Shown here: positions 1 through 64,000 of the stretch, in pieces
Layout of the letters: every line of letters starts with the position of its first letter
Position numbering within the stretch: the stretch's first letter is position 1
Source of the DNA: Bacteroidota bacterium
GTDB taxonomy: Bacteria > Bacteroidota > Bacteroidia > JAHEXY01
Length of the DNA stretch: 64,000 nt
Direction of reading: 5' to 3'
Assembly (NCBI GenBank): GCA_023251875.1
Contig: JAHEXY010000007.1
Location: 234,045-298,044, forward strand
Program-made: the position numbers and the translations under genes
The notes under the pieces: generated by a model
Database searches by the model: none
What the model saw: only the letters and a program-made list of their open reading frames with translations
Told to the model about the DNA's origin: nothing

Positions 1-830
1 GCATTAGCAAGTAAATTCATAATTAAAACAATTAATACAAGCACTAATGCTGTTCCGTAAGCCATAGGTTTTGATTCTTCAAGATTGGTTCCACTGGTTG
101 AGATAACATAAAGATGGTAAGGCAATACCATCACCTGATCAAAAATACTGCTGGGTAATTTTGGTAAAAAATAAGCGGCAACAGTAAATAAAATAGGGGC
201 TGTTTCTCCTGACACACGACCAATAGACAGAATGAGTCCGGTAATAATATTGGGAAATGCCATTGGCAAAACAACTTTGCCAATGGTTTGTAATTTTGTA
301 GCGCCTAAGGCATACGATCCAATTCTAAAAGAATTGTCAATTGCTTTTAAAGATTCTTCTGTAGTTCTAATTACAATAGGTAAAACCAATAAACCTAATG
401 TTAACGAACCGGCAATAATTGAATCTCCAAATCCAAGTGTGTTTACAAACAACGACATTCCAAATAATCCAAATACAATAGAAGGTATACCTGCTAAATT
501 ATTTGTCATCAGTTTTATGAAACGCTTGAACCAACTATCTTTTACATATTCATTAATATAGATGCCTGCCATAACACCAATGGGAAATGCAAATACAATA
601 CTTCCTGCTACAAGGTATAAGGTTCCTACAATGGCTGGAAAAATTCCACCTTTGGTCATTCCTTCTTCCGGCATGGCAGTAAGAAACTCCCAAGAAATAA
701 CTTTAAATCCTTTAACAAAAATAAAGGATAGAATTGCTAATAAAATAAAAACCACAGAAAAACTAAGTATCCTGAAAAGGGTAAAAGCAATACTTTGTTT
801 AATGTATTTTATTCTGTCAACCGATATCAT
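1..830 (-). CDS. pstA: Phosphate ABC transporter permease PstA (3' end cut by window)
   Basis: Inner-membrane permease that pairs with PstC in the high-affinity phosphate importer. Translating the minus strand from the ATG at 830 gives a multi-spanning protein (about 276 residues visible) with a first membrane helix near residues 10-40, the permease loop SYALGATKLQTIGKVVLP (the EAA motif that contacts the PstB ATPase) and the family segment GRVSGETAP. The C-terminal helix is visible, so only the last few residues lie outside the window. Its ATG overlaps the pstC stop codon (ATGA), so it is translationally coupled to pstC. pstB and phoU, which usually follow, would lie beyond position 1. Confidence 0.93.
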   Translation of the reverse strand, partial: MISVDRIKYIKQSIAFTLFRILSFSVVFILLAILSFIFVKGFKVISWEFLTAMPEEGMTKGGIFPAIVGTLYLVAGSIVFAFPIGVMAGIYINEYVKDSWFKRFIKLMTNNLAGIPSIVFGLFGMSLFVNTLGFGDSIIAGSLTLGLLVLPIVIRTTEESLKAIDNSFRIGSYALGATKLQTIGKVVLPMAFPNIITGLILSIGRVSGETAPILFTVAAYFLPKLPSSIFDQVMVLPYHLYVISTSGTNLEESKPMAYGTALVLVLIVLIMNLLAN

Positions 831-2038
831 ATTTTAGTAAGCTTTTTTCTTCTGTTCGAAACAATTTCAACAATCAAATTAATCACAAGCGTAATAATAA
901 ATAGAATACATCCCAGAGCAAATAATGCTTTGTAATGCATGCCTCCTTGAGGTGCTTCTCCTAATTCAGCAGCAATAGTTGCCGGAATTGTGCGCATGGG
1001 CTCTAAAATACTATGTGGAATAACAGCTGCATTGCCTGTAACCATTAATACTGCCATGGTTTCTCCAATGGCTCTTCCAATTCCCAAAATTGCTGCAGCG
1101 GTAATACCTGAAGCAGAATACGGAATAATTACTCTATGAATGGTTTGCCATTTTGATGCCCCCAATGCCAAACTAGCTTCTTTCATGGCTCTTGGTGTAT
1201 TGCGAATGGCATCTTCAGAAATAGTAATAATAGTAGGCAAGGCCATAATGCCCAAAATAATGCTTCCCGCTAATCCGGTTTCGCCAACAGGCAAATTAAA
1301 TACTTGTTGAATCATGGGAACAATTACAATCAATCCAAAAAAACCATACACTACGGATGGAATACCGGCCAATAATTCAATAACAGGTTTTAAAAATCTT
1401 CTCACTTTTTTATTGGCAATTTCTGCCATGTAGATGGCTGTGGCTAATCCAAGTGGTAGGGCTATAAGAATAGCGCCTAAGCTTACCCAAAGCGTCCCCA
1501 GTATTAAAGGCAAAACGCCTAATTGTGCTACCGGCTGTGCCGTAGGAAACCATTCCTTATTACTTAAAAACGCATGTAAAGTAGTTTTGTCAATTTCAAT
1601 TTTCTTGCCTGTAAAATTTTTATCAAAATATTTTTCAGGAAAAAAAGCAATCATACCCGAAGTTTTCTCTACTAATTCTGAAATTTTTTGTGGAATATTT
1701 TCAAAATTAGCACCTAGTTCTTCATCAGTATAATAATTAGAAATATCGTCTACTCTAAACAGAATAATAGAATCATTATTTCCCCCAAGTTGTGACCAAT
1801 TGCTAATATTCTGATCAAAAATTTCTTTGAATTGTGCAGGCGACAACGTATTTACAATATTGTTTTTATTTACGGCAACAATATAACCCTCTTCGATGGG
1901 TTGTGTTTGAAATAATCCAATACCTTCTTTAAATAAAAAACAAATGATTAAAAGCACTACCAAACTACTGATAGTGCCACAAAGGAATAATAATCCTTCA
2001 ATTAATTTTGTTGTAAATTTTTTAATTCGTGTATTCAT
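827..2038 (-). CDS. pstC: Phosphate ABC transporter permease PstC with PstS-like insertion
   Basis: Partner permease of PstA. The C-terminal two thirds is canonical PstC: EWFPT before TM2, the EAA loop EASLALGASKWQTIHRVIIP, and GRAIGETMAVLMVTGN. It is longer than usual (about 403 aa against roughly 300-320). Between TM1 (about residues 15-40) and TM2 there is an extra block of about 95 residues that resembles the central part of PstS (see findings). A GTG at 2053 would add five residues, but the ATG at 2038 is preceded by AAAGGA at good spacing, whereas the GTG lies inside a dispersed repeat. I therefore chose 2038. It lies downstream of pstS and overlaps pstA by 4 bp. Confidence 0.92.
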   Translation of the reverse strand: MNTRIKKFTTKLIEGLLFLCGTISSLVVLLIICFLFKEGIGLFQTQPIEEGYIVAVNKNNIVNTLSPAQFKEIFDQNISNWSQLGGNNDSIILFRVDDISNYYTDEELGANFENIPQKISELVEKTSGMIAFFPEKYFDKNFTGKKIEIDKTTLHAFLSNKEWFPTAQPVAQLGVLPLILGTLWVSLGAILIALPLGLATAIYMAEIANKKVRRFLKPVIELLAGIPSVVYGFFGLIVIVPMIQQVFNLPVGETGLAGSIILGIMALPTIITISEDAIRNTPRAMKEASLALGASKWQTIHRVIIPYSASGITAAAILGIGRAIGETMAVLMVTGNAAVIPHSILEPMRTIPATIAAELGEAPQGGMHYKALFALGCILFIITLVINLIVEIVSNRRKKLTKI

Positions 2039-2047
2039 CTTTTCCTT

Positions 2048-2076
2048 TGTCACGCTGAGCGGAGTCGAAGCGTCAT
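2048..2076. repeat. Dispersed GCTGAGCGGAGTCGAAGC-type palindromic repeat
   Basis: A short imperfect palindrome in which ACGCT and AGCGT flank GAGCGGAGTCG, in the pstS-pstC gap right before the pstC start. The core resembles part of the element at 4699-4743 (TTCGACTTCGCTCAGG on the other strand). Such GAGCGGAGTCGAAG elements are common intergenic repeats in Bacteroidota. In an mRNA it could form a hairpin between pstS and pstC and help make binding protein in excess over permease; that role is inference. Confidence 0.6.
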
Positions 2077-2089
2077 AAATAAAATTTAA

Positions 2090-2926
2090 TTATAGTGGCA
2101 CATAACCAACTTGCTCAACCATTTTTTGTCCTTCAGGAGATAAAATATAATCTACAAATGGTTTTACATTTTTTTCAACCGTAGTTAGATAATAATAAAA
2201 TAATGGACGAATAACCGGATACGTTCTATCTTTGGCAGTTACCATGGATGGCGCAACAAAAGTTTTTCCTTTATCCGTTGATACTTTAAGTGCTTTTACA
2301 TTTTTATCTAAATAAGCAAGGCCTACATAACCAATTGCTCCCTTTGTTTGACTTACCGATTGAATAATTGCTCCTGTAGCAGCCATGCTTAAAACAGTAG
2401 TGCTGTAATTTTTATTATTTAAAATATGTTCTTTAAAAAAATCATAAGTACCCGAACTTGATTCTCGTGAATAAACAATAATTTTCATATCATCGCCACC
2501 AAGATCCTTCCAATTGGTTGTTTTTCCTGTAAAAATTCCTTCCAATTGCTCACGCGTAAGTTGGCTCACTTTATTTTGTGGATTTACAACAACAGCAAGT
2601 GCATCATAAGCAATGGTTACTTCTTTAACAGACTTACCGGCATCTTGCAATTTCATTTTCTCTCCCATTTTTATTTTTCGTGAGGCCATGGCAATATCAG
2701 TAGAGCCATCTATCAAAGCAGATAATCCTACTCCACTTCCTCCACCAATAACGGTTATTTTTGAACCTCCATTTGCTTTCATGAATACTTCTGCCTCTTT
2801 TTGTGAAAGCGGAAGAACGGTGTCGCTTCCTTTAATTTTAATATTCAAACTTGTTTGCACAAATGCAGTAGTAATAAGCATTGGAATGGCAACGAGTAAC
2901 GTAAAAAGTTTAATTTTTTTGATCAT
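2090..2926 (-). CDS. pstS: Phosphate ABC transporter substrate-binding protein PstS
   Basis: Periplasmic phosphate-binding protein that feeds PstC/PstA. The start at 2926 gives a classical signal peptide (MIKKIKLFTLLVAIPMLI, cleavage near AFVQ). The earlier in-frame Met at 2953 would place nine polar residues in front of it and lies within the predicted promoter. PBP-like motifs visible are KGSDTVLPLSQ (phosphate loop 1), GGGSGVG, and SRESSSGTYDFF (phosphate loop 2, with Ser and Arg ligands), followed by GAIGYVGLAYL. About 278 aa, the short form typical of Bacteroidota. It is the first gene of the pstSCA operon, with a Pho-box-like array just upstream at 2968-2995. Confidence 0.94.
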   Translation of the reverse strand: MIKKIKLFTLLVAIPMLITTAFVQTSLNIKIKGSDTVLPLSQKEAEVFMKANGGSKITVIGGGSGVGLSALIDGSTDIAMASRKIKMGEKMKLQDAGKSVKEVTIAYDALAVVVNPQNKVSQLTREQLEGIFTGKTTNWKDLGGDDMKIIVYSRESSSGTYDFFKEHILNNKNYSTTVLSMAATGAIIQSVSQTKGAIGYVGLAYLDKNVKALKVSTDKGKTFVAPSMVTAKDRTYPVIRPLFYYYLTTVEKNVKPFVDYILSPEGQKMVEQVGYVPL

Positions 2927-2950
2927 GGTATTTGGTTTTTTAATTGCTTG

Positions 2951-2995
2951 CAAAATTATATTTGAATTGTTAATTGAATTTTAACCCAATGTTAA
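2951..2995 (-). promoter_or_regulatory. Pho-box-like array and -7 element upstream of pstS
   Basis: On the minus strand three hexamers TTAACA, TTAAAA and TTAACA start exactly 11 bp apart (plus-strand 2990-2995, 2979-2984, 2968-2973). They are followed after 9 bp by TAATTTTG (2958-2951), a match to the Bacteroidota -7 element TAnnTTTG. Tandem TTAACA-like repeats with 11-bp period are the known recognition pattern of PhoP/PhoB-family response regulators. The same layout is found upstream of the porin at 4302-4357. Confidence 0.7.
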
Positions 2996-3004
2996 TTCTG
3001 TGAC

Positions 3005-4285
3005 TTAAAATTTATATTGTACTCTTAACGTGAACACATTGTCTTTTATATCTGTTACGTATCCACTGAGATTTTTACTAGTTTCATTGCTTACCATATC
3101 ATAGTAAGCTGTTATTTTTACATTACTATCCCAATGGTATACCCATCCCAAGCCAAGCGTAGTATATTTAATATCTCCAGCAGAAAGTTTAGTGCCCGAA
3201 ACTCCAATTTCATCTCCTTTAACTTTTGTATTGGGATCATACCAATCGTATTTTACAATGATTTGATGTTTGGTTCTAAAAATATTTTGGAGAAAATAAA
3301 AATAAGCTCCATTAAAATTACGGAGGTAGGTATCGCCACTAGGTTGCGTAGAAGCACTTGTTGTAGATGAAGACGAACTTGGCTGTTGGCCCTGAATGTA
3401 CTCAGCTCTTAGCGTTGTAACGCCAAAAGGAAAGTCAAAGTTAAGTTGCGCATCAGCCCCATAATATTGGCGTTTGGCTATTTGGCCATAATTAACAGTA
3501 TCACTATTTAATTGAAATGTTGTTTGATTTAAAGTGTCTAGTCCCATTGTATATACATTTTTTCTTCCTTGCCTCCAGCCACCATTATAATACGACAATC
3601 CCAATCCATAACTTATTTTCTCTGAAACAGTACTTTTATTTATTGCAATATGGCTGATGAAATCTTTTTGTTTGTCGAAATCTACTGCAGTTGATCCGGT
3701 GCCATTATACAAACCAGCATCTATTTTTAAGAAATTAAATCTTGAGGTTTTGGGCATCTGAAAAGTAAGCATGGCCCCTAAATCACGCTCACCGGGAAAA
3801 ATAATTTGCGACATTCGTCCTCTTTCCGGAGACTCCCTTAGGCTTGATGAATAGCCAATCTCATAACCAAATGGGCGATTCATAATACCAGCTGTAATAG
3901 AAAAAGCGCCTAACCATGGTTCCGTAAATTTTCCGTAAAGATCTTTTATTGCAATTCCCTTTTCAGTAGCATCTATTTGAAAAACAAATTGCGTATATAA
4001 TGTTTCGTATGCAATTTTAATTCTACCCCTTCTTAACATAAAACGTTTGTCAGTGGAACTTCCAAAATTTCCTCCTGCATAAGAAGCTATACCAACAGAA
4101 TCAGCCCATTGAAATTGTGGCTGAATATAACCGGATATTTTTATTCGCTTTAATAATTCGAGATCAGATTGGATTTTGGCAATTGCACTAGGGATAGTAT
4201 CTTCAAGTTCTTGAGCCTTTATATTATTTGCAAATGCTACTGCAATTAAGCTTGCAAGTATGCTCGTGTAAATTTTATTTAACAT
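3005..4285 (-). CDS. Phosphate-selective porin O/P family outer-membrane channel
   Basis: Outer-membrane beta-barrel, likely importing phosphate or polyphosphate. It has an N-terminal signal peptide ending NNIKAQ (about residue 24), a short helical stretch (residues 30-48, as in the coiled-coil of OprP/OprO), then many alternating aromatic strands. Family hallmarks include GYIQPQFQ, FMLRRGRIKI, EPWLGAFSITAGIMNRPFGYE and a C-terminal strand ending in aromatic plus Phe (TLRVQYKF). Its 426 aa fit Porin_O_P (PF07396). Location behind pstSCA and a matching Pho-box-like array support a phosphate role. Substrate is inferred from family and context. Confidence 0.88.
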   Translation of the reverse strand: MLNKIYTSILASLIAVAFANNIKAQELEDTIPSAIAKIQSDLELLKRIKISGYIQPQFQWADSVGIASYAGGNFGSSTDKRFMLRRGRIKIAYETLYTQFVFQIDATEKGIAIKDLYGKFTEPWLGAFSITAGIMNRPFGYEIGYSSSLRESPERGRMSQIIFPGERDLGAMLTFQMPKTSRFNFLKIDAGLYNGTGSTAVDFDKQKDFISHIAINKSTVSEKISYGLGLSYYNGGWRQGRKNVYTMGLDTLNQTTFQLNSDTVNYGQIAKRQYYGADAQLNFDFPFGVTTLRAEYIQGQQPSSSSSTTSASTQPSGDTYLRNFNGAYFYFLQNIFRTKHQIIVKYDWYDPNTKVKGDEIGVSGTKLSAGDIKYTTLGLGWVYHWDSNVKITAYYDMVSNETSKNLSGYVTDIKDNVFTLRVQYKF

Positions 4286-4301
4286 ATAATTTATTTTTAG
4301 G

Positions 4302-4357
4302 CAAAGTAAAGGCTATTACTTTAACTATAAATTATCGGTATATTAAATTAATGTTAA
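4302..4357 (-). promoter_or_regulatory. Pho-box-like array upstream of the porin
   Basis: On the minus strand four hexamers TTAACA, TTAATA, ATAATT and TTAAAG occupy plus-strand 4352-4357, 4341-4346, 4330-4335 and 4319-4324, a strict 11-bp period. The last is followed after 9 bp by TTACTTTG (4309-4302), a near match to the -7 element TAnnTTTG. The 9-bp gap is identical to that upstream of pstS, which supports shared control by a PhoB-like regulator (inference). Confidence 0.65.
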
Positions 4358-4452
4358 CTAAAGAAACGTTATTGTTTAATTTTATAAATACTGCTCACGT
4401 AATAAAAAAATAGAAATTGAATGATATGCAAAGAAATCAAAAAACCTGAAAA

Positions 4453-4479
4453 CAAAAAAGCCTTAATTTCTCAAGGCTT
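4453..4479 (-). terminator. Rho-independent terminator after tRNA-Ser
   Basis: Stem AAGCCTT (4458-4464) pairs with AAGGCTT (4473-4479) around an 8-nt loop. Read on the minus strand it is followed by a run of T residues (4459-4454). It lies about 35 bp downstream of the tRNA-Ser 3' end in the right orientation. Confidence 0.75.
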
Positions 4480-4514
4480 CTCGTTGTTTTGCTTTAAAAC
4501 GGTTTGCATTAATG

Positions 4515-4601
4515 CGGAGAAGAAGGGATTCGAACCCCCGATACCCTTTCGAGTATACAAACTTTCCAGGCTTGCTCCTTAAACCACTCGGACACCTCTC
4601 C
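4515..4601 (-). tRNA. tRNA-Ser (anticodon GGA)
   Basis: Minus-strand cloverleaf of 87 nt. The acceptor 5' half GGAGAGG pairs with CTTCTCC (one G-U). The D arm contains GTCCGAGTGGTTTAAGGA. The anticodon stem CAAGC/GTTTG holds the loop CTGGAAA, so the anticodon is GGA. There is a long class II variable arm (TATACTCGAAAGGGTATC) as in serine tRNAs, then the T arm GGGGGTTCGAATCCC. The discriminator base is G, as expected for Ser. CCA is not encoded. Confidence 0.96.
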
Positions 4602-4698
4602 TTTATTTCGTTATTAGTTGTCAGTAAAACAAAAATGCTGAAAAGATATAGAATTCTTTCAGCATTTAAGAATATCATAAAAATATATTCCAAACATT

Positions 4699-4743
4699 CC
4701 CCTCTCCTCCTTCGACTTCGCTCAGGACAAGTTTGGAGAGGGT
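4699..4743. repeat. Composite palindromic repeat (CCCTCTCC...GGAGAGGG)
   Basis: Outer arms CCCTCTCC and GGAGAGGG flank an inner TTCGACTTCGCTCAGG core, which is also found in part at 2048-2076. It lies between tRNA-Ser and the 3' end of the gene ending at 4755. It belongs to the family of CCTCTCC/GGAGAGG palindromes seen five more times in the window. Confidence 0.6.
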
Positions 4744-4754
4744 TAGGAAGATAT

Positions 4755-5696
4755 TTACTTCAATGGAAGTACTGTAGAGCCAATCATATGGCCATCCGTA
4801 TACACTTCAATAGTATAATTTCCTGCCATCAAATCCATTCCCTTTGAAGCATACACACACATATCAGCTTCTTTATTATCATAATAAAGATCTTTTTTAA
4901 CAGAATACAAAACATCTTCTCCATTATAAGTAAATTTCGCTGATTCGTCACCTTGTGTTAATACCTTACCATCAGGAGCAATAATTCTTAAAAAAACATC
5001 TTTGCTTCCTTTATCCACCACTTTATTTTCACTCAATTTAAAGCAGGTTTTTATTTTTTCAACTTTTTTAGCCTTATTGGTTGTTTTTTCTTTTTCTCCA
5101 TTCGATTTAAAAAAAACGCCTGCTGCCAACAAATCATTCGCTTTTAATATAGAGCCCAGAGCAACCTTTTCTGATAGTTTTGAATTTACATTTGAAAGCT
5201 CTGAATTTTTGCCTTTTTCAGATTCTACTTCAGCTTTTACTAAAGTATTTTCTGTTGTTAATTGAGCATTAACTGTTTTTAATGAATCTATTTGCATAGC
5301 ATACATAGCATTCATTTTTCTAAGGCTCGCCAATTCAGCTTTTGCTTTTTTAAGTTGAGTAGCATCTCCAGATTGAATCATTTTTTGAATTTCAACAATT
5401 TTAGTTTGAATAACAGAATCTTTAGCACTCAATTGTGTTTTCATGCTTTGATTATCCGATTGCAAAGCTGTAAATTCAGAAGTTAAAGATGCTAATTCAG
5501 TACTTAATGAATCTTTCTCACTGGTTAATGTAGTATTGGCAATTGCTTCAACATCTGCTTTATTTTTTTGTGAATAAAATTGCCAACCAAGAAAAAGTAC
5601 CAATAGAAATAGTACTCCCGAAAGCATCATAAAAAATTTGTTGCTCGACCCTTTGTTTTCTTGATTTGAAGAATTTGCATTTCCTGTTGTTTCCAT
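4755..5696 (-). CDS. Membrane-anchored coiled-coil protein of unknown function
   Basis: 313 aa, not assigned to a function. Seen: a polar N-terminus rich in Asn/Ser, one transmembrane helix (about residues 22-40, FFMMLSGVLFLLVLFLGWQF), then a long heptad-rich coiled coil (about 50-185) with many Ser/Asp/Leu. A C-terminal globular region of about 110 residues (KTCFKLSENKVVDKG to the end) has beta-rich character and two Cys. Similar TM/coiled-coil/beta-domain proteins recur as conserved hypotheticals in Bacteroidota. Topology suggests a cytoplasmic N-terminus and periplasmic coiled coil. It diverges from comF. Confidence 0.75.
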   Translation of the reverse strand: METTGNANSSNQENKGSSNKFFMMLSGVLFLLVLFLGWQFYSQKNKADVEAIANTTLTSEKDSLSTELASLTSEFTALQSDNQSMKTQLSAKDSVIQTKIVEIQKMIQSGDATQLKKAKAELASLRKMNAMYAMQIDSLKTVNAQLTTENTLVKAEVESEKGKNSELSNVNSKLSEKVALGSILKANDLLAAGVFFKSNGEKEKTTNKAKKVEKIKTCFKLSENKVVDKGSKDVFLRIIAPDGKVLTQGDESAKFTYNGEDVLYSVKKDLYYDNKEADMCVYASKGMDLMAGNYTIEVYTDGHMIGSTVLPLK

Positions 5697-5797
5697 AATT
5701 TGTAATTTTGTTTAATGGCGCTCTTAAACAAGAGCTTAATTTAATGATTCGTACTATTATTAAGGGCTGCAATTTAGCCTTTTTTTAGCAATTTTCC

Positions 5798-6484
5798 ATG
5801 GTTTCCGACTTTTTTACACTGTTTTATCCCCGTATTTGCGCTTCATGTGCCGGTAATTTATCCTTAAACGAAGATTTTATATGTGTTTCATGCCAATTTA
5901 AACTCCCTAAAACCCAATATAGTATTACTAAAGACAATGCGTTATGCAAATTATTTTGGGGTAGAACCAATATAGAAACGGCCGCGGCTTATTATTATTT
6001 TAATAATGGCAGTAAAGTTCAACACTTAATCCATCAATTAAAATACAAAGGACAAAAAGAGTTAGGTTTTTACCTTGGTGAAAAATACGGTCAAGAGTTA
6101 ATTCTTTCCCCTTTATTTAAATCCATTAATGTAATTATTCCCATTCCCTTACATCCCCAAAAACTAAAAAAGAGAGGTTACAATCAAAGCGAATATTTTG
6201 CAAAGGGTTTAAGCAAGAGTATGCAAAAACAAGTAAACACACAGTCTTTGATTCGATTAAAAGAATCCTCTACACAAACAAAAAAAACACGTTATGAACG
6301 TTGGGAAAATGTTGAAAATATTTTTTCCATCTGGCATGCAAAATCTCTTAAAAACAAACATGTTTTGCTAGTTGACGATGTAATTACTACCGGAGCCACA
6401 ATAGAAGCTGCAACAAATACCTTATTGCAAATTGAAGGTGTTAAAATAAGCATTGCATCCATCGCTTTTGCTGAAAAAGTTTAA
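5798..6484 (+). CDS. comF: ComF family phosphoribosyltransferase-like protein
   Basis: ComF-type protein linked to natural DNA uptake and recombination in other bacteria. It begins with a short zinc-finger-like module CASC...CVSC (residues 12-31) and ends with a type I phosphoribosyltransferase fold whose PRPP loop VLLVDDVITTGAT is clear (about residues 187-199). The middle motif IPIPLHPQKLKKRGYNQSE is diagnostic for ComF. Length 228 aa is normal. It is transcribed alone, divergent from the coiled-coil gene. Confidence 0.9.
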   Translation: MVSDFFTLFYPRICASCAGNLSLNEDFICVSCQFKLPKTQYSITKDNALCKLFWGRTNIETAAAYYYFNNGSKVQHLIHQLKYKGQKELGFYLGEKYGQELILSPLFKSINVIIPIPLHPQKLKKRGYNQSEYFAKGLSKSMQKQVNTQSLIRLKESSTQTKKTRYERWENVENIFSIWHAKSLKNKHVLLVDDVITTGATIEAATNTLLQIEGVKISIASIAFAEKV

Positions 6485-6500
6485 AAACCTTATCCCAATC

Positions 6501-6528
6501 GCAACCTTTTAGGCATTATTTCGTATAC
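6501..6528 (+). promoter_or_regulatory. ECF-sigma-like promoter, GCAAC-N16-CGTATA
   Basis: GCAACCTTTT, 12 bp, then GTATAC, 32 bp upstream of the ATG at 6561. AAC in the -35 and CGT in the -10 separated by N16 is the standard architecture of ECF sigma promoters. The same arrangement is found at 10368, 16774, 42282 and 44783. Confidence 0.65.
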
Positions 6529-6560
6529 CACAAAACCAAGAGCCCACATAAAGCTTATTT

Positions 6561-9500
6561 ATGAAAAAAAAGGTATCCCTTTTATGTTTTATTCCCTTAT
6601 TGGGTTTAGCGTTTATATTGTTTTATAACGGGCATTTATATTGCCAAACTACTATTTTTGACTGGCAATGGGCTCATGCTATTGGCGGCACTATGGATGA
6701 TAAGGGGAGTTCTATTATACACGATCAAAATGACAATATTTACATAGCAGGTACTGTAAATGGAGATAGCATTGACATTGAAGGAAGCTATTATTCTACG
6801 CATGGATATAATGCTGCATATATTAGCAAATATACTCAAAGTGGGCAATTGGTTTGGAGTAGCCTATTTTCTTCTGATGATGACGCAGAAGCATCTTCAA
6901 TATGTATTGATAAAACAGGAGATTTATTCATTGCCGGATACTTTACGGGAACTTATTTGAACGTAGGTGATACACAATTAGTAAATAATGGCGTATCTAC
7001 CCTATTTATTGCTAAATACAATGTTGCCGGAAATTACGTATGGGCAAAAACTATTGGCGGAGATTCAATCATAATACCATCATCGATATTGTACAATGCC
7101 GATACCTCCCTATATCTTGCAGGTAAGTTTACATCACATTTTACAGCAGATACGGTTTCTTTTGTTTCAAAGGGTGGTTATGATGCTTTTGTTTTAAAGT
7201 ATACTACAGATGGAGAAATACAATGGGGCAGAACAATTGGAGGGAGTGGTGATGAAACTATTACTGATATGGTTTCGGATATCAGCAGCAATATATTTGC
7301 CATTGGCAATTTTACTACTTATAATTTTAGTATAGGAAAAAAGGGATATGTAAATAGAGGAGGAAGCGATGTTTTTATGGTAAAATATGGAATGTTTGGC
7401 AACGTAACATGGTCAAAGCAATTAGGGGGAGATGGAGATGATTTAGCTAATGACATTGCTCAAGATGAAAATGCAAATTTATATGTAGGTGGGAGTTTCT
7501 CTTCTAGCCAATTTTCTATAGATACTACTAGTTACATACTCAATAATCAAGGTGGAAACGATGGCTTTATAGCTTTATTTACTAAACAGGGAATCCCCAA
7601 AGCTATTACCGCAATTGCGAGTACTCAAGATGAAACCGTTAAATCAATCTGCACATTAGGGATAGATTTGTTTGTTGTTGCAGGTTCATTTAATGGCAAT
7701 ACTTTAACAATGGGCTCAACTACGTTAAATTCACAAGGCTTAACAGATCTTTTTATTGCCAAATACGATTCTAGCTTACAAGTAACAGCTGCCGATGCAA
7801 TAGGTGGTATTGGAAATGAAGATGTGGATGTTCTTTTTAATAATTCATATAAAGGCGTGTGCCTCATTGGGCGCTACGATAGTGATTATTTAAGTATTGG
7901 CAATTTAAATCTTGCTTTAAATGGAGGAAGCGATATTTTTATCACCTCAGAAGAAAGCTTTAGCTCCAACACGAATGTAAGCAATAACAATGCAAATAAT
8001 TACACGCAACCTAAAGATGGGGGCTTATACGGTGGTTATATGAATGATTTAACCTATTCATCATACAACAATAGATTATTTGCAGGAATTAACACTCCTG
8101 CTTCATTATTTTATTCTGACGACAGCGCTAAAACATGGCAACCCGCTTTTTCAAAAGATTCTTTACAATACAACCAAAAAACTCAGGGATGGGGAGGAGA
8201 ATGCGCACATGTACATGCCAATACTATTGGTTGGGTAGTTGCACTTACTTCAAATCCAGACAGACAATTTTCATCAGTTGTTGCCAATTATAATGGCGGT
8301 GATCTTGCAAATTGGAAAACTTTCATTGACCCAACAATACTGAGACAATATGGATTTGATGCCAACGAAGTTTCGGCACTAGCCATTTCTAATTACTATA
8401 TTTATGTAAGTTTAGATAATTTTTTAGTACGAGGAAATTCTAAAGGATTTGACCCTAATAGCATAAAAGACATTAGAACCTCTATTTCAGGCTTAGCCCC
8501 TACATCAATAATTGCAGGTATTGCTGTTGCTAATACTTACAGCGGATATCCCTATTACATTGCAATAGATGAAGATGGGATACAAAACAGCTCTAATAAA
8601 AGATTATTTAAATATGATGGGGTACAGTTTAGTGAAATCAATTTTAACGGAACCAATATTAATGGAATAAAAGATGTTTTCACGCATTTGGGACAAACTA
8701 CCGGAGATACCCTGTTTATAGCAGGAAACGATACCTCCGGTAATACTATAAATCCCTATTTTATATTCCGTTCTTACGATGGAGGAAATACTTGGAAAGA
8801 TATTTCATATCCCAAAGCCCAAACAAACTTAACGGATGTTGATTACAGCCCCAATTGGAAATCGCAACTTACTTTAAGCAATGGATTGATTTTAATTATT
8901 CCCGGTAAAGGTATTTCTAAAGATTTAGGTAATACTTGGGACGATATAAGTGTACATTTTTCAGCTGCAGCAATACATCCCAATAATACATCTTTTGTAA
9001 TGGCAGGTAGATATAAAGCATCGTGTTCAACGACAGGAGCATCTGGCTTTTATACGCTTCTGGCTAATAATTTACTTTCAGCATTAACTATAAATAAAAT
9101 TGCTAGAACTGCAGACAAAAAACATTTTTATCTGGCAACAGCTTCGGGCATTGCTTATACGTCTGCTTATTTAGATACTACAATTTCAAGTGCCGATAAA
9201 TGGATATCCCCTAATGGTCAATATCCATTACTATCCGATACCATTACATACGGTGCAGTTGCTATTGATGCCAATGATTCATTACACGTAATTGCAGGAT
9301 GCCCTTATGGTTTTTATGTAAGCAATACGGGGCCTTATGGTTTTAGCTCTCTTTTTACCCCATTGGGTTTTACAAATGACTATCCTCAAATTCACGATAT
9401 AGCAATTGTTTCTTCATCTATTGCACTAGCGGTAAGTGGAGGAGGTGATGCTAGTAAAACTAAAATGGGAAATATTTGGAGATCAACCGATGGAGGCAGT

Positions 9501-10355
9501 AAATGGGATAATGTTTCCCCATCAGGCTTTAGCAGTGGCAATACTATAGCTGTAGGATACGGCAGTAATGATACTGTTATTTATGTTGGATCAGGATTAT
9601 TGGATGTAGACACCGGTAAAATATGGAAATCTGTTGATTTAGGAGCCACTTGGACAATGGTAAATATTGGCCCTGCTTCCGTTACCGGTAGTGGAATATT
9701 GGGGCTACCCATTAATGATATCGCCATTATTGATGGCACAGTAGATTCAATGTATATAGCAGCAGGCGATGCAACCAATTGCGCATTTGTATCATCTGCA
9801 GATGGGGGCAAAACATATAACAGTCTCAACTTACAAGGAGAATCGGCATTTACCTCAGTTGCCATTGATAAAAATGGTTCTGATACAGTATATGTAGCGG
9901 TTTACAATGCAATATATACGTATATCGCGTCAACTTGTGAATACCACCTTATTTACGAAGGTTTACCCAATGAAAAAATTCCTGATCTTATGCATGGCTC
10001 TATACTTGTAGGAACTACAACCGGCTTTTATACTTTTCATCCTACTTGGGATAGCTCCATTACTGCCGTTCACGATATCAAAAATAGAATAGAATCGCAA
10101 AATGCAATTACCATTTATCCCAACCCTCTTACAAATAATGCAACACTTAAAATTGCATTACAAGAAAAAACGAATATTAAACTAAACCTATATAATTTAA
10201 TGGGAAAAAAAGTGATGGAAAAAAATTACGGGAATTTTGAAGCAGGAATTTATGAATTACCTCTAAATGTTGAAAAAATTAGTGCCGGAAATTATTTTAT
10301 CAATCTAAACTTAAATGCATCCTCTATTCATCAAAAAATAATGATACTAAAATAA
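6561..10355 (+). CDS. Giant secreted SBBP/Asp-box protein with T9SS type A sorting domain
   Basis: 1264 aa cell-surface or secreted protein, function unknown. In order: signal peptide (about 1-28, ending YCQ); about eight SBBP-like beta-propeller repeats (about 35-460) built around IGG...DE/DD, NIYIAG and FIAKY motifs; a linker; a second propeller region (about 480-1150) with sortilin/BNR-type Asp-box turns such as SYDGGNTW, STDGGSKW and SVDLGATW; and a T9SS type A sorting domain (about 1180-1264) starting ITIYPNPL. Export would therefore be Sec, then T9SS. Paralogs lie at 10482, 42316 and 44832; the next gene shares the entire architecture. It is not called a sialidase, since Asp boxes alone do not imply that activity. 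Confidence 0.88.
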   Translation: MKKKVSLLCFIPLLGLAFILFYNGHLYCQTTIFDWQWAHAIGGTMDDKGSSIIHDQNDNIYIAGTVNGDSIDIEGSYYSTHGYNAAYISKYTQSGQLVWSSLFSSDDDAEASSICIDKTGDLFIAGYFTGTYLNVGDTQLVNNGVSTLFIAKYNVAGNYVWAKTIGGDSIIIPSSILYNADTSLYLAGKFTSHFTADTVSFVSKGGYDAFVLKYTTDGEIQWGRTIGGSGDETITDMVSDISSNIFAIGNFTTYNFSIGKKGYVNRGGSDVFMVKYGMFGNVTWSKQLGGDGDDLANDIAQDENANLYVGGSFSSSQFSIDTTSYILNNQGGNDGFIALFTKQGIPKAITAIASTQDETVKSICTLGIDLFVVAGSFNGNTLTMGSTTLNSQGLTDLFIAKYDSSLQVTAADAIGGIGNEDVDVLFNNSYKGVCLIGRYDSDYLSIGNLNLALNGGSDIFITSEESFSSNTNVSNNNANNYTQPKDGGLYGGYMNDLTYSSYNNRLFAGINTPASLFYSDDSAKTWQPAFSKDSLQYNQKTQGWGGECAHVHANTIGWVVALTSNPDRQFSSVVANYNGGDLANWKTFIDPTILRQYGFDANEVSALAISNYYIYVSLDNFLVRGNSKGFDPNSIKDIRTSISGLAPTSIIAGIAVANTYSGYPYYIAIDEDGIQNSSNKRLFKYDGVQFSEINFNGTNINGIKDVFTHLGQTTGDTLFIAGNDTSGNTINPYFIFRSYDGGNTWKDISYPKAQTNLTDVDYSPNWKSQLTLSNGLILIIPGKGISKDLGNTWDDISVHFSAAAIHPNNTSFVMAGRYKASCSTTGASGFYTLLANNLLSALTINKIARTADKKHFYLATASGIAYTSAYLDTTISSADKWISPNGQYPLLSDTITYGAVAIDANDSLHVIAGCPYGFYVSNTGPYGFSSLFTPLGFTNDYPQIHDIAIVSSSIALAVSGGGDASKTKMGNIWRSTDGGSKWDNVSPSGFSSGNTIAVGYGSNDTVIYVGSGLLDVDTGKIWKSVDLGATWTMVNIGPASVTGSGILGLPINDIAIIDGTVDSMYIAAGDATNCAFVSSADGGKTYNSLNLQGESAFTSVAIDKNGSDTVYVAVYNAIYTYIASTCEYHLIYEGLPNEKIPDLMHGSILVGTTTGFYTFHPTWDSSITAVHDIKNRIESQNAITIYPNPLTNNATLKIALQEKTNIKLNLYNLMGKKVMEKNYGNFEAGIYELPLNVEKISAGNYFINLNLNASSIHQKIMILK

Positions 10356-10367
10356 TGTAATAAAACA

Positions 10368-10395
10368 GTAACCTTTTATTTTTTCTTTCGTATAC
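10368..10395 (+). promoter_or_regulatory. ECF-sigma-like promoter, GTAAC-N16-CGTATA
   Basis: GTAACCTTTT, 12 bp, then GTATAC, about 86 bp upstream of the ATG at 10482. It gives the second T9SS paralog its own promoter even though it follows the first by only 126 bp. Confidence 0.65.
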
Positions 10396-10416
10396 CCTGT
10401 ACCCCAAGAAGCAATT

Positions 10417-10448
10417 GTATGTTTGAACATATAGTTCAAATTGCATAC
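10417..10448 (+). promoter_or_regulatory. Hairpin in the 5' leader of the second T9SS paralog
   Basis: TTTGAAC (10422-10428) and GTTCAAA (10434-10440) pair around ATATA. The stem is extended by GTATG (10417-10421) with CATAC (10444-10448) after a 3-nt bulge. It lies in the predicted leader between the promoter and the ATG. No T tract follows, so it is not a simple terminator. Role unknown. Confidence 0.5.
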
Positions 10449-10481
10449 CTTTCAATTTATCTGTTCTTAACCTGATTTGAT

Positions 10482-13400
10482 ATGAGAAAATGTATTCGCT
10501 TCTTAGTTTATTGCTTTTTATTAAATATGGTTTTTATTACTAAATCATATCCCACTTGGATTTGGAACTCAAGTATTGGTGGCACATTAAACGACTCTGT
10601 TAATGCGATAACCGCTGATGTAAGCGGAAATTTTTATGCCGCAGGTCAAGTAATGGGCGATAGTATTGAAATAAGTGGTTCGTATTATTCTACCAATAAT
10701 TATTCAGCAGCGTATATAGAAAAGCATTCGGTAAAAGGGCAATCTATATGGGCTAAATTATTAATAGGAGATGGAGATGTTGTTGCAACTAGTATGTGTG
10801 CCGATAATAGCGGATATCTTTATGTAACAGGATATTATTCTGGAAAACACCTTTATATTGCCGATACGGTTTTAGTAAATCAAGGAATCAGTAATATTTT
10901 TATTGTAAAATATGATGCCAATGGAAATCTTCAATGGGCAAAAACATTTGGGGGAGATGGTTTAGATATTGCCAATTCAATTAAAATTACAGGCGATACT
11001 ACTATATATATTGGAGGGAAATTTTCATCTACTAAAATTAGTTTTGATACCGATACTTTAACAAATAATGGATCTTTTGATGCATTTATTTTACAATGCA
11101 ATGAAAATGGAAATATCAACTGGGCACAGGCATATGGGAGTAGTGGCAACGAAGAAATTACCAGCCTAACAATAGGTTTATCGTTATTGGTATATTTTAC
11201 GGGGAACTTTACCAGCTCAAGTTTTAAAATTGGCAACAAAACTTTAACCAATAATGGGGGATCCGATATTTTCTTATCAAAATTAAATCATTCGGGAGCG
11301 GTATTATTTGCCAATAGTTATGGTGGAACCGGAAACGACATGGCAAATGTTGTATATGCCTTAAATTCAGCTTCAAAAATTTTCTTGGGGGGAGAATTTA
11401 ATTCCAATCAAATTACTTTTGGTTCAAATACTTTAACCAATAAAGGTGGTACAGATGGTTTTATTTCCGTTTGTAATGTTGGCGGTATAGTTTCAGCTGC
11501 AAAAGCAATAGGCTCTACTGGGAATGAAAAAATTTCATCGGCTTATATTTATAATGAAAATGTATTGGATATAGGGGGTAGTTTTGACGATGCTTCTTTA
11601 GATATCGATACAATAACGATAGCATCAAATGGATTAAAAGATGGCTTCTTTCTTACACTTGATTCAACTCTAACGGCTACAAAATTAAAATCGATTGGCG
11701 GAAGTAGTGATGATGAAATCACTAATCTTATAGCTAAAAATTCAGATGATCTTTTATTTATTGTAGGCAATTATCAAAGCTCTGATTTTATTATAGAAAA
11801 CAATCTATTACAGAACAAAGGAGAGACCGATATTTTTCTTACAATTTATTCCGATTCCGCTAATATAATTGGATCTGGAGGCACTAAAAACATTACTAAT
11901 CTTATCAATACTAAAGATGGGGGTTTATATGGAGGCGTAATACTCGACTTGACTTATTTATCAGGCAATACAAGATTATTTTCAGGCATGACCACTCCAG
12001 CTTCTTTATTTTATTCTGATGATACTGCAAAAACCTGGATACAAGCATTTTCAACCGACTCATTAGAATTTAATCAAAAAACACAAGGTTGGGGAGGAAG
12101 TTGCGCAAGAATATTTACAAATGAGATGGGTTGGGTAATAGCTAAAACTGCTGATCTTGGCAAAAAATACTCAGCCGCTGTTATAAGTTATAACAATGGT
12201 GATGCCAATACATGGAGCACTTTTGTTGATCCCATTAAACTTACACACTTAGGTTATCAAAGTAAGCCAATATCAGCAGTTGCAATAAGCAATAATTATA
12301 TTTATGCCGCTGCAGGATTCTATTTGATGAGAGGAAATGCTTCTGGCTTGGATGCAAATAGTATTATTGATGTACAAAATTATATTTCCGGCTTACTTGC
12401 CAATAGTACAATTACCAGTATTGCGGTACCTAATAGCTCATCGGGCTATCCTATTTATTTTGCTATCGATACTTATGGATCTCCTTATGGTATAAATCGG
12501 AGATTATTTAAATATGACGGCTCGTTATTTACCGAAATATCCCTTACTAGTTTATCTAATATCAATGGCATTCAAAATGTTTTTACACATCCGGGACAAA
12601 TAAGCGCTGACACTTTATTTATTACTGCAAAAGATATTAATACAAAAGCGTATAAGATTTATCGCTCTTATAATGCAGGCTCTACCTGGACAGATATTTC
12701 ATATCCAAATGCATTAGGATACCTGTTTGAAGCCGACTACAATACTAATTGGGTAAGCCAATTACCATCTAGTAATGGACTTATTTTAATTATCCCAGGA
12801 AATGCTTTATCAAAAGATTTAGGAAATACCTGGGAACCCATTATTCAACCTTGTTACGCCAATGCAGTTCATCCTAATACTACTTCTTTTGTAGTTAGTG
12901 GTCGCAACAAAGTATCGTATTCTTCAACCGGTCCTTCGGGAATTTATACTTTGCCCGACAATACTCTTTTACAAGCACTCACCATCAACAAAATTGCCCG
13001 AACTTCAGATAAAAAAATATTTTATGTTGCTACTATTGCCGGCATTGGTTATACCACAGCCTATTTAGATACCAATATTAGTGGAGGAAAAAAATGGAGC
13101 CCTCCGTACGGGCAATATCCTATTGTATCCGATACCACTACTTTTGGCTCCGTTGCCATTGATCCAAATGATTCATTGCACGTAGTAGCCGGATGTGCTT
13201 ACGGATTTTATGTAACAAAAACAGGAACAAATGGATTTGGATCCTTAATAACGCCATCTGGTTTTGGAAGTAATGACCCTCAAGTGAATGATATTGCAAT
13301 CGTAAATAAAGACATTGTAATTGCCATTACCGGAGGCAATGATAGTTCAAAATACAGTGGAATGGGAAATATTTGGCGCTCAGTAAATGGAGGATTAAAT

Positions 13401-14246
13401 TGGATTAAAGCTTCAATATCAAAATTTTCGAGTGGCAATACCATTGCAGTTGCCTATGGAGCAACAGATACTGTACTTTATATAGGAACAGGATTATTAA
13501 GTGTTGATACCGGTATAATTTGGAAATCTACTGATTTGGGGGCAAATTGGACTTTTGTAAATTATGGGCCTAATTCTATGTCGGGTAATGGGGTAAGCAG
13601 ATTAAGTATCAATGATATTGATATTATGCCCGGCTCTACAGATTCATTATACATTGCAGCCGGAGACGACAATAGTTACGCTTTTGTACTGTCTTCTGAT
13701 GGTGGAGCAAGTTATTCTTATATTAATTTACAAGGCGCTTCGGCCTTTACTTCGGTTGCCATAAATAGAACTAATCCTGATAGTATTTATGTAGCTATTG
13801 ATAGAGACGTGTATATTTATGTGGCTTCAACAAATTCATCTTATTTGGTGTACGAAGGATTGCCAGGAGAAAGAGTTCCAGATCTCATGCATGGATCTAT
13901 TATTGTTGGTACCACAACAGGTTTTTATACTTTTCATGATGCTTATACAGATATTACAACTATTCCGGATAAGAAAAAAATCAATGATACTAATACCATT
14001 ATCGTTTATCCAAATCCTATAAACAATAATGCAAATCTCAAATTCTTATTAACTGAAAAAACCACTATTTCAGTTTGTGTATATGATATTATGGGGCAAA
14101 AAGTAATGCAGCAAAATTATGGCAGTTTCGAATCCGGTATTTGTGAAATACCAATTAATACAAGCTATTTACATAGTGGAAACTATTTCATCAACTTGCA
14201 GATGAATAATGCCATCCTTCACAAAAAAGTTTTGGTTGTAAAATAA
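10482..14246 (+). CDS. Giant secreted SBBP/Asp-box protein with T9SS type A sorting domain (paralog 2)
   Basis: 1254 aa. Same order as the upstream paralog: signal peptide (about 1-24, ending KSYP), SBBP-like propeller repeats to about residue 465 (many TNNGGSD/TNKGGTD turns), the KDGGLYGG junction, an Asp-box propeller with SYNAGSTW, SVNGGLNW and STDLGANW, and a T9SS sorting domain starting IIVYPNPI and ending KKVLVVK. Side-by-side reading shows similarity along the full length, so this pair arose by tandem duplication of the complete gene. It converges on hemJ with about 30 bp between them. Confidence 0.88.
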   Translation: MRKCIRFLVYCFLLNMVFITKSYPTWIWNSSIGGTLNDSVNAITADVSGNFYAAGQVMGDSIEISGSYYSTNNYSAAYIEKHSVKGQSIWAKLLIGDGDVVATSMCADNSGYLYVTGYYSGKHLYIADTVLVNQGISNIFIVKYDANGNLQWAKTFGGDGLDIANSIKITGDTTIYIGGKFSSTKISFDTDTLTNNGSFDAFILQCNENGNINWAQAYGSSGNEEITSLTIGLSLLVYFTGNFTSSSFKIGNKTLTNNGGSDIFLSKLNHSGAVLFANSYGGTGNDMANVVYALNSASKIFLGGEFNSNQITFGSNTLTNKGGTDGFISVCNVGGIVSAAKAIGSTGNEKISSAYIYNENVLDIGGSFDDASLDIDTITIASNGLKDGFFLTLDSTLTATKLKSIGGSSDDEITNLIAKNSDDLLFIVGNYQSSDFIIENNLLQNKGETDIFLTIYSDSANIIGSGGTKNITNLINTKDGGLYGGVILDLTYLSGNTRLFSGMTTPASLFYSDDTAKTWIQAFSTDSLEFNQKTQGWGGSCARIFTNEMGWVIAKTADLGKKYSAAVISYNNGDANTWSTFVDPIKLTHLGYQSKPISAVAISNNYIYAAAGFYLMRGNASGLDANSIIDVQNYISGLLANSTITSIAVPNSSSGYPIYFAIDTYGSPYGINRRLFKYDGSLFTEISLTSLSNINGIQNVFTHPGQISADTLFITAKDINTKAYKIYRSYNAGSTWTDISYPNALGYLFEADYNTNWVSQLPSSNGLILIIPGNALSKDLGNTWEPIIQPCYANAVHPNTTSFVVSGRNKVSYSSTGPSGIYTLPDNTLLQALTINKIARTSDKKIFYVATIAGIGYTTAYLDTNISGGKKWSPPYGQYPIVSDTTTFGSVAIDPNDSLHVVAGCAYGFYVTKTGTNGFGSLITPSGFGSNDPQVNDIAIVNKDIVIAITGGNDSSKYSGMGNIWRSVNGGLNWIKASISKFSSGNTIAVAYGATDTVLYIGTGLLSVDTGIIWKSTDLGANWTFVNYGPNSMSGNGVSRLSINDIDIMPGSTDSLYIAAGDDNSYAFVLSSDGGASYSYINLQGASAFTSVAINRTNPDSIYVAIDRDVYIYVASTNSSYLVYEGLPGERVPDLMHGSIIVGTTTGFYTFHDAYTDITTIPDKKKINDTNTIIVYPNPINNNANLKFLLTEKTTISVCVYDIMGQKVMQQNYGSFESGICEIPINTSYLHSGNYFINLQMNNAILHKKVLVVK

Positions 14247-14277
14247 AGATTTTGCGTTAAAAGTAGTAATGAGGCTT

Positions 14278-14829
14278 TTAAGAAAACCTAGATTTTTTCT
14301 CTCTTATCTTTTTATATATCTTAATGGCTATCATTAATACTGAAGCAAATAGTATTAAACCGGCTAATCCGTAAAGAAAATCAACTGTATTTTTAAATAC
14401 TACTAAAAATACAATTGCAAAAAGAAATAGGGTGGCTACTTCATTCCAAATTCTTAGTTGTGTTGAAGTAAACATAAATTCATCTCGCTGTAGTTGCTTT
14501 ACAATATATCCACAAATAGAATGGTAGATTACCAACCCGCCTACAAAGCCAAGTTTTACCACTAGCCAAGTATCACTCCAACCGTAACCAATTTCCCCCA
14601 TCATCCATAAGCCAAAAAACAAAGTACCAACCATAGATGGAATAGTAATCCCATACCATAATCGCTTTTCCATTATTTTAAATTGGGCCTGCAAAATAGT
14701 TTTCTCAGGCTCCGGCTTTGAATTGGCTTCGGTATGATAAATAAACAGTCGAACAATATAAAATAAACCTGCAAACCAAGTTACTACAAATATAATGTGA
14801 AGAGCTTTGAGGGTAAACAGAAGTGGCAT
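14278..14829 (-). CDS. hemJ: HemJ-type protoporphyrinogen IX oxidase
   Basis: Inner-membrane enzyme that oxidises protoporphyrinogen IX to protoporphyrin IX in haem synthesis. I start at the Met at 14829, giving MPLLFTLKALHIIFVVTWFAG, which matches the usual N-terminus with its conserved His. The upstream Met at 14910 would overlap the preceding gene by about 50 bp and add polar residues. Four membrane helices, with the signature WFAGLFYIVRLFIYH in the first and second. About 183 aa, normal for HemJ (UPF0093). It lies downstream of the solute-binding lipoprotein gene, 28 bp apart, same strand. Confidence 0.88.
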   Translation of the reverse strand: MPLLFTLKALHIIFVVTWFAGLFYIVRLFIYHTEANSKPEPEKTILQAQFKIMEKRLWYGITIPSMVGTLFFGLWMMGEIGYGWSDTWLVVKLGFVGGLVIYHSICGYIVKQLQRDEFMFTSTQLRIWNEVATLFLFAIVFLVVFKNTVDFLYGLAGLILFASVLMIAIKIYKKIREKKSRFS

Positions 14830-14857
14830 AAAAGAAATCGAACTGAAATATGCTTTT

Positions 14858-16636
14858 TTATTTTTGAGCTTGTAAAGAATCAGATGAAGCACCTGATTTA
14901 GGTTTTTCAAAATATACCTCAGAAAAATCTCTATAAAGCATAGGATTAATATAGATATTTTTGACTTTAGAATATGTTATTTGATAATTTTCGTCATACC
15001 ATAAAACCATAATCGGTGCATCATTAAGCATAATTTGTTCCGCATCTTTAAAATATTTGTAACTATCTTCTACCGTTCTGGCACAAACACCCAATTCATA
15101 CAAACTATCAAAAGAATGATTTACATATCGTGAGGTATTGGGCCAAGAAGGCTCATCTAAAGTTTTAGGAACATTTTTTCCGTACAATAAATAAAGGAAA
15201 TTTTCTGGGCTTGGATAATCTGCCACCCATGAAGAACGCATCAAATCTGCTCTTGCATATCTAGCATCTTCGCCTTTTTGAGCAAAAGAAACAATATCCA
15301 AATCAACATTAATGTTAATATTATTTTTGAGTTGTTTTTGAATTTCCAATGCTACTTTTGTATTGGTTGATCCTCCACTGTTTAATTCAATTTTTATTTT
15401 AGGAAAACCCTTGCCATCGGGATAGCCTGCTTCAGTCAGCAATTTCTTTGCCTTATCTATGTCAAAATCATAACCAACAATATCCATAATATTGTATTCT
15501 TGAAAGGAAGGGGGTGTGATACCATGTGTTCCAGGACCCGTTCCCTGTCCTTTTAAAATGTTTTCCATGATTTTACTTCTATCAATTGCATAACAAAAAG
15601 CCTTACGGATTCTTTCATCCTTAAATACACTTCTACTGCTATTAAATTCATAAAACTGATTTTTCATTTCCGGACTTCTATACAACATGTATTTAGGGGT
15701 TTTTCCCATAAAATCCATAATATTATCTTCAACTACTTCTTTTATTTTTTCATTGGGCAAACCAAATACCATTTCTAATTCAGCCTTTTTGAAAGCAGAC
15801 AATTCTTCAATTTTAGAATTCATAAAATGTACTTCTAAAGTATCCAGATACGGTAATTGATTTCCTAAAGAATCTTTAGCATGGTATTTTTCATTTCTCA
15901 CTAAAATAAGTGGACTAATTATTTTCCCTGTTGTATCAGCTTCATACGCTTTTGCAAAATAAAATGGCCCTGTACCAATTTTAAGTTTTACACCGTAAGC
16001 ATCCACACCTTCCTTAGGCACTACTGAAGTAGATGTTCTCGCTAATGTATAAATAAATGAAGAACTTGACTGAATTAGTTCAAGTTGTAAGGTATAATCA
16101 TCTATTACTTTTATTCCTGTAACTTCCATATTTGCACGAGTCTCAGGACTAGCATTGTAATACTCATTTGCCCCCACTATTTTATCTTTAAAGGTTGTTC
16201 CAAAATTATTGTTCACACCCGGATTTTGAGTACATAGCAAAGTAAAGGAATATTTAAAATCTTGAGCTTTTACTTCTCTACCTTTAGCATTTTCAAAACA
16301 GGCATCATCATGAAAATAAACACTCTTTTTTAGGTGAAATGTATAGATTTTTCCTGTTTGGTCAATTTCCCACTTTTCAGCAATGCTCGGTCTAATGGCC
16401 AACGTTTTAGGGTCAAATTTTAAAAGACCTTCATAAATTTGACTGGCAATATGCGAAGAAATAATATCAGTTATTTTTTGAGGATATAAGGTAGAATAGG
16501 GTTCTGACTCATTAAACCTAAACTTACCACCATAATTTACATTTCCGACAGCAATGCGCTCTTGAGATTTTTTATCTCCACATCCATAATAAATGCTTAC
16601 CAATAAAACGATAAGTAGTAAACTATATTTTTTCAT
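14858..16636 (-). CDS. ABC-type peptide/oligopeptide substrate-binding lipoprotein (SBP family 5)
   Basis: 592 aa extracytoplasmic binding protein of the DppA/OppA family (SBP_bac_5). N-terminal signal with a lipobox-like IYYGC, so it is probably lipid-anchored at Cys19. Family features include the entry region ASQIYEGLLKFDPKTL, WEIDQTGKIYTFHLKKSVYFHDD, the AFCYAIDRSKIMENILKGQG segment, and a C-terminal AEQIMLNDAPIMVLWY. No permease or ATPase genes are beside it, so its transporter partners lie elsewhere. Ligand not predictable, peptide most likely. Confidence 0.87.
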   Translation of the reverse strand: MKKYSLLLIVLLVSIYYGCGDKKSQERIAVGNVNYGGKFRFNESEPYSTLYPQKITDIISSHIASQIYEGLLKFDPKTLAIRPSIAEKWEIDQTGKIYTFHLKKSVYFHDDACFENAKGREVKAQDFKYSFTLLCTQNPGVNNNFGTTFKDKIVGANEYYNASPETRANMEVTGIKVIDDYTLQLELIQSSSSFIYTLARTSTSVVPKEGVDAYGVKLKIGTGPFYFAKAYEADTTGKIISPLILVRNEKYHAKDSLGNQLPYLDTLEVHFMNSKIEELSAFKKAELEMVFGLPNEKIKEVVEDNIMDFMGKTPKYMLYRSPEMKNQFYEFNSSRSVFKDERIRKAFCYAIDRSKIMENILKGQGTGPGTHGITPPSFQEYNIMDIVGYDFDIDKAKKLLTEAGYPDGKGFPKIKIELNSGGSTNTKVALEIQKQLKNNININVDLDIVSFAQKGEDARYARADLMRSSWVADYPSPENFLYLLYGKNVPKTLDEPSWPNTSRYVNHSFDSLYELGVCARTVEDSYKYFKDAEQIMLNDAPIMVLWYDENYQITYSKVKNIYINPMLYRDFSEVYFEKPKSGASSDSLQAQK

Positions 16637-16773
16637 CTCTTTTAGGCTACAGCAAATAATAAAACAGGCTGAAAATTACGAAACAATTCCCAACATACAA
16701 GAATAGCTTTTTTTTATGTAATAAACAATAATAAAAATGATATAGAGTAAAAGGCCTTATTATTCGAATAATT

Positions 16774-16801
16774 GAAACTTTTTTCCAAAAAATACGTATA
16801 A
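16774..16801 (+). promoter_or_regulatory. ECF-sigma-like promoter, GAAAC-N16-CGTATA
   Basis: GAAACTTTTT, 12 bp, then GTATAA, 27 bp before the ATG at 16829. It has the same spacing as the sites before the T9SS genes, with one change (C to T) in the AACC core. Confidence 0.6.
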
Positions 16802-16828
16802 GGTAATATCAACAACAACCTAAGCATT

Positions 16829-17986
16829 ATGAAAAGAAACATACCCCAACTAAAGTGTGTTAAAAAAGTCTTGCTAAAAATGTCATTTTTAATTGTTCTT
16901 TTATCCTCTTTCTCTTCAAAAGCCCAAGAAAGAATAGGGATTAATTGCACTAATCCATCTACGGCACTTGAAGTAAGGGGGGCTGAAAACGATCTCCTGC
17001 AAACCATCAATAATACCAATGCTACCAACCGCTCCGGCTTACAATTTCAAAATAATGGAACTGCTAAATTTACCTTGGGTTTAGATAATAACACAAATTA
17101 TTTTCAATTGGGTACTACCGGCATAGGTACAAGCGTAAGATTTTCTATTAATACCAATGGAAACATTGGTATTGGAGGAGTTACTAATGCAGTTCAAAAA
17201 CTTCATGTGCAAGAATCTGGCGCATCAAACGTAATATTAACACTTGATCAAACCAATGCCGGAGATTATGATAATATAGTAAGATTTGAAAACGGAACAA
17301 CTTTTTGGTCGGCAGGTATGCGTGATGCCGATGCCGATCAATTTAGTATTTGTAACAACGCGGATTTAAGTGCTAATCAAAGAATGATAATAAAAACCGG
17401 AGGGAATATTGGTTTTGGAACAACAAATGTGGCCAATACCCTTCTACATCTTGCTTTTAATACAGCCGGAAGTGATGGTATAACCATAAATCAGGGAGAT
17501 GCAACCAATAATAATGCTATTGACTGGCAATTAAATGGTGTTTTAAAATTTGAGATGGGTATTGCAAATGCACAAAATAATGAATTTCAAATAAACAATG
17601 GTGCCATGAATACAACCCCTGGTCTTTGCGTTACAAGTGCGGGTAATGTATATATAGGAAATAATAATTTGTTAGGGGGGTTTTCCGTAAAAGGATCTTG
17701 GGGTTGTAAGTATACATCTCAATCTGCAGATTATACTGCTACTGCTACAGACTTTTTGATTGAAAGTAATTCAGCAGGTGCTGCACGTACTGTTAATTTA
17801 CCCCCCATATCGGGTTGCTTAGGTAGAGTATATATTATAAAAAGAATTGGGGCCAATACTGTTACCGTAGACCCGGATGGTGCTGAAACCATTGATGGTG
17901 CAGCTACTTATACAATTGCTGCCGATGCGGGATGTGTATGGATAATAAATGATGGTGGTGATTGGAAAATCACCGCAGTTAAGTAA
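16829..17986 (+). CDS. Secreted tail-fibre-like repeat protein (paralog 1 of 3)
   Basis: 385 aa. Signal peptide ending SSKAQ (about residue 32), a conserved start R-G-NCTNP, then short repeats of the type NGNIGIG...KLHV that are typical of phage tail fibres and of Bacteroidota surface proteins. A C-terminal beta domain of about 80 aa (YTATATDF...GGDWKI) has a VNLPP...GRVYIIKR core also typical of fibre tips. No T9SS sorting domain, so how it stays at the surface is unclear. It shares a nearly invariant central block (LDQTNAGDYDNIVRFENGTT) with the next two genes. Function unknown; adhesion is a guess. Confidence 0.78.
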   Translation: MKRNIPQLKCVKKVLLKMSFLIVLLSSFSSKAQERIGINCTNPSTALEVRGAENDLLQTINNTNATNRSGLQFQNNGTAKFTLGLDNNTNYFQLGTTGIGTSVRFSINTNGNIGIGGVTNAVQKLHVQESGASNVILTLDQTNAGDYDNIVRFENGTTFWSAGMRDADADQFSICNNADLSANQRMIIKTGGNIGFGTTNVANTLLHLAFNTAGSDGITINQGDATNNNAIDWQLNGVLKFEMGIANAQNNEFQINNGAMNTTPGLCVTSAGNVYIGNNNLLGGFSVKGSWGCKYTSQSADYTATATDFLIESNSAGAARTVNLPPISGCLGRVYIIKRIGANTVTVDPDGAETIDGAATYTIAADAGCVWIINDGGDWKITAVK

Positions 17987-18026
17987 CAATCCGAATTAAA
18001 AAATATAGAATCTAAAATATTTTTTT

Positions 18027-19193
18027 ATGCAAACAACATATACACGGACTAAAAAAAACGAAGGCTTGATGATATTAATATTATCTCTCTCTTCTATTTT
18101 TATATTCACTTTTTCATTACAAGCGCAAACTCCAAGGGTGGGGATGGGTTGTACAAATCCCACTACTACATTAGAGTTGAGAGGAACGGAAGCTGATTTA
18201 TTGGAAACTATGAATAATACAAATGTAGCCAATCGTTCTAGTTTACAATTTCAAAGTAATGGAACTACAAAATTTAGATTAGGTTTAGATAATAACGATA
18301 ATATTTTAAAAATTGGTACTACGGCTCTTGGTACTAATACAAGATTGGGTATTAATACAAATGGTAATTTAGGAATTGGTTTAGCTAACGGTATTCAAAA
18401 AGTACATATTCAAGAAACGGGCGCTTCTAATCTTATTTTAACCCTAGATCAAACGAATGCAGGGGATTACGATAACATAGTGAGATTTGAAAATGGTACC
18501 ACCAATTGGTCTATGGGTATGCGTGATGTGGATGCCGATCAATTTAGTATTTGTGAAAATGCCGATTTAAGTGCCAATGTTAGATTTTTAATTAAAACAA
18601 ATGGGAACGTAGGTATTGGACAAACCAATACTGCCGCAACTCGTTTAGATATTAATTTTACTACCGCAGCTACGGACGGAATACTCTTTAATCAAATACA
18701 TGCAACCGGTAATTCAATAATTGATTGGCAGCTTAATAGTGTTAGTAAATTTAAAATGGGTATAGACAATACGAACAATGATGCCTTTGAAATTACTGCA
18801 GGCAATTTTTCAACAACGCCTGCCTTTGCTATTAAACAAAGTAATGCAACTGTTGGTTTAGGCACCGACTCTCCTAAAAGCGCATTTGATGTAAGAGGCT
18901 CTCAGGCCTTCTCTTGCACTTCGCAAGGAGCAGGCTCTGATTATACTGCAACTACGTCTGATTATTTTATTTTAATGAATACGAGTTCTGCCCGTACGCT
19001 TAATTTACCTGCTGCCGCAAGCAGCAAGGGCATGATTTATATAATTAAACGGAATGGGGGAAATAATTTAACAATAGATCCAAACGCATCTGAAAAAATT
19101 GTAGGAGCAACTACTTTAGTTCTTACATCGGATAAACAAAGCGTAATGGTAATTTGTGATGGAACTGTTTGGCAAGCTATTGGTAAAAAATAA
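18027..19193 (+). CDS. Secreted tail-fibre-like repeat protein (paralog 2 of 3)
   Basis: 388 aa, 40 bp behind paralog 1 and probably read from the same promoter, since no ECF-like site lies in the gap. Signal peptide ending SLQAQ (about residue 33), MGCTNPTTTLELRGTE, then NTNGNLGIGLANGIQKVHI and the block shared with the other two. The C-terminal fibre-tip-like domain ends ICDGTVWQAIGKK. More diverged than paralog 1 is from 3 in the repeat after residue 190. Function unknown. Confidence 0.78.
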   Translation: MQTTYTRTKKNEGLMILILSLSSIFIFTFSLQAQTPRVGMGCTNPTTTLELRGTEADLLETMNNTNVANRSSLQFQSNGTTKFRLGLDNNDNILKIGTTALGTNTRLGINTNGNLGIGLANGIQKVHIQETGASNLILTLDQTNAGDYDNIVRFENGTTNWSMGMRDVDADQFSICENADLSANVRFLIKTNGNVGIGQTNTAATRLDINFTTAATDGILFNQIHATGNSIIDWQLNSVSKFKMGIDNTNNDAFEITAGNFSTTPAFAIKQSNATVGLGTDSPKSAFDVRGSQAFSCTSQGAGSDYTATTSDYFILMNTSSARTLNLPAAASSKGMIYIIKRNGGNNLTIDPNASEKIVGATTLVLTSDKQSVMVICDGTVWQAIGKK

Positions 19194-19242
19194 AATAAAT
19201 AATCTTTGATGGAATATCATTTTTATACTTTATTAAATATAC

Positions 19243-19336
19243 TATGAAATAGCCATGCACGAACAGCGCACAAACATTGACGAATATAACATGGCGCATT
19301 CCATATGACAACTAAAAATCAAATTATACACATATG
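19243..19336 (+). promoter_or_regulatory. Conserved roughly 95-bp leader element, copy A
   Basis: From TATGAAATAGCCATGCAC through to the start codon of paralog 3 (TATACACATATG). The same stretch, about 80-85 percent identical by eye, sits directly upstream of the Kir channel gene at 29587-29682. Shared elements are a TGCAC...GCGCA hairpin and ATGG...CCATATG. Whether it is a regulatory leader, a promoter or a small mobile repeat is not known. Confidence 0.6.
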
Positions 19337-20488
19337 AAAGCAAATATTTACATACAAAAACAAGATAGAGTTGTATTTTCAATACTACTGATTTTGTTAT
19401 TGAGCGCTCTCTTGCCGACTATAGCTCAAACCAGAATGGGAATTGGCTGTACAAATCCAACTTCAATATTTGAAATAAGAGGTAGTGAAGCAGATTTAAT
19501 TCAAACCTTTAATAATACCAATACCTCTAATCGTTCGGGCATTCAGTTTCAAAATAATGGTACAGCTAAATTTACATTAGGGCTTGACAATGCTTCTAAT
19601 AATTTAAAAATTGGTACAACAGGAATTAATACAAGTGTGAGATTAAGTATAAATGCAAGTGGATATGTGGGCATTGGAGTTGCTGATGCCGTACAAAAAT
19701 TGCATATACAGGAAACCGGAACCTCTAATGTTATGTTAACGTTGGATCAAACTAATGCAGGGGATTATGATAATATTCTTCGGTTTGAAAACGGAACTAC
19801 ATTTTGGTCGGCAGGTATGCGTGATGTTGACGCTGATCAATTTAGTCTTTGCAATAATGCTGATTTAGCAGCTAATCAAAGATTTATTATTAAAGCAGGA
19901 GGGAACATAGCCTTAGGAACATTAAATATTGCCAGTAAAAGATTGCATTTATATTTTAATACGGCTGCAGATAATGGTATGACCATTGATCAGCAGCATG
20001 CTACCGGAAATTCAGTTTTTGATTGGAAATTGAGCGGAACAACTTATGCTAAAATGGGCATTGATAATGCCAATAATGATGTATTTGAAATTGATAATTC
20101 TGCATTTAGCACCACTCCTGATTTTGCTATTACATCAGGTAATAATATTGGTATTGGAACCGACCAGCCTACTAGCACTTTTCATGATAAAAGAAGTTTT
20201 GGCCTTGCTACCTCTGTAAAAGCTGCTGCTTATACCGCAGGATTATGGGATTATTTTTTAGGTCTTGGAATTGCCGGAGCTACTACTTTTACCTTGCCCG
20301 CAATTTCAGGTACAGAAGGTAGGATGTATTCTTTTGTAAGATCCGATGCAGCAACAGGAGATCTTACTTTAGATGCAAATGCTTCTGAAAATATTGAGGG
20401 AGCTCTTACATATGTTTTAACAGCCGCTAATCAGGGAGTAGTAATTATGAATGATGGAACAGAGTGGAAAGTTTTAACAACGTATTAA
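19334..20488 (+). CDS. Secreted tail-fibre-like repeat protein (paralog 3 of 3)
   Basis: 384 aa. Signal peptide ending PTIAQ (about residue 32), MGIGCTNPTSIFEIRGSE, a VGIGVADAVQKLHI repeat, the shared LDQTNAGDYDN block and the C-terminal fibre-tip-like domain. Unlike paralogs 1 and 2 it has its own 140-bp upstream region containing the duplicated leader element. Its stop overlaps the convergent lutB-like gene by 4 bp. Function unknown. Confidence 0.78.
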   Translation: MKANIYIQKQDRVVFSILLILLLSALLPTIAQTRMGIGCTNPTSIFEIRGSEADLIQTFNNTNTSNRSGIQFQNNGTAKFTLGLDNASNNLKIGTTGINTSVRLSINASGYVGIGVADAVQKLHIQETGTSNVMLTLDQTNAGDYDNILRFENGTTFWSAGMRDVDADQFSLCNNADLAANQRFIIKAGGNIALGTLNIASKRLHLYFNTAADNGMTIDQQHATGNSVFDWKLSGTTYAKMGIDNANNDVFEIDNSAFSTTPDFAITSGNNIGIGTDQPTSTFHDKRSFGLATSVKAAAYTAGLWDYFLGLGIAGATTFTLPAISGTEGRMYSFVRSDAATGDLTLDANASENIEGALTYVLTAANQGVVIMNDGTEWKVLTTY

Positions 20489-21867
20489 ATACCTCTTTGT
20501 TCTTTCCATAATTGATTAAATGATTTGGTAGTGATTGCCGGTATTTCTCTTCTATCTCCCCAAGCTTTTCTAAAAAAAGTTTTTAAACCAAAGTTTTTAA
20601 TTTTTGGGCTTGCTTTATCTAAAGCTGTTCTACTCAACATCATTTTCTTAAAAATAAACATCGAAAATTTTTCTGTTTTAGGACTGAATCCTTGAGCAAC
20701 AGCATCCCGTCTATTTAAAAGAAGTAGTTTATGCAAATCTATTTTTACAGGACAAACCTCAGTGCACTTACCGCATAATGAAGATGCATAACTCAAATGT
20801 TTAAATTGTTTCATTCCTCTTAAATGAGGCGTAATTACCGCACCAATAGGGCCACTATAAGTAGTACCGTATGCATGACCTCCAATATTTTTATATACAG
20901 GACAACCATTTAAACAGGCTCCGCATCTAATGCATGAAAGCGCTCTTCTTTGTTCTGTTTGGGCCAATAATTTTGAACGACCGTTGTCAAGTAGTACCAC
21001 ATACATTTCTTCAGGGCCATCTGTTTCTTCTGCTTGTTTTGGCCCCGATACTATAGAATTATAAGCTGTTAATTGTTGGCCGGTACCATGAGTAGCCAAT
21101 AAAGGCCAAAATAAATCGAGATCAGTAAGCGAAGGAATCATTTTTTCGATCCCTACAATGGCAATATGAACCTTAGGGAAGCTCATGCTCATTACAATAT
21201 TACCTTCGTTTTCAGTAAGTGCAACAGAACCCGTATCAGCAATTAAAAAATTACCTCCGGAAACACCCATTTCAGCAGAAGTAAATTCATGTCGCAAAAT
21301 GGTTCTTACGTAATTGGCAATTTGTTCCGGAGTACTATTAATATCCAATCCCTTTTTTTCATTAAACAGTTCTGCAATATCTTCTTTTGATTTATGCATT
21401 ACCGGAGTAATAATATGGTAAGGCGTTTCTCCTGCCAACTGAACAATGTACTCTCCAAGATCAGTTTCTAAAGAAATAATATTTTTTTCTTCAAAGGCAT
21501 GATTGAGATGAATTTCTTCTGTAACCATCGATTTTGCCTTTACTACCTTTTTTGTTTTATACTGAGTGGCAATTTCTAAAATTTCTTTGATGGCTTCCTT
21601 TCCGTCTTCGGCCCAAATTACTTTTCCCCCACGTTTGGTAAAATTAGATTCAAATTCAGTTAGGTATTTATCGAGTTTTTCAGTTACACGGTACTTAAGG
21701 GCGGCAGCTCTTTGTCGGGCCAATTCAAGATTACTAAATTGAGTTTTACCTTTTGGAACAGAAATATCGTATTTGCCAATATTAAAATTAATCTTTCTGC
21801 GATGTTCCAGATCAAAGGCTTTTTCTTCTGAATCAATAATAAAATCTTCAAAAACGGTATGGCTCAT
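20485..21867 (-). CDS. lutB: LutB-like LUD-domain iron-sulfur protein
   Basis: 460 aa. N-terminal LUD domain (about 60-290; motifs AEMGVSGGNFLIADTGS and ENEGN) followed by a ferredoxin-type domain with SCIRCGACLNGCPVY (about 307-321) and CGKCTEVCPVKI (about 360-371), enough for two 4Fe-4S clusters. This matches LutB/YkgF, part of the LutABC lactate oxidation complex. lutA and lutC are not adjacent, so the gene is either isolated or works with partners coded elsewhere. Cytoplasmic. Confidence 0.88.
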   Translation of the reverse strand: MSHTVFEDFIIDSEEKAFDLEHRRKINFNIGKYDISVPKGKTQFSNLELARQRAAALKYRVTEKLDKYLTEFESNFTKRGGKVIWAEDGKEAIKEILEIATQYKTKKVVKAKSMVTEEIHLNHAFEEKNIISLETDLGEYIVQLAGETPYHIITPVMHKSKEDIAELFNEKKGLDINSTPEQIANYVRTILRHEFTSAEMGVSGGNFLIADTGSVALTENEGNIVMSMSFPKVHIAIVGIEKMIPSLTDLDLFWPLLATHGTGQQLTAYNSIVSGPKQAEETDGPEEMYVVLLDNGRSKLLAQTEQRRALSCIRCGACLNGCPVYKNIGGHAYGTTYSGPIGAVITPHLRGMKQFKHLSYASSLCGKCTEVCPVKIDLHKLLLLNRRDAVAQGFSPKTEKFSMFIFKKMMLSRTALDKASPKIKNFGLKTFFRKAWGDRREIPAITTKSFNQLWKEQRGI

Positions 21868-22037
21868 AGGGTATAATTCTTAACAAAAATAAGTTAAAAT
21901 GTGGCCTTTACCAAAAAGAAAATTGTAGTAGTAGTATAATTATTTTATGACCTAACCCTCTATGCAACACACAACTTTTAGTATACTATTTTACATTAAA
22001 AGAACCAATGGAGCTACTCATTTTAGCTGCATTATCA

Positions 22038-24053
22038 TCATAAAATGCTGGGTAACAACACTCCTTCTTGAATACTATACAAAATATTTTGAATAACTGA
22101 ATTCTTGATTTGTTGTTGTATTTCTAAAGATTGATCCTTAAAATCATTTTGAATCTCTTTAATCGCATTTTCTATGGTTTTCTCTTCTATGAAAAAATCC
22201 AGCAAAACAGCTAGTAGATCAGAAATAACTAATTCAATAGTTCCATTAAAAGAAACAAGTAATAAAACATTTTGTTCCTGCTCAAGTGCTTTAGGTATTT
22301 TATCATTCAACTCACTTTCTCTCCAATTATAATGAGTACTAAGCATTTGACTTCCTTCTACTAGCTTTAATTTAACTTTAAGAAAATCATTCTCAGCTAA
22401 AGTTTGAAAATTCTTAAATTTCTCCATTGCATATAAAATCTGGATATAATTTAAAACATTGCTTTGAATAGACTCATTAGCATAATATTTTTTCCATTCC
22501 AACAATAGTATTTCTTGTAAAAAATCATTGTTTTTATACGAATCAGTACCTCGAATAAATTCAAAATAATTCATTTGCAAAGATATTTTATTTACAGTTA
22601 TGTTTGCAAAAAAAGAGTCCAATTCATGAGGGAAATGTCTTTCCAATAATCGAAATGATCGGGAAAAATATTTTCTTAAAATCTTGTTTTTTAGCTCTCT
22701 TAGGCTTAAAGAAAAAGATGTAAAATAACTTATGGCCCCTTGAAAAGTAGCATTTAATTGAGGAGCCAAAATAGAATCCGTTTTAACACTGTCATAACAT
22801 CTCAGCATAAAATAACCTATGCCTGCATTTCCCATAAATAAACTCGTATCATTTTGTTCCTTAATTAAAGAATATCCACTTACAAACCCACCAAACTGTT
22901 TAAATTCCTGAATGGCGGCATCAGCAATTTGCCTGGCATATTGCATTAACCATTCATCCTCGGGCCATACTTTAGTGGCCTCTAAAAAAACTTCAGCATT
23001 TCCACAGGCACCATGACATAAAATAAATGACTGTCGTTTGGGAGCACTCTGTCGGATAGTTGTCTGTATTGTTTTTTCAACCGATTTTTTTAAATCATTA
23101 ATGTATGCTATGTTTCTTAATACTTCATGCGCTTTGATTCTGGCTAAACCAATACCTGCTGCGCCATGGCACCAAGCATTCATATCTGCACTTGATGTAA
23201 AAAAAGCCAGATTATTGTCTTCATATTTTTTTAAAAATTCTTCATAATCCTTTTCTTTAGTTAATGATTTTCTAAAATCTGGCCAATTGCTGTATTCATT
23301 ATCAAAATGAGAATTCTCATAGTTAAAAAGTTGTTCAGCTAACCAATAAAAGTTCTTATTGTTAAAATATTTTCCGAGTTCAAGAAAAATAAAGGCCATA
23401 CCGCTTGCACCATGTGAAAAGCCACACAAGGCCTTTATTTGGTTACGGTTTCTATTCCAATAAATTCCATTTTCGCAAGCACAAAGCTGATCCAAAATAT
23501 TTTCAAGAAATAAATGTGCCACCTGAAGTATTTTTTCTTCTTTAAGCATTTCATATATATGAATCAGTCCTAACAAGGCTCCTGGTGGGCCTAACAATAG
23601 ATCATATTTAAGCTCGTTCAACTTCAAAAATCTAACTGATTCAAGAGCTATAGCAATAGCGTTACTTTTATATTTTTCTTCATTTGTAAGTAAATATACT
23701 TTAGCTAAGCAATAAGCAGTTCCTAGCCTACCAGAAAAAAAGTTATAAAATTTAGTTGGATGATCATTCGCATATTCAATTAACCAAGAAGAAGATTTTA
23801 TTATTATTTCTAAATATTTTTTATCTGGTACATGCTTGTATAATTCGATAAAAAATAAAGTTATTCCCCCAACTCCGTTATATAACCCATCCGTTACATT
23901 CCAAATCGATGCATTCTCCTTATAAGAATCCATACTCATTGTTTTCCAATAAATACCATTTTCTGAGTGTTCTGCTTTACTAATTAAGTCGTCAGCAATT
24001 CGTATTGCTTCAGCTAAGTAAGGAGATGTATTCATTGGGTTAACTATATGCAT
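22038..24053 (-). CDS. LanC-like lanthionine cyclase with roughly 230-aa C-terminal extension
   Basis: Zinc-dependent cyclase that adds Cys thiols to dehydrated Ser/Thr. Residues about 10-435 form the LanC alpha-toroid, with GxxG repeats (TDGLYNGVGG, SGRLGTA, GFSHGASG, GNAGIGY) and the three zinc ligands in NAWCHGAAG (Cys near 297) and LCHGACGN (Cys/His near 348-349). The remaining roughly 230 residues have no counterpart in stand-alone LanC; the last about 70 look like a small winged-helix (LLAVLLDFFIEEKTIENAI), possibly an RRE/PqqD-like peptide-binding domain (inference). A TTG at 24059 lies two codons before the chosen ATG. Last gene of the RiPP locus. Confidence 0.85.
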   Translation of the reverse strand: MHIVNPMNTSPYLAEAIRIADDLISKAEHSENGIYWKTMSMDSYKENASIWNVTDGLYNGVGGITLFFIELYKHVPDKKYLEIIIKSSSWLIEYANDHPTKFYNFFSGRLGTAYCLAKVYLLTNEEKYKSNAIAIALESVRFLKLNELKYDLLLGPPGALLGLIHIYEMLKEEKILQVAHLFLENILDQLCACENGIYWNRNRNQIKALCGFSHGASGMAFIFLELGKYFNNKNFYWLAEQLFNYENSHFDNEYSNWPDFRKSLTKEKDYEEFLKKYEDNNLAFFTSSADMNAWCHGAAGIGLARIKAHEVLRNIAYINDLKKSVEKTIQTTIRQSAPKRQSFILCHGACGNAEVFLEATKVWPEDEWLMQYARQIADAAIQEFKQFGGFVSGYSLIKEQNDTSLFMGNAGIGYFMLRCYDSVKTDSILAPQLNATFQGAISYFTSFSLSLRELKNKILRKYFSRSFRLLERHFPHELDSFFANITVNKISLQMNYFEFIRGTDSYKNNDFLQEILLLEWKKYYANESIQSNVLNYIQILYAMEKFKNFQTLAENDFLKVKLKLVEGSQMLSTHYNWRESELNDKIPKALEQEQNVLLLVSFNGTIELVISDLLAVLLDFFIEEKTIENAIKEIQNDFKDQSLEIQQQIKNSVIQNILYSIQEGVLLPSIL

Positions 24054-24137
24054 TTTCAATATAAAGACTAAACTTTATAAATCTACAACTCCTTAATTTT
24101 TGGAGCATCAATTTAAAACTCCTCGACTTTATAAATT

Positions 24138-25034
24138 TCACGAAGAGCGAATTTTAGAAGTTAAATTGAAAGCGTTGGAAAGTAGTAAATAGGATTGTAA
24201 TTGATCTTTTTTATTCAACGTTATATCCAAAAATATCAACTCATCAAACTTATATTGCTTCTTCAGCTTTATTATTTTTTCTTTACATTCATCAGGACAT
24301 CCAACTACAGTTGGATGAACAATAAAACGACCCTTATTATTAATTGCTTTTTCTATTATTTTTGGATTACCAGAACAAACTCCAGCTACGGCAAGTGAAA
24401 TTTTAGGATATGATTTATGAATTTTATAATAATCTTCTTTAAACCCATCTAACGAATTAATTGTTGCTGTTGGAGCATGAAACAATGAGAGACAATAGTT
24501 GGTTCTATATTTGATTGCTAAATCCAAAGAAACTTGAGTTTGACCTAATAGCCATATGGGAGGATGCGAAATTTTAGCTGGAGAAACAATTATTTCTTTG
24601 TTTGAGTATCTAAGATAACTTACTAATTCATTAATTGTTTCATCATATTTATTTATTGAAAGGTCTTCGGGGCATGGCTCATATCCTTTTAATGCTTTAA
24701 AATAAGCAGGTGTACAAATACCTCGGGCTAAACCCAAATCAATACGATTAGGAAATAATGATTCAAGCAATAAGTAATTTAAAGATACTCGATAGGGACT
24801 ATTCAACAAAAGTAAAATGCCAGCAGGACCAATTTTAATTTTTCGGGTATGCTGACAAAGAATGGAAATTAAAATTTCATTATTTTTTAAATGACTAACC
24901 GAAGAAAAATGCTCTCCCAACCAATACCTTGAAAATCCTAAATCCTCCGCAGTTTTTATTATTGAAATTAAATCTGATATATCCTTTTTACTTCCGTTTA
25001 ATGTAATTCCTATATCTAAAATACCTATTTTCAA
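24138..25034 (-). CDS. Luciferase-like (LLM) flavin-dependent monooxygenase
   Basis: 298 aa TIM-barrel oxidoreductase of the bacterial luciferase-like family, expected to use reduced flavin and O2. Visible: GFSRYWLGEHFSS (conserved EH near residue 41), ILLLLNSPYRVSLNYLLLESLFPNRIDLGLARG, the family core, and PPIWLLGQT. Located between a lanthipeptide precursor and a LanC gene, it is probably a tailoring enzyme on the peptide; LLM enzymes are known in several lanthipeptide clusters. The only in-frame start is TTG at 25034, because a stop lies three codons upstream. Confidence 0.88.
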   Translation of the reverse strand: MKIGILDIGITLNGSKKDISDLISIIKTAEDLGFSRYWLGEHFSSVSHLKNNEILISILCQHTRKIKIGPAGILLLLNSPYRVSLNYLLLESLFPNRIDLGLARGICTPAYFKALKGYEPCPEDLSINKYDETINELVSYLRYSNKEIIVSPAKISHPPIWLLGQTQVSLDLAIKYRTNYCLSLFHAPTATINSLDGFKEDYYKIHKSYPKISLAVAGVCSGNPKIIEKAINNKGRFIVHPTVVGCPDECKEKIIKLKKQYKFDELIFLDITLNKKDQLQSYLLLSNAFNLTSKIRSS

Positions 25035-25077
25035 GTAATTTTATAATGAATGATGATTTTCAAATGTAATAATAAAA

Positions 25078-25111
25078 TTTAAGACATGAATTTTAAAATT
25101 CATGTCTTAAA
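25078..25111. terminator. 34-bp perfect palindrome between RiPP precursor and LLM gene
   Basis: TTTAAGACATGAATTTT is followed directly by its reverse complement, with no spacer. On the minus strand it is about 30 bp past the precursor stop and is followed by T-rich sequence, so it can act as a terminator or attenuator that limits transcription into the LLM and LanC genes. It could also be a dimeric operator, since it is perfectly symmetrical. Confidence 0.6.
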
Positions 25112-25142
25112 AATCCATAATAAATTCTTCTTATAAAATCTA

Positions 25143-25388
25143 TTAACATTGCCATGTATCTCTGCAACATTCTGTCAAATCTTCAACACAGGATCTTGAT
25201 GCCCCTGTTTCCATTTTATTAATAATGGGCCCTATTACAGTACCACCGTTTGGATTAGCAATGGTGTCATCATAGAAACCTCCGCCTCCACCTTTAACTG
25301 TTTCACTAGCATCTTTTGAAACATCCGTAATAAAACTTTTCGCCTTTATATCGTCAAGTTTTAATTTTTTTTTCTTTTTCTTGCTCAT
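25143..25388 (-). CDS. Lanthipeptide precursor peptide (class I, pinensin-like leader)
   Basis: 81 aa. The leader is MSKKKKKKLKLDDIKAKSF..., ending SETVKGG (residues about 1-34), matching Bacteroidota class I lanthipeptide leaders (lysine-rich start, LxLDxIKAKSF, GG end). A run of five Gly (33-37) blurs the exact cleavage site. The core (about 38-81) has four Cys (67, 74, 75, 81) and seven Ser/Thr (42, 50, 61, 64, 66, 72, 78), with the Cys packed in SCVEDLTECCRDTWQC. An ECF-like promoter lies 43 bp upstream. Ring pattern cannot be read from sequence. Confidence 0.85.
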   Translation of the reverse strand: MSKKKKKKLKLDDIKAKSFITDVSKDASETVKGGGGGFYDDTIANPNGGTVIGPIINKMETGASRSCVEDLTECCRDTWQC

Positions 25389-25431
25389 AAATTTATTTTT
25401 TTAAAAGTTATTATTTATTATTTTTAATAAT

Positions 25432-25460
25432 CTATACGAAGGATATACGAATTAGGTTAC
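25432..25460 (-). promoter_or_regulatory. ECF-sigma-like promoter before the RiPP precursor, GTAAC-N17-CGTATA
   Basis: Minus strand reads GTAACCTAAT, 13 bp, GTATAG, one base wider than the sites before the T9SS genes. A second TCGTATA lies inside the spacer. It gives the precursor a promoter separate from the elimination-domain gene upstream. Confidence 0.5.
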
Positions 25461-25492
25461 GTTTTTTGCTAATTAAATTATTTGTTTAGTAA

Positions 25493-26470
25493 TCAGATTA
25501 AATTGTTTATACTTTTTACGATCATAAAACTCAAATAAGCCTCATCCTGCAAAACAATACCTAGCCTATTATTAGTGAGATGAATATAATTATCAAAGAT
25601 GGACCAATATCGTTGTCTCTCTTCCGGAATTAAAATATTTTTCCCTTTCTGAAAATTCAATTGAATTTGATGATTCTGATTCAATTTTATTAACTCCTTT
25701 TGTATAATTTTATTGGATCTTATCCAAGTATTCATCCATTCCTCTTCAAACTCAGCTTTTGCCTTACTAATTTGTTGAAAAGTTTGAAAAATAGAAAGCA
25801 TACCATCTTGTTGCTGCAAAAATAATTCTTCAAATCTCTTTAATAACAAATTTTGTTTTATCTGATTTGCCTCAGTTGTATCCTTTGAGTTAAACCCATA
25901 AGCTTTAGGTAACCAATTGGCAAAAACATAAGAATAAAAATGTTTCATTTCTTCAAATGACATGCCCATTGCATAAGAAAATCCCAAATGCACTTGAATT
26001 GCGGCCCCCAAAGCACGTTGATAGGACCAAATATTAGTTTGAGAAAAAAGCTTAAGCACGACCTGACTAGATGCATGAAATTGTTTTTCAGCAATCTTCA
26101 TTGCAAAAGGGCCACCTAAGAGTATTGTTTCTGGCTTGTACTCAAAATACAGAATAGAATTATTTTCATACCATCGATCCGATTCAGGAAGTTGTTTTAC
26201 CCATTCAGGGTCCTCTCGTTTTGACGGATTTTTTTTAAAATACGCCTTAATACAATGTTCAAGGGCAGGTTTAACTTTTGAATTTAATAATTCTGTATCA
26301 CCTTTTAAACGAAGTCGAACATGGGGGCCATTTTTAACATAACGAATAAAAAAATATTGATCTATCAATTTTTGCTGCATAGCGAAATCAACAAAAGGCT
26401 TGATTGAATCTTTTAGAAACCCCTCCCAATTTCCTGCATAAAACAAATATGCTGAAATCCATGTTTTCAA
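25493..26470 (-). CDS. Stand-alone LanB elimination domain (thiopeptide-type bacteriocin biosynthesis protein)
   Basis: 325 aa. It starts KTWISAYLFYAGNWEGFL and contains FFIRYVKNGPHVRLRLKG, the hallmark of the SpaB C-terminal / thiopep_ocin family. In class I lanthipeptide synthesis this domain removes glutamate from glutamylated Ser/Thr to give dehydroalanine/dehydrobutyrine. Full LanB proteins are about 1000 aa and fuse it to a glutamylation domain; here only the elimination half exists, as in split systems such as pinensin. No glutamylation partner is found in the window. Start codon TTG at 26470 (an in-frame stop lies nine codons upstream). Confidence 0.86.
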   Translation of the reverse strand: MKTWISAYLFYAGNWEGFLKDSIKPFVDFAMQQKLIDQYFFIRYVKNGPHVRLRLKGDTELLNSKVKPALEHCIKAYFKKNPSKREDPEWVKQLPESDRWYENNSILYFEYKPETILLGGPFAMKIAEKQFHASSQVVLKLFSQTNIWSYQRALGAAIQVHLGFSYAMGMSFEEMKHFYSYVFANWLPKAYGFNSKDTTEANQIKQNLLLKRFEELFLQQQDGMLSIFQTFQQISKAKAEFEEEWMNTWIRSNKIIQKELIKLNQNHQIQLNFQKGKNILIPEERQRYWSIFDNYIHLTNNRLGIVLQDEAYLSFMIVKSINNLI

Positions 26471-26512
26471 TTTAAGAGCTTTAAATAAAGTTTTTTAGTC
26501 TACGCACTAATA

Positions 26513-27178
26513 CTAGGCAGCTTTTTCAATAAATGTATCAAAATCAGTATCTGTCATTTTTACCATATATAAAACGTCATTTTGCCTTAAAACTTCTTTT
26601 ACGTTTTCTATTTCAACGTCTAATTTCTTGGCTAAATAAGAATCTTGTTCTTTATATGTAACTAAATGAATAATAGAATTAAACTGTTTTATTATAGGCA
26701 AGACACCTTCAATATATTCTTTTGATTTCATTGTAAGATTAATAGGACACAAAATATTTCGATACACCTCCTCATCAGCTATGGTTTTAGCATGTTTTTG
26801 CTCAACAACAATAAATGGTATATGGCCGGTTGTAATTACCTTTTTTGCTCTTTCGCCAAATAAATTTCTAAGCCCCATGGTACCGTGTGTCCCCATGACA
26901 ATCAAACCAACTTCTTTTTCCTCTGCTACGTCATTAATATCTGTAAATATACTCCCTTCACGAATAAGGGCCTGAATTCTTACCTGACTTTGCCCCTTTG
27001 CTTTATACGCAATATTTACCATTTGAGTTAAGGTAAGCTGATATTGCTTAAATCCTTCTCCCACTACGTGGAGCAAACAGATATTACAATTTCCCACCTT
27101 AACAGCCAAATTAACGGCATAATCAAGGGCTGTTTGAGTGATTTCCGTAAAATCGATTGGTACCAGAATTTCCTTCAT
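26513..27178 (-). CDS. Universal stress protein with incomplete second Usp domain
   Basis: 221 aa. Start set at the Met at 27178 (MKEILVPIDFTE), the usual Usp N-terminus; the longer frame upstream encodes unrelated sequence and holds the promoter. The first Usp domain (1-about 140) is complete with GTHGTMGLRNLFGERAKKV and ends HIPFIVVE. The second starts YRNILCPINLT but stops after about 80 residues (TDFDTFIEKAA), before its ATP-binding loop. Tandem Usp proteins are normally about 280 aa, so the C-terminus appears lost just where the RiPP locus begins, 43 bp away. Confidence 0.82.
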   Translation of the reverse strand: MKEILVPIDFTEITQTALDYAVNLAVKVGNCNICLLHVVGEGFKQYQLTLTQMVNIAYKAKGQSQVRIQALIREGSIFTDINDVAEEKEVGLIVMGTHGTMGLRNLFGERAKKVITTGHIPFIVVEQKHAKTIADEEVYRNILCPINLTMKSKEYIEGVLPIIKQFNSIIHLVTYKEQDSYLAKKLDVEIENVKEVLRQNDVLYMVKMTDTDFDTFIEKAA

Positions 27179-27204
27179 AAATTGAATATTTAAGATATAT
27201 CCTC

Positions 27205-27232
27205 TATTACGATAAGAAAATAAAAAGGTTAC
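27205..27232 (-). promoter_or_regulatory. ECF-sigma-like promoter before usp, GTAAC-N16-CGTAATA
   Basis: Minus strand GTAACCTTTT, 12 bp, GTAATA, 26 bp before the usp ATG. The -35 half and spacing are identical to the T9SS sites; the -10 differs by one base from GTATA. Confidence 0.55.
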
Positions 27233-27495
27233 AAATAATAATTGAATGGAGCCAAAAAGAAAGCGACCAAGCCTTAACTTAATCAAAGTCAAAATGGCAA
27301 GAAATGCTAAAAAAGTCAATTTATAAAGAATTACTCAAGAAAATGCTATTGATAACACTGCATTAATAAAAATAATTATTCGGTATTTTAGGCAATTCAA
27401 ACTCTTTTGCAAGTATATATTATTTCACCTCGTTTCTATTTAAAAAATCCATGATTTTTAATTTCGTCTCTTTACTCAGCATCATAAACGACAAA
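27233..27495. other. Gap with no gene seen
   Basis: AT-rich stretch between the usp promoter and the end of the oligopeptidase gene. I see no tRNA, no coding pattern, no strong hairpin and no repeat shared with the rest of the window. It may hold upstream regulatory sequence for usp. Confidence 0.5.
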
Positions 27496-29547
27496 TTAAA
27501 CCTTTACCTGATCCAATAAAAAAGCATATTCCAATGCTACTTCTTTAAATCTTTGAAAACGTCCGGATGCTCCTCCATGACCTGCTTCCATATTGGTGTA
27601 AAGTAAAAGACAATTATTATCTGTTTTTAATTCGCGCAAGCGGGCAACCCATTTGGTAGGTTCCCAATATTGCACTTGAGAATCGTGCAAGCCACTTGTT
27701 ACAAGCATTGCAGGGTATTGTTTTTTCTCAACATTGTCATAGGGCGAATAAGATAACATACAATCGTAGTACTCTTTATTTAGGGGATTCCCCCATTCAT
27801 CAAATTCACCGGTTGTAAGCGGAATACTTTCATCAAGCATAGTAGTTACAACATCTACAAATGGAACTTGAGCCACTACCGCTTTAAATAAATCTCCTCG
27901 CATATTAATAATCCCTCCCATGAGCATGCCGCCTGCACTTCCTCCCATAGCGCAAAGTTTTGCTGTGCTGGTATACTTTTCTTTAATTACAAATTCGGCA
28001 CAATCAATAAAATCATAAAAAGTATTTTTCTTTTTTAAAAGCTTACCATTATCGTACCAAGCACGACCCATATCTTGTCCGCCACGTATGTGTGCAATGG
28101 CAAAAATAAATCCACGATCGAGTAAACTCAAACGCGAAATACTAAAATAAGGATCGAGGCTATGACCATAAGATCCGTAAGCATACAACAGAAAAGGATT
28201 ATTGCCATCTCGTTTAATTCCTTTTTTATAAACCATTGAAACCGGAATTTGAGCTCCATCACGTGCTGTTACCATTAAACGCTCAGAGAAATAATCTCCA
28301 CTATTAAAATGACCCAACACTTCTTCTTGCTTTAACAACTTTCTTTCTTGGGTGTGCATGTTGTAATCAAAAACTGAATTGGGTGTTGTCATCGAAAAAT
28401 AGCCAAAGCGTAATGTACTTGTATTGAATTCATAATTGGTGCTGGTATAAGCACCGTAAGCGGCTTCTGTAAATTGAATGTAATGTTCAGTATTGTTTTT
28501 ACGATCCATTACTCTTAATTGAGACAAGCCATTTTTGCGTTCATCGATTACCAAATAGTTTTGAAACACTTCAATGCTCTCGAGTAAGGTATCTTGTTGA
28601 TGAGCAATTATTTCTTTCCAATTTTCCTTTTGAGGAGCATTTATAGGCGTTAACATCAGTCTGAAATTTTGCGCCTGCCAATTGGTTAAAATGTAAAAAA
28701 TATCTTCGTAATGATTTACCGAATATTCTATTCCTCTTTCTCTAGTTTGCACAATGGAAAATTCTTTTTCAGGTGTATTGGCATCTACAAAGCGATATTC
28801 ATCCGCAACAGTACTATGAGAGGCGATCATAATGAAACGTGCCGATTTTGATTTAAACACACTCACATGGTACATTTCGTCTTGCTCTAAAAAAACTAGT
28901 GTATCATTTTCAGGAGCTGTATTTAGTGCATGCCGAAATACTTTACAGGGTCTTAATGTTTCATCTTTTATAGTGTAGAAAATAGTTGTGTTATCGTTAG
29001 CCCAAGCAATTTCTCCACTTGAGTTTGGAATTTGATCTGCTAAAAATTCTCCTGAAACAAGATTTTTTATTTTAATGGTGTATTGTCTTCTTCCAATAAT
29101 ATCTTCGCCATAAGCTAAAAGGGTATTGTCAGAACTTATTGTTAGGCCAACAGCTTGATAATACGCTTTGCTTTCTGCTTGTTCATTGGCATTGAGAATA
29201 ATTTCTTCCTTAGCCTCAAGGTTTTCCTTTTTTCTGCAATGAATAGGATATTCTTTTCCTTCTTCGTATCGCGTGTAGTAATAATAGCCATTTAAAAAAT
29301 AGGGAACAGAAATATCGGTTTGTTTAATTCTGCCAACAATTTCGTTGTATAATGTCTCTTGCAAACTTTCGGTTGGTAGTAATATTGATTTGGTATAAGC
29401 ATTCTCTTCTTCGAGATATTTAATAACTTCGGGATTTTCTCTATCGTTCATCCAATAATACTCATCAATTCTTGTATGGTTATGAATAGTTAATTCTTTT
29501 TTTATTTTTTTTGCTGTTGGAGCTTTCATTAAAGTTTCAGTCGACAT
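27496..29547 (-). CDS. ptrB: Oligopeptidase B-like S9 serine peptidase
   Basis: 683 aa prolyl oligopeptidase-family enzyme that cuts short peptides after basic residues (family role). N-terminal beta-propeller (about 70-410), starting with ...HTRIDEYYWMNDRENPEVIKYL, then an alpha/beta hydrolase domain with YAYGSYGHS, the nucleophile elbow AMGGSAGGMLMGG, and catalytic Asp and His regions LVTSGLHDSQVQYWEPTKW and NMEAGHGG. No signal peptide, so cytoplasmic. Two in-frame Met codons further upstream (29553, 29568) are possible starts; MSTETLMKAP is the most family-like. Confidence 0.88.
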   Translation of the reverse strand: MSTETLMKAPTAKKIKKELTIHNHTRIDEYYWMNDRENPEVIKYLEEENAYTKSILLPTESLQETLYNEIVGRIKQTDISVPYFLNGYYYYTRYEEGKEYPIHCRKKENLEAKEEIILNANEQAESKAYYQAVGLTISSDNTLLAYGEDIIGRRQYTIKIKNLVSGEFLADQIPNSSGEIAWANDNTTIFYTIKDETLRPCKVFRHALNTAPENDTLVFLEQDEMYHVSVFKSKSARFIMIASHSTVADEYRFVDANTPEKEFSIVQTRERGIEYSVNHYEDIFYILTNWQAQNFRLMLTPINAPQKENWKEIIAHQQDTLLESIEVFQNYLVIDERKNGLSQLRVMDRKNNTEHYIQFTEAAYGAYTSTNYEFNTSTLRFGYFSMTTPNSVFDYNMHTQERKLLKQEEVLGHFNSGDYFSERLMVTARDGAQIPVSMVYKKGIKRDGNNPFLLYAYGSYGHSLDPYFSISRLSLLDRGFIFAIAHIRGGQDMGRAWYDNGKLLKKKNTFYDFIDCAEFVIKEKYTSTAKLCAMGGSAGGMLMGGIINMRGDLFKAVVAQVPFVDVVTTMLDESIPLTTGEFDEWGNPLNKEYYDCMLSYSPYDNVEKKQYPAMLVTSGLHDSQVQYWEPTKWVARLRELKTDNNCLLLYTNMEAGHGGASGRFQRFKEVALEYAFLLDQVKV

Positions 29548-29586
29548 ATACATATAGTTTTTGCACAAAATATAAATTTAATTTGA

Positions 29587-29682
29587 TATGAAATAGCCAT
29601 GCACCGAACCAGTGCACAAACACTGATGAATATTGAATGGCGTATACCATATGACAATTAAAAAATAAAATATACACATATG
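29587..29682 (+). promoter_or_regulatory. Conserved roughly 95-bp leader element, copy B
   Basis: Begins TATGAAATAGCCATGCAC and runs into the Kir start codon as TATACACATATG. It closely matches 19243-19336. Here the hairpin TGCAC-CGAACCA-GTGCA is perfect, and ATGGCGTATACCAT repeats the ATGG...CCAT pairing. Two unrelated genes share it, both fused to the element at the start codon. Confidence 0.6.
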
Positions 29683-30648
29683 AACGTAAGTGAATTTTAC
29701 AAGAAAGCTAAAGGCTATAACGATACCGGTTTTAGCGGCAAAGCATCAGAGAACGAAGCCCGCCTATTAAATAAAGATGGCTCTTTTAATGTAGTAAAAA
29801 AAGGCCTGCCATTTCTCGAAAGACTAAGTATTTATCATGTTTTAATAACCATGAGCTGGTGGCGGTTTAATTTTTTAATTCTTGCTACTTACTTTACACT
29901 CAACTTATTATTTGCTTGCATTTACATTTTAATTGGCATACAGCATTTAGGGGGCACATTAGGCATTACGCTTTTTGAAAAATTCTTAGACGCATTTTTC
30001 TTTAGTGCACAAACTTTTACTACTGTTGGTTATGGTCGTATCAATCCAATTGGATTTGGAGCAAATGTGATAGCATCAATAGAATCATTAACCGGGCTTG
30101 TTACTTTTGCACTAATTTCAGGCTTATTTTATGGACGTTTTTCGAGACCGGCCGCAAAATTGGTTTTCAGCCAAAATGCATTAATGGCTCCTTATCAAAA
30201 TATAAATGGATTAATGTTTAGAGTTGCCAACTCAAAAAACAATCAATTAACGGAAGTAAATGCACAAGTCATGCTTTCTATTATTGATCCACAAACTAAA
30301 AACAGAGGATTTTATATTTTGGATTTAGAACGATCAAAAATTAATTTTTTATCTCTCAGCTGGACAATAGTACATCCTGTAAATGAAAACAGTCCAGTTT
30401 ATGGACTTAGTCAACAAGATCTTAAAGACGGCAAGGCAGAGTTTTTAATTCTTTTGCAAGGCTTTGACGATACTTATTCTCAAATATTACAAGTGCGACA
30501 TTCATATGTACCCGATGAAATTATTTGGAATGCTAAATTTATTCCTGTTTATACAACTCTTGAAAATGGAAAAGTAGCATTGCATTTAGATAAATTAAAT
30601 GCATTTAATACCTTGGCTGAAACCGTAAAAATTGAAAATCAAGTTTAA
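29680..30648 (+). CDS. Inward-rectifier potassium channel (KirBac type)
   Basis: 322 aa. Amphipathic slide helix (about 45-60), TM1 (LILATYFTLNLLFACIYILI), pore loop with the K+ filter TTVGYGRI (about 112-119), TM2 (VIASIESLTGLVTFALISGLFYGRFSRP), and a C-terminal cytoplasmic immunoglobulin-like domain containing YQNINGLMFRVANSKNNQL, as in KirBac. Passive K+ conductance across the inner membrane. It is preceded by leader copy B and its stop overlaps the start of meaB as TAATG, so the two are translationally coupled. Confidence 0.92.
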   Translation: MNVSEFYKKAKGYNDTGFSGKASENEARLLNKDGSFNVVKKGLPFLERLSIYHVLITMSWWRFNFLILATYFTLNLLFACIYILIGIQHLGGTLGITLFEKFLDAFFFSAQTFTTVGYGRINPIGFGANVIASIESLTGLVTFALISGLFYGRFSRPAAKLVFSQNALMAPYQNINGLMFRVANSKNNQLTEVNAQVMLSIIDPQTKNRGFYILDLERSKINFLSLSWTIVHPVNENSPVYGLSQQDLKDGKAEFLILLQGFDDTYSQILQVRHSYVPDEIIWNAKFIPVYTTLENGKVALHLDKLNAFNTLAETVKIENQV

Positions 30649-31571
30649 TGGATTCAAATTCATCAATAGCAACCCAATTAAGGGCAGGAGATTACAAAAC
30701 GCTTGCCCGCTGTATAACAATTGTAGAAAACGAGTACGATAGGTATGAAAAAATATTGCATGAATTAGCTATTAATCATAGAATTCCCATTATTGGAATT
30801 ACTGGCCCTCCCGGAGCCGGAAAAAGCACTTTACTAAATGGGATAATTAAAAATTTACTCGATACTGAAAATGTTAAAATTGGAGTAATCGTTGTTGACC
30901 CCAGTTCACCCTTTCATCATGGAGCACTATTAGGTGATCGCATACGCATGAGTGAACACTTTAATCACCCTAATGTTTTTATTCGTTCATTGGCTACGAG
31001 AGGTTCTCTTGGTGGCTTATCAGCAAAAACAATAGAGATTAGCGATATTATGCGAGCTTCCGGTTTTGATTATATTTTTATTGAAACCGTTGGAGTAGGA
31101 CAATCAGAAGTTGAAATTGCAGGTTTAGCAGATTGTACTGTTTTGGTTTTAGTGCCGGAGGGCGGTGATGAAATACAAACCATCAAAGCCGGCATTATGG
31201 AAATTGCAGATGTTTTTGTGGTAAATAAATCAGATAGGGATAATGCTGATACAATGATAAAAAATTTACATGAATTGGCACATGCTAGCTCAAGCGAAAA
31301 AAAAACAAATCCGATTGTAAAAACAATTGCAACAACTAACGAAGGCATTCCAGAATTAATTGCAGAAATAAAAAATTGTTTGCAAAACTTATCTTCTGAA
31401 AAAGAAAACAAAAAACACCTACTCGCTCATAAAGCCTTCCAACTTATTCTACATCAAAAAATAAAAACGATTAGTCAAATAAAATTAGAACAAGATCTTA
31501 TTGCAGCCTCAAAAAAAGAAAATTTTAATTTATATGTTTTTGTAGAAAGATGGTTATTAGAAAATAAATAA
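30648..31571 (+). CDS. meaB: MeaB-type G-protein chaperone of methylmalonyl-CoA mutase
   Basis: 307 aa GTPase that protects and reloads B12-dependent methylmalonyl-CoA mutase. P-loop GITGPPGAGKST (about 50-61), DPSSPFHHGALLGDRIRM, the switch segment ETVGVGQSEVEIAG, and the base-recognition VVNKSDRDN. Length and order match MeaB/ArgK. The mutase itself is not in the window. Start ATG overlaps the Kir stop. Confidence 0.93.
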   Translation: MDSNSSIATQLRAGDYKTLARCITIVENEYDRYEKILHELAINHRIPIIGITGPPGAGKSTLLNGIIKNLLDTENVKIGVIVVDPSSPFHHGALLGDRIRMSEHFNHPNVFIRSLATRGSLGGLSAKTIEISDIMRASGFDYIFIETVGVGQSEVEIAGLADCTVLVLVPEGGDEIQTIKAGIMEIADVFVVNKSDRDNADTMIKNLHELAHASSSEKKTNPIVKTIATTNEGIPELIAEIKNCLQNLSSEKENKKHLLAHKAFQLILHQKIKTISQIKLEQDLIAASKKENFNLYVFVERWLLENK

Positions 31572-31574
31572 ACA

Positions 31575-32471
31575 TCAATTCATCAATGTATAAATAGTAA
31601 TATGACCGTTTGAAAGAAGATAAATTAAATTTCCCTCTATTCTTAAGCTTTGCACTCTAGGCTCAGGCAATATAATTTCTCTTTCTTCTAATGTTTTCAT
31701 ATTATAACTTTTCAATACAGATCCTGAAAGATAATACAATCTATCTCCAGCAATTTGAAACCCTTTAATTCCTTTAAAGGGTATGGTTTTATAATACGCT
31801 CCATAAATATCAAACACCATAATTCCAATTGAAGTATCATTTAAGTATAATTGATTATTATATTCTAGCATCTTAATAGGATGTATTTCTCCAATGACTT
31901 GATTTAAATAGCCACTTTGCTGAATAATTTGAAAATTTTTATCCATCCTGAGCAATTGAAATTTTTGTTGATCAAATAGCCATATGCCATTGTCACGAGA
32001 AGTACAGGCAAGTGTAACCTGATCTAACTCATGTTCAGCAAGAGCATAAGGATCGCTAATGGCACTTAATGTATTATCAAGAAAAATAATTTGATGAAAA
32101 TCGCGATAAAATACCAATACGCTCAGCGGATTACTTACATCAATACTTGTTATATCTCCAGATGATTTATCGCTATAGGTATATTGCAGCTCTCCACTGT
32201 TTTTGTATTTCGTTATTTCATGCATTGCCATTCCATAAAAATTGCTAATATTATCTGTTACTATAGAAGTAGCTTGGCAAGCAATAAATTTATTCATTTG
32301 AAAAGAAGGCTCCTGAGCAGGAGCTACAAAAAAAGAGAAATAGCTAAAAAATAATATTAACACAACAGCTTTTGTTATATGGGGAGTTCTAAAAATTATA
32401 TTTTTTAGTTTCCTCTCCCTTAATCCCTCTCTAAGAGAGGGACAGAAATTGTAATTTTTAGAACTCCCCAT
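31575..32471 (-). CDS. Secreted beta-propeller-like protein with repeat-derived N-terminus
   Basis: 298 aa, family not recognised. After an Ala-rich signal-like helix (about 35-52, VVLILFFSYFSFFVAPAQ) comes a chain of about 45-residue beta-rich units (GIWLFDQQKFQLLRMD, LYYLSGSVLKSYN, RIEGNLIYLLSN), as in a beta-propeller. The only ATG in position lies in the right arm of a 95-bp palindromic element, so the first about 30 residues (including PSLREGLRER) are encoded by that element. The ancestral start next to the signal peptide seems to have been lost or changed. True start and expression uncertain. Confidence 0.65.
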   Translation of the reverse strand: MGSSKNYNFCPSLREGLRERKLKNIIFRTPHITKAVVLILFFSYFSFFVAPAQEPSFQMNKFIACQATSIVTDNISNFYGMAMHEITKYKNSGELQYTYSDKSSGDITSIDVSNPLSVLVFYRDFHQIIFLDNTLSAISDPYALAEHELDQVTLACTSRDNGIWLFDQQKFQLLRMDKNFQIIQQSGYLNQVIGEIHPIKMLEYNNQLYLNDTSIGIMVFDIYGAYYKTIPFKGIKGFQIAGDRLYYLSGSVLKSYNMKTLEEREIILPEPRVQSLRIEGNLIYLLSNGHITIYTLMN

Positions 32472-32472
32472 A
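32378..32472. repeat. 95-bp inverted-repeat element at the start of the 31575-32471 gene
   Basis: Perfect 21-bp arms (32378-32398 and 32452-32472; ATGGGGAGTTCTAAAAATTA and its complement) enclose a smaller perfect palindrome CCCTCTCTAAGAGAGGG (32425-32441) of the CCTCTCC family. The right arm supplies the ATG of the adjacent gene. It could be a palindromic mobile repeat or a large hairpin leader. Confidence 0.75.
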
Positions 32473-32514
32473 AATCTAAAAATACATCTTTAAATTTAAA
32501 ATCAATAAAAATAA

Positions 32515-32522
32515 TATCTTTG
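32515..32522 (+). promoter_or_regulatory. Bacteroidota -7 element TATCTTTG
   Basis: Matches TAnnTTTG 25 bp upstream of the cytosine deaminase ATG at 32547, a normal distance for a housekeeping promoter in this phylum. Confidence 0.5.
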
Positions 32523-32546
32523 GCTCATTACCAATACCTATATTTT

Positions 32547-32981
32547 ATGGATGAATTTATGAAAGCGGCCATAGAGGAAGCCCGCAAAGGATTAAGAGAA
32601 GGCGGTATTCCTATTGGCTCTGCCTTGGTAAAAGATGGTAAATTAGTGGCAAGCGGACACAATAAAAGAGTGCAAGAGAACAATCCCATTTTACATGGAG
32701 AAATGGATTGCCTTAACAATGCAGGGAGAATAGGTTCATACAAGGGAACTACAATTTATTCTACACTGATGCCTTGTTATATGTGTGCAGGTACTATTGT
32801 TCAATTTGGAATTAAAAAAGTGATTGTGGGAGAATCTGTAACTTTTTCTGGGGCAAAAGCATTTATGGAGAGCCATGGTATAGAAGTAATCGATTTACAT
32901 AATGAAGAATGCATTGAAATGATGCAGAATTTCATAAAAGCCAATCCTAAACTCTGGTTTGAAGATATAGGGGAATTATAA
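32547..32981 (+). CDS. Cytosine deaminase, yeast Fcy1-like
   Basis: 144 aa zinc hydrolase of the CDA fold. Zinc site HGEMDCL (His and catalytic Glu) and PCYMCAG (two Cys ligands). The C-terminal tail NPKLWFEDIGEL is nearly the same as the WFEDIGE end of yeast cytosine deaminase, and VGESVTFSGAKAFMESHGIEV corresponds to VGENVNF... in that protein. So the likely reaction is cytosine to uracil (EC 3.5.4.1), rather than guanine deaminase or tRNA-adenosine deaminase. The ATG at 32547 is chosen; an upstream TTG at 32520 would overlap the -7 element. Confidence 0.83.
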   Translation: MDEFMKAAIEEARKGLREGGIPIGSALVKDGKLVASGHNKRVQENNPILHGEMDCLNNAGRIGSYKGTTIYSTLMPCYMCAGTIVQFGIKKVIVGESVTFSGAKAFMESHGIEVIDLHNEECIEMMQNFIKANPKLWFEDIGEL

Positions 32982-32986
32982 AAAAT

Positions 32987-34444
32987 TTACCTCAACACCT
33001 GAAACCTATAAGCATCTAACTTTACAAAAACAAATAAAAGTATTGTAAACGACCAGAGCGAAGAGCCTCCATAACTAAAAAATGGAAGAGGAATACCAAT
33101 TACCGGTGCAAGACCAATGGCCATACCTACATTTATTGCCAAATGAAAAAATAAAATAGATGCTACTCCATAACCATACACGCGTGTAAACACAGAACGT
33201 TGCCGCTCGGCTACATGTATAATGCGTATGAGTAAAACTAAGAAAAGCGCAATTACAATCAGAGATCCTACAAAGCCCCACTCCTCTCCTACTGTGCAAA
33301 AAATGAAATCGGTGCTTTGTTCCGGAACAAACTTTGCCCGGGTTTGTGTGCCTTCTAAATAACCTTTTCCAAAAACCCCTCCTGAACCAATGGCAATTTT
33401 CGATTGAATAATATTAAACTCCGTTCCTTTAGGGTCTGATTTTTTTCCCAATAAAATATTGATTCTGTCTTGTTGGTGCTGTTGCATGTGAGAGAAAGCA
33501 TAGTTAACAGAAAATACCATTACAATAGCTATTGCAAGAGGAGCCAAGAAGAGCCAAGTATCTTTTGGGATGCGATTAATTAAAACATTAATCATCATGT
33601 ATAGCATAGAGAAAAAAGCTAGATAGACAAGAATATCGGGGGAGTCTATTGTTATATACTTTCCAATAGTATTTGAAAGAAAAATCGTTATGGTATGATT
33701 TAAAAAATACAAACAAATTACTGATGACACAATCGTTAAGAGGGTAAAATAGATAGTAGTATCAATGTCTTTTTTCAAAATTAAATACGAAAGAAAACAT
33801 AAACTCATGAGCGCACATATTAGGTCAACTTTATCAATGATTAACGTAAATACAAAGAGTACAGCTGCTAAAAATCCATATAATAAAAAACCTCCAGGCA
33901 AGCCCTCTCTGTATAATACAAAAACAAAAGAAGCAAACACTAGATCTGAACCTACATCGGGCTGTAGCATAATTAATACAACCGGCAATAAAATTAGAGC
34001 TCCAATAGGAGCAACACTTTTAATATCTTTTATTTTAAATTCAACGGCACTCAAATATTTTGAAATGGCCAAGCAAGTAGCAAATTTTGCAAATTCTGCG
34101 GGTTGCAATGAAAAACCCCCAATATCAATCCAGGCTCTTGCTCCATTTACTTTTTTACCTAATACTAAAACAGCTAGTAACAATAAAATGGTTATTCCAT
34201 AAAATATATAAGCAATGCCTGAAAAAAAATCACCTTCAATAATGAGAGCAAGTATGGCAATTAAAAATGCGATGCCAATCCACAACATTTGTTTTCCGTA
34301 ACGCTGGCTAAAATCAAAAATAGAAGCATGATCAGGATTATAGGCGGCTGAGTAAATATTCATCCATCCCAGTAAAACCATTACCAGATAAATGCCCACA
34401 ATTACCCAATCGATGTTATTGAAAATTCCCTGCTGTTTTCTCAC
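32987..34444 (-). CDS. rodA: Rod shape-determining protein RodA (SEDS glycosyltransferase)
   Basis: 485 aa SEDS-family peptidoglycan polymerase working with PBP2 in elongation. About ten membrane helices; family motifs QPAEFAKFA, LQPDVGSDLVFA, QSKIAIGSGGVFGKGYLEGTQ, FVPEQSTDFIFCTVGEEWGF and PLPFFSYGGSS. Longer than typical (about 370-420) because of extra loops and helices around residues 195-290. It overlaps the preceding mrdA frame by 29 bp, as expected for a coupled pair. Confidence 0.93.
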   Translation of the reverse strand: MRKQQGIFNNIDWVIVGIYLVMVLLGWMNIYSAAYNPDHASIFDFSQRYGKQMLWIGIAFLIAILALIIEGDFFSGIAYIFYGITILLLLAVLVLGKKVNGARAWIDIGGFSLQPAEFAKFATCLAISKYLSAVEFKIKDIKSVAPIGALILLPVVLIMLQPDVGSDLVFASFVFVLYREGLPGGFLLYGFLAAVLFVFTLIIDKVDLICALMSLCFLSYLILKKDIDTTIYFTLLTIVSSVICLYFLNHTITIFLSNTIGKYITIDSPDILVYLAFFSMLYMMINVLINRIPKDTWLFLAPLAIAIVMVFSVNYAFSHMQQHQQDRINILLGKKSDPKGTEFNIIQSKIAIGSGGVFGKGYLEGTQTRAKFVPEQSTDFIFCTVGEEWGFVGSLIVIALFLVLLIRIIHVAERQRSVFTRVYGYGVASILFFHLAINVGMAIGLAPVIGIPLPFFSYGGSSLWSFTILLFVFVKLDAYRFQVLR

Positions 34445-36251
34445 CTGTGTTTTTACTTTTTAATAAATTGGCATTGATTAATTTTTCCTCCATTTGTGGC
34501 CTTGTAATGGTATCTGTAAGATATTTTTCTATTAACAAACTTGCAACAGGCACTGCATAAGTTGCTCCAAAACCTGCGTTTTCAACTATTACAGCAATGG
34601 CAATTTTAGGATGGTCTTTAGGGGCAAAGGCAATAAAAATAGAGTGATCATCTCCATGAGGGTTTTGAGCGGTTCCCGTTTTACCACAAAAAGGAATATT
34701 TTTTAATTTTCCTCCTGCAGCAGTTCCCGATTCAACAACATTATACATGCCATCAATGATTACTTCAAAATTGGCGCTGTCGATAGGAATTTTACGCACC
34801 CTATGAAATTCAGGATTATCAATAGGTTTATCGTTTACCATTTTTACCAAATGGGGGGTAACATAATAACCTCGGTTAGCAATTGCAGCAGTCATGTTTG
34901 CTAATTGTAAGGGCGTTACCGACATTTCTCCTTGTCCAATAGCAAGAGAAACAATTGTTAGGGATTTCCAATATCCTTTGCCATGGTATTTATCATAATA
35001 TTTTACAGTTGGCACATAACCGGTTTCTTGATTTAAATAATCAGACGGCAACCTACTGCCCAAACCAAAACTCACAACATAATCTCTCCACTTATTAAAC
35101 CTAGTTTCTGTCGATTCACTTCCTTTATCTATACTAGCTCTAAAAGTGGCAGCAAAATAAGCATTGCATGAATGCTGAACGGCCTCTCTTAAATCAAGTG
35201 GAGAAAAATGTGCATGACAGCCCATGTGAAAATTTCCAACCGTATATCCTCTATTGCATCCAAAACGAGTTTCAGGTGTAATAGCGCCCTCTTGCAAACC
35301 GATTAATCCATTAATTAATTTAAATGTAGAACCCGGTGGGTATTGCCCTAAGGTAGCACGATTAATTAATGGTTTGTTTTCATCTAAACTTAAAGCGGTA
35401 TAGGTTTCAGAAAGTTTTCTTCCTACCAATAAATTAGGATCATAGGTTGGACTTGAAACCAAAACTAAAATTTCTCCTGTTGATGGCTCAATAGCAACAA
35501 TGCTTCCTTTCTTGTTTTGCATCAATTTTTCTCCATATTCCTGTAGTTCAGCATCAAGGGTTGTCATAAGCGGCAATCCATCAACAGCCGCAGTATCATA
35601 GACTCCTTCTTTATAGCTTCCAATAATTCTATTGAACCGATTCACTAACATTTTTTTTACACCTTTTTGTCCGCGCAAATCATTTTCGTAATATTTTTCA
35701 ATCCCTAAAGTGCCAATATAATCTCCAGATTTATAATAGGGATTTTTCTTAATCAAATTATCCGATACCTCGCCAACATAGCCTAATACATGAGCCGCAA
35801 TCGGCTTGGGATATTTTCGAATGGTACGTTTTTGGAGATAAAAGCCGGGGAATTTGTATAACTTTTCTTGTAATGCTGCATACGTTTCAGGACTAATTTG
35901 TTTTTGAAATGAAGGATCAGCATAAGAAAGTTTTCTCATTTTATCAATAAACTGTTCTTTTGAAATTGCAATTAAACTACATAATTCTGTGGTATCGATA
36001 TTTTTTATTTCTTTTAAATCTACATTTAAATCATAAGCCACTTGATTAAAAACTAATGGATTCCCTTTTCTATCATAGATTACGCCACGCTTAGCATATT
36101 CTGTAATAGGTCGGGTAGTATTATTCATGGCCGCTATTTTTAAATCTTCATCAATAATTTGGAGATAAAAAAGTCGGAATAAAAACAAAACACCTATGGC
36201 AATAAAAATTGCCTGAATAACATATTTGCGCTCGGCAAATTTATTGTTCAT
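34416..36251 (-). CDS. mrdA: Penicillin-binding protein 2 (elongation transpeptidase)
   Basis: 611 aa class B PBP. N-terminal TM anchor (about 11-30), pedestal with RGVIYDRKGNPLVFN, and the transpeptidase domain with SxxK in PPGSTFKLING (nucleophile Ser), SxN in HSCNAYF, and KTGTAQNPHG. It crosslinks peptidoglycan during side-wall growth with RodA and MreBCD. Start overlaps the mreD stop by 4 bp. Confidence 0.94.
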   Translation of the reverse strand: MNNKFAERKYVIQAIFIAIGVLFLFRLFYLQIIDEDLKIAAMNNTTRPITEYAKRGVIYDRKGNPLVFNQVAYDLNVDLKEIKNIDTTELCSLIAISKEQFIDKMRKLSYADPSFQKQISPETYAALQEKLYKFPGFYLQKRTIRKYPKPIAAHVLGYVGEVSDNLIKKNPYYKSGDYIGTLGIEKYYENDLRGQKGVKKMLVNRFNRIIGSYKEGVYDTAAVDGLPLMTTLDAELQEYGEKLMQNKKGSIVAIEPSTGEILVLVSSPTYDPNLLVGRKLSETYTALSLDENKPLINRATLGQYPPGSTFKLINGLIGLQEGAITPETRFGCNRGYTVGNFHMGCHAHFSPLDLREAVQHSCNAYFAATFRASIDKGSESTETRFNKWRDYVVSFGLGSRLPSDYLNQETGYVPTVKYYDKYHGKGYWKSLTIVSLAIGQGEMSVTPLQLANMTAAIANRGYYVTPHLVKMVNDKPIDNPEFHRVRKIPIDSANFEVIIDGMYNVVESGTAAGGKLKNIPFCGKTGTAQNPHGDDHSIFIAFAPKDHPKIAIAVIVENAGFGATYAVPVASLLIEKYLTDTITRPQMEEKLINANLLKSKNTGEKTAGNFQ

Positions 36252-36766
36252 GATCTTCTATCAGATTTTTTAAAAAGGTAGAGTGTTACAACCATTAATA
36301 ACACTGTAAAGATAGTACTTAATAAAACTCTTAACAAAGTTGAAAAAAATTCCTGAAAGCGAAACACTTCAATATAAAATAAAAAAGTATGATGAACTAA
36401 AACCAATAATGTTGCATACATAATGAATCTTACGGGTCCCAATTTTTTTAAACTGGGCTCATCACGAGATTCTATTTCTTCTCTCTGTGTAATTAAGGCA
36501 AGCAAATTAGGTCGAAGAAAAGCCATTAGTACAGATGCTGCAGCGTGCATACCCGGTGTATTGGAGAACATGTCTACAGACAGGCCAATTAAAAAAGCGC
36601 TTAACAATAAAATCCATTTAGGGGTATCAAAGGGAAGTAGTAAAATAAAAAGAACATAAAGATTGGGGTTGATGTATCCACTAAATTGAATGTGATCCAA
36701 TACCAGCCCTTGAACTAATACCAGCAAAATAAATCGTACAATATTTAGGGCAATTACTTTTGTCAT
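36248..36766 (-). CDS. mreD: Rod shape-determining protein MreD
   Basis: 172 aa small integral membrane protein with five or six helices; starts IVRFILLVLVQGLVLDHIQFSGYINP, like other Bacteroidota MreD. Recognised mainly by position between mreC and mrdA, with 4-bp overlaps on both sides. Part of the elongasome. Confidence 0.86.
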   Translation of the reverse strand: MTKVIALNIVRFILLVLVQGLVLDHIQFSGYINPNLYVLFILLLPFDTPKWILLLSAFLIGLSVDMFSNTPGMHAAASVLMAFLRPNLLALITQREEIESRDEPSLKKLGPVRFIMYATLLVLVHHTFLFYIEVFRFQEFFSTLLRVLLSTIFTVLLMVVTLYLFKKSDRRS

Positions 36767-37605
36767 TTTTCTTTATTTAAGGCTTTTGCCTTTTTCTCTA
36801 AATCGAGTTGTTCTTGCTTTTTAAAATTTTCTATTACATATACATAGGATAAACTTCCAAAATGGGTAGATAAATTTATTTTAGCAATAGAATGTTCATT
36901 ACCCGATTTTTGAATAAATTCTGTAACTCTTCCTACCATTATTCCTTCGGGAAATAAGGTTGAATAGGAAGTTGTAACAATAGTGTCTCCAACATTTACT
37001 TTTACATAATCAGGAATGTCGGTAATAATGGCTTCTTGAGGATTGGTTCCATCCCATAATAAAGATCCAATAGCATTGTCTTTTTTAAACATTACTCCTA
37101 AACTGTATTTTTCATGGAGTAATGACATTACAACCGAAAAATCATCAGATACATTTACAACAGTTCCCACAACTCCATTGGCGCAAATAACTCCCATATC
37201 TTGTTTTATTCCGCTTCTTGAGCCTTTATTTAGAGTAATGTAATTACTTCTTTTATAGATAGAATTATTAATAACCTTTGCAGAAATGTAATAATATTGA
37301 AGTTGGTGTATGCTGTCATTTGCTTTAAACGAACTATCGCTATATAAATAATAAGATTGCTTAGCCAAAGATCTGAATTGCGCATTTTCATTCGCTAATG
37401 AATCATTTTCTTTTTTAAGATTTACGTATTCTTTTGTTTCGCTAAGGGCCATAAGCATATTGCCGCTTACTTTATTGGAAGTATTAATAAATCCGGCCTT
37501 ATGGTAATTGTTCCATTGAAAAATAAACGTGAACGAGAGGGCCTCTAAAAGAAGAAACAGAAACAAAATATTATTCCGCCATATGAAACGTACAATGTTG
37601 AGCAT
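36763..37605 (-). CDS. mreC: Rod shape-determining protein MreC
   Basis: 280 aa. Short cytoplasmic N-terminus, TM helix (about 9-29), coiled coil (about 55-82, LKKENDSLANENAQFR), then the periplasmic two-lobed beta domain with NNSIYKRSNYITLNKGSRSG and GVICANGVVGTVVNVS. Links MreB to the periplasmic synthases. Overlaps mreD by 4 bp. Confidence 0.91.
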   Translation of the reverse strand: MLNIVRFIWRNNILFLFLLLEALSFTFIFQWNNYHKAGFINTSNKVSGNMLMALSETKEYVNLKKENDSLANENAQFRSLAKQSYYLYSDSSFKANDSIHQLQYYYISAKVINNSIYKRSNYITLNKGSRSGIKQDMGVICANGVVGTVVNVSDDFSVVMSLLHEKYSLGVMFKKDNAIGSLLWDGTNPQEAIITDIPDYVKVNVGDTIVTTSYSTLFPEGIMVGRVTEFIQKSGNEHSIAKINLSTHFGSLSYVYVIENFKKQEQLDLEKKAKALNKEK

Positions 37606-37611
37606 TTTTGC

Positions 37612-37655
37612 TATTAGCTATTAGCTATTAGCTATCAGCCAAAAGCCAATAGCTT
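37612..37655. repeat. Tandem TATTAGC heptamer repeats between mreB and mreC
   Basis: Three to four copies of TATTAGC/TATCAGC followed by AAAAGCCAATAGC, which can pair back on them. Fills nearly all of the 51-bp mreB-mreC gap. A similar arrangement of heptamers is at 49067-49128. Confidence 0.6.
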
Positions 37656-37656
37656 T

Positions 37657-38685
37657 TTAGTCTCTAATCAAGAATTGGAAATTATTAATATTCTTTAATG
37701 CTATACCTGTACCACGAGCAACGGCTCTAAGCGGATCTTCTGCTACATGAACAGGAAGTTTTGTTTTTTGCGAAATGCGTTTATCAAGGCCTCTTAGTAA
37801 TGAACCTCCTCCGGCAAGATAAATACCCGTCATGTAGATATCAGCAGATAATTCAGGAGGAGTCATTTCTAATGCATTTAAAATAGCAGCTTCTATTTTA
37901 GAAATGGATTTGTCTAGGCAATGCGCAATTTCTTCGTATGACACAGTAATTTCTTTTGGTATACCCGTCATCAAATCTCTTCCATGAACGGCATAATCAG
38001 GTGGAGGATTATCAAGTTCCGGCAATGCAGCACCCACTTCAATTTTAATTCGTTCAGCAGAACGTTCTCCAATAAGAATGTTATGTTGTCTGCGCATGTA
38101 GTCTTCTATATCTGCCGTAAATTCATCTCCTGCTACACGAATAGATTTGTTACAAACAATCCCTCCTAATGCAATAACGGCAATTTCACTTGTACCGCCT
38201 CCAATGTCAATAATCATGTTTCCCATTGGTTCTTCCACATCAATGCCAATACCAATTGCAGCAGCCATCGGCTCATGAATAAGATACACTTCTTTTGCCC
38301 CCGCATGTTCGGCAGAATCTTTTACAGCACGTTTTTCAACTTCTGTAATTCCGGAAGGGATACAAATTACCATGCGAAGCGGAGTAGAAAACATTCGCTT
38401 TTTTCCTCCCCAAATCATTTCAATCATTCCGCGAATCATGTGTTCTGCAGCTTGAAAGTCGGCAATTACACCATCTTTAAGCGGGCGAATGGTTTTAATG
38501 TCTTCATGTGTTTTACCATGCATTTGCATGGCCTTTTTTCCAACAGCAATTACTTTGCCCGTACTGCGTTGAATAGCAACAATAGAAGGTTCATCAACAA
38601 CAACTTTATCATTATGTATAATAATTGTATTGGCAGTTCCTAAATCTATTGCAATTTCTTGTGTAAATACGTCAAAAAGACCCAT
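37657..38685 (-). CDS. mreB: Rod shape-determining actin-like protein MreB
   Basis: 342 aa. Actin-fold ATPase: phosphate 1 loop IAIDLGTANTIIIH (about 12-25), connect 1, phosphate 2 MIIDIGGGTSEIAVIAL, and the adenosine loop YLAGGGSLLRGLD. Forms filaments under the membrane that guide the elongation synthases. First gene of mreB-mreC-mreD-mrdA-rodA. Confidence 0.96.
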   Translation of the reverse strand: MGLFDVFTQEIAIDLGTANTIIIHNDKVVVDEPSIVAIQRSTGKVIAVGKKAMQMHGKTHEDIKTIRPLKDGVIADFQAAEHMIRGMIEMIWGGKKRMFSTPLRMVICIPSGITEVEKRAVKDSAEHAGAKEVYLIHEPMAAAIGIGIDVEEPMGNMIIDIGGGTSEIAVIALGGIVCNKSIRVAGDEFTADIEDYMRRQHNILIGERSAERIKIEVGAALPELDNPPPDYAVHGRDLMTGIPKEITVSYEEIAHCLDKSISKIEAAILNALEMTPPELSADIYMTGIYLAGGGSLLRGLDKRISQKTKLPVHVAEDPLRAVARGTGIALKNINNFQFLIRD

Positions 38686-38693
38686 ATATCAGT

Positions 38694-38760
38694 TCAAGGT
38701 TTTAAAGTTCAAGGTTCAAAGTTTTTTTAAACTTTAAACACTTTGAATTTACGGTCTTTT
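38694..38760. repeat. TTCAAGGTT direct repeats upstream of mreB
   Basis: Repeats of (A)GTTCAAGGTT and AAAGTT/AACTTT give overlapping direct and inverted repeats (GTTTTTTTAAACTTTAAAC). Intergenic between mreB and the hipBA operon. A dispersed repeat of unknown role, possibly in the mreB leader. Confidence 0.45.
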
Positions 38761-38884
38761 ACGCAATAGAAGATTTTTAATTTATTTTTTTTATTAACAA
38801 ACGATTGTTATTGCTGACAGTCGTTAAACTATCGTGATCCGGATTGATTCGATTTACTAAAACAATGTTAGTTTATAAATGTTT

Positions 38885-38912
38885 CTTATTATCAACAAAT
38901 AAGTTATATTTG
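38885..38912 (+). promoter_or_regulatory. hipBA promoter and possible operator
   Basis: TATATTTG (38905-38912) is a clean -7 element, 23 bp before the hipB ATG. The inverted repeat CTTATT-N7-AATAAG (38885-38903) lies directly upstream, where bound HipB would block transcription, fitting autorepression. Confidence 0.5.
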
Positions 38913-38934
38913 AATATATTAATCAACAATTATT

Positions 38935-39231
38935 ATGCGTAGTAAGAAACAAATACTTTTTCCGAAGTACCAACAAATACTTGAACAATTGGGAGAAAAT
39001 ATCAAATTAGCCAGAAAGAGAAGACGGTTAACAACTATTCAGGTTGCTGAGCGTGCGGGAATCAATAGAACCACCCTGTATCAAATTGAAAAAGGAAATT
39101 CACGGGTATCGATAGGGGGGTATTTTAACGTACTTAGAGTATTGGGACTACAAAATGATTTTACAAGACTTGCAGCTGACGATGAGTTTGGAAGAAAATT
39201 ACAAGATCTACAACTCTTAAACGCTAAATAA
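38935..39231 (+). CDS. hipB: HipB-like XRE antitoxin
   Basis: 98 aa DNA-binding antitoxin. Cro/C1-type helix-turn-helix at about residues 21-75 (NIKLARKRRRLTTIQVAERA, then INRTTLYQIEKG). Expected to bind both the operator and HipA. One base separates its stop from the hipA ATG. Confidence 0.9.
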   Translation: MRSKKQILFPKYQQILEQLGENIKLARKRRRLTTIQVAERAGINRTTLYQIEKGNSRVSIGGYFNVLRVLGLQNDFTRLAADDEFGRKLQDLQLLNAK

Positions 39232-39232
39232 A

Positions 39233-40483
39233 ATGGCAGGTTCAAAAACAGATATATGGGTATATGCGCATTGGCTTGGAATGTCGAAACCAAAATGCAT
39301 TGGTATTTTATCTGCGCACCAAAGTAAAGGGAAAAAGATATTTGGTTTTGAATACGATGCTACTTGGCTTGCATCTGAAGAACAATTTATTTTTGATCCG
39401 GATATTGAATGGTATTCCGGTCCTCAATTTCCGAATGCGAAAGAAAACTTTGGAATATTTTTAGATTCAATGCCCGATACCTGGGGGCGTACATTAATGA
39501 AGAGAAGAGCGGCTCAAAAAGCAAAAGATGAAAATAAACCACTACCTACTTTATTGGATGTAGATTTTTTACTTGGCGTTTATGACGAAAGTAGAATGGG
39601 TGCATTGCGATTTAAATTGGATCCGAATGGCCCTTTTTTAGATAACGATTCCCGTTATCCAACGCCCCATTGGGCTTCAATTAGAGATTTGCAACACGGC
39701 ATTAATGTAATTGAATCGAACAAAGATACTGTAGAGGCCAGAAAATGGCTTACTATATTAATAGCTCCCGGATCTTCATTAGGAGGGGCAAGGCCTAAAG
39801 CAAATATACTTGATGAGTATGGCCATCCTTGGATTGCCAAATTTCCTTCAAAGAATGATACTATAGACAAAGCTGCATGGGAAATGTTGGCTTATCTCTT
39901 AGCAATTGATTCCGGTATAGAAATGGCAGCATGTAAAATTCAAAAAATTGCAGGAAAGCATCATACTTTTTTTACCAAACGATTTGATAGAACAAAAAAA
40001 GAAAGAATACATTTTGCATCGGCAATGACAATGACCAGAAATAATGAAGATAGCATCAAAGACAAACCGGCAAGCTATCTTGATTTAGCCGAGTTTATAC
40101 AATTTTCAGGATCACAAAACACAAAAGATTTACATCAATTATGGAAACGCATTATTTTTAACATTGCTGTTTCTAATACGGATGATCATTTAAGAAATCA
40201 TGGCTTTGTTTTACAGCAAACAGGATGGAAATTATCTCCCGCCTATGATGTTAATCCCTCAATTGATAAAGGCGGCTTAGCATTAAATATTAATGCAATC
40301 GACAACGCATTAGATTTTGAATTAGCCAAAAGTGTTGGAGAATACTTTATGCTCACTCATTTGCAAATGGAAAAAACAATTAAAGAAGTAAAATCATCCG
40401 TAAAAAACTGGAGAAAAATAGCCGCTAAAATTGGGATTTCAAAATCAGAACAAAAATTAATGGAAACTGCGTTTCGGTTTTAG
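39233..40483 (+). CDS. hipA: HipA-like serine/threonine kinase toxin
   Basis: 416 aa. N-terminal couple-HipA domain with FLDSMPDTWGRTLMKRR, then a kinase-like domain: SLGGARPKA (the Ser loop), WIAKFPS (Lys), FFTKRFDR, catalytic NIAVSNTDDHLRNHGF and metal-binding LSPAYDVNPS. All key residues look intact. HipA kinases inactivate targets such as glutamyl-tRNA synthetase by phosphorylation in characterised cases; the target here is unknown. Confidence 0.92.
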   Translation: MAGSKTDIWVYAHWLGMSKPKCIGILSAHQSKGKKIFGFEYDATWLASEEQFIFDPDIEWYSGPQFPNAKENFGIFLDSMPDTWGRTLMKRRAAQKAKDENKPLPTLLDVDFLLGVYDESRMGALRFKLDPNGPFLDNDSRYPTPHWASIRDLQHGINVIESNKDTVEARKWLTILIAPGSSLGGARPKANILDEYGHPWIAKFPSKNDTIDKAAWEMLAYLLAIDSGIEMAACKIQKIAGKHHTFFTKRFDRTKKERIHFASAMTMTRNNEDSIKDKPASYLDLAEFIQFSGSQNTKDLHQLWKRIIFNIAVSNTDDHLRNHGFVLQQTGWKLSPAYDVNPSIDKGGLALNINAIDNALDFELAKSVGEYFMLTHLQMEKTIKEVKSSVKNWRKIAAKIGISKSEQKLMETAFRF

Positions 40484-40502
40484 TGGCAATTGGATTTTTT
40501 AC

Positions 40503-40540
40503 GCCCTCACCCCTGCCCCCTCTCCCTCAGGAGAGGGGAG
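40503..40540. repeat. CCTCTCC-type palindromic repeat after hipA
   Basis: CCCCTGCCCCCTCTCCCTCAGGAGAGGGG; stem CCCCTCTCC/GGAGAGGGG-type around CTCA. Could serve as a terminator-like hairpin for hipBA. One of six family members in the window. Confidence 0.65.
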
Positions 40541-40630
40541 CTTACACACAAGCTAGGATAATATATTTTTAAAAAGTACAGTAGTAAACATCAAAAAAAC
40601 CTACCATTAAATTGCTTAAACTAAAAAGTA

Positions 40631-40669
40631 CCATCCCCCGCCCCTTCGGGGAGGGTTGGGGAGGGGTCA
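40631..40669. repeat. GC-rich palindromic repeat reaching the purH stop codon
   Basis: CCCCCGCCCCTTCGGGGAGGG followed by TTGGGGAGGGGTCA. The inner stem CCCC-TTC-GGGG is strong. The final TCA is the complement of the purH TGA stop, so the element abuts or provides the end of the gene. Confidence 0.6.
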
Positions 40670-42193
40670 ATGCTTAAAATGCCTTACCCCTGTTACCACC
40701 ATGGCAACATTATTTTTGTTACAGTAGTCAATAGAGTCTTGGTCTTTGATAGAGCCTCCGGGTTGTATCACAGCTGTGATACCCGCTTTATGTGCAATTT
40801 CAACACAATCTGGAAAAGGAAAAAATGCATCAGATGCCATTACTGCACCGTTGATATCAAAGCCAAAGTTCTTTGCTTTTTCTATGGCTTGTTTTAGGGC
40901 ATCAACCCTTGATGTTTGACCCGTTCCGCTTGCTAAGAGCTGTTTATTTTTTACAAAAATAATAGCATTAGATTTTGTATGCTTCACTAAAATATTTGCA
41001 AATGCCAGGTCAGAAAATTCTAAATCACTTGGAGTTTTTTGTGTTACCACTTTCATGTTTTCTTTTTTCTCAACGCTCATATCTCTGTCTTGTTCCAGCA
41101 CACCATTTAATATGGTTCTGATTTGTTTGGCAGGTAAAACACTTGGAGTATGCAACAAAATCATTCGGTTTTTCTTTTGCTTTAATACTTGCAAAGCTTC
41201 ATCGGTAAAAGCAGGAGCAATTACTATTTCAAAAAATATTTTATCTATTTCTTTTGCTGCGGCTTCATCAATTTTTGCATTTGAAATTATTACGCCCCCA
41301 AAAGCGGAAATAGGATCTGCTGCTAATGCGGCATTCCAAGCATCTGCAACTGTTTTACGAGAAGCAATTCCACAGGCATTGTTGTGTTTTAAAATGGCCA
41401 AGGTAGTTTCTGTAAAATCGCCAATAAGCGAAATGGCAGCATCAACATCTAACAAATTGTTATACGATAATTCTTTGCCATGAATTTGCTTGAGAAGCTT
41501 TTCTAAGTCACCATAAAACACTCCTTTTTGGTGTGGATTTTCGCCATAACGCAAAACCTTTTTTTGTTGAATGCTTTCTTTTAATGAACCTTCAGCCGAT
41601 CCTAAAAAATAATTGTAAATAGCACCATCATAATGTGAACTAACATCAAATGCTTGCTTAGCCAAGTATTTTCTATCTTCAATGGATGAATGTCCGTTTT
41701 TTTCTTCTAATAATTTTAATAAAAAAGCATATTCATTTTGCGAAGGCACAACAATAACATCTTTAAAATTTTTAGCGGCAGCTCTAATCAATGAAACCCC
41801 TCCAATATCTATTTTTTCAATGATTTCACTCTCGTTAGAGGTGTTGGCAACCGTTTCTTCAAAAGGATATAAATCAACCATTACAATATCAATTTCGGGA
41901 ATTTGGTATTCCTCTATTTCTAAAATATCATTTTCATGCCCTCTCCTATTTAAAATTCCTCCAAATATTTTGGGATGTAATGTTTTTACTCTTCCTCCAA
42001 GAATAGAAGGATATGCAGTTAATGATTCTACTGGCGTTACGCTTATTCCTAAATTTTCTATATACGACTGTGTTCCTCCGGTTGAGTATAATTTTATTCC
42101 CAATTGATTTAATTTTTTTATAATAGGCTCTAAACCTTCTTTAGAATAAACCGAAACAAGGGCGCTTTGGGCTTTTTTGAGATGAGTTGTCAT
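40667..42193 (-). CDS. purH: Bifunctional AICAR transformylase / IMP cyclohydrolase
   Basis: 508 aa, last two steps of IMP synthesis. The N-terminal cyclohydrolase (1-about 190) shows ALVSVYSKEGLEPIIKKL, LYSTGGT and ILGGRVKTLHPKIFGGIL; the C-terminal transformylase shows LRYGENPHQKG, LKHNNACGIA, DPISAFGGVI and MASDAFFPFPDCVEIA. The Met at 42193 gives the family N-terminus MTTHLKKAQSALVSVYS; the longer frame to 42250 adds 19 unrelated residues. Confidence 0.95.
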   Translation of the reverse strand: MTTHLKKAQSALVSVYSKEGLEPIIKKLNQLGIKLYSTGGTQSYIENLGISVTPVESLTAYPSILGGRVKTLHPKIFGGILNRRGHENDILEIEEYQIPEIDIVMVDLYPFEETVANTSNESEIIEKIDIGGVSLIRAAAKNFKDVIVVPSQNEYAFLLKLLEEKNGHSSIEDRKYLAKQAFDVSSHYDGAIYNYFLGSAEGSLKESIQQKKVLRYGENPHQKGVFYGDLEKLLKQIHGKELSYNNLLDVDAAISLIGDFTETTLAILKHNNACGIASRKTVADAWNAALAADPISAFGGVIISNAKIDEAAAKEIDKIFFEIVIAPAFTDEALQVLKQKKNRMILLHTPSVLPAKQIRTILNGVLEQDRDMSVEKKENMKVVTQKTPSDLEFSDLAFANILVKHTKSNAIIFVKNKQLLASGTGQTSRVDALKQAIEKAKNFGFDINGAVMASDAFFPFPDCVEIAHKAGITAVIQPGGSIKDQDSIDYCNKNNVAMVVTGVRHFKH

Positions 42194-42281
42194 GAAGCTG
42201 AATTTTGATGCAAGTTTACTAAAAAAAGCCCCCTTAAAGGCAGTAATCATTTTCTTTTTTTCAACAAAGAAATAATAGATT

Positions 42282-42309
42282 GAAACCTTTTCAAAAAAAA
42301 GGAGTATAA
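42282..42309 (+). promoter_or_regulatory. ECF-sigma-like promoter, GAAAC-N16-AGTATA
   Basis: GAAACCTTTT, 12 bp, GTATAA. Its end is only 6 bp from the ATG at 42316, so transcription would begin at or almost at the start codon. Confidence 0.6.
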
Positions 42310-42315
42310 AGCATT

Positions 42316-44766
42316 ATGCAAACAAGAAACTACTTATTATTTTTTTTTATCGTCAGCCTTTCTCTTAGTCGTATTATGGCTCAGCAATGCGATTCCATTT
42401 CAAAAAATGTTGAAAATTTAGGAATATACGGTGGCCATGCAGATGATCTAGCTTTTTCTAAAAGCGGGCGATTATTTTCTGCCATGCCAACAGCCTCATC
42501 CGTATTTATCTCAGACGATACGGCTAAAACTTGGTACCAAGCGTTTTCTGTTGATTCGCTAGAATTTGCATGTGGCACCAGGGGCTGGGGCGGTAGAGGC
42601 GAAAAAATATTTACAAATAGCAAAAAGTGGGTAGCTGCTTGTACCATTGAAGCGAGTGGAAATTTATCGGCAGCAGTAATTAGCTACTCAAACGGAGATA
42701 CCAATACTTGGCATACTGCAGTTGATGAATATTTAATGGATCAGTTGGGCTATTCCGTTTCTACTGTAAAGGGAATATACCTTACAGATTATTTTCTTTA
42801 TGTACATACAAAATCGGGTTATATTATTCGTGTTGATAGTACTTCTGTAGATACAGCATCAATTATTAGTATTGGAAGTATTGCAGGTATTGATACTGCC
42901 ACGTATAAAATTACATCCATTGCGGTTGCTAATTCTGCAAGTGGCTATCCTTTTTATGTTGTGATTGATTCATCGGAAAATATCTATGGTCAAATCTATA
43001 AATATGATGGAGTAACTTTTTCTAAGATTTATCTCGCATCAGGATCAAGGGTAAAAACTGTATTTACTCATTCGGGGCAAACAACCGGAGATACCCTTTT
43101 TGTTGATGGATATAAATCTAATGGCAATCATAAATTCTTTCGATCTCTTGATGGAGGCCTAAATTGGGCTGATATTTCACTCAATCCTTCATCAACACCT
43201 AATTTAATGAATGCTACTTATTCTGATGACTGGGTAAGTGAATTGCCACAAAGTAAGGGATTAATTCTTTCAACAGAATCAAGCGGATACTCATCTTTTG
43301 ATTTAGGAAATACATGGGTGCAATCGACAGCCCTTACCAGTTCAGGAAACGGATCCACTGCCATTGCTTTTGCAACAAGCGATACAAGTATCGTTATTGG
43401 ATCGAGCACTTCAGGCTCTTATGTGAGCATAAATGGTAGGCTAGGTAATTTTAAAAAAACAATTTGTGATGGCCTTGCAAGTATTGCTATTTTTGATATT
43501 GAACGAAATAAGAATAAAACCATGTTTTATTTGGCTACAGAAGCGGGTTTAGCCTACACTACAAAATACAATGATACTACTATTGTGGGCCAAGCCAAAT
43601 GGAATGCTCCCTATGGTGAATTTCCAATAACCGGAACAGATCTTTTTGGCGGTATTCAAGCAGTAGCCATAGATCCGGAAGATTCTTTACACGTGGTTGC
43701 AGCTTATCAGAAGGGTTTATGTGTAACGCATACCGGTAATGGAGGGTTTACTTCGGTACAGCCAACATCTTATTATGGAGGTAGATCTAAAGATGTAAAA
43801 TTTGTTACCCCTTCAATCTTATTAGTTGTTACAGGCGGCAACGATTCTGAAAATAGTGTTGCTAATTTTGGGGAAATATGGCGTTCTGCAGATGGAGGAG
43901 ATTCATGGAACATTGTTTCTCCTACAAATTTTGGTGGTGGCAATACAATTGCAGTTGGCTATGGAAAAGATACGGTTATATATATTGGAACAGGCTTAGA
44001 GAACACAGAAAAAGGAGAATTGTATAAATCAACTGATTGGGGAATTACTTGGACAAAAATTAATGATGGACCACATGATCAATTTAATGCTTCTGTAACA
44101 GGATTAACCATTAATGAAATTGATATTGATGCAAGAGGAACAGATACACTATATATGGTAGCAGGAGAAGACAGTAATTGTGCATTTGTAAGATCATATG
44201 ATGGCGGTTTGAGCTATCAATATATTGATGCAAATGTTGCGGTAGATGACAGGGTAAATTTCTTTTCAGTTGAAATGGACCAAAATAAGCCCGATAGCTT
44301 TGTTTACGTTGCGAACGGAAAATATTTGTATTTATATTCCCCAATTTTAGATACAATAACAACATTATATTCGGGTTTTCCGGGAGATATTATTCGAGAT
44401 ATTGCCTTAGGTTCAATTTTAGTTGGCTCAACAACAGGTTTTTATACTTTTCATCCGGCTTATGAAGATATTGTAACCGCTATACCGTATACAAACAATA
44501 ACGATAATATTTTATTGAATATTTATCCTAATCCAATTACCCAAGGGGCTTCTATTAGAGTAGAGGGTTTTACATCACATTTCCCAATAAAAATTACTTT
44601 ATTTGATTTAATGGGAAGAAATATACAAAACGTTTTTGATACGGTTTATGGTAATGGAGATATCATAAATTTTGATGCATCAAATCTGTCAAATGGAATT
44701 TATTATTTGCAAATCAATACCTTCCAATCTACAATTACTAAAAAAATTATTATTGCTAAAATGTAG
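42316..44766 (+). CDS. Secreted Asp-box propeller protein with T9SS sorting domain (short paralog 1)
   Basis: 816 aa. Signal peptide (about 1-22, ending RIMAQ), the LGIYGGHADDLAF module, Asp-box turns (SLDGGLNW, SADGGDSW, STDWGITW), a conserved GDIIRDIALGSILVGSTTGFY closing segment, and a T9SS type A domain starting LNIYPNPI. It corresponds to the C-terminal two thirds of the 6561 and 10482 proteins; the SBBP propeller is absent. Function unknown. Confidence 0.86.
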   Translation: MQTRNYLLFFFIVSLSLSRIMAQQCDSISKNVENLGIYGGHADDLAFSKSGRLFSAMPTASSVFISDDTAKTWYQAFSVDSLEFACGTRGWGGRGEKIFTNSKKWVAACTIEASGNLSAAVISYSNGDTNTWHTAVDEYLMDQLGYSVSTVKGIYLTDYFLYVHTKSGYIIRVDSTSVDTASIISIGSIAGIDTATYKITSIAVANSASGYPFYVVIDSSENIYGQIYKYDGVTFSKIYLASGSRVKTVFTHSGQTTGDTLFVDGYKSNGNHKFFRSLDGGLNWADISLNPSSTPNLMNATYSDDWVSELPQSKGLILSTESSGYSSFDLGNTWVQSTALTSSGNGSTAIAFATSDTSIVIGSSTSGSYVSINGRLGNFKKTICDGLASIAIFDIERNKNKTMFYLATEAGLAYTTKYNDTTIVGQAKWNAPYGEFPITGTDLFGGIQAVAIDPEDSLHVVAAYQKGLCVTHTGNGGFTSVQPTSYYGGRSKDVKFVTPSILLVVTGGNDSENSVANFGEIWRSADGGDSWNIVSPTNFGGGNTIAVGYGKDTVIYIGTGLENTEKGELYKSTDWGITWTKINDGPHDQFNASVTGLTINEIDIDARGTDTLYMVAGEDSNCAFVRSYDGGLSYQYIDANVAVDDRVNFFSVEMDQNKPDSFVYVANGKYLYLYSPILDTITTLYSGFPGDIIRDIALGSILVGSTTGFYTFHPAYEDIVTAIPYTNNNDNILLNIYPNPITQGASIRVEGFTSHFPIKITLFDLMGRNIQNVFDTVYGNGDIINFDASNLSNGIYYLQINTFQSTITKKIIIAKM

Positions 44767-44782
44767 TTTTTTTCTAAAAAAC

Positions 44783-44810
44783 GTAACCTTTTCCCAAAAA
44801 AGGAGTATAA
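44783..44810 (+). promoter_or_regulatory. ECF-sigma-like promoter, GTAAC-N16-AGTATA
   Basis: GTAACCTTTT, 12 bp, GTATAA, 21 bp before the ATG at 44832. The spacer is nearly identical to that of the site at 42282 (AAAAAAGGA before GTATAA), consistent with duplication of promoter plus gene. Confidence 0.65.
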
Positions 44811-44831
44811 GGATACAAAGCCTAAGAATTG

Positions 44832-47300
44832 ATGTTTTGTAATTACTATTTAAGGTGGGGTGTTTTAACTTTAATCAATGTTTTGATTTTAAATAGACCT
44901 CTATTTTCTCAAACATGCGACACCCTTACCAACAATACTACTAACCTTGGTATTTATGGTGGGTTGGCAACAGATCTTACCTTTTTAAATACTGGTAGAT
45001 TATTTGCCACTTCTGCCGAACCTGCTTCATTATTTATTTCTGATGATACGACAAAAACTTTTTATCGTGCATTCCCAAATGATTCTATGATTTATGAATG
45101 TGGACAAAGAGGCTGGGGAGGAGGAGGAATGTGTACACGGGCTAATGCCAAAGGTTGGGTGGCAACTTATACACAAGAAACAGGAGGCTATCTGTCGGCA
45201 ATTGCGGTGAGCTTTCAAAATGGAGATACCGGTACGTGGAGAACCGCAGTTGACCCTTTTTTATTAAACCAAATGGGCTATGGAGAAGTTGTAGTAACAG
45301 GAATGAATATGTCTGATTACTACCTATACGGCTTACTAAATAATTATATTGTAAAAATAAATGCTAGTGGTTTTGATAGTGCTGATGTTATTAATATTTA
45401 TGATAGAATACTAGGCTTAGATTCTTTTGATTATGCAAGATGTATTACCATTGCAAATTCATCATCAGGCTATCCGTTTTATGTAGTTATCGATTCTTCC
45501 GGTTCTTCGGTAAATGCTCCAATAGGAAAATTATATAAATATGACGGCACATCCTTTACTCAAATTTCAATTCCTTCAGGGCTTAGCGGTTTATCAAAAG
45601 TTTATACACATACCGGGCAAATTACAGGAGATACCTTATTTATTGTAGGACGTTCAACTGGATATAAACCTAAAATATACAGATCATTTGATGGCGGAAC
45701 ATCATGGACAAATATCTCTACCCTTCCGGGATCAGAAATAAGTGATGTAAATTATGCTCCATTTTGGCAAACATTATTTCCTAAAAGCAATGGACTTCAA
45801 TTAATCAACGACATAGGGCAAATATCTTGGGATTTAGGAACTTCTTGGCTTACAAGCAGCTCACTCCCGTCTAGTTCCGCTATTCCATTGCATTCTTTTA
45901 CTTTATGTGTATCTCCAAATGATACGAATATGGTTATTGGCTCAAGCACGCCAGGGGTTTATGTTAGTTCAAATGGAATTAGTGGCAGCTATGTAAAAAA
46001 CGAGAACAATGGTTTGGAGGCTATTTTTGTTAAAAATATTGCTAGAAATAGTTCAGAAAGTATTTTTTATTTAGCTACACAATCGGGCATTGCCTATACA
46101 ACTAAATATAAAGATACCACTGTTGCTTCTGAAGATAAATGGAAATATCCGTATGGAATGTTTCCCATAGATTCTACGGATATATTGAATGGAGTTTCGG
46201 GTATTGCAATAGACCCACAAGATTCATTACATGTAATTGCCGGGGTAACGGATGGTTTTCTTATTACAAAAACGGGACCAGATGGATTTAAACATTTAGT
46301 TATTCCTAATTATCAAAAAGGCGGTACAGAAACAAGAGACATTGCATTTGTGAATACAAATATTGCTATTGCAATTACCGGGGCTGGGTTAAATTATTTT
46401 GTAGGCAATGGAGATATTTGGAGAACAGAAGATGGTGGTAATAGTTGGAAAAATGTTTCTCCTTCTAACTTTGGTGTGGGCAATACTGTTGCCGTTCAAT
46501 ATTTAGATACCGATACTATAATTTATGTAGGATCAGGCTTAAGGGATTTAGAAGATGGTCATGTATGGAAATCAACTGATTTAGGCCTTAGTTGGGTTAT
46601 TGTTAATGATGGGCCACACGCTTTTAGTGATTCTAGTTTTACTAATTTGCCCATACAAGACATTGTAATACAAACTGATACTATTTACATATCAGCAGGA
46701 TATAATGGAGAAGCATTAGTAATGTCAACCGATAAGGGTCTTACCTATAAATATTTAAATATCTCTTCAAATATTATTGAGGGATTAAAATGCATTGAAA
46801 TTGATTTGCATAACCCCGACAGTATAGTATATTTATCCGCAGGAAAAAGTTTATATGAATATAATCCCGCTTTGGATACAACGACTTTATTATACACCGG
46901 TTTGCCCGGAGATATAATTTATGATTTGGCTATTGGCTCTATACTGGTAGGTACCACAACTGGATTTTATGGTATTGATGGAGATAAAAACAGTGGAACA
47001 ATTGTTTCTATTCCTAAAAATTTAAATAATAATTCAGCTGATATTACCTTGTCTCCTAATCCTACATCCGGGAAATTAAACATTCTTGTTAATACAACAT
47101 CTGTGAATTCTTCTATTGAATTAAGCTTAATAAATATTGAAGGACAAACAATACAAACTATTTATAAAGGAAAATCTTCAAATACTGAAATGCATTTAGA
47201 ATATAATACCTCTGTATTATCAAGTGGCATTTATTATTTGAAATTACTTTCTTCTGATAAAATTATATGCAAGAAAGTACTTGTGATTGATGGTAAATAA
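44832..47300 (+). CDS. Secreted Asp-box propeller protein with T9SS sorting domain (short paralog 2)
   Basis: 822 aa. ATG at 44832 preferred over TTG at 44829. Signal peptide ending RPLFSQ (about residue 27), LGIYGGLATDLTF, Asp-box turns (SFDGGTSW, TEDGGNSW, STDLGLSW), LPGDIIYDLAIGSILVGTTTGFYG, and a T9SS domain starting ITLSPNPTSGK and ending KKVLVIDGK. The sorting domain is a different subtype in wording (LSPNPTSGKLNI) from its neighbour, suggesting the end was exchanged or diverged. Converges on the carbamoyltransferase with a 4-bp gap. Confidence 0.86.
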   Translation: MFCNYYLRWGVLTLINVLILNRPLFSQTCDTLTNNTTNLGIYGGLATDLTFLNTGRLFATSAEPASLFISDDTTKTFYRAFPNDSMIYECGQRGWGGGGMCTRANAKGWVATYTQETGGYLSAIAVSFQNGDTGTWRTAVDPFLLNQMGYGEVVVTGMNMSDYYLYGLLNNYIVKINASGFDSADVINIYDRILGLDSFDYARCITIANSSSGYPFYVVIDSSGSSVNAPIGKLYKYDGTSFTQISIPSGLSGLSKVYTHTGQITGDTLFIVGRSTGYKPKIYRSFDGGTSWTNISTLPGSEISDVNYAPFWQTLFPKSNGLQLINDIGQISWDLGTSWLTSSSLPSSSAIPLHSFTLCVSPNDTNMVIGSSTPGVYVSSNGISGSYVKNENNGLEAIFVKNIARNSSESIFYLATQSGIAYTTKYKDTTVASEDKWKYPYGMFPIDSTDILNGVSGIAIDPQDSLHVIAGVTDGFLITKTGPDGFKHLVIPNYQKGGTETRDIAFVNTNIAIAITGAGLNYFVGNGDIWRTEDGGNSWKNVSPSNFGVGNTVAVQYLDTDTIIYVGSGLRDLEDGHVWKSTDLGLSWVIVNDGPHAFSDSSFTNLPIQDIVIQTDTIYISAGYNGEALVMSTDKGLTYKYLNISSNIIEGLKCIEIDLHNPDSIVYLSAGKSLYEYNPALDTTTLLYTGLPGDIIYDLAIGSILVGTTTGFYGIDGDKNSGTIVSIPKNLNNNSADITLSPNPTSGKLNILVNTTSVNSSIELSLINIEGQTIQTIYKGKSSNTEMHLEYNTSVLSSGIYYLKLLSSDKIICKKVLVIDGK

Positions 47301-47304
47301 AAAT

Positions 47305-49059
47305 TTACAGCCCTTCCAAACTTTTTTCATCACCCGGTTTTGCCACAACATAGTTTCCAATAATGAGATAATCAATATCCGCACGTTCAAAACTGTGTAC
47401 TGCATCAGATGGCGTACAAACAATAGGTTCTCCTTTAATATTAAAAGAAGTATTAATGAGTACAGAATAGCCTGTTTCTTTTTTAAAAGCTTCGAGCAAT
47501 TCTTTCATTTGAGAATTTTCAGTTTTGCTTACCGTTTGTATGCGAACCGTATTATCAACATGGGTAATGGAAGGTAATTTTTCTCTGTATTCTTCAAGCA
47601 CAGAATATACCAATAACATAAAGGGATTTGGATAATCACAATCAAAATATTTTCCGCAATCTTCTTCTAATACAATTGCAGCAAATGGTCTAAAGCCTTC
47701 ACGAAATTTTACTCTTGCATTCAACACATTTTTCATTTCAGCAATAAGTGGTGAGGCAATAATACTTCTATTGCCCAATGCGCGTGGGCCAAATTCCATA
47801 CGACCTTGAAACCATCCGATTATTTTTCCTTCTTTTAATTTTTTAGCAGCAAAGGCTGCATAATTTTTTTGCGTTTTTACGTAAGGTAAATTGTAATGCT
47901 TTATTGCCAATTCATATTCTGCATCATTATAGCCATTGCCCATAAAGGCAGTATCCATTACATACTCTCGTTTATTACCGAGTAGGGCATGGTTGAGATA
48001 AAATGCACTTCCTAACGAAGTACCCGAATCTCCTGCAGCAGGCTGAATATACATATTTTTAAAAATGCCTTCTTTTGCCATTAAACCATTGGTAACACTA
48101 TTTAATCCAACTCCTCCGGCAATACAAATATTTTCTGATTTTGTAGTTTTTTTCAAATGGCGAGCCATGTGTAAAATCACATCTTCAACAATTTGTTGAG
48201 CGGCAGCAGCAACATTTAATTCTTTTTCATTCCAGTTTTTTCCTTCTGTTTTTGAAGTGCCAAATATATCTGTAAACTTTTTTGTTACTCCCGTTTTACG
48301 TGTGTAATGGTAACAGAAATAAGTCATGTCTAATGTAAAACCTCCATCATCGGTAAGATGAATGAGTTTTTTCATTTTAAAATACTCTTCATTATCATGT
48401 TTGCCATAAGAAGCTAATCCCATCAATTTTCCTGGGCCTTCAATTAATGCAAATCCTAAATGTCTTGATATGGCTTGATAAAAAGCACCTAATGAATAAG
48501 GCGTATCAATGGTGGTAAGCTTGGTTATTTTATTTCCTTTACCATACGCAAGCATGGCCGTAGTCCACTCCCCTGCCCCATCAATCGTTAAAATTGCGGC
48601 TTCTTCAAATGGAGAACAAAAAAAAGCACTGGATGCATGGCACATGTGGTGCTCAATCATGTGAAATTTAAATTTTGCTTTATCTCCCGGAAAAAGTTCT
48701 TGCAAAGTTTGAGGCAGTTTTTTCATCTTAGGCAAATAATTAAGCATGCCTAAGTTTTCTTCAACAGAAAAATTACGTTGCTCACGAAGTAGCGATGGAA
48801 TTTTGTCAAAGTATTTAAAAAGAAAAATCGGAATTTTAGAATAGGAAATACTGGGCTTCCAAAAAAAAGTTACATGATCAATGTCAGAAAGTTTCAGATT
48901 GGCATAACGCAAACATTCTTTAATAGCATTTATAGGGATATCGCCAGAATGTTTTTTCCTATTCAAACGTTCTTCTTCTACCGCAAAAACTAGTTTGTTA
49001 TCAACAACTAAACTAGCTGCTGAATCATGTCCGTAACAATTAAATCCAAGTATATTCAT
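47305..49059 (-). CDS. NodU/CmcH-family O-carbamoyltransferase
   Basis: 584 aa. N-terminal YgjD/Kae1-like actin-fold part starting MNILGFNCYGHDSAASLV with the metal-binding HHMCHASSAFF motif, and a C-terminal Sua5-like/carbamoyltransferase part with GWFQGRMEFGPRALGNRSI and NTSFNIKGEPIVCTP. It moves a carbamoyl group from carbamoyl-phosphate (via carbamoyladenylate) to a hydroxyl, often on a sugar or natural product. Acceptor unknown; it lies beside a glycosylation operon on the same strand, so a glycan is plausible. Confidence 0.88.
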   Translation of the reverse strand: MNILGFNCYGHDSAASLVVDNKLVFAVEEERLNRKKHSGDIPINAIKECLRYANLKLSDIDHVTFFWKPSISYSKIPIFLFKYFDKIPSLLREQRNFSVEENLGMLNYLPKMKKLPQTLQELFPGDKAKFKFHMIEHHMCHASSAFFCSPFEEAAILTIDGAGEWTTAMLAYGKGNKITKLTTIDTPYSLGAFYQAISRHLGFALIEGPGKLMGLASYGKHDNEEYFKMKKLIHLTDDGGFTLDMTYFCYHYTRKTGVTKKFTDIFGTSKTEGKNWNEKELNVAAAAQQIVEDVILHMARHLKKTTKSENICIAGGVGLNSVTNGLMAKEGIFKNMYIQPAAGDSGTSLGSAFYLNHALLGNKREYVMDTAFMGNGYNDAEYELAIKHYNLPYVKTQKNYAAFAAKKLKEGKIIGWFQGRMEFGPRALGNRSIIASPLIAEMKNVLNARVKFREGFRPFAAIVLEEDCGKYFDCDYPNPFMLLVYSVLEEYREKLPSITHVDNTVRIQTVSKTENSQMKELLEAFKKETGYSVLINTSFNIKGEPIVCTPSDAVHSFERADIDYLIIGNYVVAKPGDEKSLEGL

Positions 49060-49066
49060 TTATTTT

Positions 49067-49128
49067 CGTTATTCGTTATTCGTTATTAGAACATGGTCGC
49101 GTATTGACGAACAACTAACAACTAATAA
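49067..49128. repeat. CGTTATT heptamers with partly complementary downstream copies
   Basis: Three tandem CGTTATT units (49067-49087) face AACAACTAACAACTAATAAC (49110-49130), so the RNA could fold into a long imperfect hairpin. Located between the TPR/GT-C gene and the carbamoyltransferase gene. Confidence 0.5.
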
Positions 49129-51207
49129 CTATTTTTTACTTCTTTCACTCATGGCCCAATTTAAATTCCCTTTCAGTAATTCATTATTGGGATTAATTTT
49201 CATACCCTTATTCCCCGCTTCAATGGCTTTATCCCATTGTTTAAGCATATCATATGCGTAACACATATTATTATAAGCAAGGTCATAATCTGGTTTTAAT
49301 TTGAGGGCATCTTCAGCAGCTTTTATAGCTAATTCATATTTACCAACATTACAAAATTCAAGGCTCAGATCAATATAATGTTCAGGACTAGGTTCTTCTT
49401 TTGCTTTTATAATTGCCGCATCTAATTTTGTTGCGCCCGATGGCAATTGTTGTAATAAATTATTTAATGAATTTAAACTAATATGATTCGGACTCACACT
49501 TAAACCTTGCTGTGCAAAATTTTTAGCCTCATCAATTCTATTTTGTGAACGCAACCAATTGGCATAATAATAATAACTCTCCGGATTACGACCATCCAAA
49601 CGTAATGCATATTTAAAATTATCTTCTGCTTCTACGGGTTTATTCGTTGCTGCATCCAAGATGCCAAGGTTTACATAAATGTAGGGATAGTAGGGATACA
49701 AGGCTTTTGCTCTTGTGTAATAATCAAGCGCTCCTGGATAATCTCCTTTTCCCATAAGTGCGTTTCCGTAATTCATTAGACCTCGTCCATTGTTGGGGCT
49801 TTTTAAAGCTACATCATGCCACAGCGTTTCTCCACTACTCCATACTTCAACTCTTGTACGTATTCCAATTGTATGTGCACACAATACAAGCCATGCAGAG
49901 GCAACAATTGCAATACTTAATAAGCTGTTATTTACTATCTTTTTCTCAAACTTTACAATTAACAATGCCAAGGACCATATAGTAGCCATTGTTAATCCTA
50001 TGTAAGGGAAAAAAGTACGATGATCGTTCAATACTTCTGCAAAGGGAAAGAAAGTAGAAGTAGGAACCAAGGCAATAAAAAACCAAAGTATACCAAATGT
50101 AATGGGTTTTGTTTTTTCTTGTTTTGAAGCAATAAAGGCAATTGCAATTAAACCCATAATAAATAAAATCCCCACAATAATTCTATCATCAAAAATATTT
50201 CTTATTAAGCCCCAATCTGTATCGGCAGAAAGATTAAAAGGAAAAAAGAAATTATTAAAATAATGAACTGCTACAAAAGTTTCTGTTTGCAAATACACCA
50301 ATCTATCACTTAGGGTTGTTCCTGCTCCAGAAGTCCATGTGGGAGGAGTTTTATGCATTGACCAAGCAAAAAGAAAAAAAGCTAAAATAAATAAGGGAAT
50401 AGTTTTGAGAAGTGTTTTTATTCCTTGTGAAGTTTTTTCTCCGTTGAATAATTGCCCCAATGAAATTTTATCTTCAAATAATACAATAAAAACAAATAAA
50501 AGGGGGGCAATCATAATTGCAGGTTCTTTTACAAAAAAACCAATCAGAATGGGAATCATATACAGATAGAATTTTCGCCACATGGGCTTATACATATATA
50601 TAACCATTGCCAATACAATCATTAATGTTGAAAAAGAATCGGAGCGAGAAATGATGTAAGTAATGGTTTCAACATTGGCCGTATGAAGCATGTAAAATGC
50701 TGTGGCAAATAATGCAAAAAAGGGAGTCCAGCGATGTTGTAGAGAAATAGAAAATATTTTATTGAACATGAGGAACAATAAAAAACCAAGAATTATATAA
50801 GTAAAGAAAATATCGAGATGAAAATAATAGGGATCAGGATTGTTTTTACCTCCCATTTTTTGCCCTATCCAAAAATCAATTGCATTTAATGTTGTTAACC
50901 CCGGACGATAAGCTTGATTCGCAGGCAATGAACTTGTTGTAGTGGCATCAACAAAAAAAAGGGGAATATTTTTTATATCACGAATGTATTGATTGCTACA
51001 AATGGTATGGTCATCGTCAAAATGAAATGGATTATGAAAATGATCTTTATATCCATATATCAATAATACAAATACAACAAATGCGGAAATAAGAAAAACT
51101 ATTTTTGTTCCGCTAAACATATAATTTTTATTGGATTCGGTGTTTTTGCCGGAGCCCATAAATTTGCCAAAATTATTGGAGAGGTTCTCTAATGCGTTAT
51201 TGCTCAT
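49129..51207 (-). CDS. TMTC-like GT-C membrane protein with C-terminal TPRs
   Basis: 692 aa. About ten membrane helices (residues 32-450), then five or more tetratricopeptide repeats (about 460-690; NYGNALMGKGDYPGALDYY, AYNNMCYAYDMLKQWDKAIE). The N-terminal loop HFDDDHTICSNQYIRD and the LHTANVETITYIISRSD segment match the layout of TMTC/DUF1736 proteins, which transfer mannose from a lipid-phosphate donor to proteins in eukaryotes. Probably a polyprenyl-phosphate-sugar-dependent glycosyltransferase of the cell envelope; activity inferred. Last gene of the operon, 4-bp overlap with the previous one. Confidence 0.75.
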   Translation of the reverse strand: MSNNALENLSNNFGKFMGSGKNTESNKNYMFSGTKIVFLISAFVVFVLLIYGYKDHFHNPFHFDDDHTICSNQYIRDIKNIPLFFVDATTTSSLPANQAYRPGLTTLNAIDFWIGQKMGGKNNPDPYYFHLDIFFTYIILGFLLFLMFNKIFSISLQHRWTPFFALFATAFYMLHTANVETITYIISRSDSFSTLMIVLAMVIYMYKPMWRKFYLYMIPILIGFFVKEPAIMIAPLLFVFIVLFEDKISLGQLFNGEKTSQGIKTLLKTIPLFILAFFLFAWSMHKTPPTWTSGAGTTLSDRLVYLQTETFVAVHYFNNFFFPFNLSADTDWGLIRNIFDDRIIVGILFIMGLIAIAFIASKQEKTKPITFGILWFFIALVPTSTFFPFAEVLNDHRTFFPYIGLTMATIWSLALLIVKFEKKIVNNSLLSIAIVASAWLVLCAHTIGIRTRVEVWSSGETLWHDVALKSPNNGRGLMNYGNALMGKGDYPGALDYYTRAKALYPYYPYIYVNLGILDAATNKPVEAEDNFKYALRLDGRNPESYYYYANWLRSQNRIDEAKNFAQQGLSVSPNHISLNSLNNLLQQLPSGATKLDAAIIKAKEEPSPEHYIDLSLEFCNVGKYELAIKAAEDALKLKPDYDLAYNNMCYAYDMLKQWDKAIEAGNKGMKINPNNELLKGNLNWAMSERSKK

Positions 51208-53456
51208 TTTTTATCTAAACTTTGTACGGCAAGATTAAGATTATTTTTAGCTAAATCAAAGTTTGGATTTATTTTCAATGCTTGTTCGCAAGCTTCTTTT
51301 GCTTTAGTGTAATTGCCCATTACATTATAGCACGAACAAATGTTATTGTATGCAATTGCATTATCAGGTATTAATTGCAAACTTTTTTTACAATAATAAA
51401 TGCATCTTTCATACTGGCCAATATTATAATATACAACACTTAAATTTACATATTGATTTGCTTTAACAAGGGCATCAAACTTTTCTTTCAGTAGGGTTTT
51501 GGCTAATTGTACATTGCCTTTTGCTAAATCAAATGCAGGATTAATCTTTATTGCTTTTTCTCCTGCATTAATAGCATCTTCATACAAAGCTAAATTATTT
51601 AATGAACTGCAAATGTTGTTGTATGCAATAGCATTATTTGAATCGATACTTATTGCTTTTTCACAAGCTTGAATGCAGCCTAAATAATCTTTGTTATTGT
51701 ATAATAATAAACTATTATTAACTAGCTCGTTTGCATCTGTACTTGTATTGGGGTTTTGTTTGACTTGATCTAAGCCATTATTTGCAGCATAGATCAATGG
51801 GTTTTTTACAATGGCAAATACAGGAGTCCCATTAATATCTTTTTCATATACTTCTCCTAATGGAGGCCAGTTATTAAACAATGCAGGGTCTGCTTTTGCC
51901 TGTACGGGTAGCACAATTGAATAATCCCAGTCAAAAGTTGCATCTGCAGCTCTTACATATTTTAAATACTTGTATTTATTTGTGAAATGTTCACAGCTTT
52001 CGTTTTCTCCGTACCAACACCGTACACGAATAGGAGTACTTGTGTTTGAATCGGTATTTTCAGCAATCCATTCAACGGCTTGTTTAATGCTGGTTCCATA
52101 ATAATCTATTTCGTAATTTTTAAAAGCGCCATTTATGCCACCAATGGTAGGGCTAAAATAAAAACTCTCGAAAGGATGGTTTTTTGCCATAAATAATAAT
52201 GGATCTAAAACAAACAAGAGTAGAAATCCCCAAGCTGCATAATAAAAATAAGATTGGATATTTTTGAGATAGTATAGTAATTTATCCCACATGGCTGCAA
52301 CACAAACAACCAGCGATGGATATACAAATAAAGCATGGCGCCAGCCGTCATATACATTTGATTTTTTTATGATGATGTAGAAAACAGGAAAGAGCGCGGT
52401 GAAAAGGACAAGAAAAAACCACCTCTCCCCGGCCCTCTCCAAAGGAGAGGGAGTTGAAGCATTGTCGTTATTAGTATCGCTAAATAAATTAGTGTTTGTT
52501 TTTTTGTGAATTAGGTTTAGAATAAAGAGCAATGGCGCAATTACAAAACTTGCAGAAATAAATAAAGGAGTTGTGATATAAATCCATTTAGGAATGTAAT
52601 ACCAAGGAATTTCCCATTTGTGAATCCAATGGCTCTCAAATAAATTATAAGAATCAAATGCTTCATAATTTGCCATTTGCTGTAATGCATTTAGGGGATG
52701 TGTAAATGGATTCGTTAATCCGTATGGCCAGAATACAAGTCCGAATAAATAACCAAGTAGTAGTATTACAAAGAGGGTTTTAAATGACTTCTTTATTTTC
52801 TTTATCTGTTCTTCATCTAATTGATTATTTACAGAAAATAAATAAATGATTTTTGCAATGGCAAATAAAACCAAATAGGCCATTAATAAAATTCCGCCAA
52901 TCCGAATGTTGATGGATAAAGCAATTCCTGCAATAAGAAAGATGATTGTTTTTAAAGAAGGGCTTGGATATTCTCTAATAAACTTTATCAGAAAATAAAT
53001 GGAAATAATATAAGATGCGGCAAAAGGAATATCTTTTGAATTATACATCGAATGCCCAAAGAAAACAGGAGTGAGGAAAATAAACCACAATGCAAATAAG
53101 GCCGATCGCCAACCATTTAAAAGTTTTGCAGTAAGTCCGGTAAATAACAGCGCTAGAAAACCGAAAAAAGCAGTAATAAAATGGTGTACATTGTATTCGT
53201 CTCCTACTACTATCTTGTATGCAATGGCACTCATTACTTCTATAACTCCACCATATAAATGCATTAATTTTTCCTGATTGATATAGCTGGTATCTTTAAA
53301 ACCTGAGGAGTAAAATTTTAATACTTTCTTTCCATAATCAATTTGAATGGGCTCATCCCAGCAAATACCAAATTGATGGCTTACAGCAAGCATGTATACC
53401 AGCATTAAAAATGCCGAAATACCAAAAATGAACTTTATGTTTTTTTCTTTAAACAC
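51204..53456 (-). CDS. GT39-like (GT-C) membrane glycosyltransferase with C-terminal TPRs
   Basis: 750 aa. First helix then GICWDEPIQIDYG with the acidic pair expected of GT-C catalytic loops, about ten helices to residue 450, a periplasmic loop region, and TPR-like repeats at about 585-745 (AIAYNNICSSLNNLALYEDAI). Around residues 328-342 the sequence ASTPSPLERAGERW is encoded by a palindromic repeat inserted in frame. GTG start at 53456 overlaps the preceding TAG (TAGTG). Predicted to use a lipid-linked sugar. Confidence 0.75.
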   Translation of the reverse strand: MFKEKNIKFIFGISAFLMLVYMLAVSHQFGICWDEPIQIDYGKKVLKFYSSGFKDTSYINQEKLMHLYGGVIEVMSAIAYKIVVGDEYNVHHFITAFFGFLALLFTGLTAKLLNGWRSALFALWFIFLTPVFFGHSMYNSKDIPFAASYIISIYFLIKFIREYPSPSLKTIIFLIAGIALSINIRIGGILLMAYLVLFAIAKIIYLFSVNNQLDEEQIKKIKKSFKTLFVILLLGYLFGLVFWPYGLTNPFTHPLNALQQMANYEAFDSYNLFESHWIHKWEIPWYYIPKWIYITTPLFISASFVIAPLLFILNLIHKKTNTNLFSDTNNDNASTPSPLERAGERWFFLVLFTALFPVFYIIIKKSNVYDGWRHALFVYPSLVVCVAAMWDKLLYYLKNIQSYFYYAAWGFLLLFVLDPLLFMAKNHPFESFYFSPTIGGINGAFKNYEIDYYGTSIKQAVEWIAENTDSNTSTPIRVRCWYGENESCEHFTNKYKYLKYVRAADATFDWDYSIVLPVQAKADPALFNNWPPLGEVYEKDINGTPVFAIVKNPLIYAANNGLDQVKQNPNTSTDANELVNNSLLLYNNKDYLGCIQACEKAISIDSNNAIAYNNICSSLNNLALYEDAINAGEKAIKINPAFDLAKGNVQLAKTLLKEKFDALVKANQYVNLSVVYYNIGQYERCIYYCKKSLQLIPDNAIAYNNICSCYNVMGNYTKAKEACEQALKINPNFDLAKNNLNLAVQSLDKK
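52419..52460. repeat. Palindromic repeat inside the GT-C/TPR coding region
   Basis: CCACCTCTCCCCGGCCCTCTCCAAAGGAGAGGG and flanks; stem CCCTCTCC-AAA-GGAGAGGG. It is read in frame as STPSPLERAGERW between two membrane helices. Same family as 53880-53917. Confidence 0.75.
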
Positions 53457-55018
53457 TAGTGTTGTTCGTATATTTTTACTTTATATTTTCTCTCTTGTAA
53501 TAAATTTCTATCATGGATATTATGGCCCTCATAAGAATAAGCTAAGAAACCTAAAAAATGTTCCCCTTCATATATTAATTTTTCATTGTTTGTTTTCTGA
53601 TAAGGGGTAAACTGATCGTATACCGGATAAAAAAAACAAGAGTTGATTACCGTATAGTAAATTCCATTCGTATATGGCGCTGACTTTATTGTGTCAGTGG
53701 GTGGTGGAGAATAATAAGGAAATACCATTGGCGTTTCTTCAATAAAATGTTGGGGGTAAACACTGGTATAAATATTTACACCATTTTTATACAATACATC
53801 TCTTGGATAGGCTAGTGAATAATATTGGATATTGAAATGCACAAATGAAATAAGAGACAAACTTATTAATCCACAATATACCCCTCTCCTTTGGAGAGGG
53901 GAAAGGGGAGAGGTGCTGATCAAACCCAATGTAGCCCAAATAGCAAAGGGAAAATAAATATGTACGAGCCTGCCATGAAAAACCATTTTATGAAATATTG
54001 TTGCAAGTGAACCATGAAAAAGGTAGCCTGCTAACATAACAAGAATAATTAAATCGAGCTTACCGCTTGTTCGCATATAGGCTAATCCATTTTTATACGC
54101 TCTAAAAACTGAAAAGAAGATAAATAGTAAAGTGGTTGGCAATAAAATATAGCCAATTGGTTTTTCTACTTGCAAAAAATATTTGCCCATAAATACCAAG
54201 CCTTCTTCAAAACTACCTTGAGTAATGGTTTGAGAAATTCTAGTGCTTCCTGCATAAAAGGAATTATTGCCCATCATGCTTAATGCTTGAAAAAATATAA
54301 GTACAGAAAATGCCGCTAGCCCATAGCTAAGTATTTTTCTGAATTTAATTATAGAAAACAAATCGTCCTGATCTAAAAAGAAAATTAAAGCCCCAAACAA
54401 TGCTACAAAGTAATAATGGCCGGGATAAATGGTGTATTGAAAACCAGTCATAAATCCAATCAATTCTATAGAACGTAAGTCTATTGCATTATTTGATTTT
54501 TTAAGCTTGTTGAGGAAATAATACAGAATAAATAAGGCAAACAGGAATGATGTTTCGTAGGGCAGAATATGCCTAATATAGATATTGTTTGTAACCAGAA
54601 GGGAGAATGTAATTGTTCCTACAATAGCTATAAATATATCTTCTTCAAAAAGTAACAACGTTATTTGATAAAATAAAAAGGAAATCAATAATGAAATTAA
54701 CACATTAAATAAAACAGGAATCAAAAGAGAATTTGGATTTTCTATTGGCAGTCCTGTTGTTTTAAAAATGATGTATTGAATACATGCTGGTAGTAGCCTT
54801 GTAATTACATCTCCGGGCCTGCCATCGGTATTTGAAACTTCATAACAAAATCCTGAGAAATCCAATTGTGCTATTTTTTTTACTGCATTTACGGATGATA
54901 AGTATCTTGTTTCATCATAAAAAGAAAATGCACCTCGATCAACCAATGTCAATCGGTAAATTGCCATGATACCCAAGAAAAAAAAGATAAGATTCTTCTT
55001 TTGTAAAAGTTTTATCAT
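53456..55018 (-). CDS. GT39-like (GT-C) membrane glycosyltransferase
   Basis: 520 aa polytopic protein with about ten to twelve helices. The first extracytoplasmic loop has GAFSFYDETRYLSSV, with the DE pair typical of ArnT/PMT-like GT-C enzymes. A short C-terminal soluble region follows the last helix. STSPLSPLQRRGVY in the middle is encoded by an inserted palindromic repeat. It follows the GT2 gene by 2 bp and overlaps the next gene by 1 bp, so it is part of a coupled operon. Confidence 0.75.
   Translation of the reverse strand: MIKLLQKKNLIFFFLGIMAIYRLTLVDRGAFSFYDETRYLSSVNAVKKIAQLDFSGFCYEVSNTDGRPGDVITRLLPACIQYIIFKTTGLPIENPNSLLIPVLFNVLISLLISFLFYQITLLLFEEDIFIAIVGTITFSLLVTNNIYIRHILPYETSFLFALFILYYFLNKLKKSNNAIDLRSIELIGFMTGFQYTIYPGHYYFVALFGALIFFLDQDDLFSIIKFRKILSYGLAAFSVLIFFQALSMMGNNSFYAGSTRISQTITQGSFEEGLVFMGKYFLQVEKPIGYILLPTTLLFIFFSVFRAYKNGLAYMRTSGKLDLIILVMLAGYLFHGSLATIFHKMVFHGRLVHIYFPFAIWATLGLISTSPLSPLQRRGVYCGLISLSLISFVHFNIQYYSLAYPRDVLYKNGVNIYTSVYPQHFIEETPMVFPYYSPPPTDTIKSAPYTNGIYYTVINSCFFYPVYDQFTPYQKTNNEKLIYEGEHFLGFLAYSYEGHNIHDRNLLQERKYKVKIYEQH
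53880..53917. repeat. Palindromic repeat inside the second GT-C coding region
   Basis: CCCCTCTCCTTTGGAGAGGGG plus GGGGAGAGG. Read in frame as TSPLSPLQRRG in a loop between helices. It closely resembles the repeat at 52419-52460 in the next gene, but in a different reading phase. Confidence 0.75.
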
Positions 55019-55020
55019 AT

Positions 55021-55758
55021 CTATTTTAAGTCTTTCTTAAATTTATGTGCGTTTAATCGAAACAAAAATATAACAAAAATAAGTTTTATGGTTTCTTTTA
55101 AAGCTTGAACCACCACTTTTGTTGATGCTCCTTTACTTACACCTGATTTTCGTTGATGGTATACTGAAATGGTTTCAATGGCTCTGTTTTTTCTAATCAA
55201 AAGCTTTGAGCATATTTCGCTTTCGATTAAGGAACTTTTTAATCGTAAATCAAGATTTACAATAGCCTCTCGCTTGTATATTTTCACCCAATTTACATCT
55301 CGCAAATCAATTCCCATAAAAATGGAATTCACTTTTTTATTGAAATATGAAAGAATATTTCTTTGTAATGAATAAATAGTGTTTTCTTTTCTGTAAAATG
55401 AAATGAACGTATTGAGATCAATATTAAAGAATGGAATAAGTTCATTAACATCAAACTGCCCATCTGCAGGTACTGCAGTAATATTTTCATATTGAGCATT
55501 AAAATAGCCCGATTTCAAAGCTTGACCTATTCCCAGATTTTTAGGATGGTATATTGCTTTTATATTGGGATATCTTTTTTCGGCTTCTTTAATTTTTTCT
55601 ACAGAGCCATCCTTACTTCCATCGTCAACAATAATAATCTCAGACTGTGTACAATTTATTTTATTCAAAAAATTGTGCACAGAATCGATTACAGAAGTGA
55701 TAGTGCCCGATTCGTTATAACAAAAAATCACTACAGACCATGATTGTTGTTGAGCCAT
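55021..55758 (-). CDS. GT2 family glycosyltransferase (polyprenyl-phosphate hexose synthase-like)
   Basis: 245 aa GT-A enzyme. WSVVIFCYNESGTI, IIIVDDGSKDGS (nucleotide-binding), AVPADGQFD (the DxD-like metal site) and DLRDVNWVKIYKREA, which is like dolichol-phosphate mannose synthases. One hydrophobic helix near the C-terminus (LIFVIFLFRL). It likely charges a polyprenyl phosphate with a hexose, giving the donor for the GT-C enzymes downstream. First gene of the four-gene operon. Confidence 0.86.
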   Translation of the reverse strand: MAQQQSWSVVIFCYNESGTITSVIDSVHNFLNKINCTQSEIIIVDDGSKDGSVEKIKEAEKRYPNIKAIYHPKNLGIGQALKSGYFNAQYENITAVPADGQFDVNELIPFFNIDLNTFISFYRKENTIYSLQRNILSYFNKKVNSIFMGIDLRDVNWVKIYKREAIVNLDLRLKSSLIESEICSKLLIRKNRAIETISVYHQRKSGVSKGASTKVVVQALKETIKLIFVIFLFRLNAHKFKKDLK

Positions 55759-55773
55759 AGTAGTATCAGGAAA

Positions 55774-56223
55774 TTATTTTCCTTTTCCGGGAGGGTCGGT
55801 TTTAATTTCTCCTTTTAACTGCACATCTTGTAGTACTTTGGTGTCGGGAGTCATAATCTCATCGTCTTTCCACTTGCCAGTATATTTTGCACCATCTGCC
55901 CACATAAAAGTTCCCCAACCATTTCTCTCATCATTATCCCACTCTCCAGTATATTTTTCACCTGTTTTCCAATCATACGTTCCTAAATTAAATCGTAGAC
56001 CATCTTTAAAATCCCCTATATATTTATCTCCATTGCTCCAAATATAAGTTCCTTTGCCATTTTGTTTTCCCTTGCTCCAATTACCAACATATTGATCGCT
56101 ATTGTCAAAAATATAAGTGCCATATCCATTATGGCAATTACCTTTAACACATTGGCTATAGACTTTAATTGAAAAACAAAGAGAGATAAATAAAAATGCT
56201 CTAATCATGAATTTTTTAATCAT
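55774..56223 (-). CDS. Secreted MORN-repeat protein
   Basis: 149 aa. Signal peptide (about 1-22, ending KVYSQ), then four MORN repeats of about 23 aa (YVGNWSKGKQNGKGTYIW; YIGDFKDG; YTGEWDNDERNGWGTFMW; YTGKWKDDE). A short Lys/Pro-rich tail (KTDPPGKGK). MORN repeats mediate protein or membrane contacts; no specific function assigned. Start at 56223 chosen so the signal peptide begins MIKKFM. Confidence 0.85.
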   Translation of the reverse strand: MIKKFMIRAFLFISLCFSIKVYSQCVKGNCHNGYGTYIFDNSDQYVGNWSKGKQNGKGTYIWSNGDKYIGDFKDGLRFNLGTYDWKTGEKYTGEWDNDERNGWGTFMWADGAKYTGKWKDDEIMTPDTKVLQDVQLKGEIKTDPPGKGK

Positions 56224-56291
56224 TTTATGCTGCAATATAAAAATTATGTGGCACTTGCCAAATGTAATTGCTTTTTATGAATGAAATGAAG

Positions 56292-56299
56292 TAAATTTG
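56292..56299 (+). promoter_or_regulatory. Bacteroidota -7 element TAAATTTG before gpmI
   Basis: TAAATTTG, a clean TAnnTTTG match, 22 bp upstream of the gpmI ATG at 56321, with TTG about 21-23 bp further upstream as a -33 candidate. Confidence 0.6.
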
Positions 56300-56320
56300 C
56301 ACACTAAGAACATCAACATC

Positions 56321-57841
56321 ATGAACACTAAAAAAGTAGCACTTATAATAATGGATGGTTGGGGTAATGGAGATCACTCAAAAGCTGATGCCGTATACAA
56401 TGCCAACACTCCATTTTTTGATGCCATGTGTAAGAAATATCCCGTTTCGCAACTCATTACATGTGGAGAAGATGTAGGGCTGCCTCATGGACAAATGGGT
56501 AATTCAGAAGTAGGTCACTTAAATATAGGAGCCGGGAGAGTTGTATATCAAGATTTGGTGAAAATAAATTTAGCTGTAAGAGAAAAAACGTTACATAATA
56601 ATGTTGAATTATTGCAAGCCTACGCATTTGCCAAAAAAAATAAAAAAGATGTGCATTTAATGGGTTTGGTTTCTGATGGTGGCATACATTCTCACAACAC
56701 CCACCTATATGCATTATGCGAAGCAGCAAAAGAACAGGGTTTAGAGAAAGTATTTATTCATGCATTTACCGATGGCCGAGATACCGATCCTAAAAGTGGA
56801 TTGGGATTTATTAAAGAGTTAGAAAACCATCTAGAAAATTCGGTTGGAAAGATTGCTTCGGTTGTAGGCCGCTATTATGCTATGGATAGAGACAAGCGCT
56901 GGGAACGAATTAAACTAGCTTATGATTTGTTGGTACATGGAAAAGGAAAGAAAACTCAAAATATAGAACAAGCTATTGCAGAATCATACCAAGCCAATGA
57001 AACAGATGAATTTATTAAGCCCATTGTAAAAACAGATGCATCTGGAAATCCGTTAGCAATCATTAAAGAAGGCGATGTGGTAATTTGTTTTAATTACAGA
57101 ACCGATCGTTGTAGAGAAATTACTTTGGCACTGACCCAACAGGATTTTCCGGAGCAAGAGATGAAAACGCTGAATCTCTATTACGTTACCATGACCAATT
57201 ATGATGATACTTTTAAGAATGTTAAAGTAATTTTTGAAAAAGACAATCTTAAAATGACTCTGGGAGAAGTATTATCAAAAAACAATAAAACCCAATTGCG
57301 AATTGCCGAAACAGAAAAATACCCTCACGTTACTTTCTTTTTTTCCGGTGGTAGAGAAAAGGTTTTTGAAGGAGAATCAAGAGTAATGGCTCCTTCTCCA
57401 AAAGTAGCTACTTATGATCTTAAGCCTTCTATGAGTGCAGTTGAGTTAGCTGAAGCAGCCGTTCAATTTATAGAGAAAAACCAACCCGATTTTATTTGTT
57501 TAAATTTTGCTAATGCAGATATGGTTGGGCACACAGGCGTATACAAGGCTGTAATTGAAGCTGTGGAAACAACGGACAAATGCGTGCAAAAAGTAGTAGA
57601 AGCCGGATTAAAATATAATTACTCCTTTATTATTATTGCCGATCATGGCAATGCCGATTACATGATTAATGCCGATGGCTCGCCTAATACAGCACATACC
57701 ACCAATCCTGTACCTTGTATTTTAATTGACAACCATTTTCATCAAATAAAAAATGGCAGACTTGCAGATGTTGCTCCAACCATTTTAAAATTAATGGATA
57801 TTAAAGCCCCGGAAGAAATGACGGGGAAGATTTTGGTATAA
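56321..57841 (+). CDS. gpmI: 2,3-bisphosphoglycerate-independent phosphoglycerate mutase
   Basis: 506 aa. Interconverts 3- and 2-phosphoglycerate in glycolysis. Alkaline-phosphatase fold with LIIMDGWG (metal), GQMGNSEVGHLNIGAGR (catalytic Ser), FTDGRDTDP, NFANADMVGHTG and ADHGNADYM. All metal ligands present. Start at ATG 56321; an upstream TTG at 56297 overlaps the promoter. Confidence 0.96.
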   Translation: MNTKKVALIIMDGWGNGDHSKADAVYNANTPFFDAMCKKYPVSQLITCGEDVGLPHGQMGNSEVGHLNIGAGRVVYQDLVKINLAVREKTLHNNVELLQAYAFAKKNKKDVHLMGLVSDGGIHSHNTHLYALCEAAKEQGLEKVFIHAFTDGRDTDPKSGLGFIKELENHLENSVGKIASVVGRYYAMDRDKRWERIKLAYDLLVHGKGKKTQNIEQAIAESYQANETDEFIKPIVKTDASGNPLAIIKEGDVVICFNYRTDRCREITLALTQQDFPEQEMKTLNLYYVTMTNYDDTFKNVKVIFEKDNLKMTLGEVLSKNNKTQLRIAETEKYPHVTFFFSGGREKVFEGESRVMAPSPKVATYDLKPSMSAVELAEAAVQFIEKNQPDFICLNFANADMVGHTGVYKAVIEAVETTDKCVQKVVEAGLKYNYSFIIIADHGNADYMINADGSPNTAHTTNPVPCILIDNHFHQIKNGRLADVAPTILKLMDIKAPEEMTGKILV

Positions 57842-58570
57842 ATGACAGAAACAATTACCTACATAATTTTTGGAATAATTGCTGTTGTTGCAATTTGGCA
57901 GTATCATAAATTTCTCGCAAAACAAGGAGGAGATCAGTTAATAATTGGAGAAAGTGCTTTTGAAATGGTAATATTGTTTTCTCAAAGAGTATTACATCGT
58001 TTATCGACAGGACCTACGGGATATGCTATATTTAAAAGAAAAATATATGGAATTCCAAGAATTAAAGTGGGGAAAAATATCGTCATTAATTTTTCAGAGT
58101 ATAAGAAATACTTAATTGTTGATGGCGATGACATTAATAAAATAAAAGCTGTTATTATTGATATGCTTGAAATGCATAAAACAGATATCACAATAGTAGA
58201 TAAATCTAGATTTCGAATAATTTCTAAAGATAAAACCATAATAATAATTAAACTACCTGATGATATTTCATATTTTACATTTAATAATGTTATCTCATGG
58301 ATAACTTATTCTATTAAAAAGTCTATGGTAGGTATAGCAATCAACAATGTTGATCCTTTGCAATCTTATTATTTAACTGACGATAAAAGTGGCATACATG
58401 AAAACAGCTTGGTTGGAAAAATGATAAATGGAAAAAAATTTCAAATTGAACTTCCTAATTTTGAAGAAAACGCGACTTTACTAAATAGTAGATTTGAAAT
58501 TCCTATTGTAGATTCAGTACAATCCTACATTAAATTGGCTGAAGAAGAAGGAATATACAAGCCACTTTAA
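57842..58570 (+). CDS. Conserved membrane-anchored protein of unknown function
   Basis: 242 aa, not recognised. N-terminal membrane helix (about 4-22, ITYIIFGIIAVVAIW), then a mixed alpha/beta soluble region with strands such as KKYLIVDGDD, TDITIVDKSRFRII and TIIIIKLPDD. Its ATG directly follows the gpmI TAA, so it is co-transcribed. No catalytic motif seen. Confidence 0.65.
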   Translation: MTETITYIIFGIIAVVAIWQYHKFLAKQGGDQLIIGESAFEMVILFSQRVLHRLSTGPTGYAIFKRKIYGIPRIKVGKNIVINFSEYKKYLIVDGDDINKIKAVIIDMLEMHKTDITIVDKSRFRIISKDKTIIIIKLPDDISYFTFNNVISWITYSIKKSMVGIAINNVDPLQSYYLTDDKSGIHENSLVGKMINGKKFQIELPNFEENATLLNSRFEIPIVDSVQSYIKLAEEEGIYKPL

Positions 58571-58614
58571 ATTTAACGCCTTGTTTTACAGTTTTGATTT
58601 GCGAATGAAATATT

Positions 58615-58971
58615 CTATTGCAGTTTATCCATAGAAACGAGAATTTGCGCTATTTGTTTTTTGAGTAGTGAAATATCTTCCGTTATAACTTGCCAAACTA
58701 TCTTGAAATCAATTCCAAAATATTCATGAACTAATAGATTTCTCATGCCAACAATTTGATCCCAATCAACTTCATGATAAATATTTTGTGTTTCTGAAGA
58801 AATAAGATTTGCTGCTTCTCCAATAATTTCAATTTGTTTTATACAAGCATGCTTCATCATTGAATTACACATGAAATCATCTTCAGAAGATCCTGAAATA
58901 TAGTTTTCAATCTCCTTTATTGCATCTAAAATATGAAGTAGTCTTTGCCTATCCCCTATTCTACTTCTCAT
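58615..58971 (-). CDS. hepT: HepT-like (DUF86) RNase toxin
   Basis: 118 aa all-helical HEPN protein. The RX4HXY active site is present as RNLLVHEY (about 82-89). Pairs with the upstream nucleotidyltransferase, overlapping it by 11 bp. In the type VII pair from Shewanella the antitoxin MntA adds AMP to the active-site Tyr of HepT; the same is expected here. Confidence 0.88.
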   Translation of the reverse strand: MRSRIGDRQRLLHILDAIKEIENYISGSSEDDFMCNSMMKHACIKQIEIIGEAANLISSETQNIYHEVDWDQIVGMRNLLVHEYFGIDFKIVWQVITEDISLLKKQIAQILVSMDKLQ

Positions 58972-59254
58972 ATATTAATAGTTTTTCTTTATCGATAAAA
59001 GGGAGAATATATTTTGAAACGGCCATTGAAGAAACCAAGTCTATTTTTTTATTTAGTTTTTGCTCTAACTCTTGCTTTATTTTAATAAAACCAAGTCCAA
59101 TATGCTTTGAATAATCAAGCTCAACCAATATATCAATATCGCTTTGTTCATCGGCATCTCCTCTAACATAAGAACCAAACAAATATGCTTTTAATACTGG
59201 CTTATCTTTTAAAAAGGCTTTAATTATGTCAATATGTTTAGCTTGAAGTTTCAT
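58961..59254 (-). CDS. mntA: MntA-like nucleotidyltransferase antitoxin
   Basis: 97 aa minimal nucleotidyltransferase with the catalytic GSYVRGDADEQSDIDILVE (GSx10DxD). Start chosen at 59254 (MKLQAKHIDIIKAFL); the longer frame to 59302 adds a hydrophobic stretch without family support. Overlaps hepT. Confidence 0.87.
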   Translation of the reverse strand: MKLQAKHIDIIKAFLKDKPVLKAYLFGSYVRGDADEQSDIDILVELDYSKHIGLGFIKIKQELEQKLNKKIDLVSSMAVSKYILPFIDKEKLLIYEK

Positions 59255-59352
59255 AAATTTTATTATGAATATTAGCACTAAAATAGCAATCTGAATTGAC
59301 ATTATATAGGATTCATTATATTGTATTGTAAAAATATTTCAAATTAGCATAA

Positions 59353-59865
59353 ATGATAGAATCCATCACCCCCTTTTTAATCATCAGTGCTAAATCAATA
59401 GCGGTTTATCTTTTTATTCTTATTGCATTTAGGCTACTTGGCAAAAAAGAATTGGCACAACTTTCTGTGTTTGATTTGGTTTTTATTTTACTTATTAGCA
59501 ATTCAGTTCAAAATGCAATGGTAGGTGAAGATGTTTCTCTTATAGGCGGTTTTGCGGCAGCAGGAGGCTTATTCATCTTTAATTACCTCTTTAGTTTTCT
59601 TACGAGAAAATTTCCAATATTTAACAGTTTTGTACAAGGCGATGCCATTATGTTGGTGCATAAAGGAAAAATAATCAAGCCTAATTTAGTAAAATCAATG
59701 ATTACAACTGATGAACTTGAGTCTGCAATAAGGGAGCATGGAGTTAAATCTATTGAAGAAGTTGATCTTGCCATACTTGAGGTAGATGGCAATATTAGTG
59801 TGCTTTCTAATAATTTTTCAAATCACTCCCATCACCAGCGCAAACCGAGAAATATAATGGATTAA
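59353..59865 (+). CDS. DUF421 (YetF/YcaP-like) membrane protein
   Basis: 170 aa with three N-terminal membrane helices (LIISAKSIAVYLFILIAFRL; FDLVFILLISNSVQNAM; ...) and a C-terminal domain carrying GDAIMLVHKGKIIKPNLVKS and EVDLAILEVDGNISV, as in the family. Shorter than usual (about 210-230) by the final C-terminal part. Function unknown. Its 3' end overlaps the convergent dehydratase gene by 4 bp. Confidence 0.85.
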   Translation: MIESITPFLIISAKSIAVYLFILIAFRLLGKKELAQLSVFDLVFILLISNSVQNAMVGEDVSLIGGFAAAGGLFIFNYLFSFLTRKFPIFNSFVQGDAIMLVHKGKIIKPNLVKSMITTDELESAIREHGVKSIEEVDLAILEVDGNISVLSNNFSNHSHHQRKPRNIMD

Positions 59866-60833
59866 TAAGAATGAGTAGTAAAGGGTAAGGCTTCAAGATC
59901 AACATTTCCTCCTGTAATAATTAAACCTATCTTCTTTCCTTTTAATTTTTCTTTTTGTTTTAGGGCTGCTGCCATCACAGTTGCCGAAGAAGGTTCAATA
60001 ATAATTTTCATTCTTTCCCATACCAATCGCATTGCCTTAATCATTTCTGCTTCGCTGATGGTAATAATTTCATGAATTCCATTTTTTATAATAGAGAAAG
60101 TTCTTTCACTTAAGCTTGCTCTTAAACCATCTGCAAGAGTATTAATGGTTCCGTTTTTTTGTAAGACTCCTGCTTTAAGAGATTGATAAGCGTCATCCAC
60201 TTCTTGTGGTTCTACTCCTATTATCTTGGTTTTAGGATTAAAATATTGTGCAGATAAAATGGTTCCACTTATTAAGCCTCCGCCTCCAATAGGAGCTATG
60301 ATGTAATCTAAATCGGGCATCTCTTCCATGAATTCTTTTGCAGCTGTAGCTTGTCCGCAAATAATTCTATCATCATCATATGGATGTATAAAATGAGCAT
60401 TTGTTTTTGTAATCAAATTTTCTACAGTTACTTCTCTATCTCTCTGTGTTGGGCCACAAAAAATAATTTCAGCGCCATAGCCTCTTATTGCCTCTATCTT
60501 AGGCTTGGCTGAATTTTCAGGCATGATAATATATGCTTTACTATTAAACCATTTTGCAGCAAGTGCAATGGCTTGCCCATGATTGCCGGAAGAGTGGGTT
60601 ACAACGCCATTTGTTTTTTCTTTATCATTCAATTGCAATATGGCATTAGTAGCTCCTCTAATTTTAAATGCCCCCACTTTTTGATAATTCTCACATTTAA
60701 AATAAAGAGAGGCGCCAATAAGTTCATTAATACTTGTAGAAGTAAGTACGGGTGTTTTGTGTATGTATTGTTGAATACGATTGGATGAAGAAACAATATC
60801 TCTTATTGAAGGTACTTTAAATGAGCTAATCAC
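59862..60833 (-). CDS. PLP-dependent threonine/serine dehydratase family enzyme
   Basis: 323 aa fold-type II PLP enzyme. PLP Lys in GAFKIRGA (about 58-65), SSGNHGQAIALAA (substrate loop), the glycine-rich phosphate loop APIGGGGLISG, and a C-terminal ITGGNVD. Length without a C-terminal ACT domain fits catabolic threonine ammonia-lyase, serine racemase or threo-3-hydroxyaspartate ammonia-lyase; sequence alone does not decide. Confidence 0.88.
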   Translation of the reverse strand: MISSFKVPSIRDIVSSSNRIQQYIHKTPVLTSTSINELIGASLYFKCENYQKVGAFKIRGATNAILQLNDKEKTNGVVTHSSGNHGQAIALAAKWFNSKAYIIMPENSAKPKIEAIRGYGAEIIFCGPTQRDREVTVENLITKTNAHFIHPYDDDRIICGQATAAKEFMEEMPDLDYIIAPIGGGGLISGTILSAQYFNPKTKIIGVEPQEVDDAYQSLKAGVLQKNGTINTLADGLRASLSERTFSIIKNGIHEIITISEAEMIKAMRLVWERMKIIIEPSSATVMAAALKQKEKLKGKKIGLIITGGNVDLEALPFTTHSY

Positions 60834-61047
60834 GAATAGAAGATTAATTTTAATTGATAAATTTAAAGATAAATTATCACTTAATTATAAGGAGATTTTA
60901 TTGTTCCTTTAATCGTGAATTACTTTGCTATATTGGAATTGCTTTTTATATTTGAGCCAAGCCGATTGAAATAATTAATTGGCATTACCATTTGTTTTTA
61001 ATATCAAATTGCTGATATTGGAACAAATTTATATTTATCGCTACCAG

Positions 61048-62499
61048 ATGCATAACACAAGAATAATAGCAGTATTAAAAACGCTGACAACAAAAGAGTT
61101 CACAAATTTTGTAAAGTTTGTGCGATCTCCTTTCTATAATACTCATGAGAAGCTAATTGAACTAATTGAAGTACTTCAAAAAGATTACCCAAAATTTACA
61201 AGCGATAGAATTACCAAAGAAAATTTATTAAAGAAGTTATACCCAAGTGAAGCTTATACAGAATTAAAAATAAATCACCTATCATCGTATTTGCTTAAAT
61301 TATTAGAAGATTATTTATCCTATTTAAATTATACCCGTCACGAAATTGTATACAAATACCATTTGGCAAATGAATTGAGAGAACGCAAACTTTTTCCTCA
61401 TTTCGAAAGTATTTTACGTGAAATGCGTGATATACAAGGAAAAGTAAAGTATAAAGATTTTGCCTTTTTCTATAACCAATACAATCTTGAAAAAGAAACG
61501 GAATTGTATAATTCAGATCAAGGCATTATGAAGCAAGACCAGAGCTTGCAAGATCAAATGGATAATTTTGACATCTATTACATCTTAACCAAGCTGCGCA
61601 ATACTTGCAGTATGCTTAATCAAAAACGCATTATTACTGCCGACTACAAATTAAACATGGTTGAAGAGATCATGAATTATTTAGGCTATAACAATAAAAA
61701 ATTTCAGGAAATTCCGCTTATTAATATATACTATAATATTTTCATGCTGTTGGTAAACCCTGATGATGAAAGTTATTATCATAAATTAAAAGAATTACTT
61801 CATGCTAATAAAGCGCATTACGGAATAGAGTTATTGAGAGAAATGTATATGTATCCTCAAAATTATTGTGCTCAAAAAGTAAATCTGGGTAGAAATGAAT
61901 ATTTAAAAGAATTATTTAATCTCAATATTACCTTAACAGAAGAAAAAATCGTTTTTATTGATGGTTACCTTCCTGAACGCGTATATGAAAATACCGTAAG
62001 ACTAGGTTTAAGAATGAATGAAATACAATGGACGTATAATTTTATTGAAAACTATAAAAATTATTTAGATCCTATTACAAGAAACAATGCCTATGCTTAT
62101 AACCTTGCCACTTTTTATTACGAAACCAAAGAATATGAAAAGTCTCTCAAACTATTAAATAAAGTTGAGTTTACGGATTTGTTCTATAATCTAGGGGCAA
62201 AATCATTGTTGTTAAAAATTTATTATGATACCAATGCAATTGAGCCATTCTTATCATTATCAGATGCATTTAAAATATATTTAAAAAGAAATAAATTAAT
62301 ATCTACACAAAGAGTAACATCCTATAGTAATTACGTTCGGTTTGTAAAATCTGTTTTTAATTTAAAACTGCAAATGTTTAATTATGGTAACGACATAAAA
62401 GAAGATAAGCTAAAACGTGTGGAGCAAAGAATTCGTGAAACAGAACCTGTTGCTAATAAAAAATGGATACTTGAACAAATTGAAAAACTGCAGCCATAA
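61048..62499 (+). CDS. Large helical protein of unknown function
   Basis: 483 aa, almost entirely alpha-helical with many Tyr, Leu and Lys, possibly TPR-like (KNYLDPITRNNAYAYNLATF, YYETKEYEKSLKLLNKVEF). Conserved-looking start TKEFTNFVKFVRSPFYNTHEKLI, seen in Bacteroidota hypotheticals. No signal peptide with the start at 61048. It is 12 bp ahead of the permease gene, so the pair is probably co-transcribed. Confidence 0.7.
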   Translation: MHNTRIIAVLKTLTTKEFTNFVKFVRSPFYNTHEKLIELIEVLQKDYPKFTSDRITKENLLKKLYPSEAYTELKINHLSSYLLKLLEDYLSYLNYTRHEIVYKYHLANELRERKLFPHFESILREMRDIQGKVKYKDFAFFYNQYNLEKETELYNSDQGIMKQDQSLQDQMDNFDIYYILTKLRNTCSMLNQKRIITADYKLNMVEEIMNYLGYNNKKFQEIPLINIYYNIFMLLVNPDDESYYHKLKELLHANKAHYGIELLREMYMYPQNYCAQKVNLGRNEYLKELFNLNITLTEEKIVFIDGYLPERVYENTVRLGLRMNEIQWTYNFIENYKNYLDPITRNNAYAYNLATFYYETKEYEKSLKLLNKVEFTDLFYNLGAKSLLLKIYYDTNAIEPFLSLSDAFKIYLKRNKLISTQRVTSYSNYVRFVKSVFNLKLQMFNYGNDIKEDKLKRVEQRIRETEPVANKKWILEQIEKLQP

Positions 62500-62511
62500 G
62501 CTTCTTTTCTT

Positions 62512-63753
62512 TTGAAATTTCCTTTATACATAGCCAAGCGCTACCTTTTTTCAAAAAAGACTCATAATGCTATTAATACTATTTCTATTATTTCGGTAAT
62601 AGGAGTGTGTATTGGTACAGCAGCACTTGTTATTGTGCTTTCGGTTTTTAATGGCTTTGAGGGTTTGGTAATCTCCTTATACAATTCATTTGATCCGGAT
62701 GTTTGTGTTACGGTTGCCAAAGGAAAAACATTCGATATTACTACTTTTCCATTACAACAAATTAAAGCCATTTCAGGCATTAAAAATGTGGCCCAAGTAC
62801 TCGAAGAAAATGCATTGCTCAAATACAAAGACAAGCAATACATTGTAAGTATTAAAGGCGTAAGTACTGAATATACAAAAGTAAGCGGGCTCGACACTAT
62901 GATTATTAATGGAGAGTTTAATCTTTATGGTGGCAATCATCCATTTGCAGTTGTAGGTTACGGGGTGGCACATTACCTCTCACTCGAAATGCATGATATT
63001 GAAAATCCCATTCAGGTTTGGGTTCCCAAATCAGGTGAAGTTTCGATGGCAAATCCAGAGAATGCATTTAACCAAGAGAATCTTTGGCCATCGGGTATTT
63101 TTTCTATCCAACATGAATTTGATTCTAAATATTTAATTGCTTCTTTAGATTTTGTTCGTACTATTTTAGAATCACCAAATAAAGTTTCTGCCTTAGAAAT
63201 TAAATTAAATTCCAATGCAGATGTATCTAAAGTGCAAGAAGAGATTAAAAAAATTGCCGGAAATAATTATGATGTAAAAAACCGATTTGAGCAACATGCT
63301 CTATTATATAAAATAATGAAGTCGGAAAAATGGGCGGTGTATTTTATTTTATCTTTTATTTTGCTCATTGCCACTTTTAATATGGTGGGCTCCTTAACCA
63401 TGCTTATTTTAGATAAAAGAAAAGACATTGCTATTCTCAGAAGCATGGGTGCCAATTTAGAAACGATCAGAAAAATATTTTTTACCGAAGGAATGTTGAT
63501 AGCTTTAAGCGGAGCCATAAGTGGAATTGCAATTGGATTTATAGTTTGTTTACTACAAATAGAATTTGGCTTTATTAAATTGAATACCAGTGGAGCATTT
63601 GTGGTAGATAGTTATCCGATTCAAATACAGCCCATGGATTTTGTTTATGTTTTTATTACCGTAATGGCAATAAGTCTACTTGCCATTATTTATCCTTTAC
63701 AAAGATTAGGCAAGGAAGAATTGAATTTGAGGGCAGTGGACGAATCTTTATAA
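62512..63753 (+). CDS. LolC/LolE-like FtsX-family ABC permease
   Basis: 413 aa. N-terminal helix after PLYIAKRYLFSKKTHNAINTISIISVIGVCIGTAALVIVLSVFNGFE, a typical LolE start, a periplasmic MacB-like domain (about 50-260), and three C-terminal helices with MVGSLTMLILDKRKDIAILRSMG. Expected to release lipoproteins from the inner membrane with a LolD ATPase that is coded elsewhere. The start is TTG at 62512: a stop lies just upstream and no ATG precedes the first helix. Confidence 0.86.
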   Translation: MKFPLYIAKRYLFSKKTHNAINTISIISVIGVCIGTAALVIVLSVFNGFEGLVISLYNSFDPDVCVTVAKGKTFDITTFPLQQIKAISGIKNVAQVLEENALLKYKDKQYIVSIKGVSTEYTKVSGLDTMIINGEFNLYGGNHPFAVVGYGVAHYLSLEMHDIENPIQVWVPKSGEVSMANPENAFNQENLWPSGIFSIQHEFDSKYLIASLDFVRTILESPNKVSALEIKLNSNADVSKVQEEIKKIAGNNYDVKNRFEQHALLYKIMKSEKWAVYFILSFILLIATFNMVGSLTMLILDKRKDIAILRSMGANLETIRKIFFTEGMLIALSGAISGIAIGFIVCLLQIEFGFIKLNTSGAFVVDSYPIQIQPMDFVYVFITVMAISLLAIIYPLQRLGKEELNLRAVDESL

Positions 63754-63820
63754 GATACAGCCAATCAATTATTTGTATAATATATGCACTAATTCAATAT
63801 AATTTTAAAAAATATCTATA

Positions 63821-63828
63821 TATTTTTG
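63821..63828 (+). promoter_or_regulatory. Bacteroidota -7 element TATTTTTG
   Basis: TATTTTTG (TAnnTTTG) 27 bp upstream of the last gene's ATG. Confidence 0.45.
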
Positions 63829-63855
63829 TATATTTATTAGATAAAATAGCAATAT

Positions 63856-64000
63856 ATGTATATTAATAGACCGCTATATCTTCAAAAAATAAATAAAGCA
63901 CTAGAATTACTGCCTATTGTTGTATTAATTGGAGCCCGACAGGTTGGCAAAACTACAATAATGGAACATGTTGAATATGTGGGTAAAAAACTGTTTTTAA
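63856..64000 (+). CDS. AAA-family ATPase (DUF4143 type), 5' part only
   Basis: The visible 48 residues begin MYINRPLYLQKINKALELL and contain a Walker A motif in VVLIGARQVGKTTI, the hallmark of AAA_14/DUF4143 ATPases. The rest lies past the window end. Function of this family is poorly known. Confidence 0.75.
   Translation, partial: MYINRPLYLQKINKALELLPIVVLIGARQVGKTTIMEHVEYVGKKLFL

Follow-up and report, generated by a model that had tools for sequence, protein, structure and literature searches.

A pinensin-type lanthipeptide locus with an altered elimination-domain protein, proposed as a satellite of a dispersed biosynthetic system in a Bacteroidota genome

Introduction

Pinensin, from Chitinophaga pinensis, is made by a class I machinery in which glutamylation and elimination are carried by separate proteins. 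Such split LanB enzymes have been described as lying within gene clusters (PMC7268733). In NisB, the substitutions R786A, R826A and H961A yield a peptide to which glutamate is added, but from which it is not eliminated (PMC4979651). The name LanJC has been given to luciferase-like monooxygenases (LLMs) acting as reductases of dehydro residues (PMC7268733).

Here we analyse a locus in a stretch of 64,000 nucleotides (the window) of a Bacteroidota bacterium (assembly GCA_023251875.1, contig JAHEXY010000007.1, positions 234,045 to 298,044). A first-pass annotation had described a lanthipeptide locus with a lone elimination domain and had pointed to a paradox, since elimination has no substrate unless Ser and Thr have been glutamylated. 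Our results suggest that the locus is a satellite of a class I lanthipeptide system of the pinensin type, with split LanB and dispersed genes, with a biosynthetic path that we propose below and an altered local elimination-domain protein, a reading to which we give a probability slightly above one half (about 0.55). The genome comprises 4.8 Mb in 23 contigs (completeness 100, contamination 0.17), and searches in the same family and order found this genome alone.

Results

Four genes on the minus strand, all lying where the first-pass annotation had placed them and all with strong family matches, are transcribed in the order LanB-C, precursor, LLM and LanC, with intergenic gaps of 104, 108 and 78 bp. 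LanB-C (25493..26470, 325 aa) is a standalone homologue of the LanB elimination domain (Lant_dehydr_C; PF14028, E 7.6e-34). The precursor (25143..25388, 81 aa) belongs to the pinensin-leader family NF038180 (E 3.7e-11, 42.7 bits for a cut-off of 24). Its leader, residues 1-34 (25287..25388), ends in VKGG (31-34) and would be cleaved after GG, leaving a core of 47 residues (25146..25286) with four Cys, two Ser, five Thr and the C-terminal sequence TECCRDTWQC, as expected from the earlier description of a GG-leader peptide with four Cys and seven Ser/Thr. The LLM (24138..25034, 298 aa; PF00296, E 1.7e-17) and the LanC cyclase (22038..24059, 673 aa; PF05147, E 2.2e-62) follow. LanB-C and the LLM start with TTG, the sole plausible start codon at 26470 and at 25034. 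A hairpin on the same strand in the gap between precursor and LLM (25078..25111; 15-bp stem, T-rich tail; -17.2 kcal/mol, z -5.7) is likely a terminator or attenuator, and its position fits the expectation that a precursor is needed in excess over its enzymes.

The neighbours checked are LutB on one flank and, on the opposite flank, a universal stress protein together with a prolyl oligopeptidase. The first-pass annotation had remarked on the local absence of a glutamylation domain, a transporter and a leader protease, and indeed no LanB-N (the glutamylation protein), pathway transporter or pathway protease is encoded by the flanking ORFs listed between 17 and 34.4 kb. Three secreted paralogues in tandem (16829-20488; 385, 388 and 384 aa), sharing a sequence of the type GCTNP...ELRG, adjoin the locus.

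The genome as a whole has the gene content of class I synthesis. It encodes exactly one LanB-N, a Lant_dehydr_N protein of 1015 aa without a C-terminal elimination domain, on contig 8 (271962-275009; PF04738 above cut-off), which by its family match is the predicted class I glutamylation domain. Its best PDB match was 6ec7, listed as a lantibiotic dehydratase domain protein and presumably TbtB. The genome has two Lant_dehydr_C proteins and two LanCs, the second copies being on contig 14 (78030-79004) and contig 8 (283214-285202), respectively. The single C39 peptidase is part of an ABC transporter that starts at 84884 on contig 14 and directly precedes an HlyD protein. Precursor, dehydratase, cyclase and transporter are therefore not clustered, LanB-N and C39 being on other contigs. 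With a LanB-N and a C39 exporter present in the genome, neither glutamylation nor export has to be lacking, and the availability of trans-acting partners resolves the paradox. Of the two options raised by the first-pass annotation, the first, a partner elsewhere in the genome, is thus the one that the genome search favours: the glutamylation gene lies on another contig, not just outside the locus in the usual operon order, and the C39-peptidase transporter that it had proposed to look for exists as well. A genome search with DUF4135 for class II (LanM) dehydration was empty, a weak result because the control was also without match.

Intact precursors with pinensin leaders number six in this genome, the one in the window and five others. 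Four of them (window, contig 8 and two on contig 22) share the motif [ST]xCC-x(5-7)-C, and the ORFs read around the precursors outside the window include no pathway enzyme close to them. A truncated pinensin-type leader of 32 aa on contig 23 (L022:7050-7150) is probably a precursor remnant.

Relatives usually carry these genes as one cluster, which suggests that the split-LanB system is dispersed here and that the window holds a satellite locus. In genome G354, for example, the orthologues of the C39 protein (64% identity), LanB-N (43%) and LanB-C (50%) are in one cluster, with a further gene between C39 and LanB-N and with several precursors and then a LanC after LanB-C. More broadly, a LanB-N directly precedes a LanB-C in 29 of the loci L052-L093 (80 named loci in all); given these adjoining relatives, the contig-8 LanB-N was not classed as a PEARL, an amino acid-tRNA ligase without an elimination partner. 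Lone LanB-C genes are also seen, as in Saprospiraceae, beside housekeeping genes. Two of these (L070:9980-11020 and L073:2567-3640) have a conserved neighbourhood with, judged by eye, folE-like and fabD-like genes upstream. Eight of the ten searched genomes with a lone LanB-C have a LanB-N, and in six of these eight the fetched LanB-N flanks, some of them short contigs, contain no LanB-C. The occurrence in several genomes of a LanB-N without an adjoining LanB-C makes unlinked halves a recurrent arrangement. We found no report of it in the openly accessible papers searched. Two QueG-like genes (by eye) resemble each other, one in the vicinity of C39/HlyD in this genome (L168:3962-4762) and one close to the LanB-C/LanB-N pair in G029 (L048:14734-15522), possibly a trace of an ancestral cluster position.

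The window LanB-C departs from its family at a residue that matters in NisB. The positions of NisB R784, R786, R826 and H961 were placed by profile alignment to 4wd9, on which the numbering was also checked. The equivalents of R784, R786 and H961 are retained; that of R826 is Leu117 (codon 26120..26122, minus strand), and Leu118 replaces the next residue, Tyr827, so that Leu-Leu stands where some 90 relatives carry Arg-Tyr. The contig-14 copy has all four equivalents. Every relative that was read correctly keeps Arg826, about 65 of them in a first set and about 27 in a second, and this conservation is no artefact of the search, since the Arg-Tyr motif was not part of the patterns that found the first set. 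Judging by their motifs, the seeming losses in L097, L100, L103, L119, L176 and L194 come from a wrong reading frame or from an unrelated sequence. At the columns conserved in at least 90% of the sequences (n=30, the start-Met column left out), the window protein differs at three, two of them Arg826 and Tyr827, and the contig-14 copy at none. Among 34 close relatives the window LanB-C is the most deviant (7 of 39 columns, one being the start Met). The two copies of the genome are sisters in the tree (100/99) and 52% identical, with branches of 0.77 (window) and 0.28 (contig 14); the duplication was thus probably lineage-specific, and the window copy changed faster. The AlphaFold2 model of the latter has a pLDDT of 95, and Foldseek matches it to TbtD/PbtD, MadB, MibB and NisB, with TbtD best. 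The plain description of the protein as an elimination domain in the first-pass annotation therefore needs qualifying: its equivalent of Arg826 is lost, and it is the contig-14 paralogue that keeps every catalytic residue.

In genome G011, a divergent tandem pair of LanB-C homologues (L049:10173-12174) lacks the RLR, RYG and HxxNNR motifs. It adjoins C39/HlyD genes and an adenylation-domain-like protein, and the 20 kb fetched around it gave no LanB-N match.

The LLM reaches 139 bits against the NCBIfam model MsnO8, for a cut-off of 167, and matches no NCBIfam family at cut-off; a library of defence systems gave a weak oxidoreductase match only. Across 395 genomes of the class, each of its four nearest full-length relatives (32-37% identity) belongs to a class I cluster, where the neighbours are full-length LanBs with both domains, LanC-like proteins and peptides with GG or AG leaders. 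These four and the window LLM form one group in the tree (100/100), apart from ten generic LLMs, although the order within the group is unsure because of long-branched rows. Tree and gene neighbourhoods together rule out a generic LLM unconnected to the pathway. None of the 80 named loci has a match to the LLM, and a scan of the named genomes with it gave no confirmed relative. As a member of the LLM family encoded with lanthipeptide genes, it is a putative LanJC, an assignment that draws on gene neighbourhood and clade.

Both LanCs of the genome keep the Asp, His, Cys, Cys and His set of zinc ligands, and the active-site residues of the window copy are kept. Some 250 additional residues at the C terminus of the latter (424-673; 22041..22790, minus strand; AlphaFold2 pLDDT 88) form an extension that is common to the LanCs of split-LanB clusters; no Pfam or NCBIfam match covers the window copy of it. 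The best Foldseek match of the extension was TglI, followed by PqqD and TbiB1, and its C-terminal end is RRE-like. The C-terminal domain of TglI has an RRE fold of three strands and three helices in its AlphaFold model (PMC9016710). From the modelled structure, we infer that the window LanC may recognise leaders itself through this RRE-like domain, which would suit enzymes working on scattered precursors.

Discussion

Our results are most likely explained by glutamylation, elimination and export acting in trans on a precursor whose LanC and LLM are local. In the path that we propose, the leader of the precursor would recruit the enzymes, the Ser and Thr of the core would be glutamylated by the single LanB-N of contig 8, and the intact standalone LanB-C of contig 14 would account for most of the glutamate elimination. 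The local LanC, with its RRE-like domain and its intact zinc site, would add Cys to the dehydro residues, and the LLM may reduce at least one remaining dehydro residue to D-Ala or D-Abu, in a LanJC-type reaction. The C39/HlyD exporter of contig 14 would cleave after GG and then export the peptide. What is left as unusual is the dispersal of the genes and the altered LanB-C. As a counterpoint, the enzymes of the other contigs may be inactive on the window precursor.

Since the window LanB-C has lost an Arg that is needed for elimination in NisB, it may have another role, and its residues make it unlikely to be a normal glutamate eliminase; with the local domain failing at a catalytic residue, the label of functional eliminase would be unwarranted without an assay. 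It keeps its fold and most conserved positions, and a specialised role on the local precursor is thus probable. We tentatively suggest, at rather less than even odds, that it was neofunctionalised: within a scattered and shared pathway it would eliminate glutamate no longer, and would, along with the LLM, perform or guide a different step on a single precursor.

Alternatively, the window LanB-C could still eliminate glutamate for its own precursor through a rebuilt glutamate pocket, with glutamylation provided in trans from contig 8. It adjoins this precursor, has a confident and intact fold model, and keeps three of the four equivalents discussed above; the Lys gained in place of Glu46, beside the RLR motif, could in principle offset the lost Arg. 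Yet the invariance of Arg826 in its relatives and the complete loss of elimination in NisB R826A (PMC4979651) make this unlikely. The fast evolution of LanB-C, the loss of its catalytic residue and the TTG-only starts of LanB-C and LLM might also be the marks of a duplicated lanthipeptide locus that is decaying or silent. We consider this quite improbable, because all four frames are open, LanC retains all its ligands, precursor, leader and hairpin are intact, and frames free of selection would probably have broken by the time that identity between paralogues had fallen to about 52-54%. Finally, it is very improbable that the paralogue catalyses a different reaction, for instance a [4+2] cyclisation of the thiopeptide kind, or that it leaves glutamyl esters as stable products, in spite of its closest fold matches (TbtD/PbtD) and of the non-elimination roles raised for extra elimination-domain proteins (PMC7268733), because membership of the pyridine synthases (NF045556) is rejected at 53 bits for a cut-off of 325, the intact contig-14 copy scores higher, and leader ejection by pyridine formation is at odds with the pairing of a GG leader and a C39 transporter.

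Should the reading of a dispersed system with a satellite locus hold, class I lanthipeptide synthesis can operate with a toolkit shared across the genome, and genome mining by clusters would miss or misread such systems. There is a parallel in ProcM, whose precursors are located remotely from the enzyme. With a key Arg present in one and absent from the other, the standalone elimination-domain paralogues of this genome are a natural test pair for the idea that domains of this kind have a function different from elimination. The lanthipeptide-linked LLM clade of Bacteroidota would provide new candidate reductases forming D-amino acids.

Among known systems, the window shares with pinensin the leader family, the separation of glutamylation and elimination, and the LanM-like LanC noted for Bacteroidota (PMC7268733). 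It differs from pinensin in genes spread over several contigs, duplicated LanB-C and LanC, the presence of an LLM, and a local LanB-C without Arg826. Compared with the elimination domain of NisB, the window LanB-C has the same fold and the R784, R786 and H961 equivalents, but is standalone and carries Leu-Leu for Arg826 and Tyr827. The similarities with TbtB and TbtD of thiomuracin concern the best structural matches of the contig-8 LanB-N (6ec7) and of LanB-C; unlike in thiomuracin, LanB-C falls far under the pyridine-synthase cut-off, and a Cys-bearing precursor is found with a LanC and a C39 exporter. The LanJC of birimositide (PMC7268733) is likewise an LLM encoded with lanthipeptide genes, whereas the window LLM, whose LanJC activity is putative, is of a Bacteroidota clade beside class I genes. 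The machinery is thus of a known type, the pinensin-type, split-LanB class I, and what is new here is a window LanB-C that duplicates the contig-14 copy, evolves fast and bears Leu-Leu in place of Arg-Tyr.
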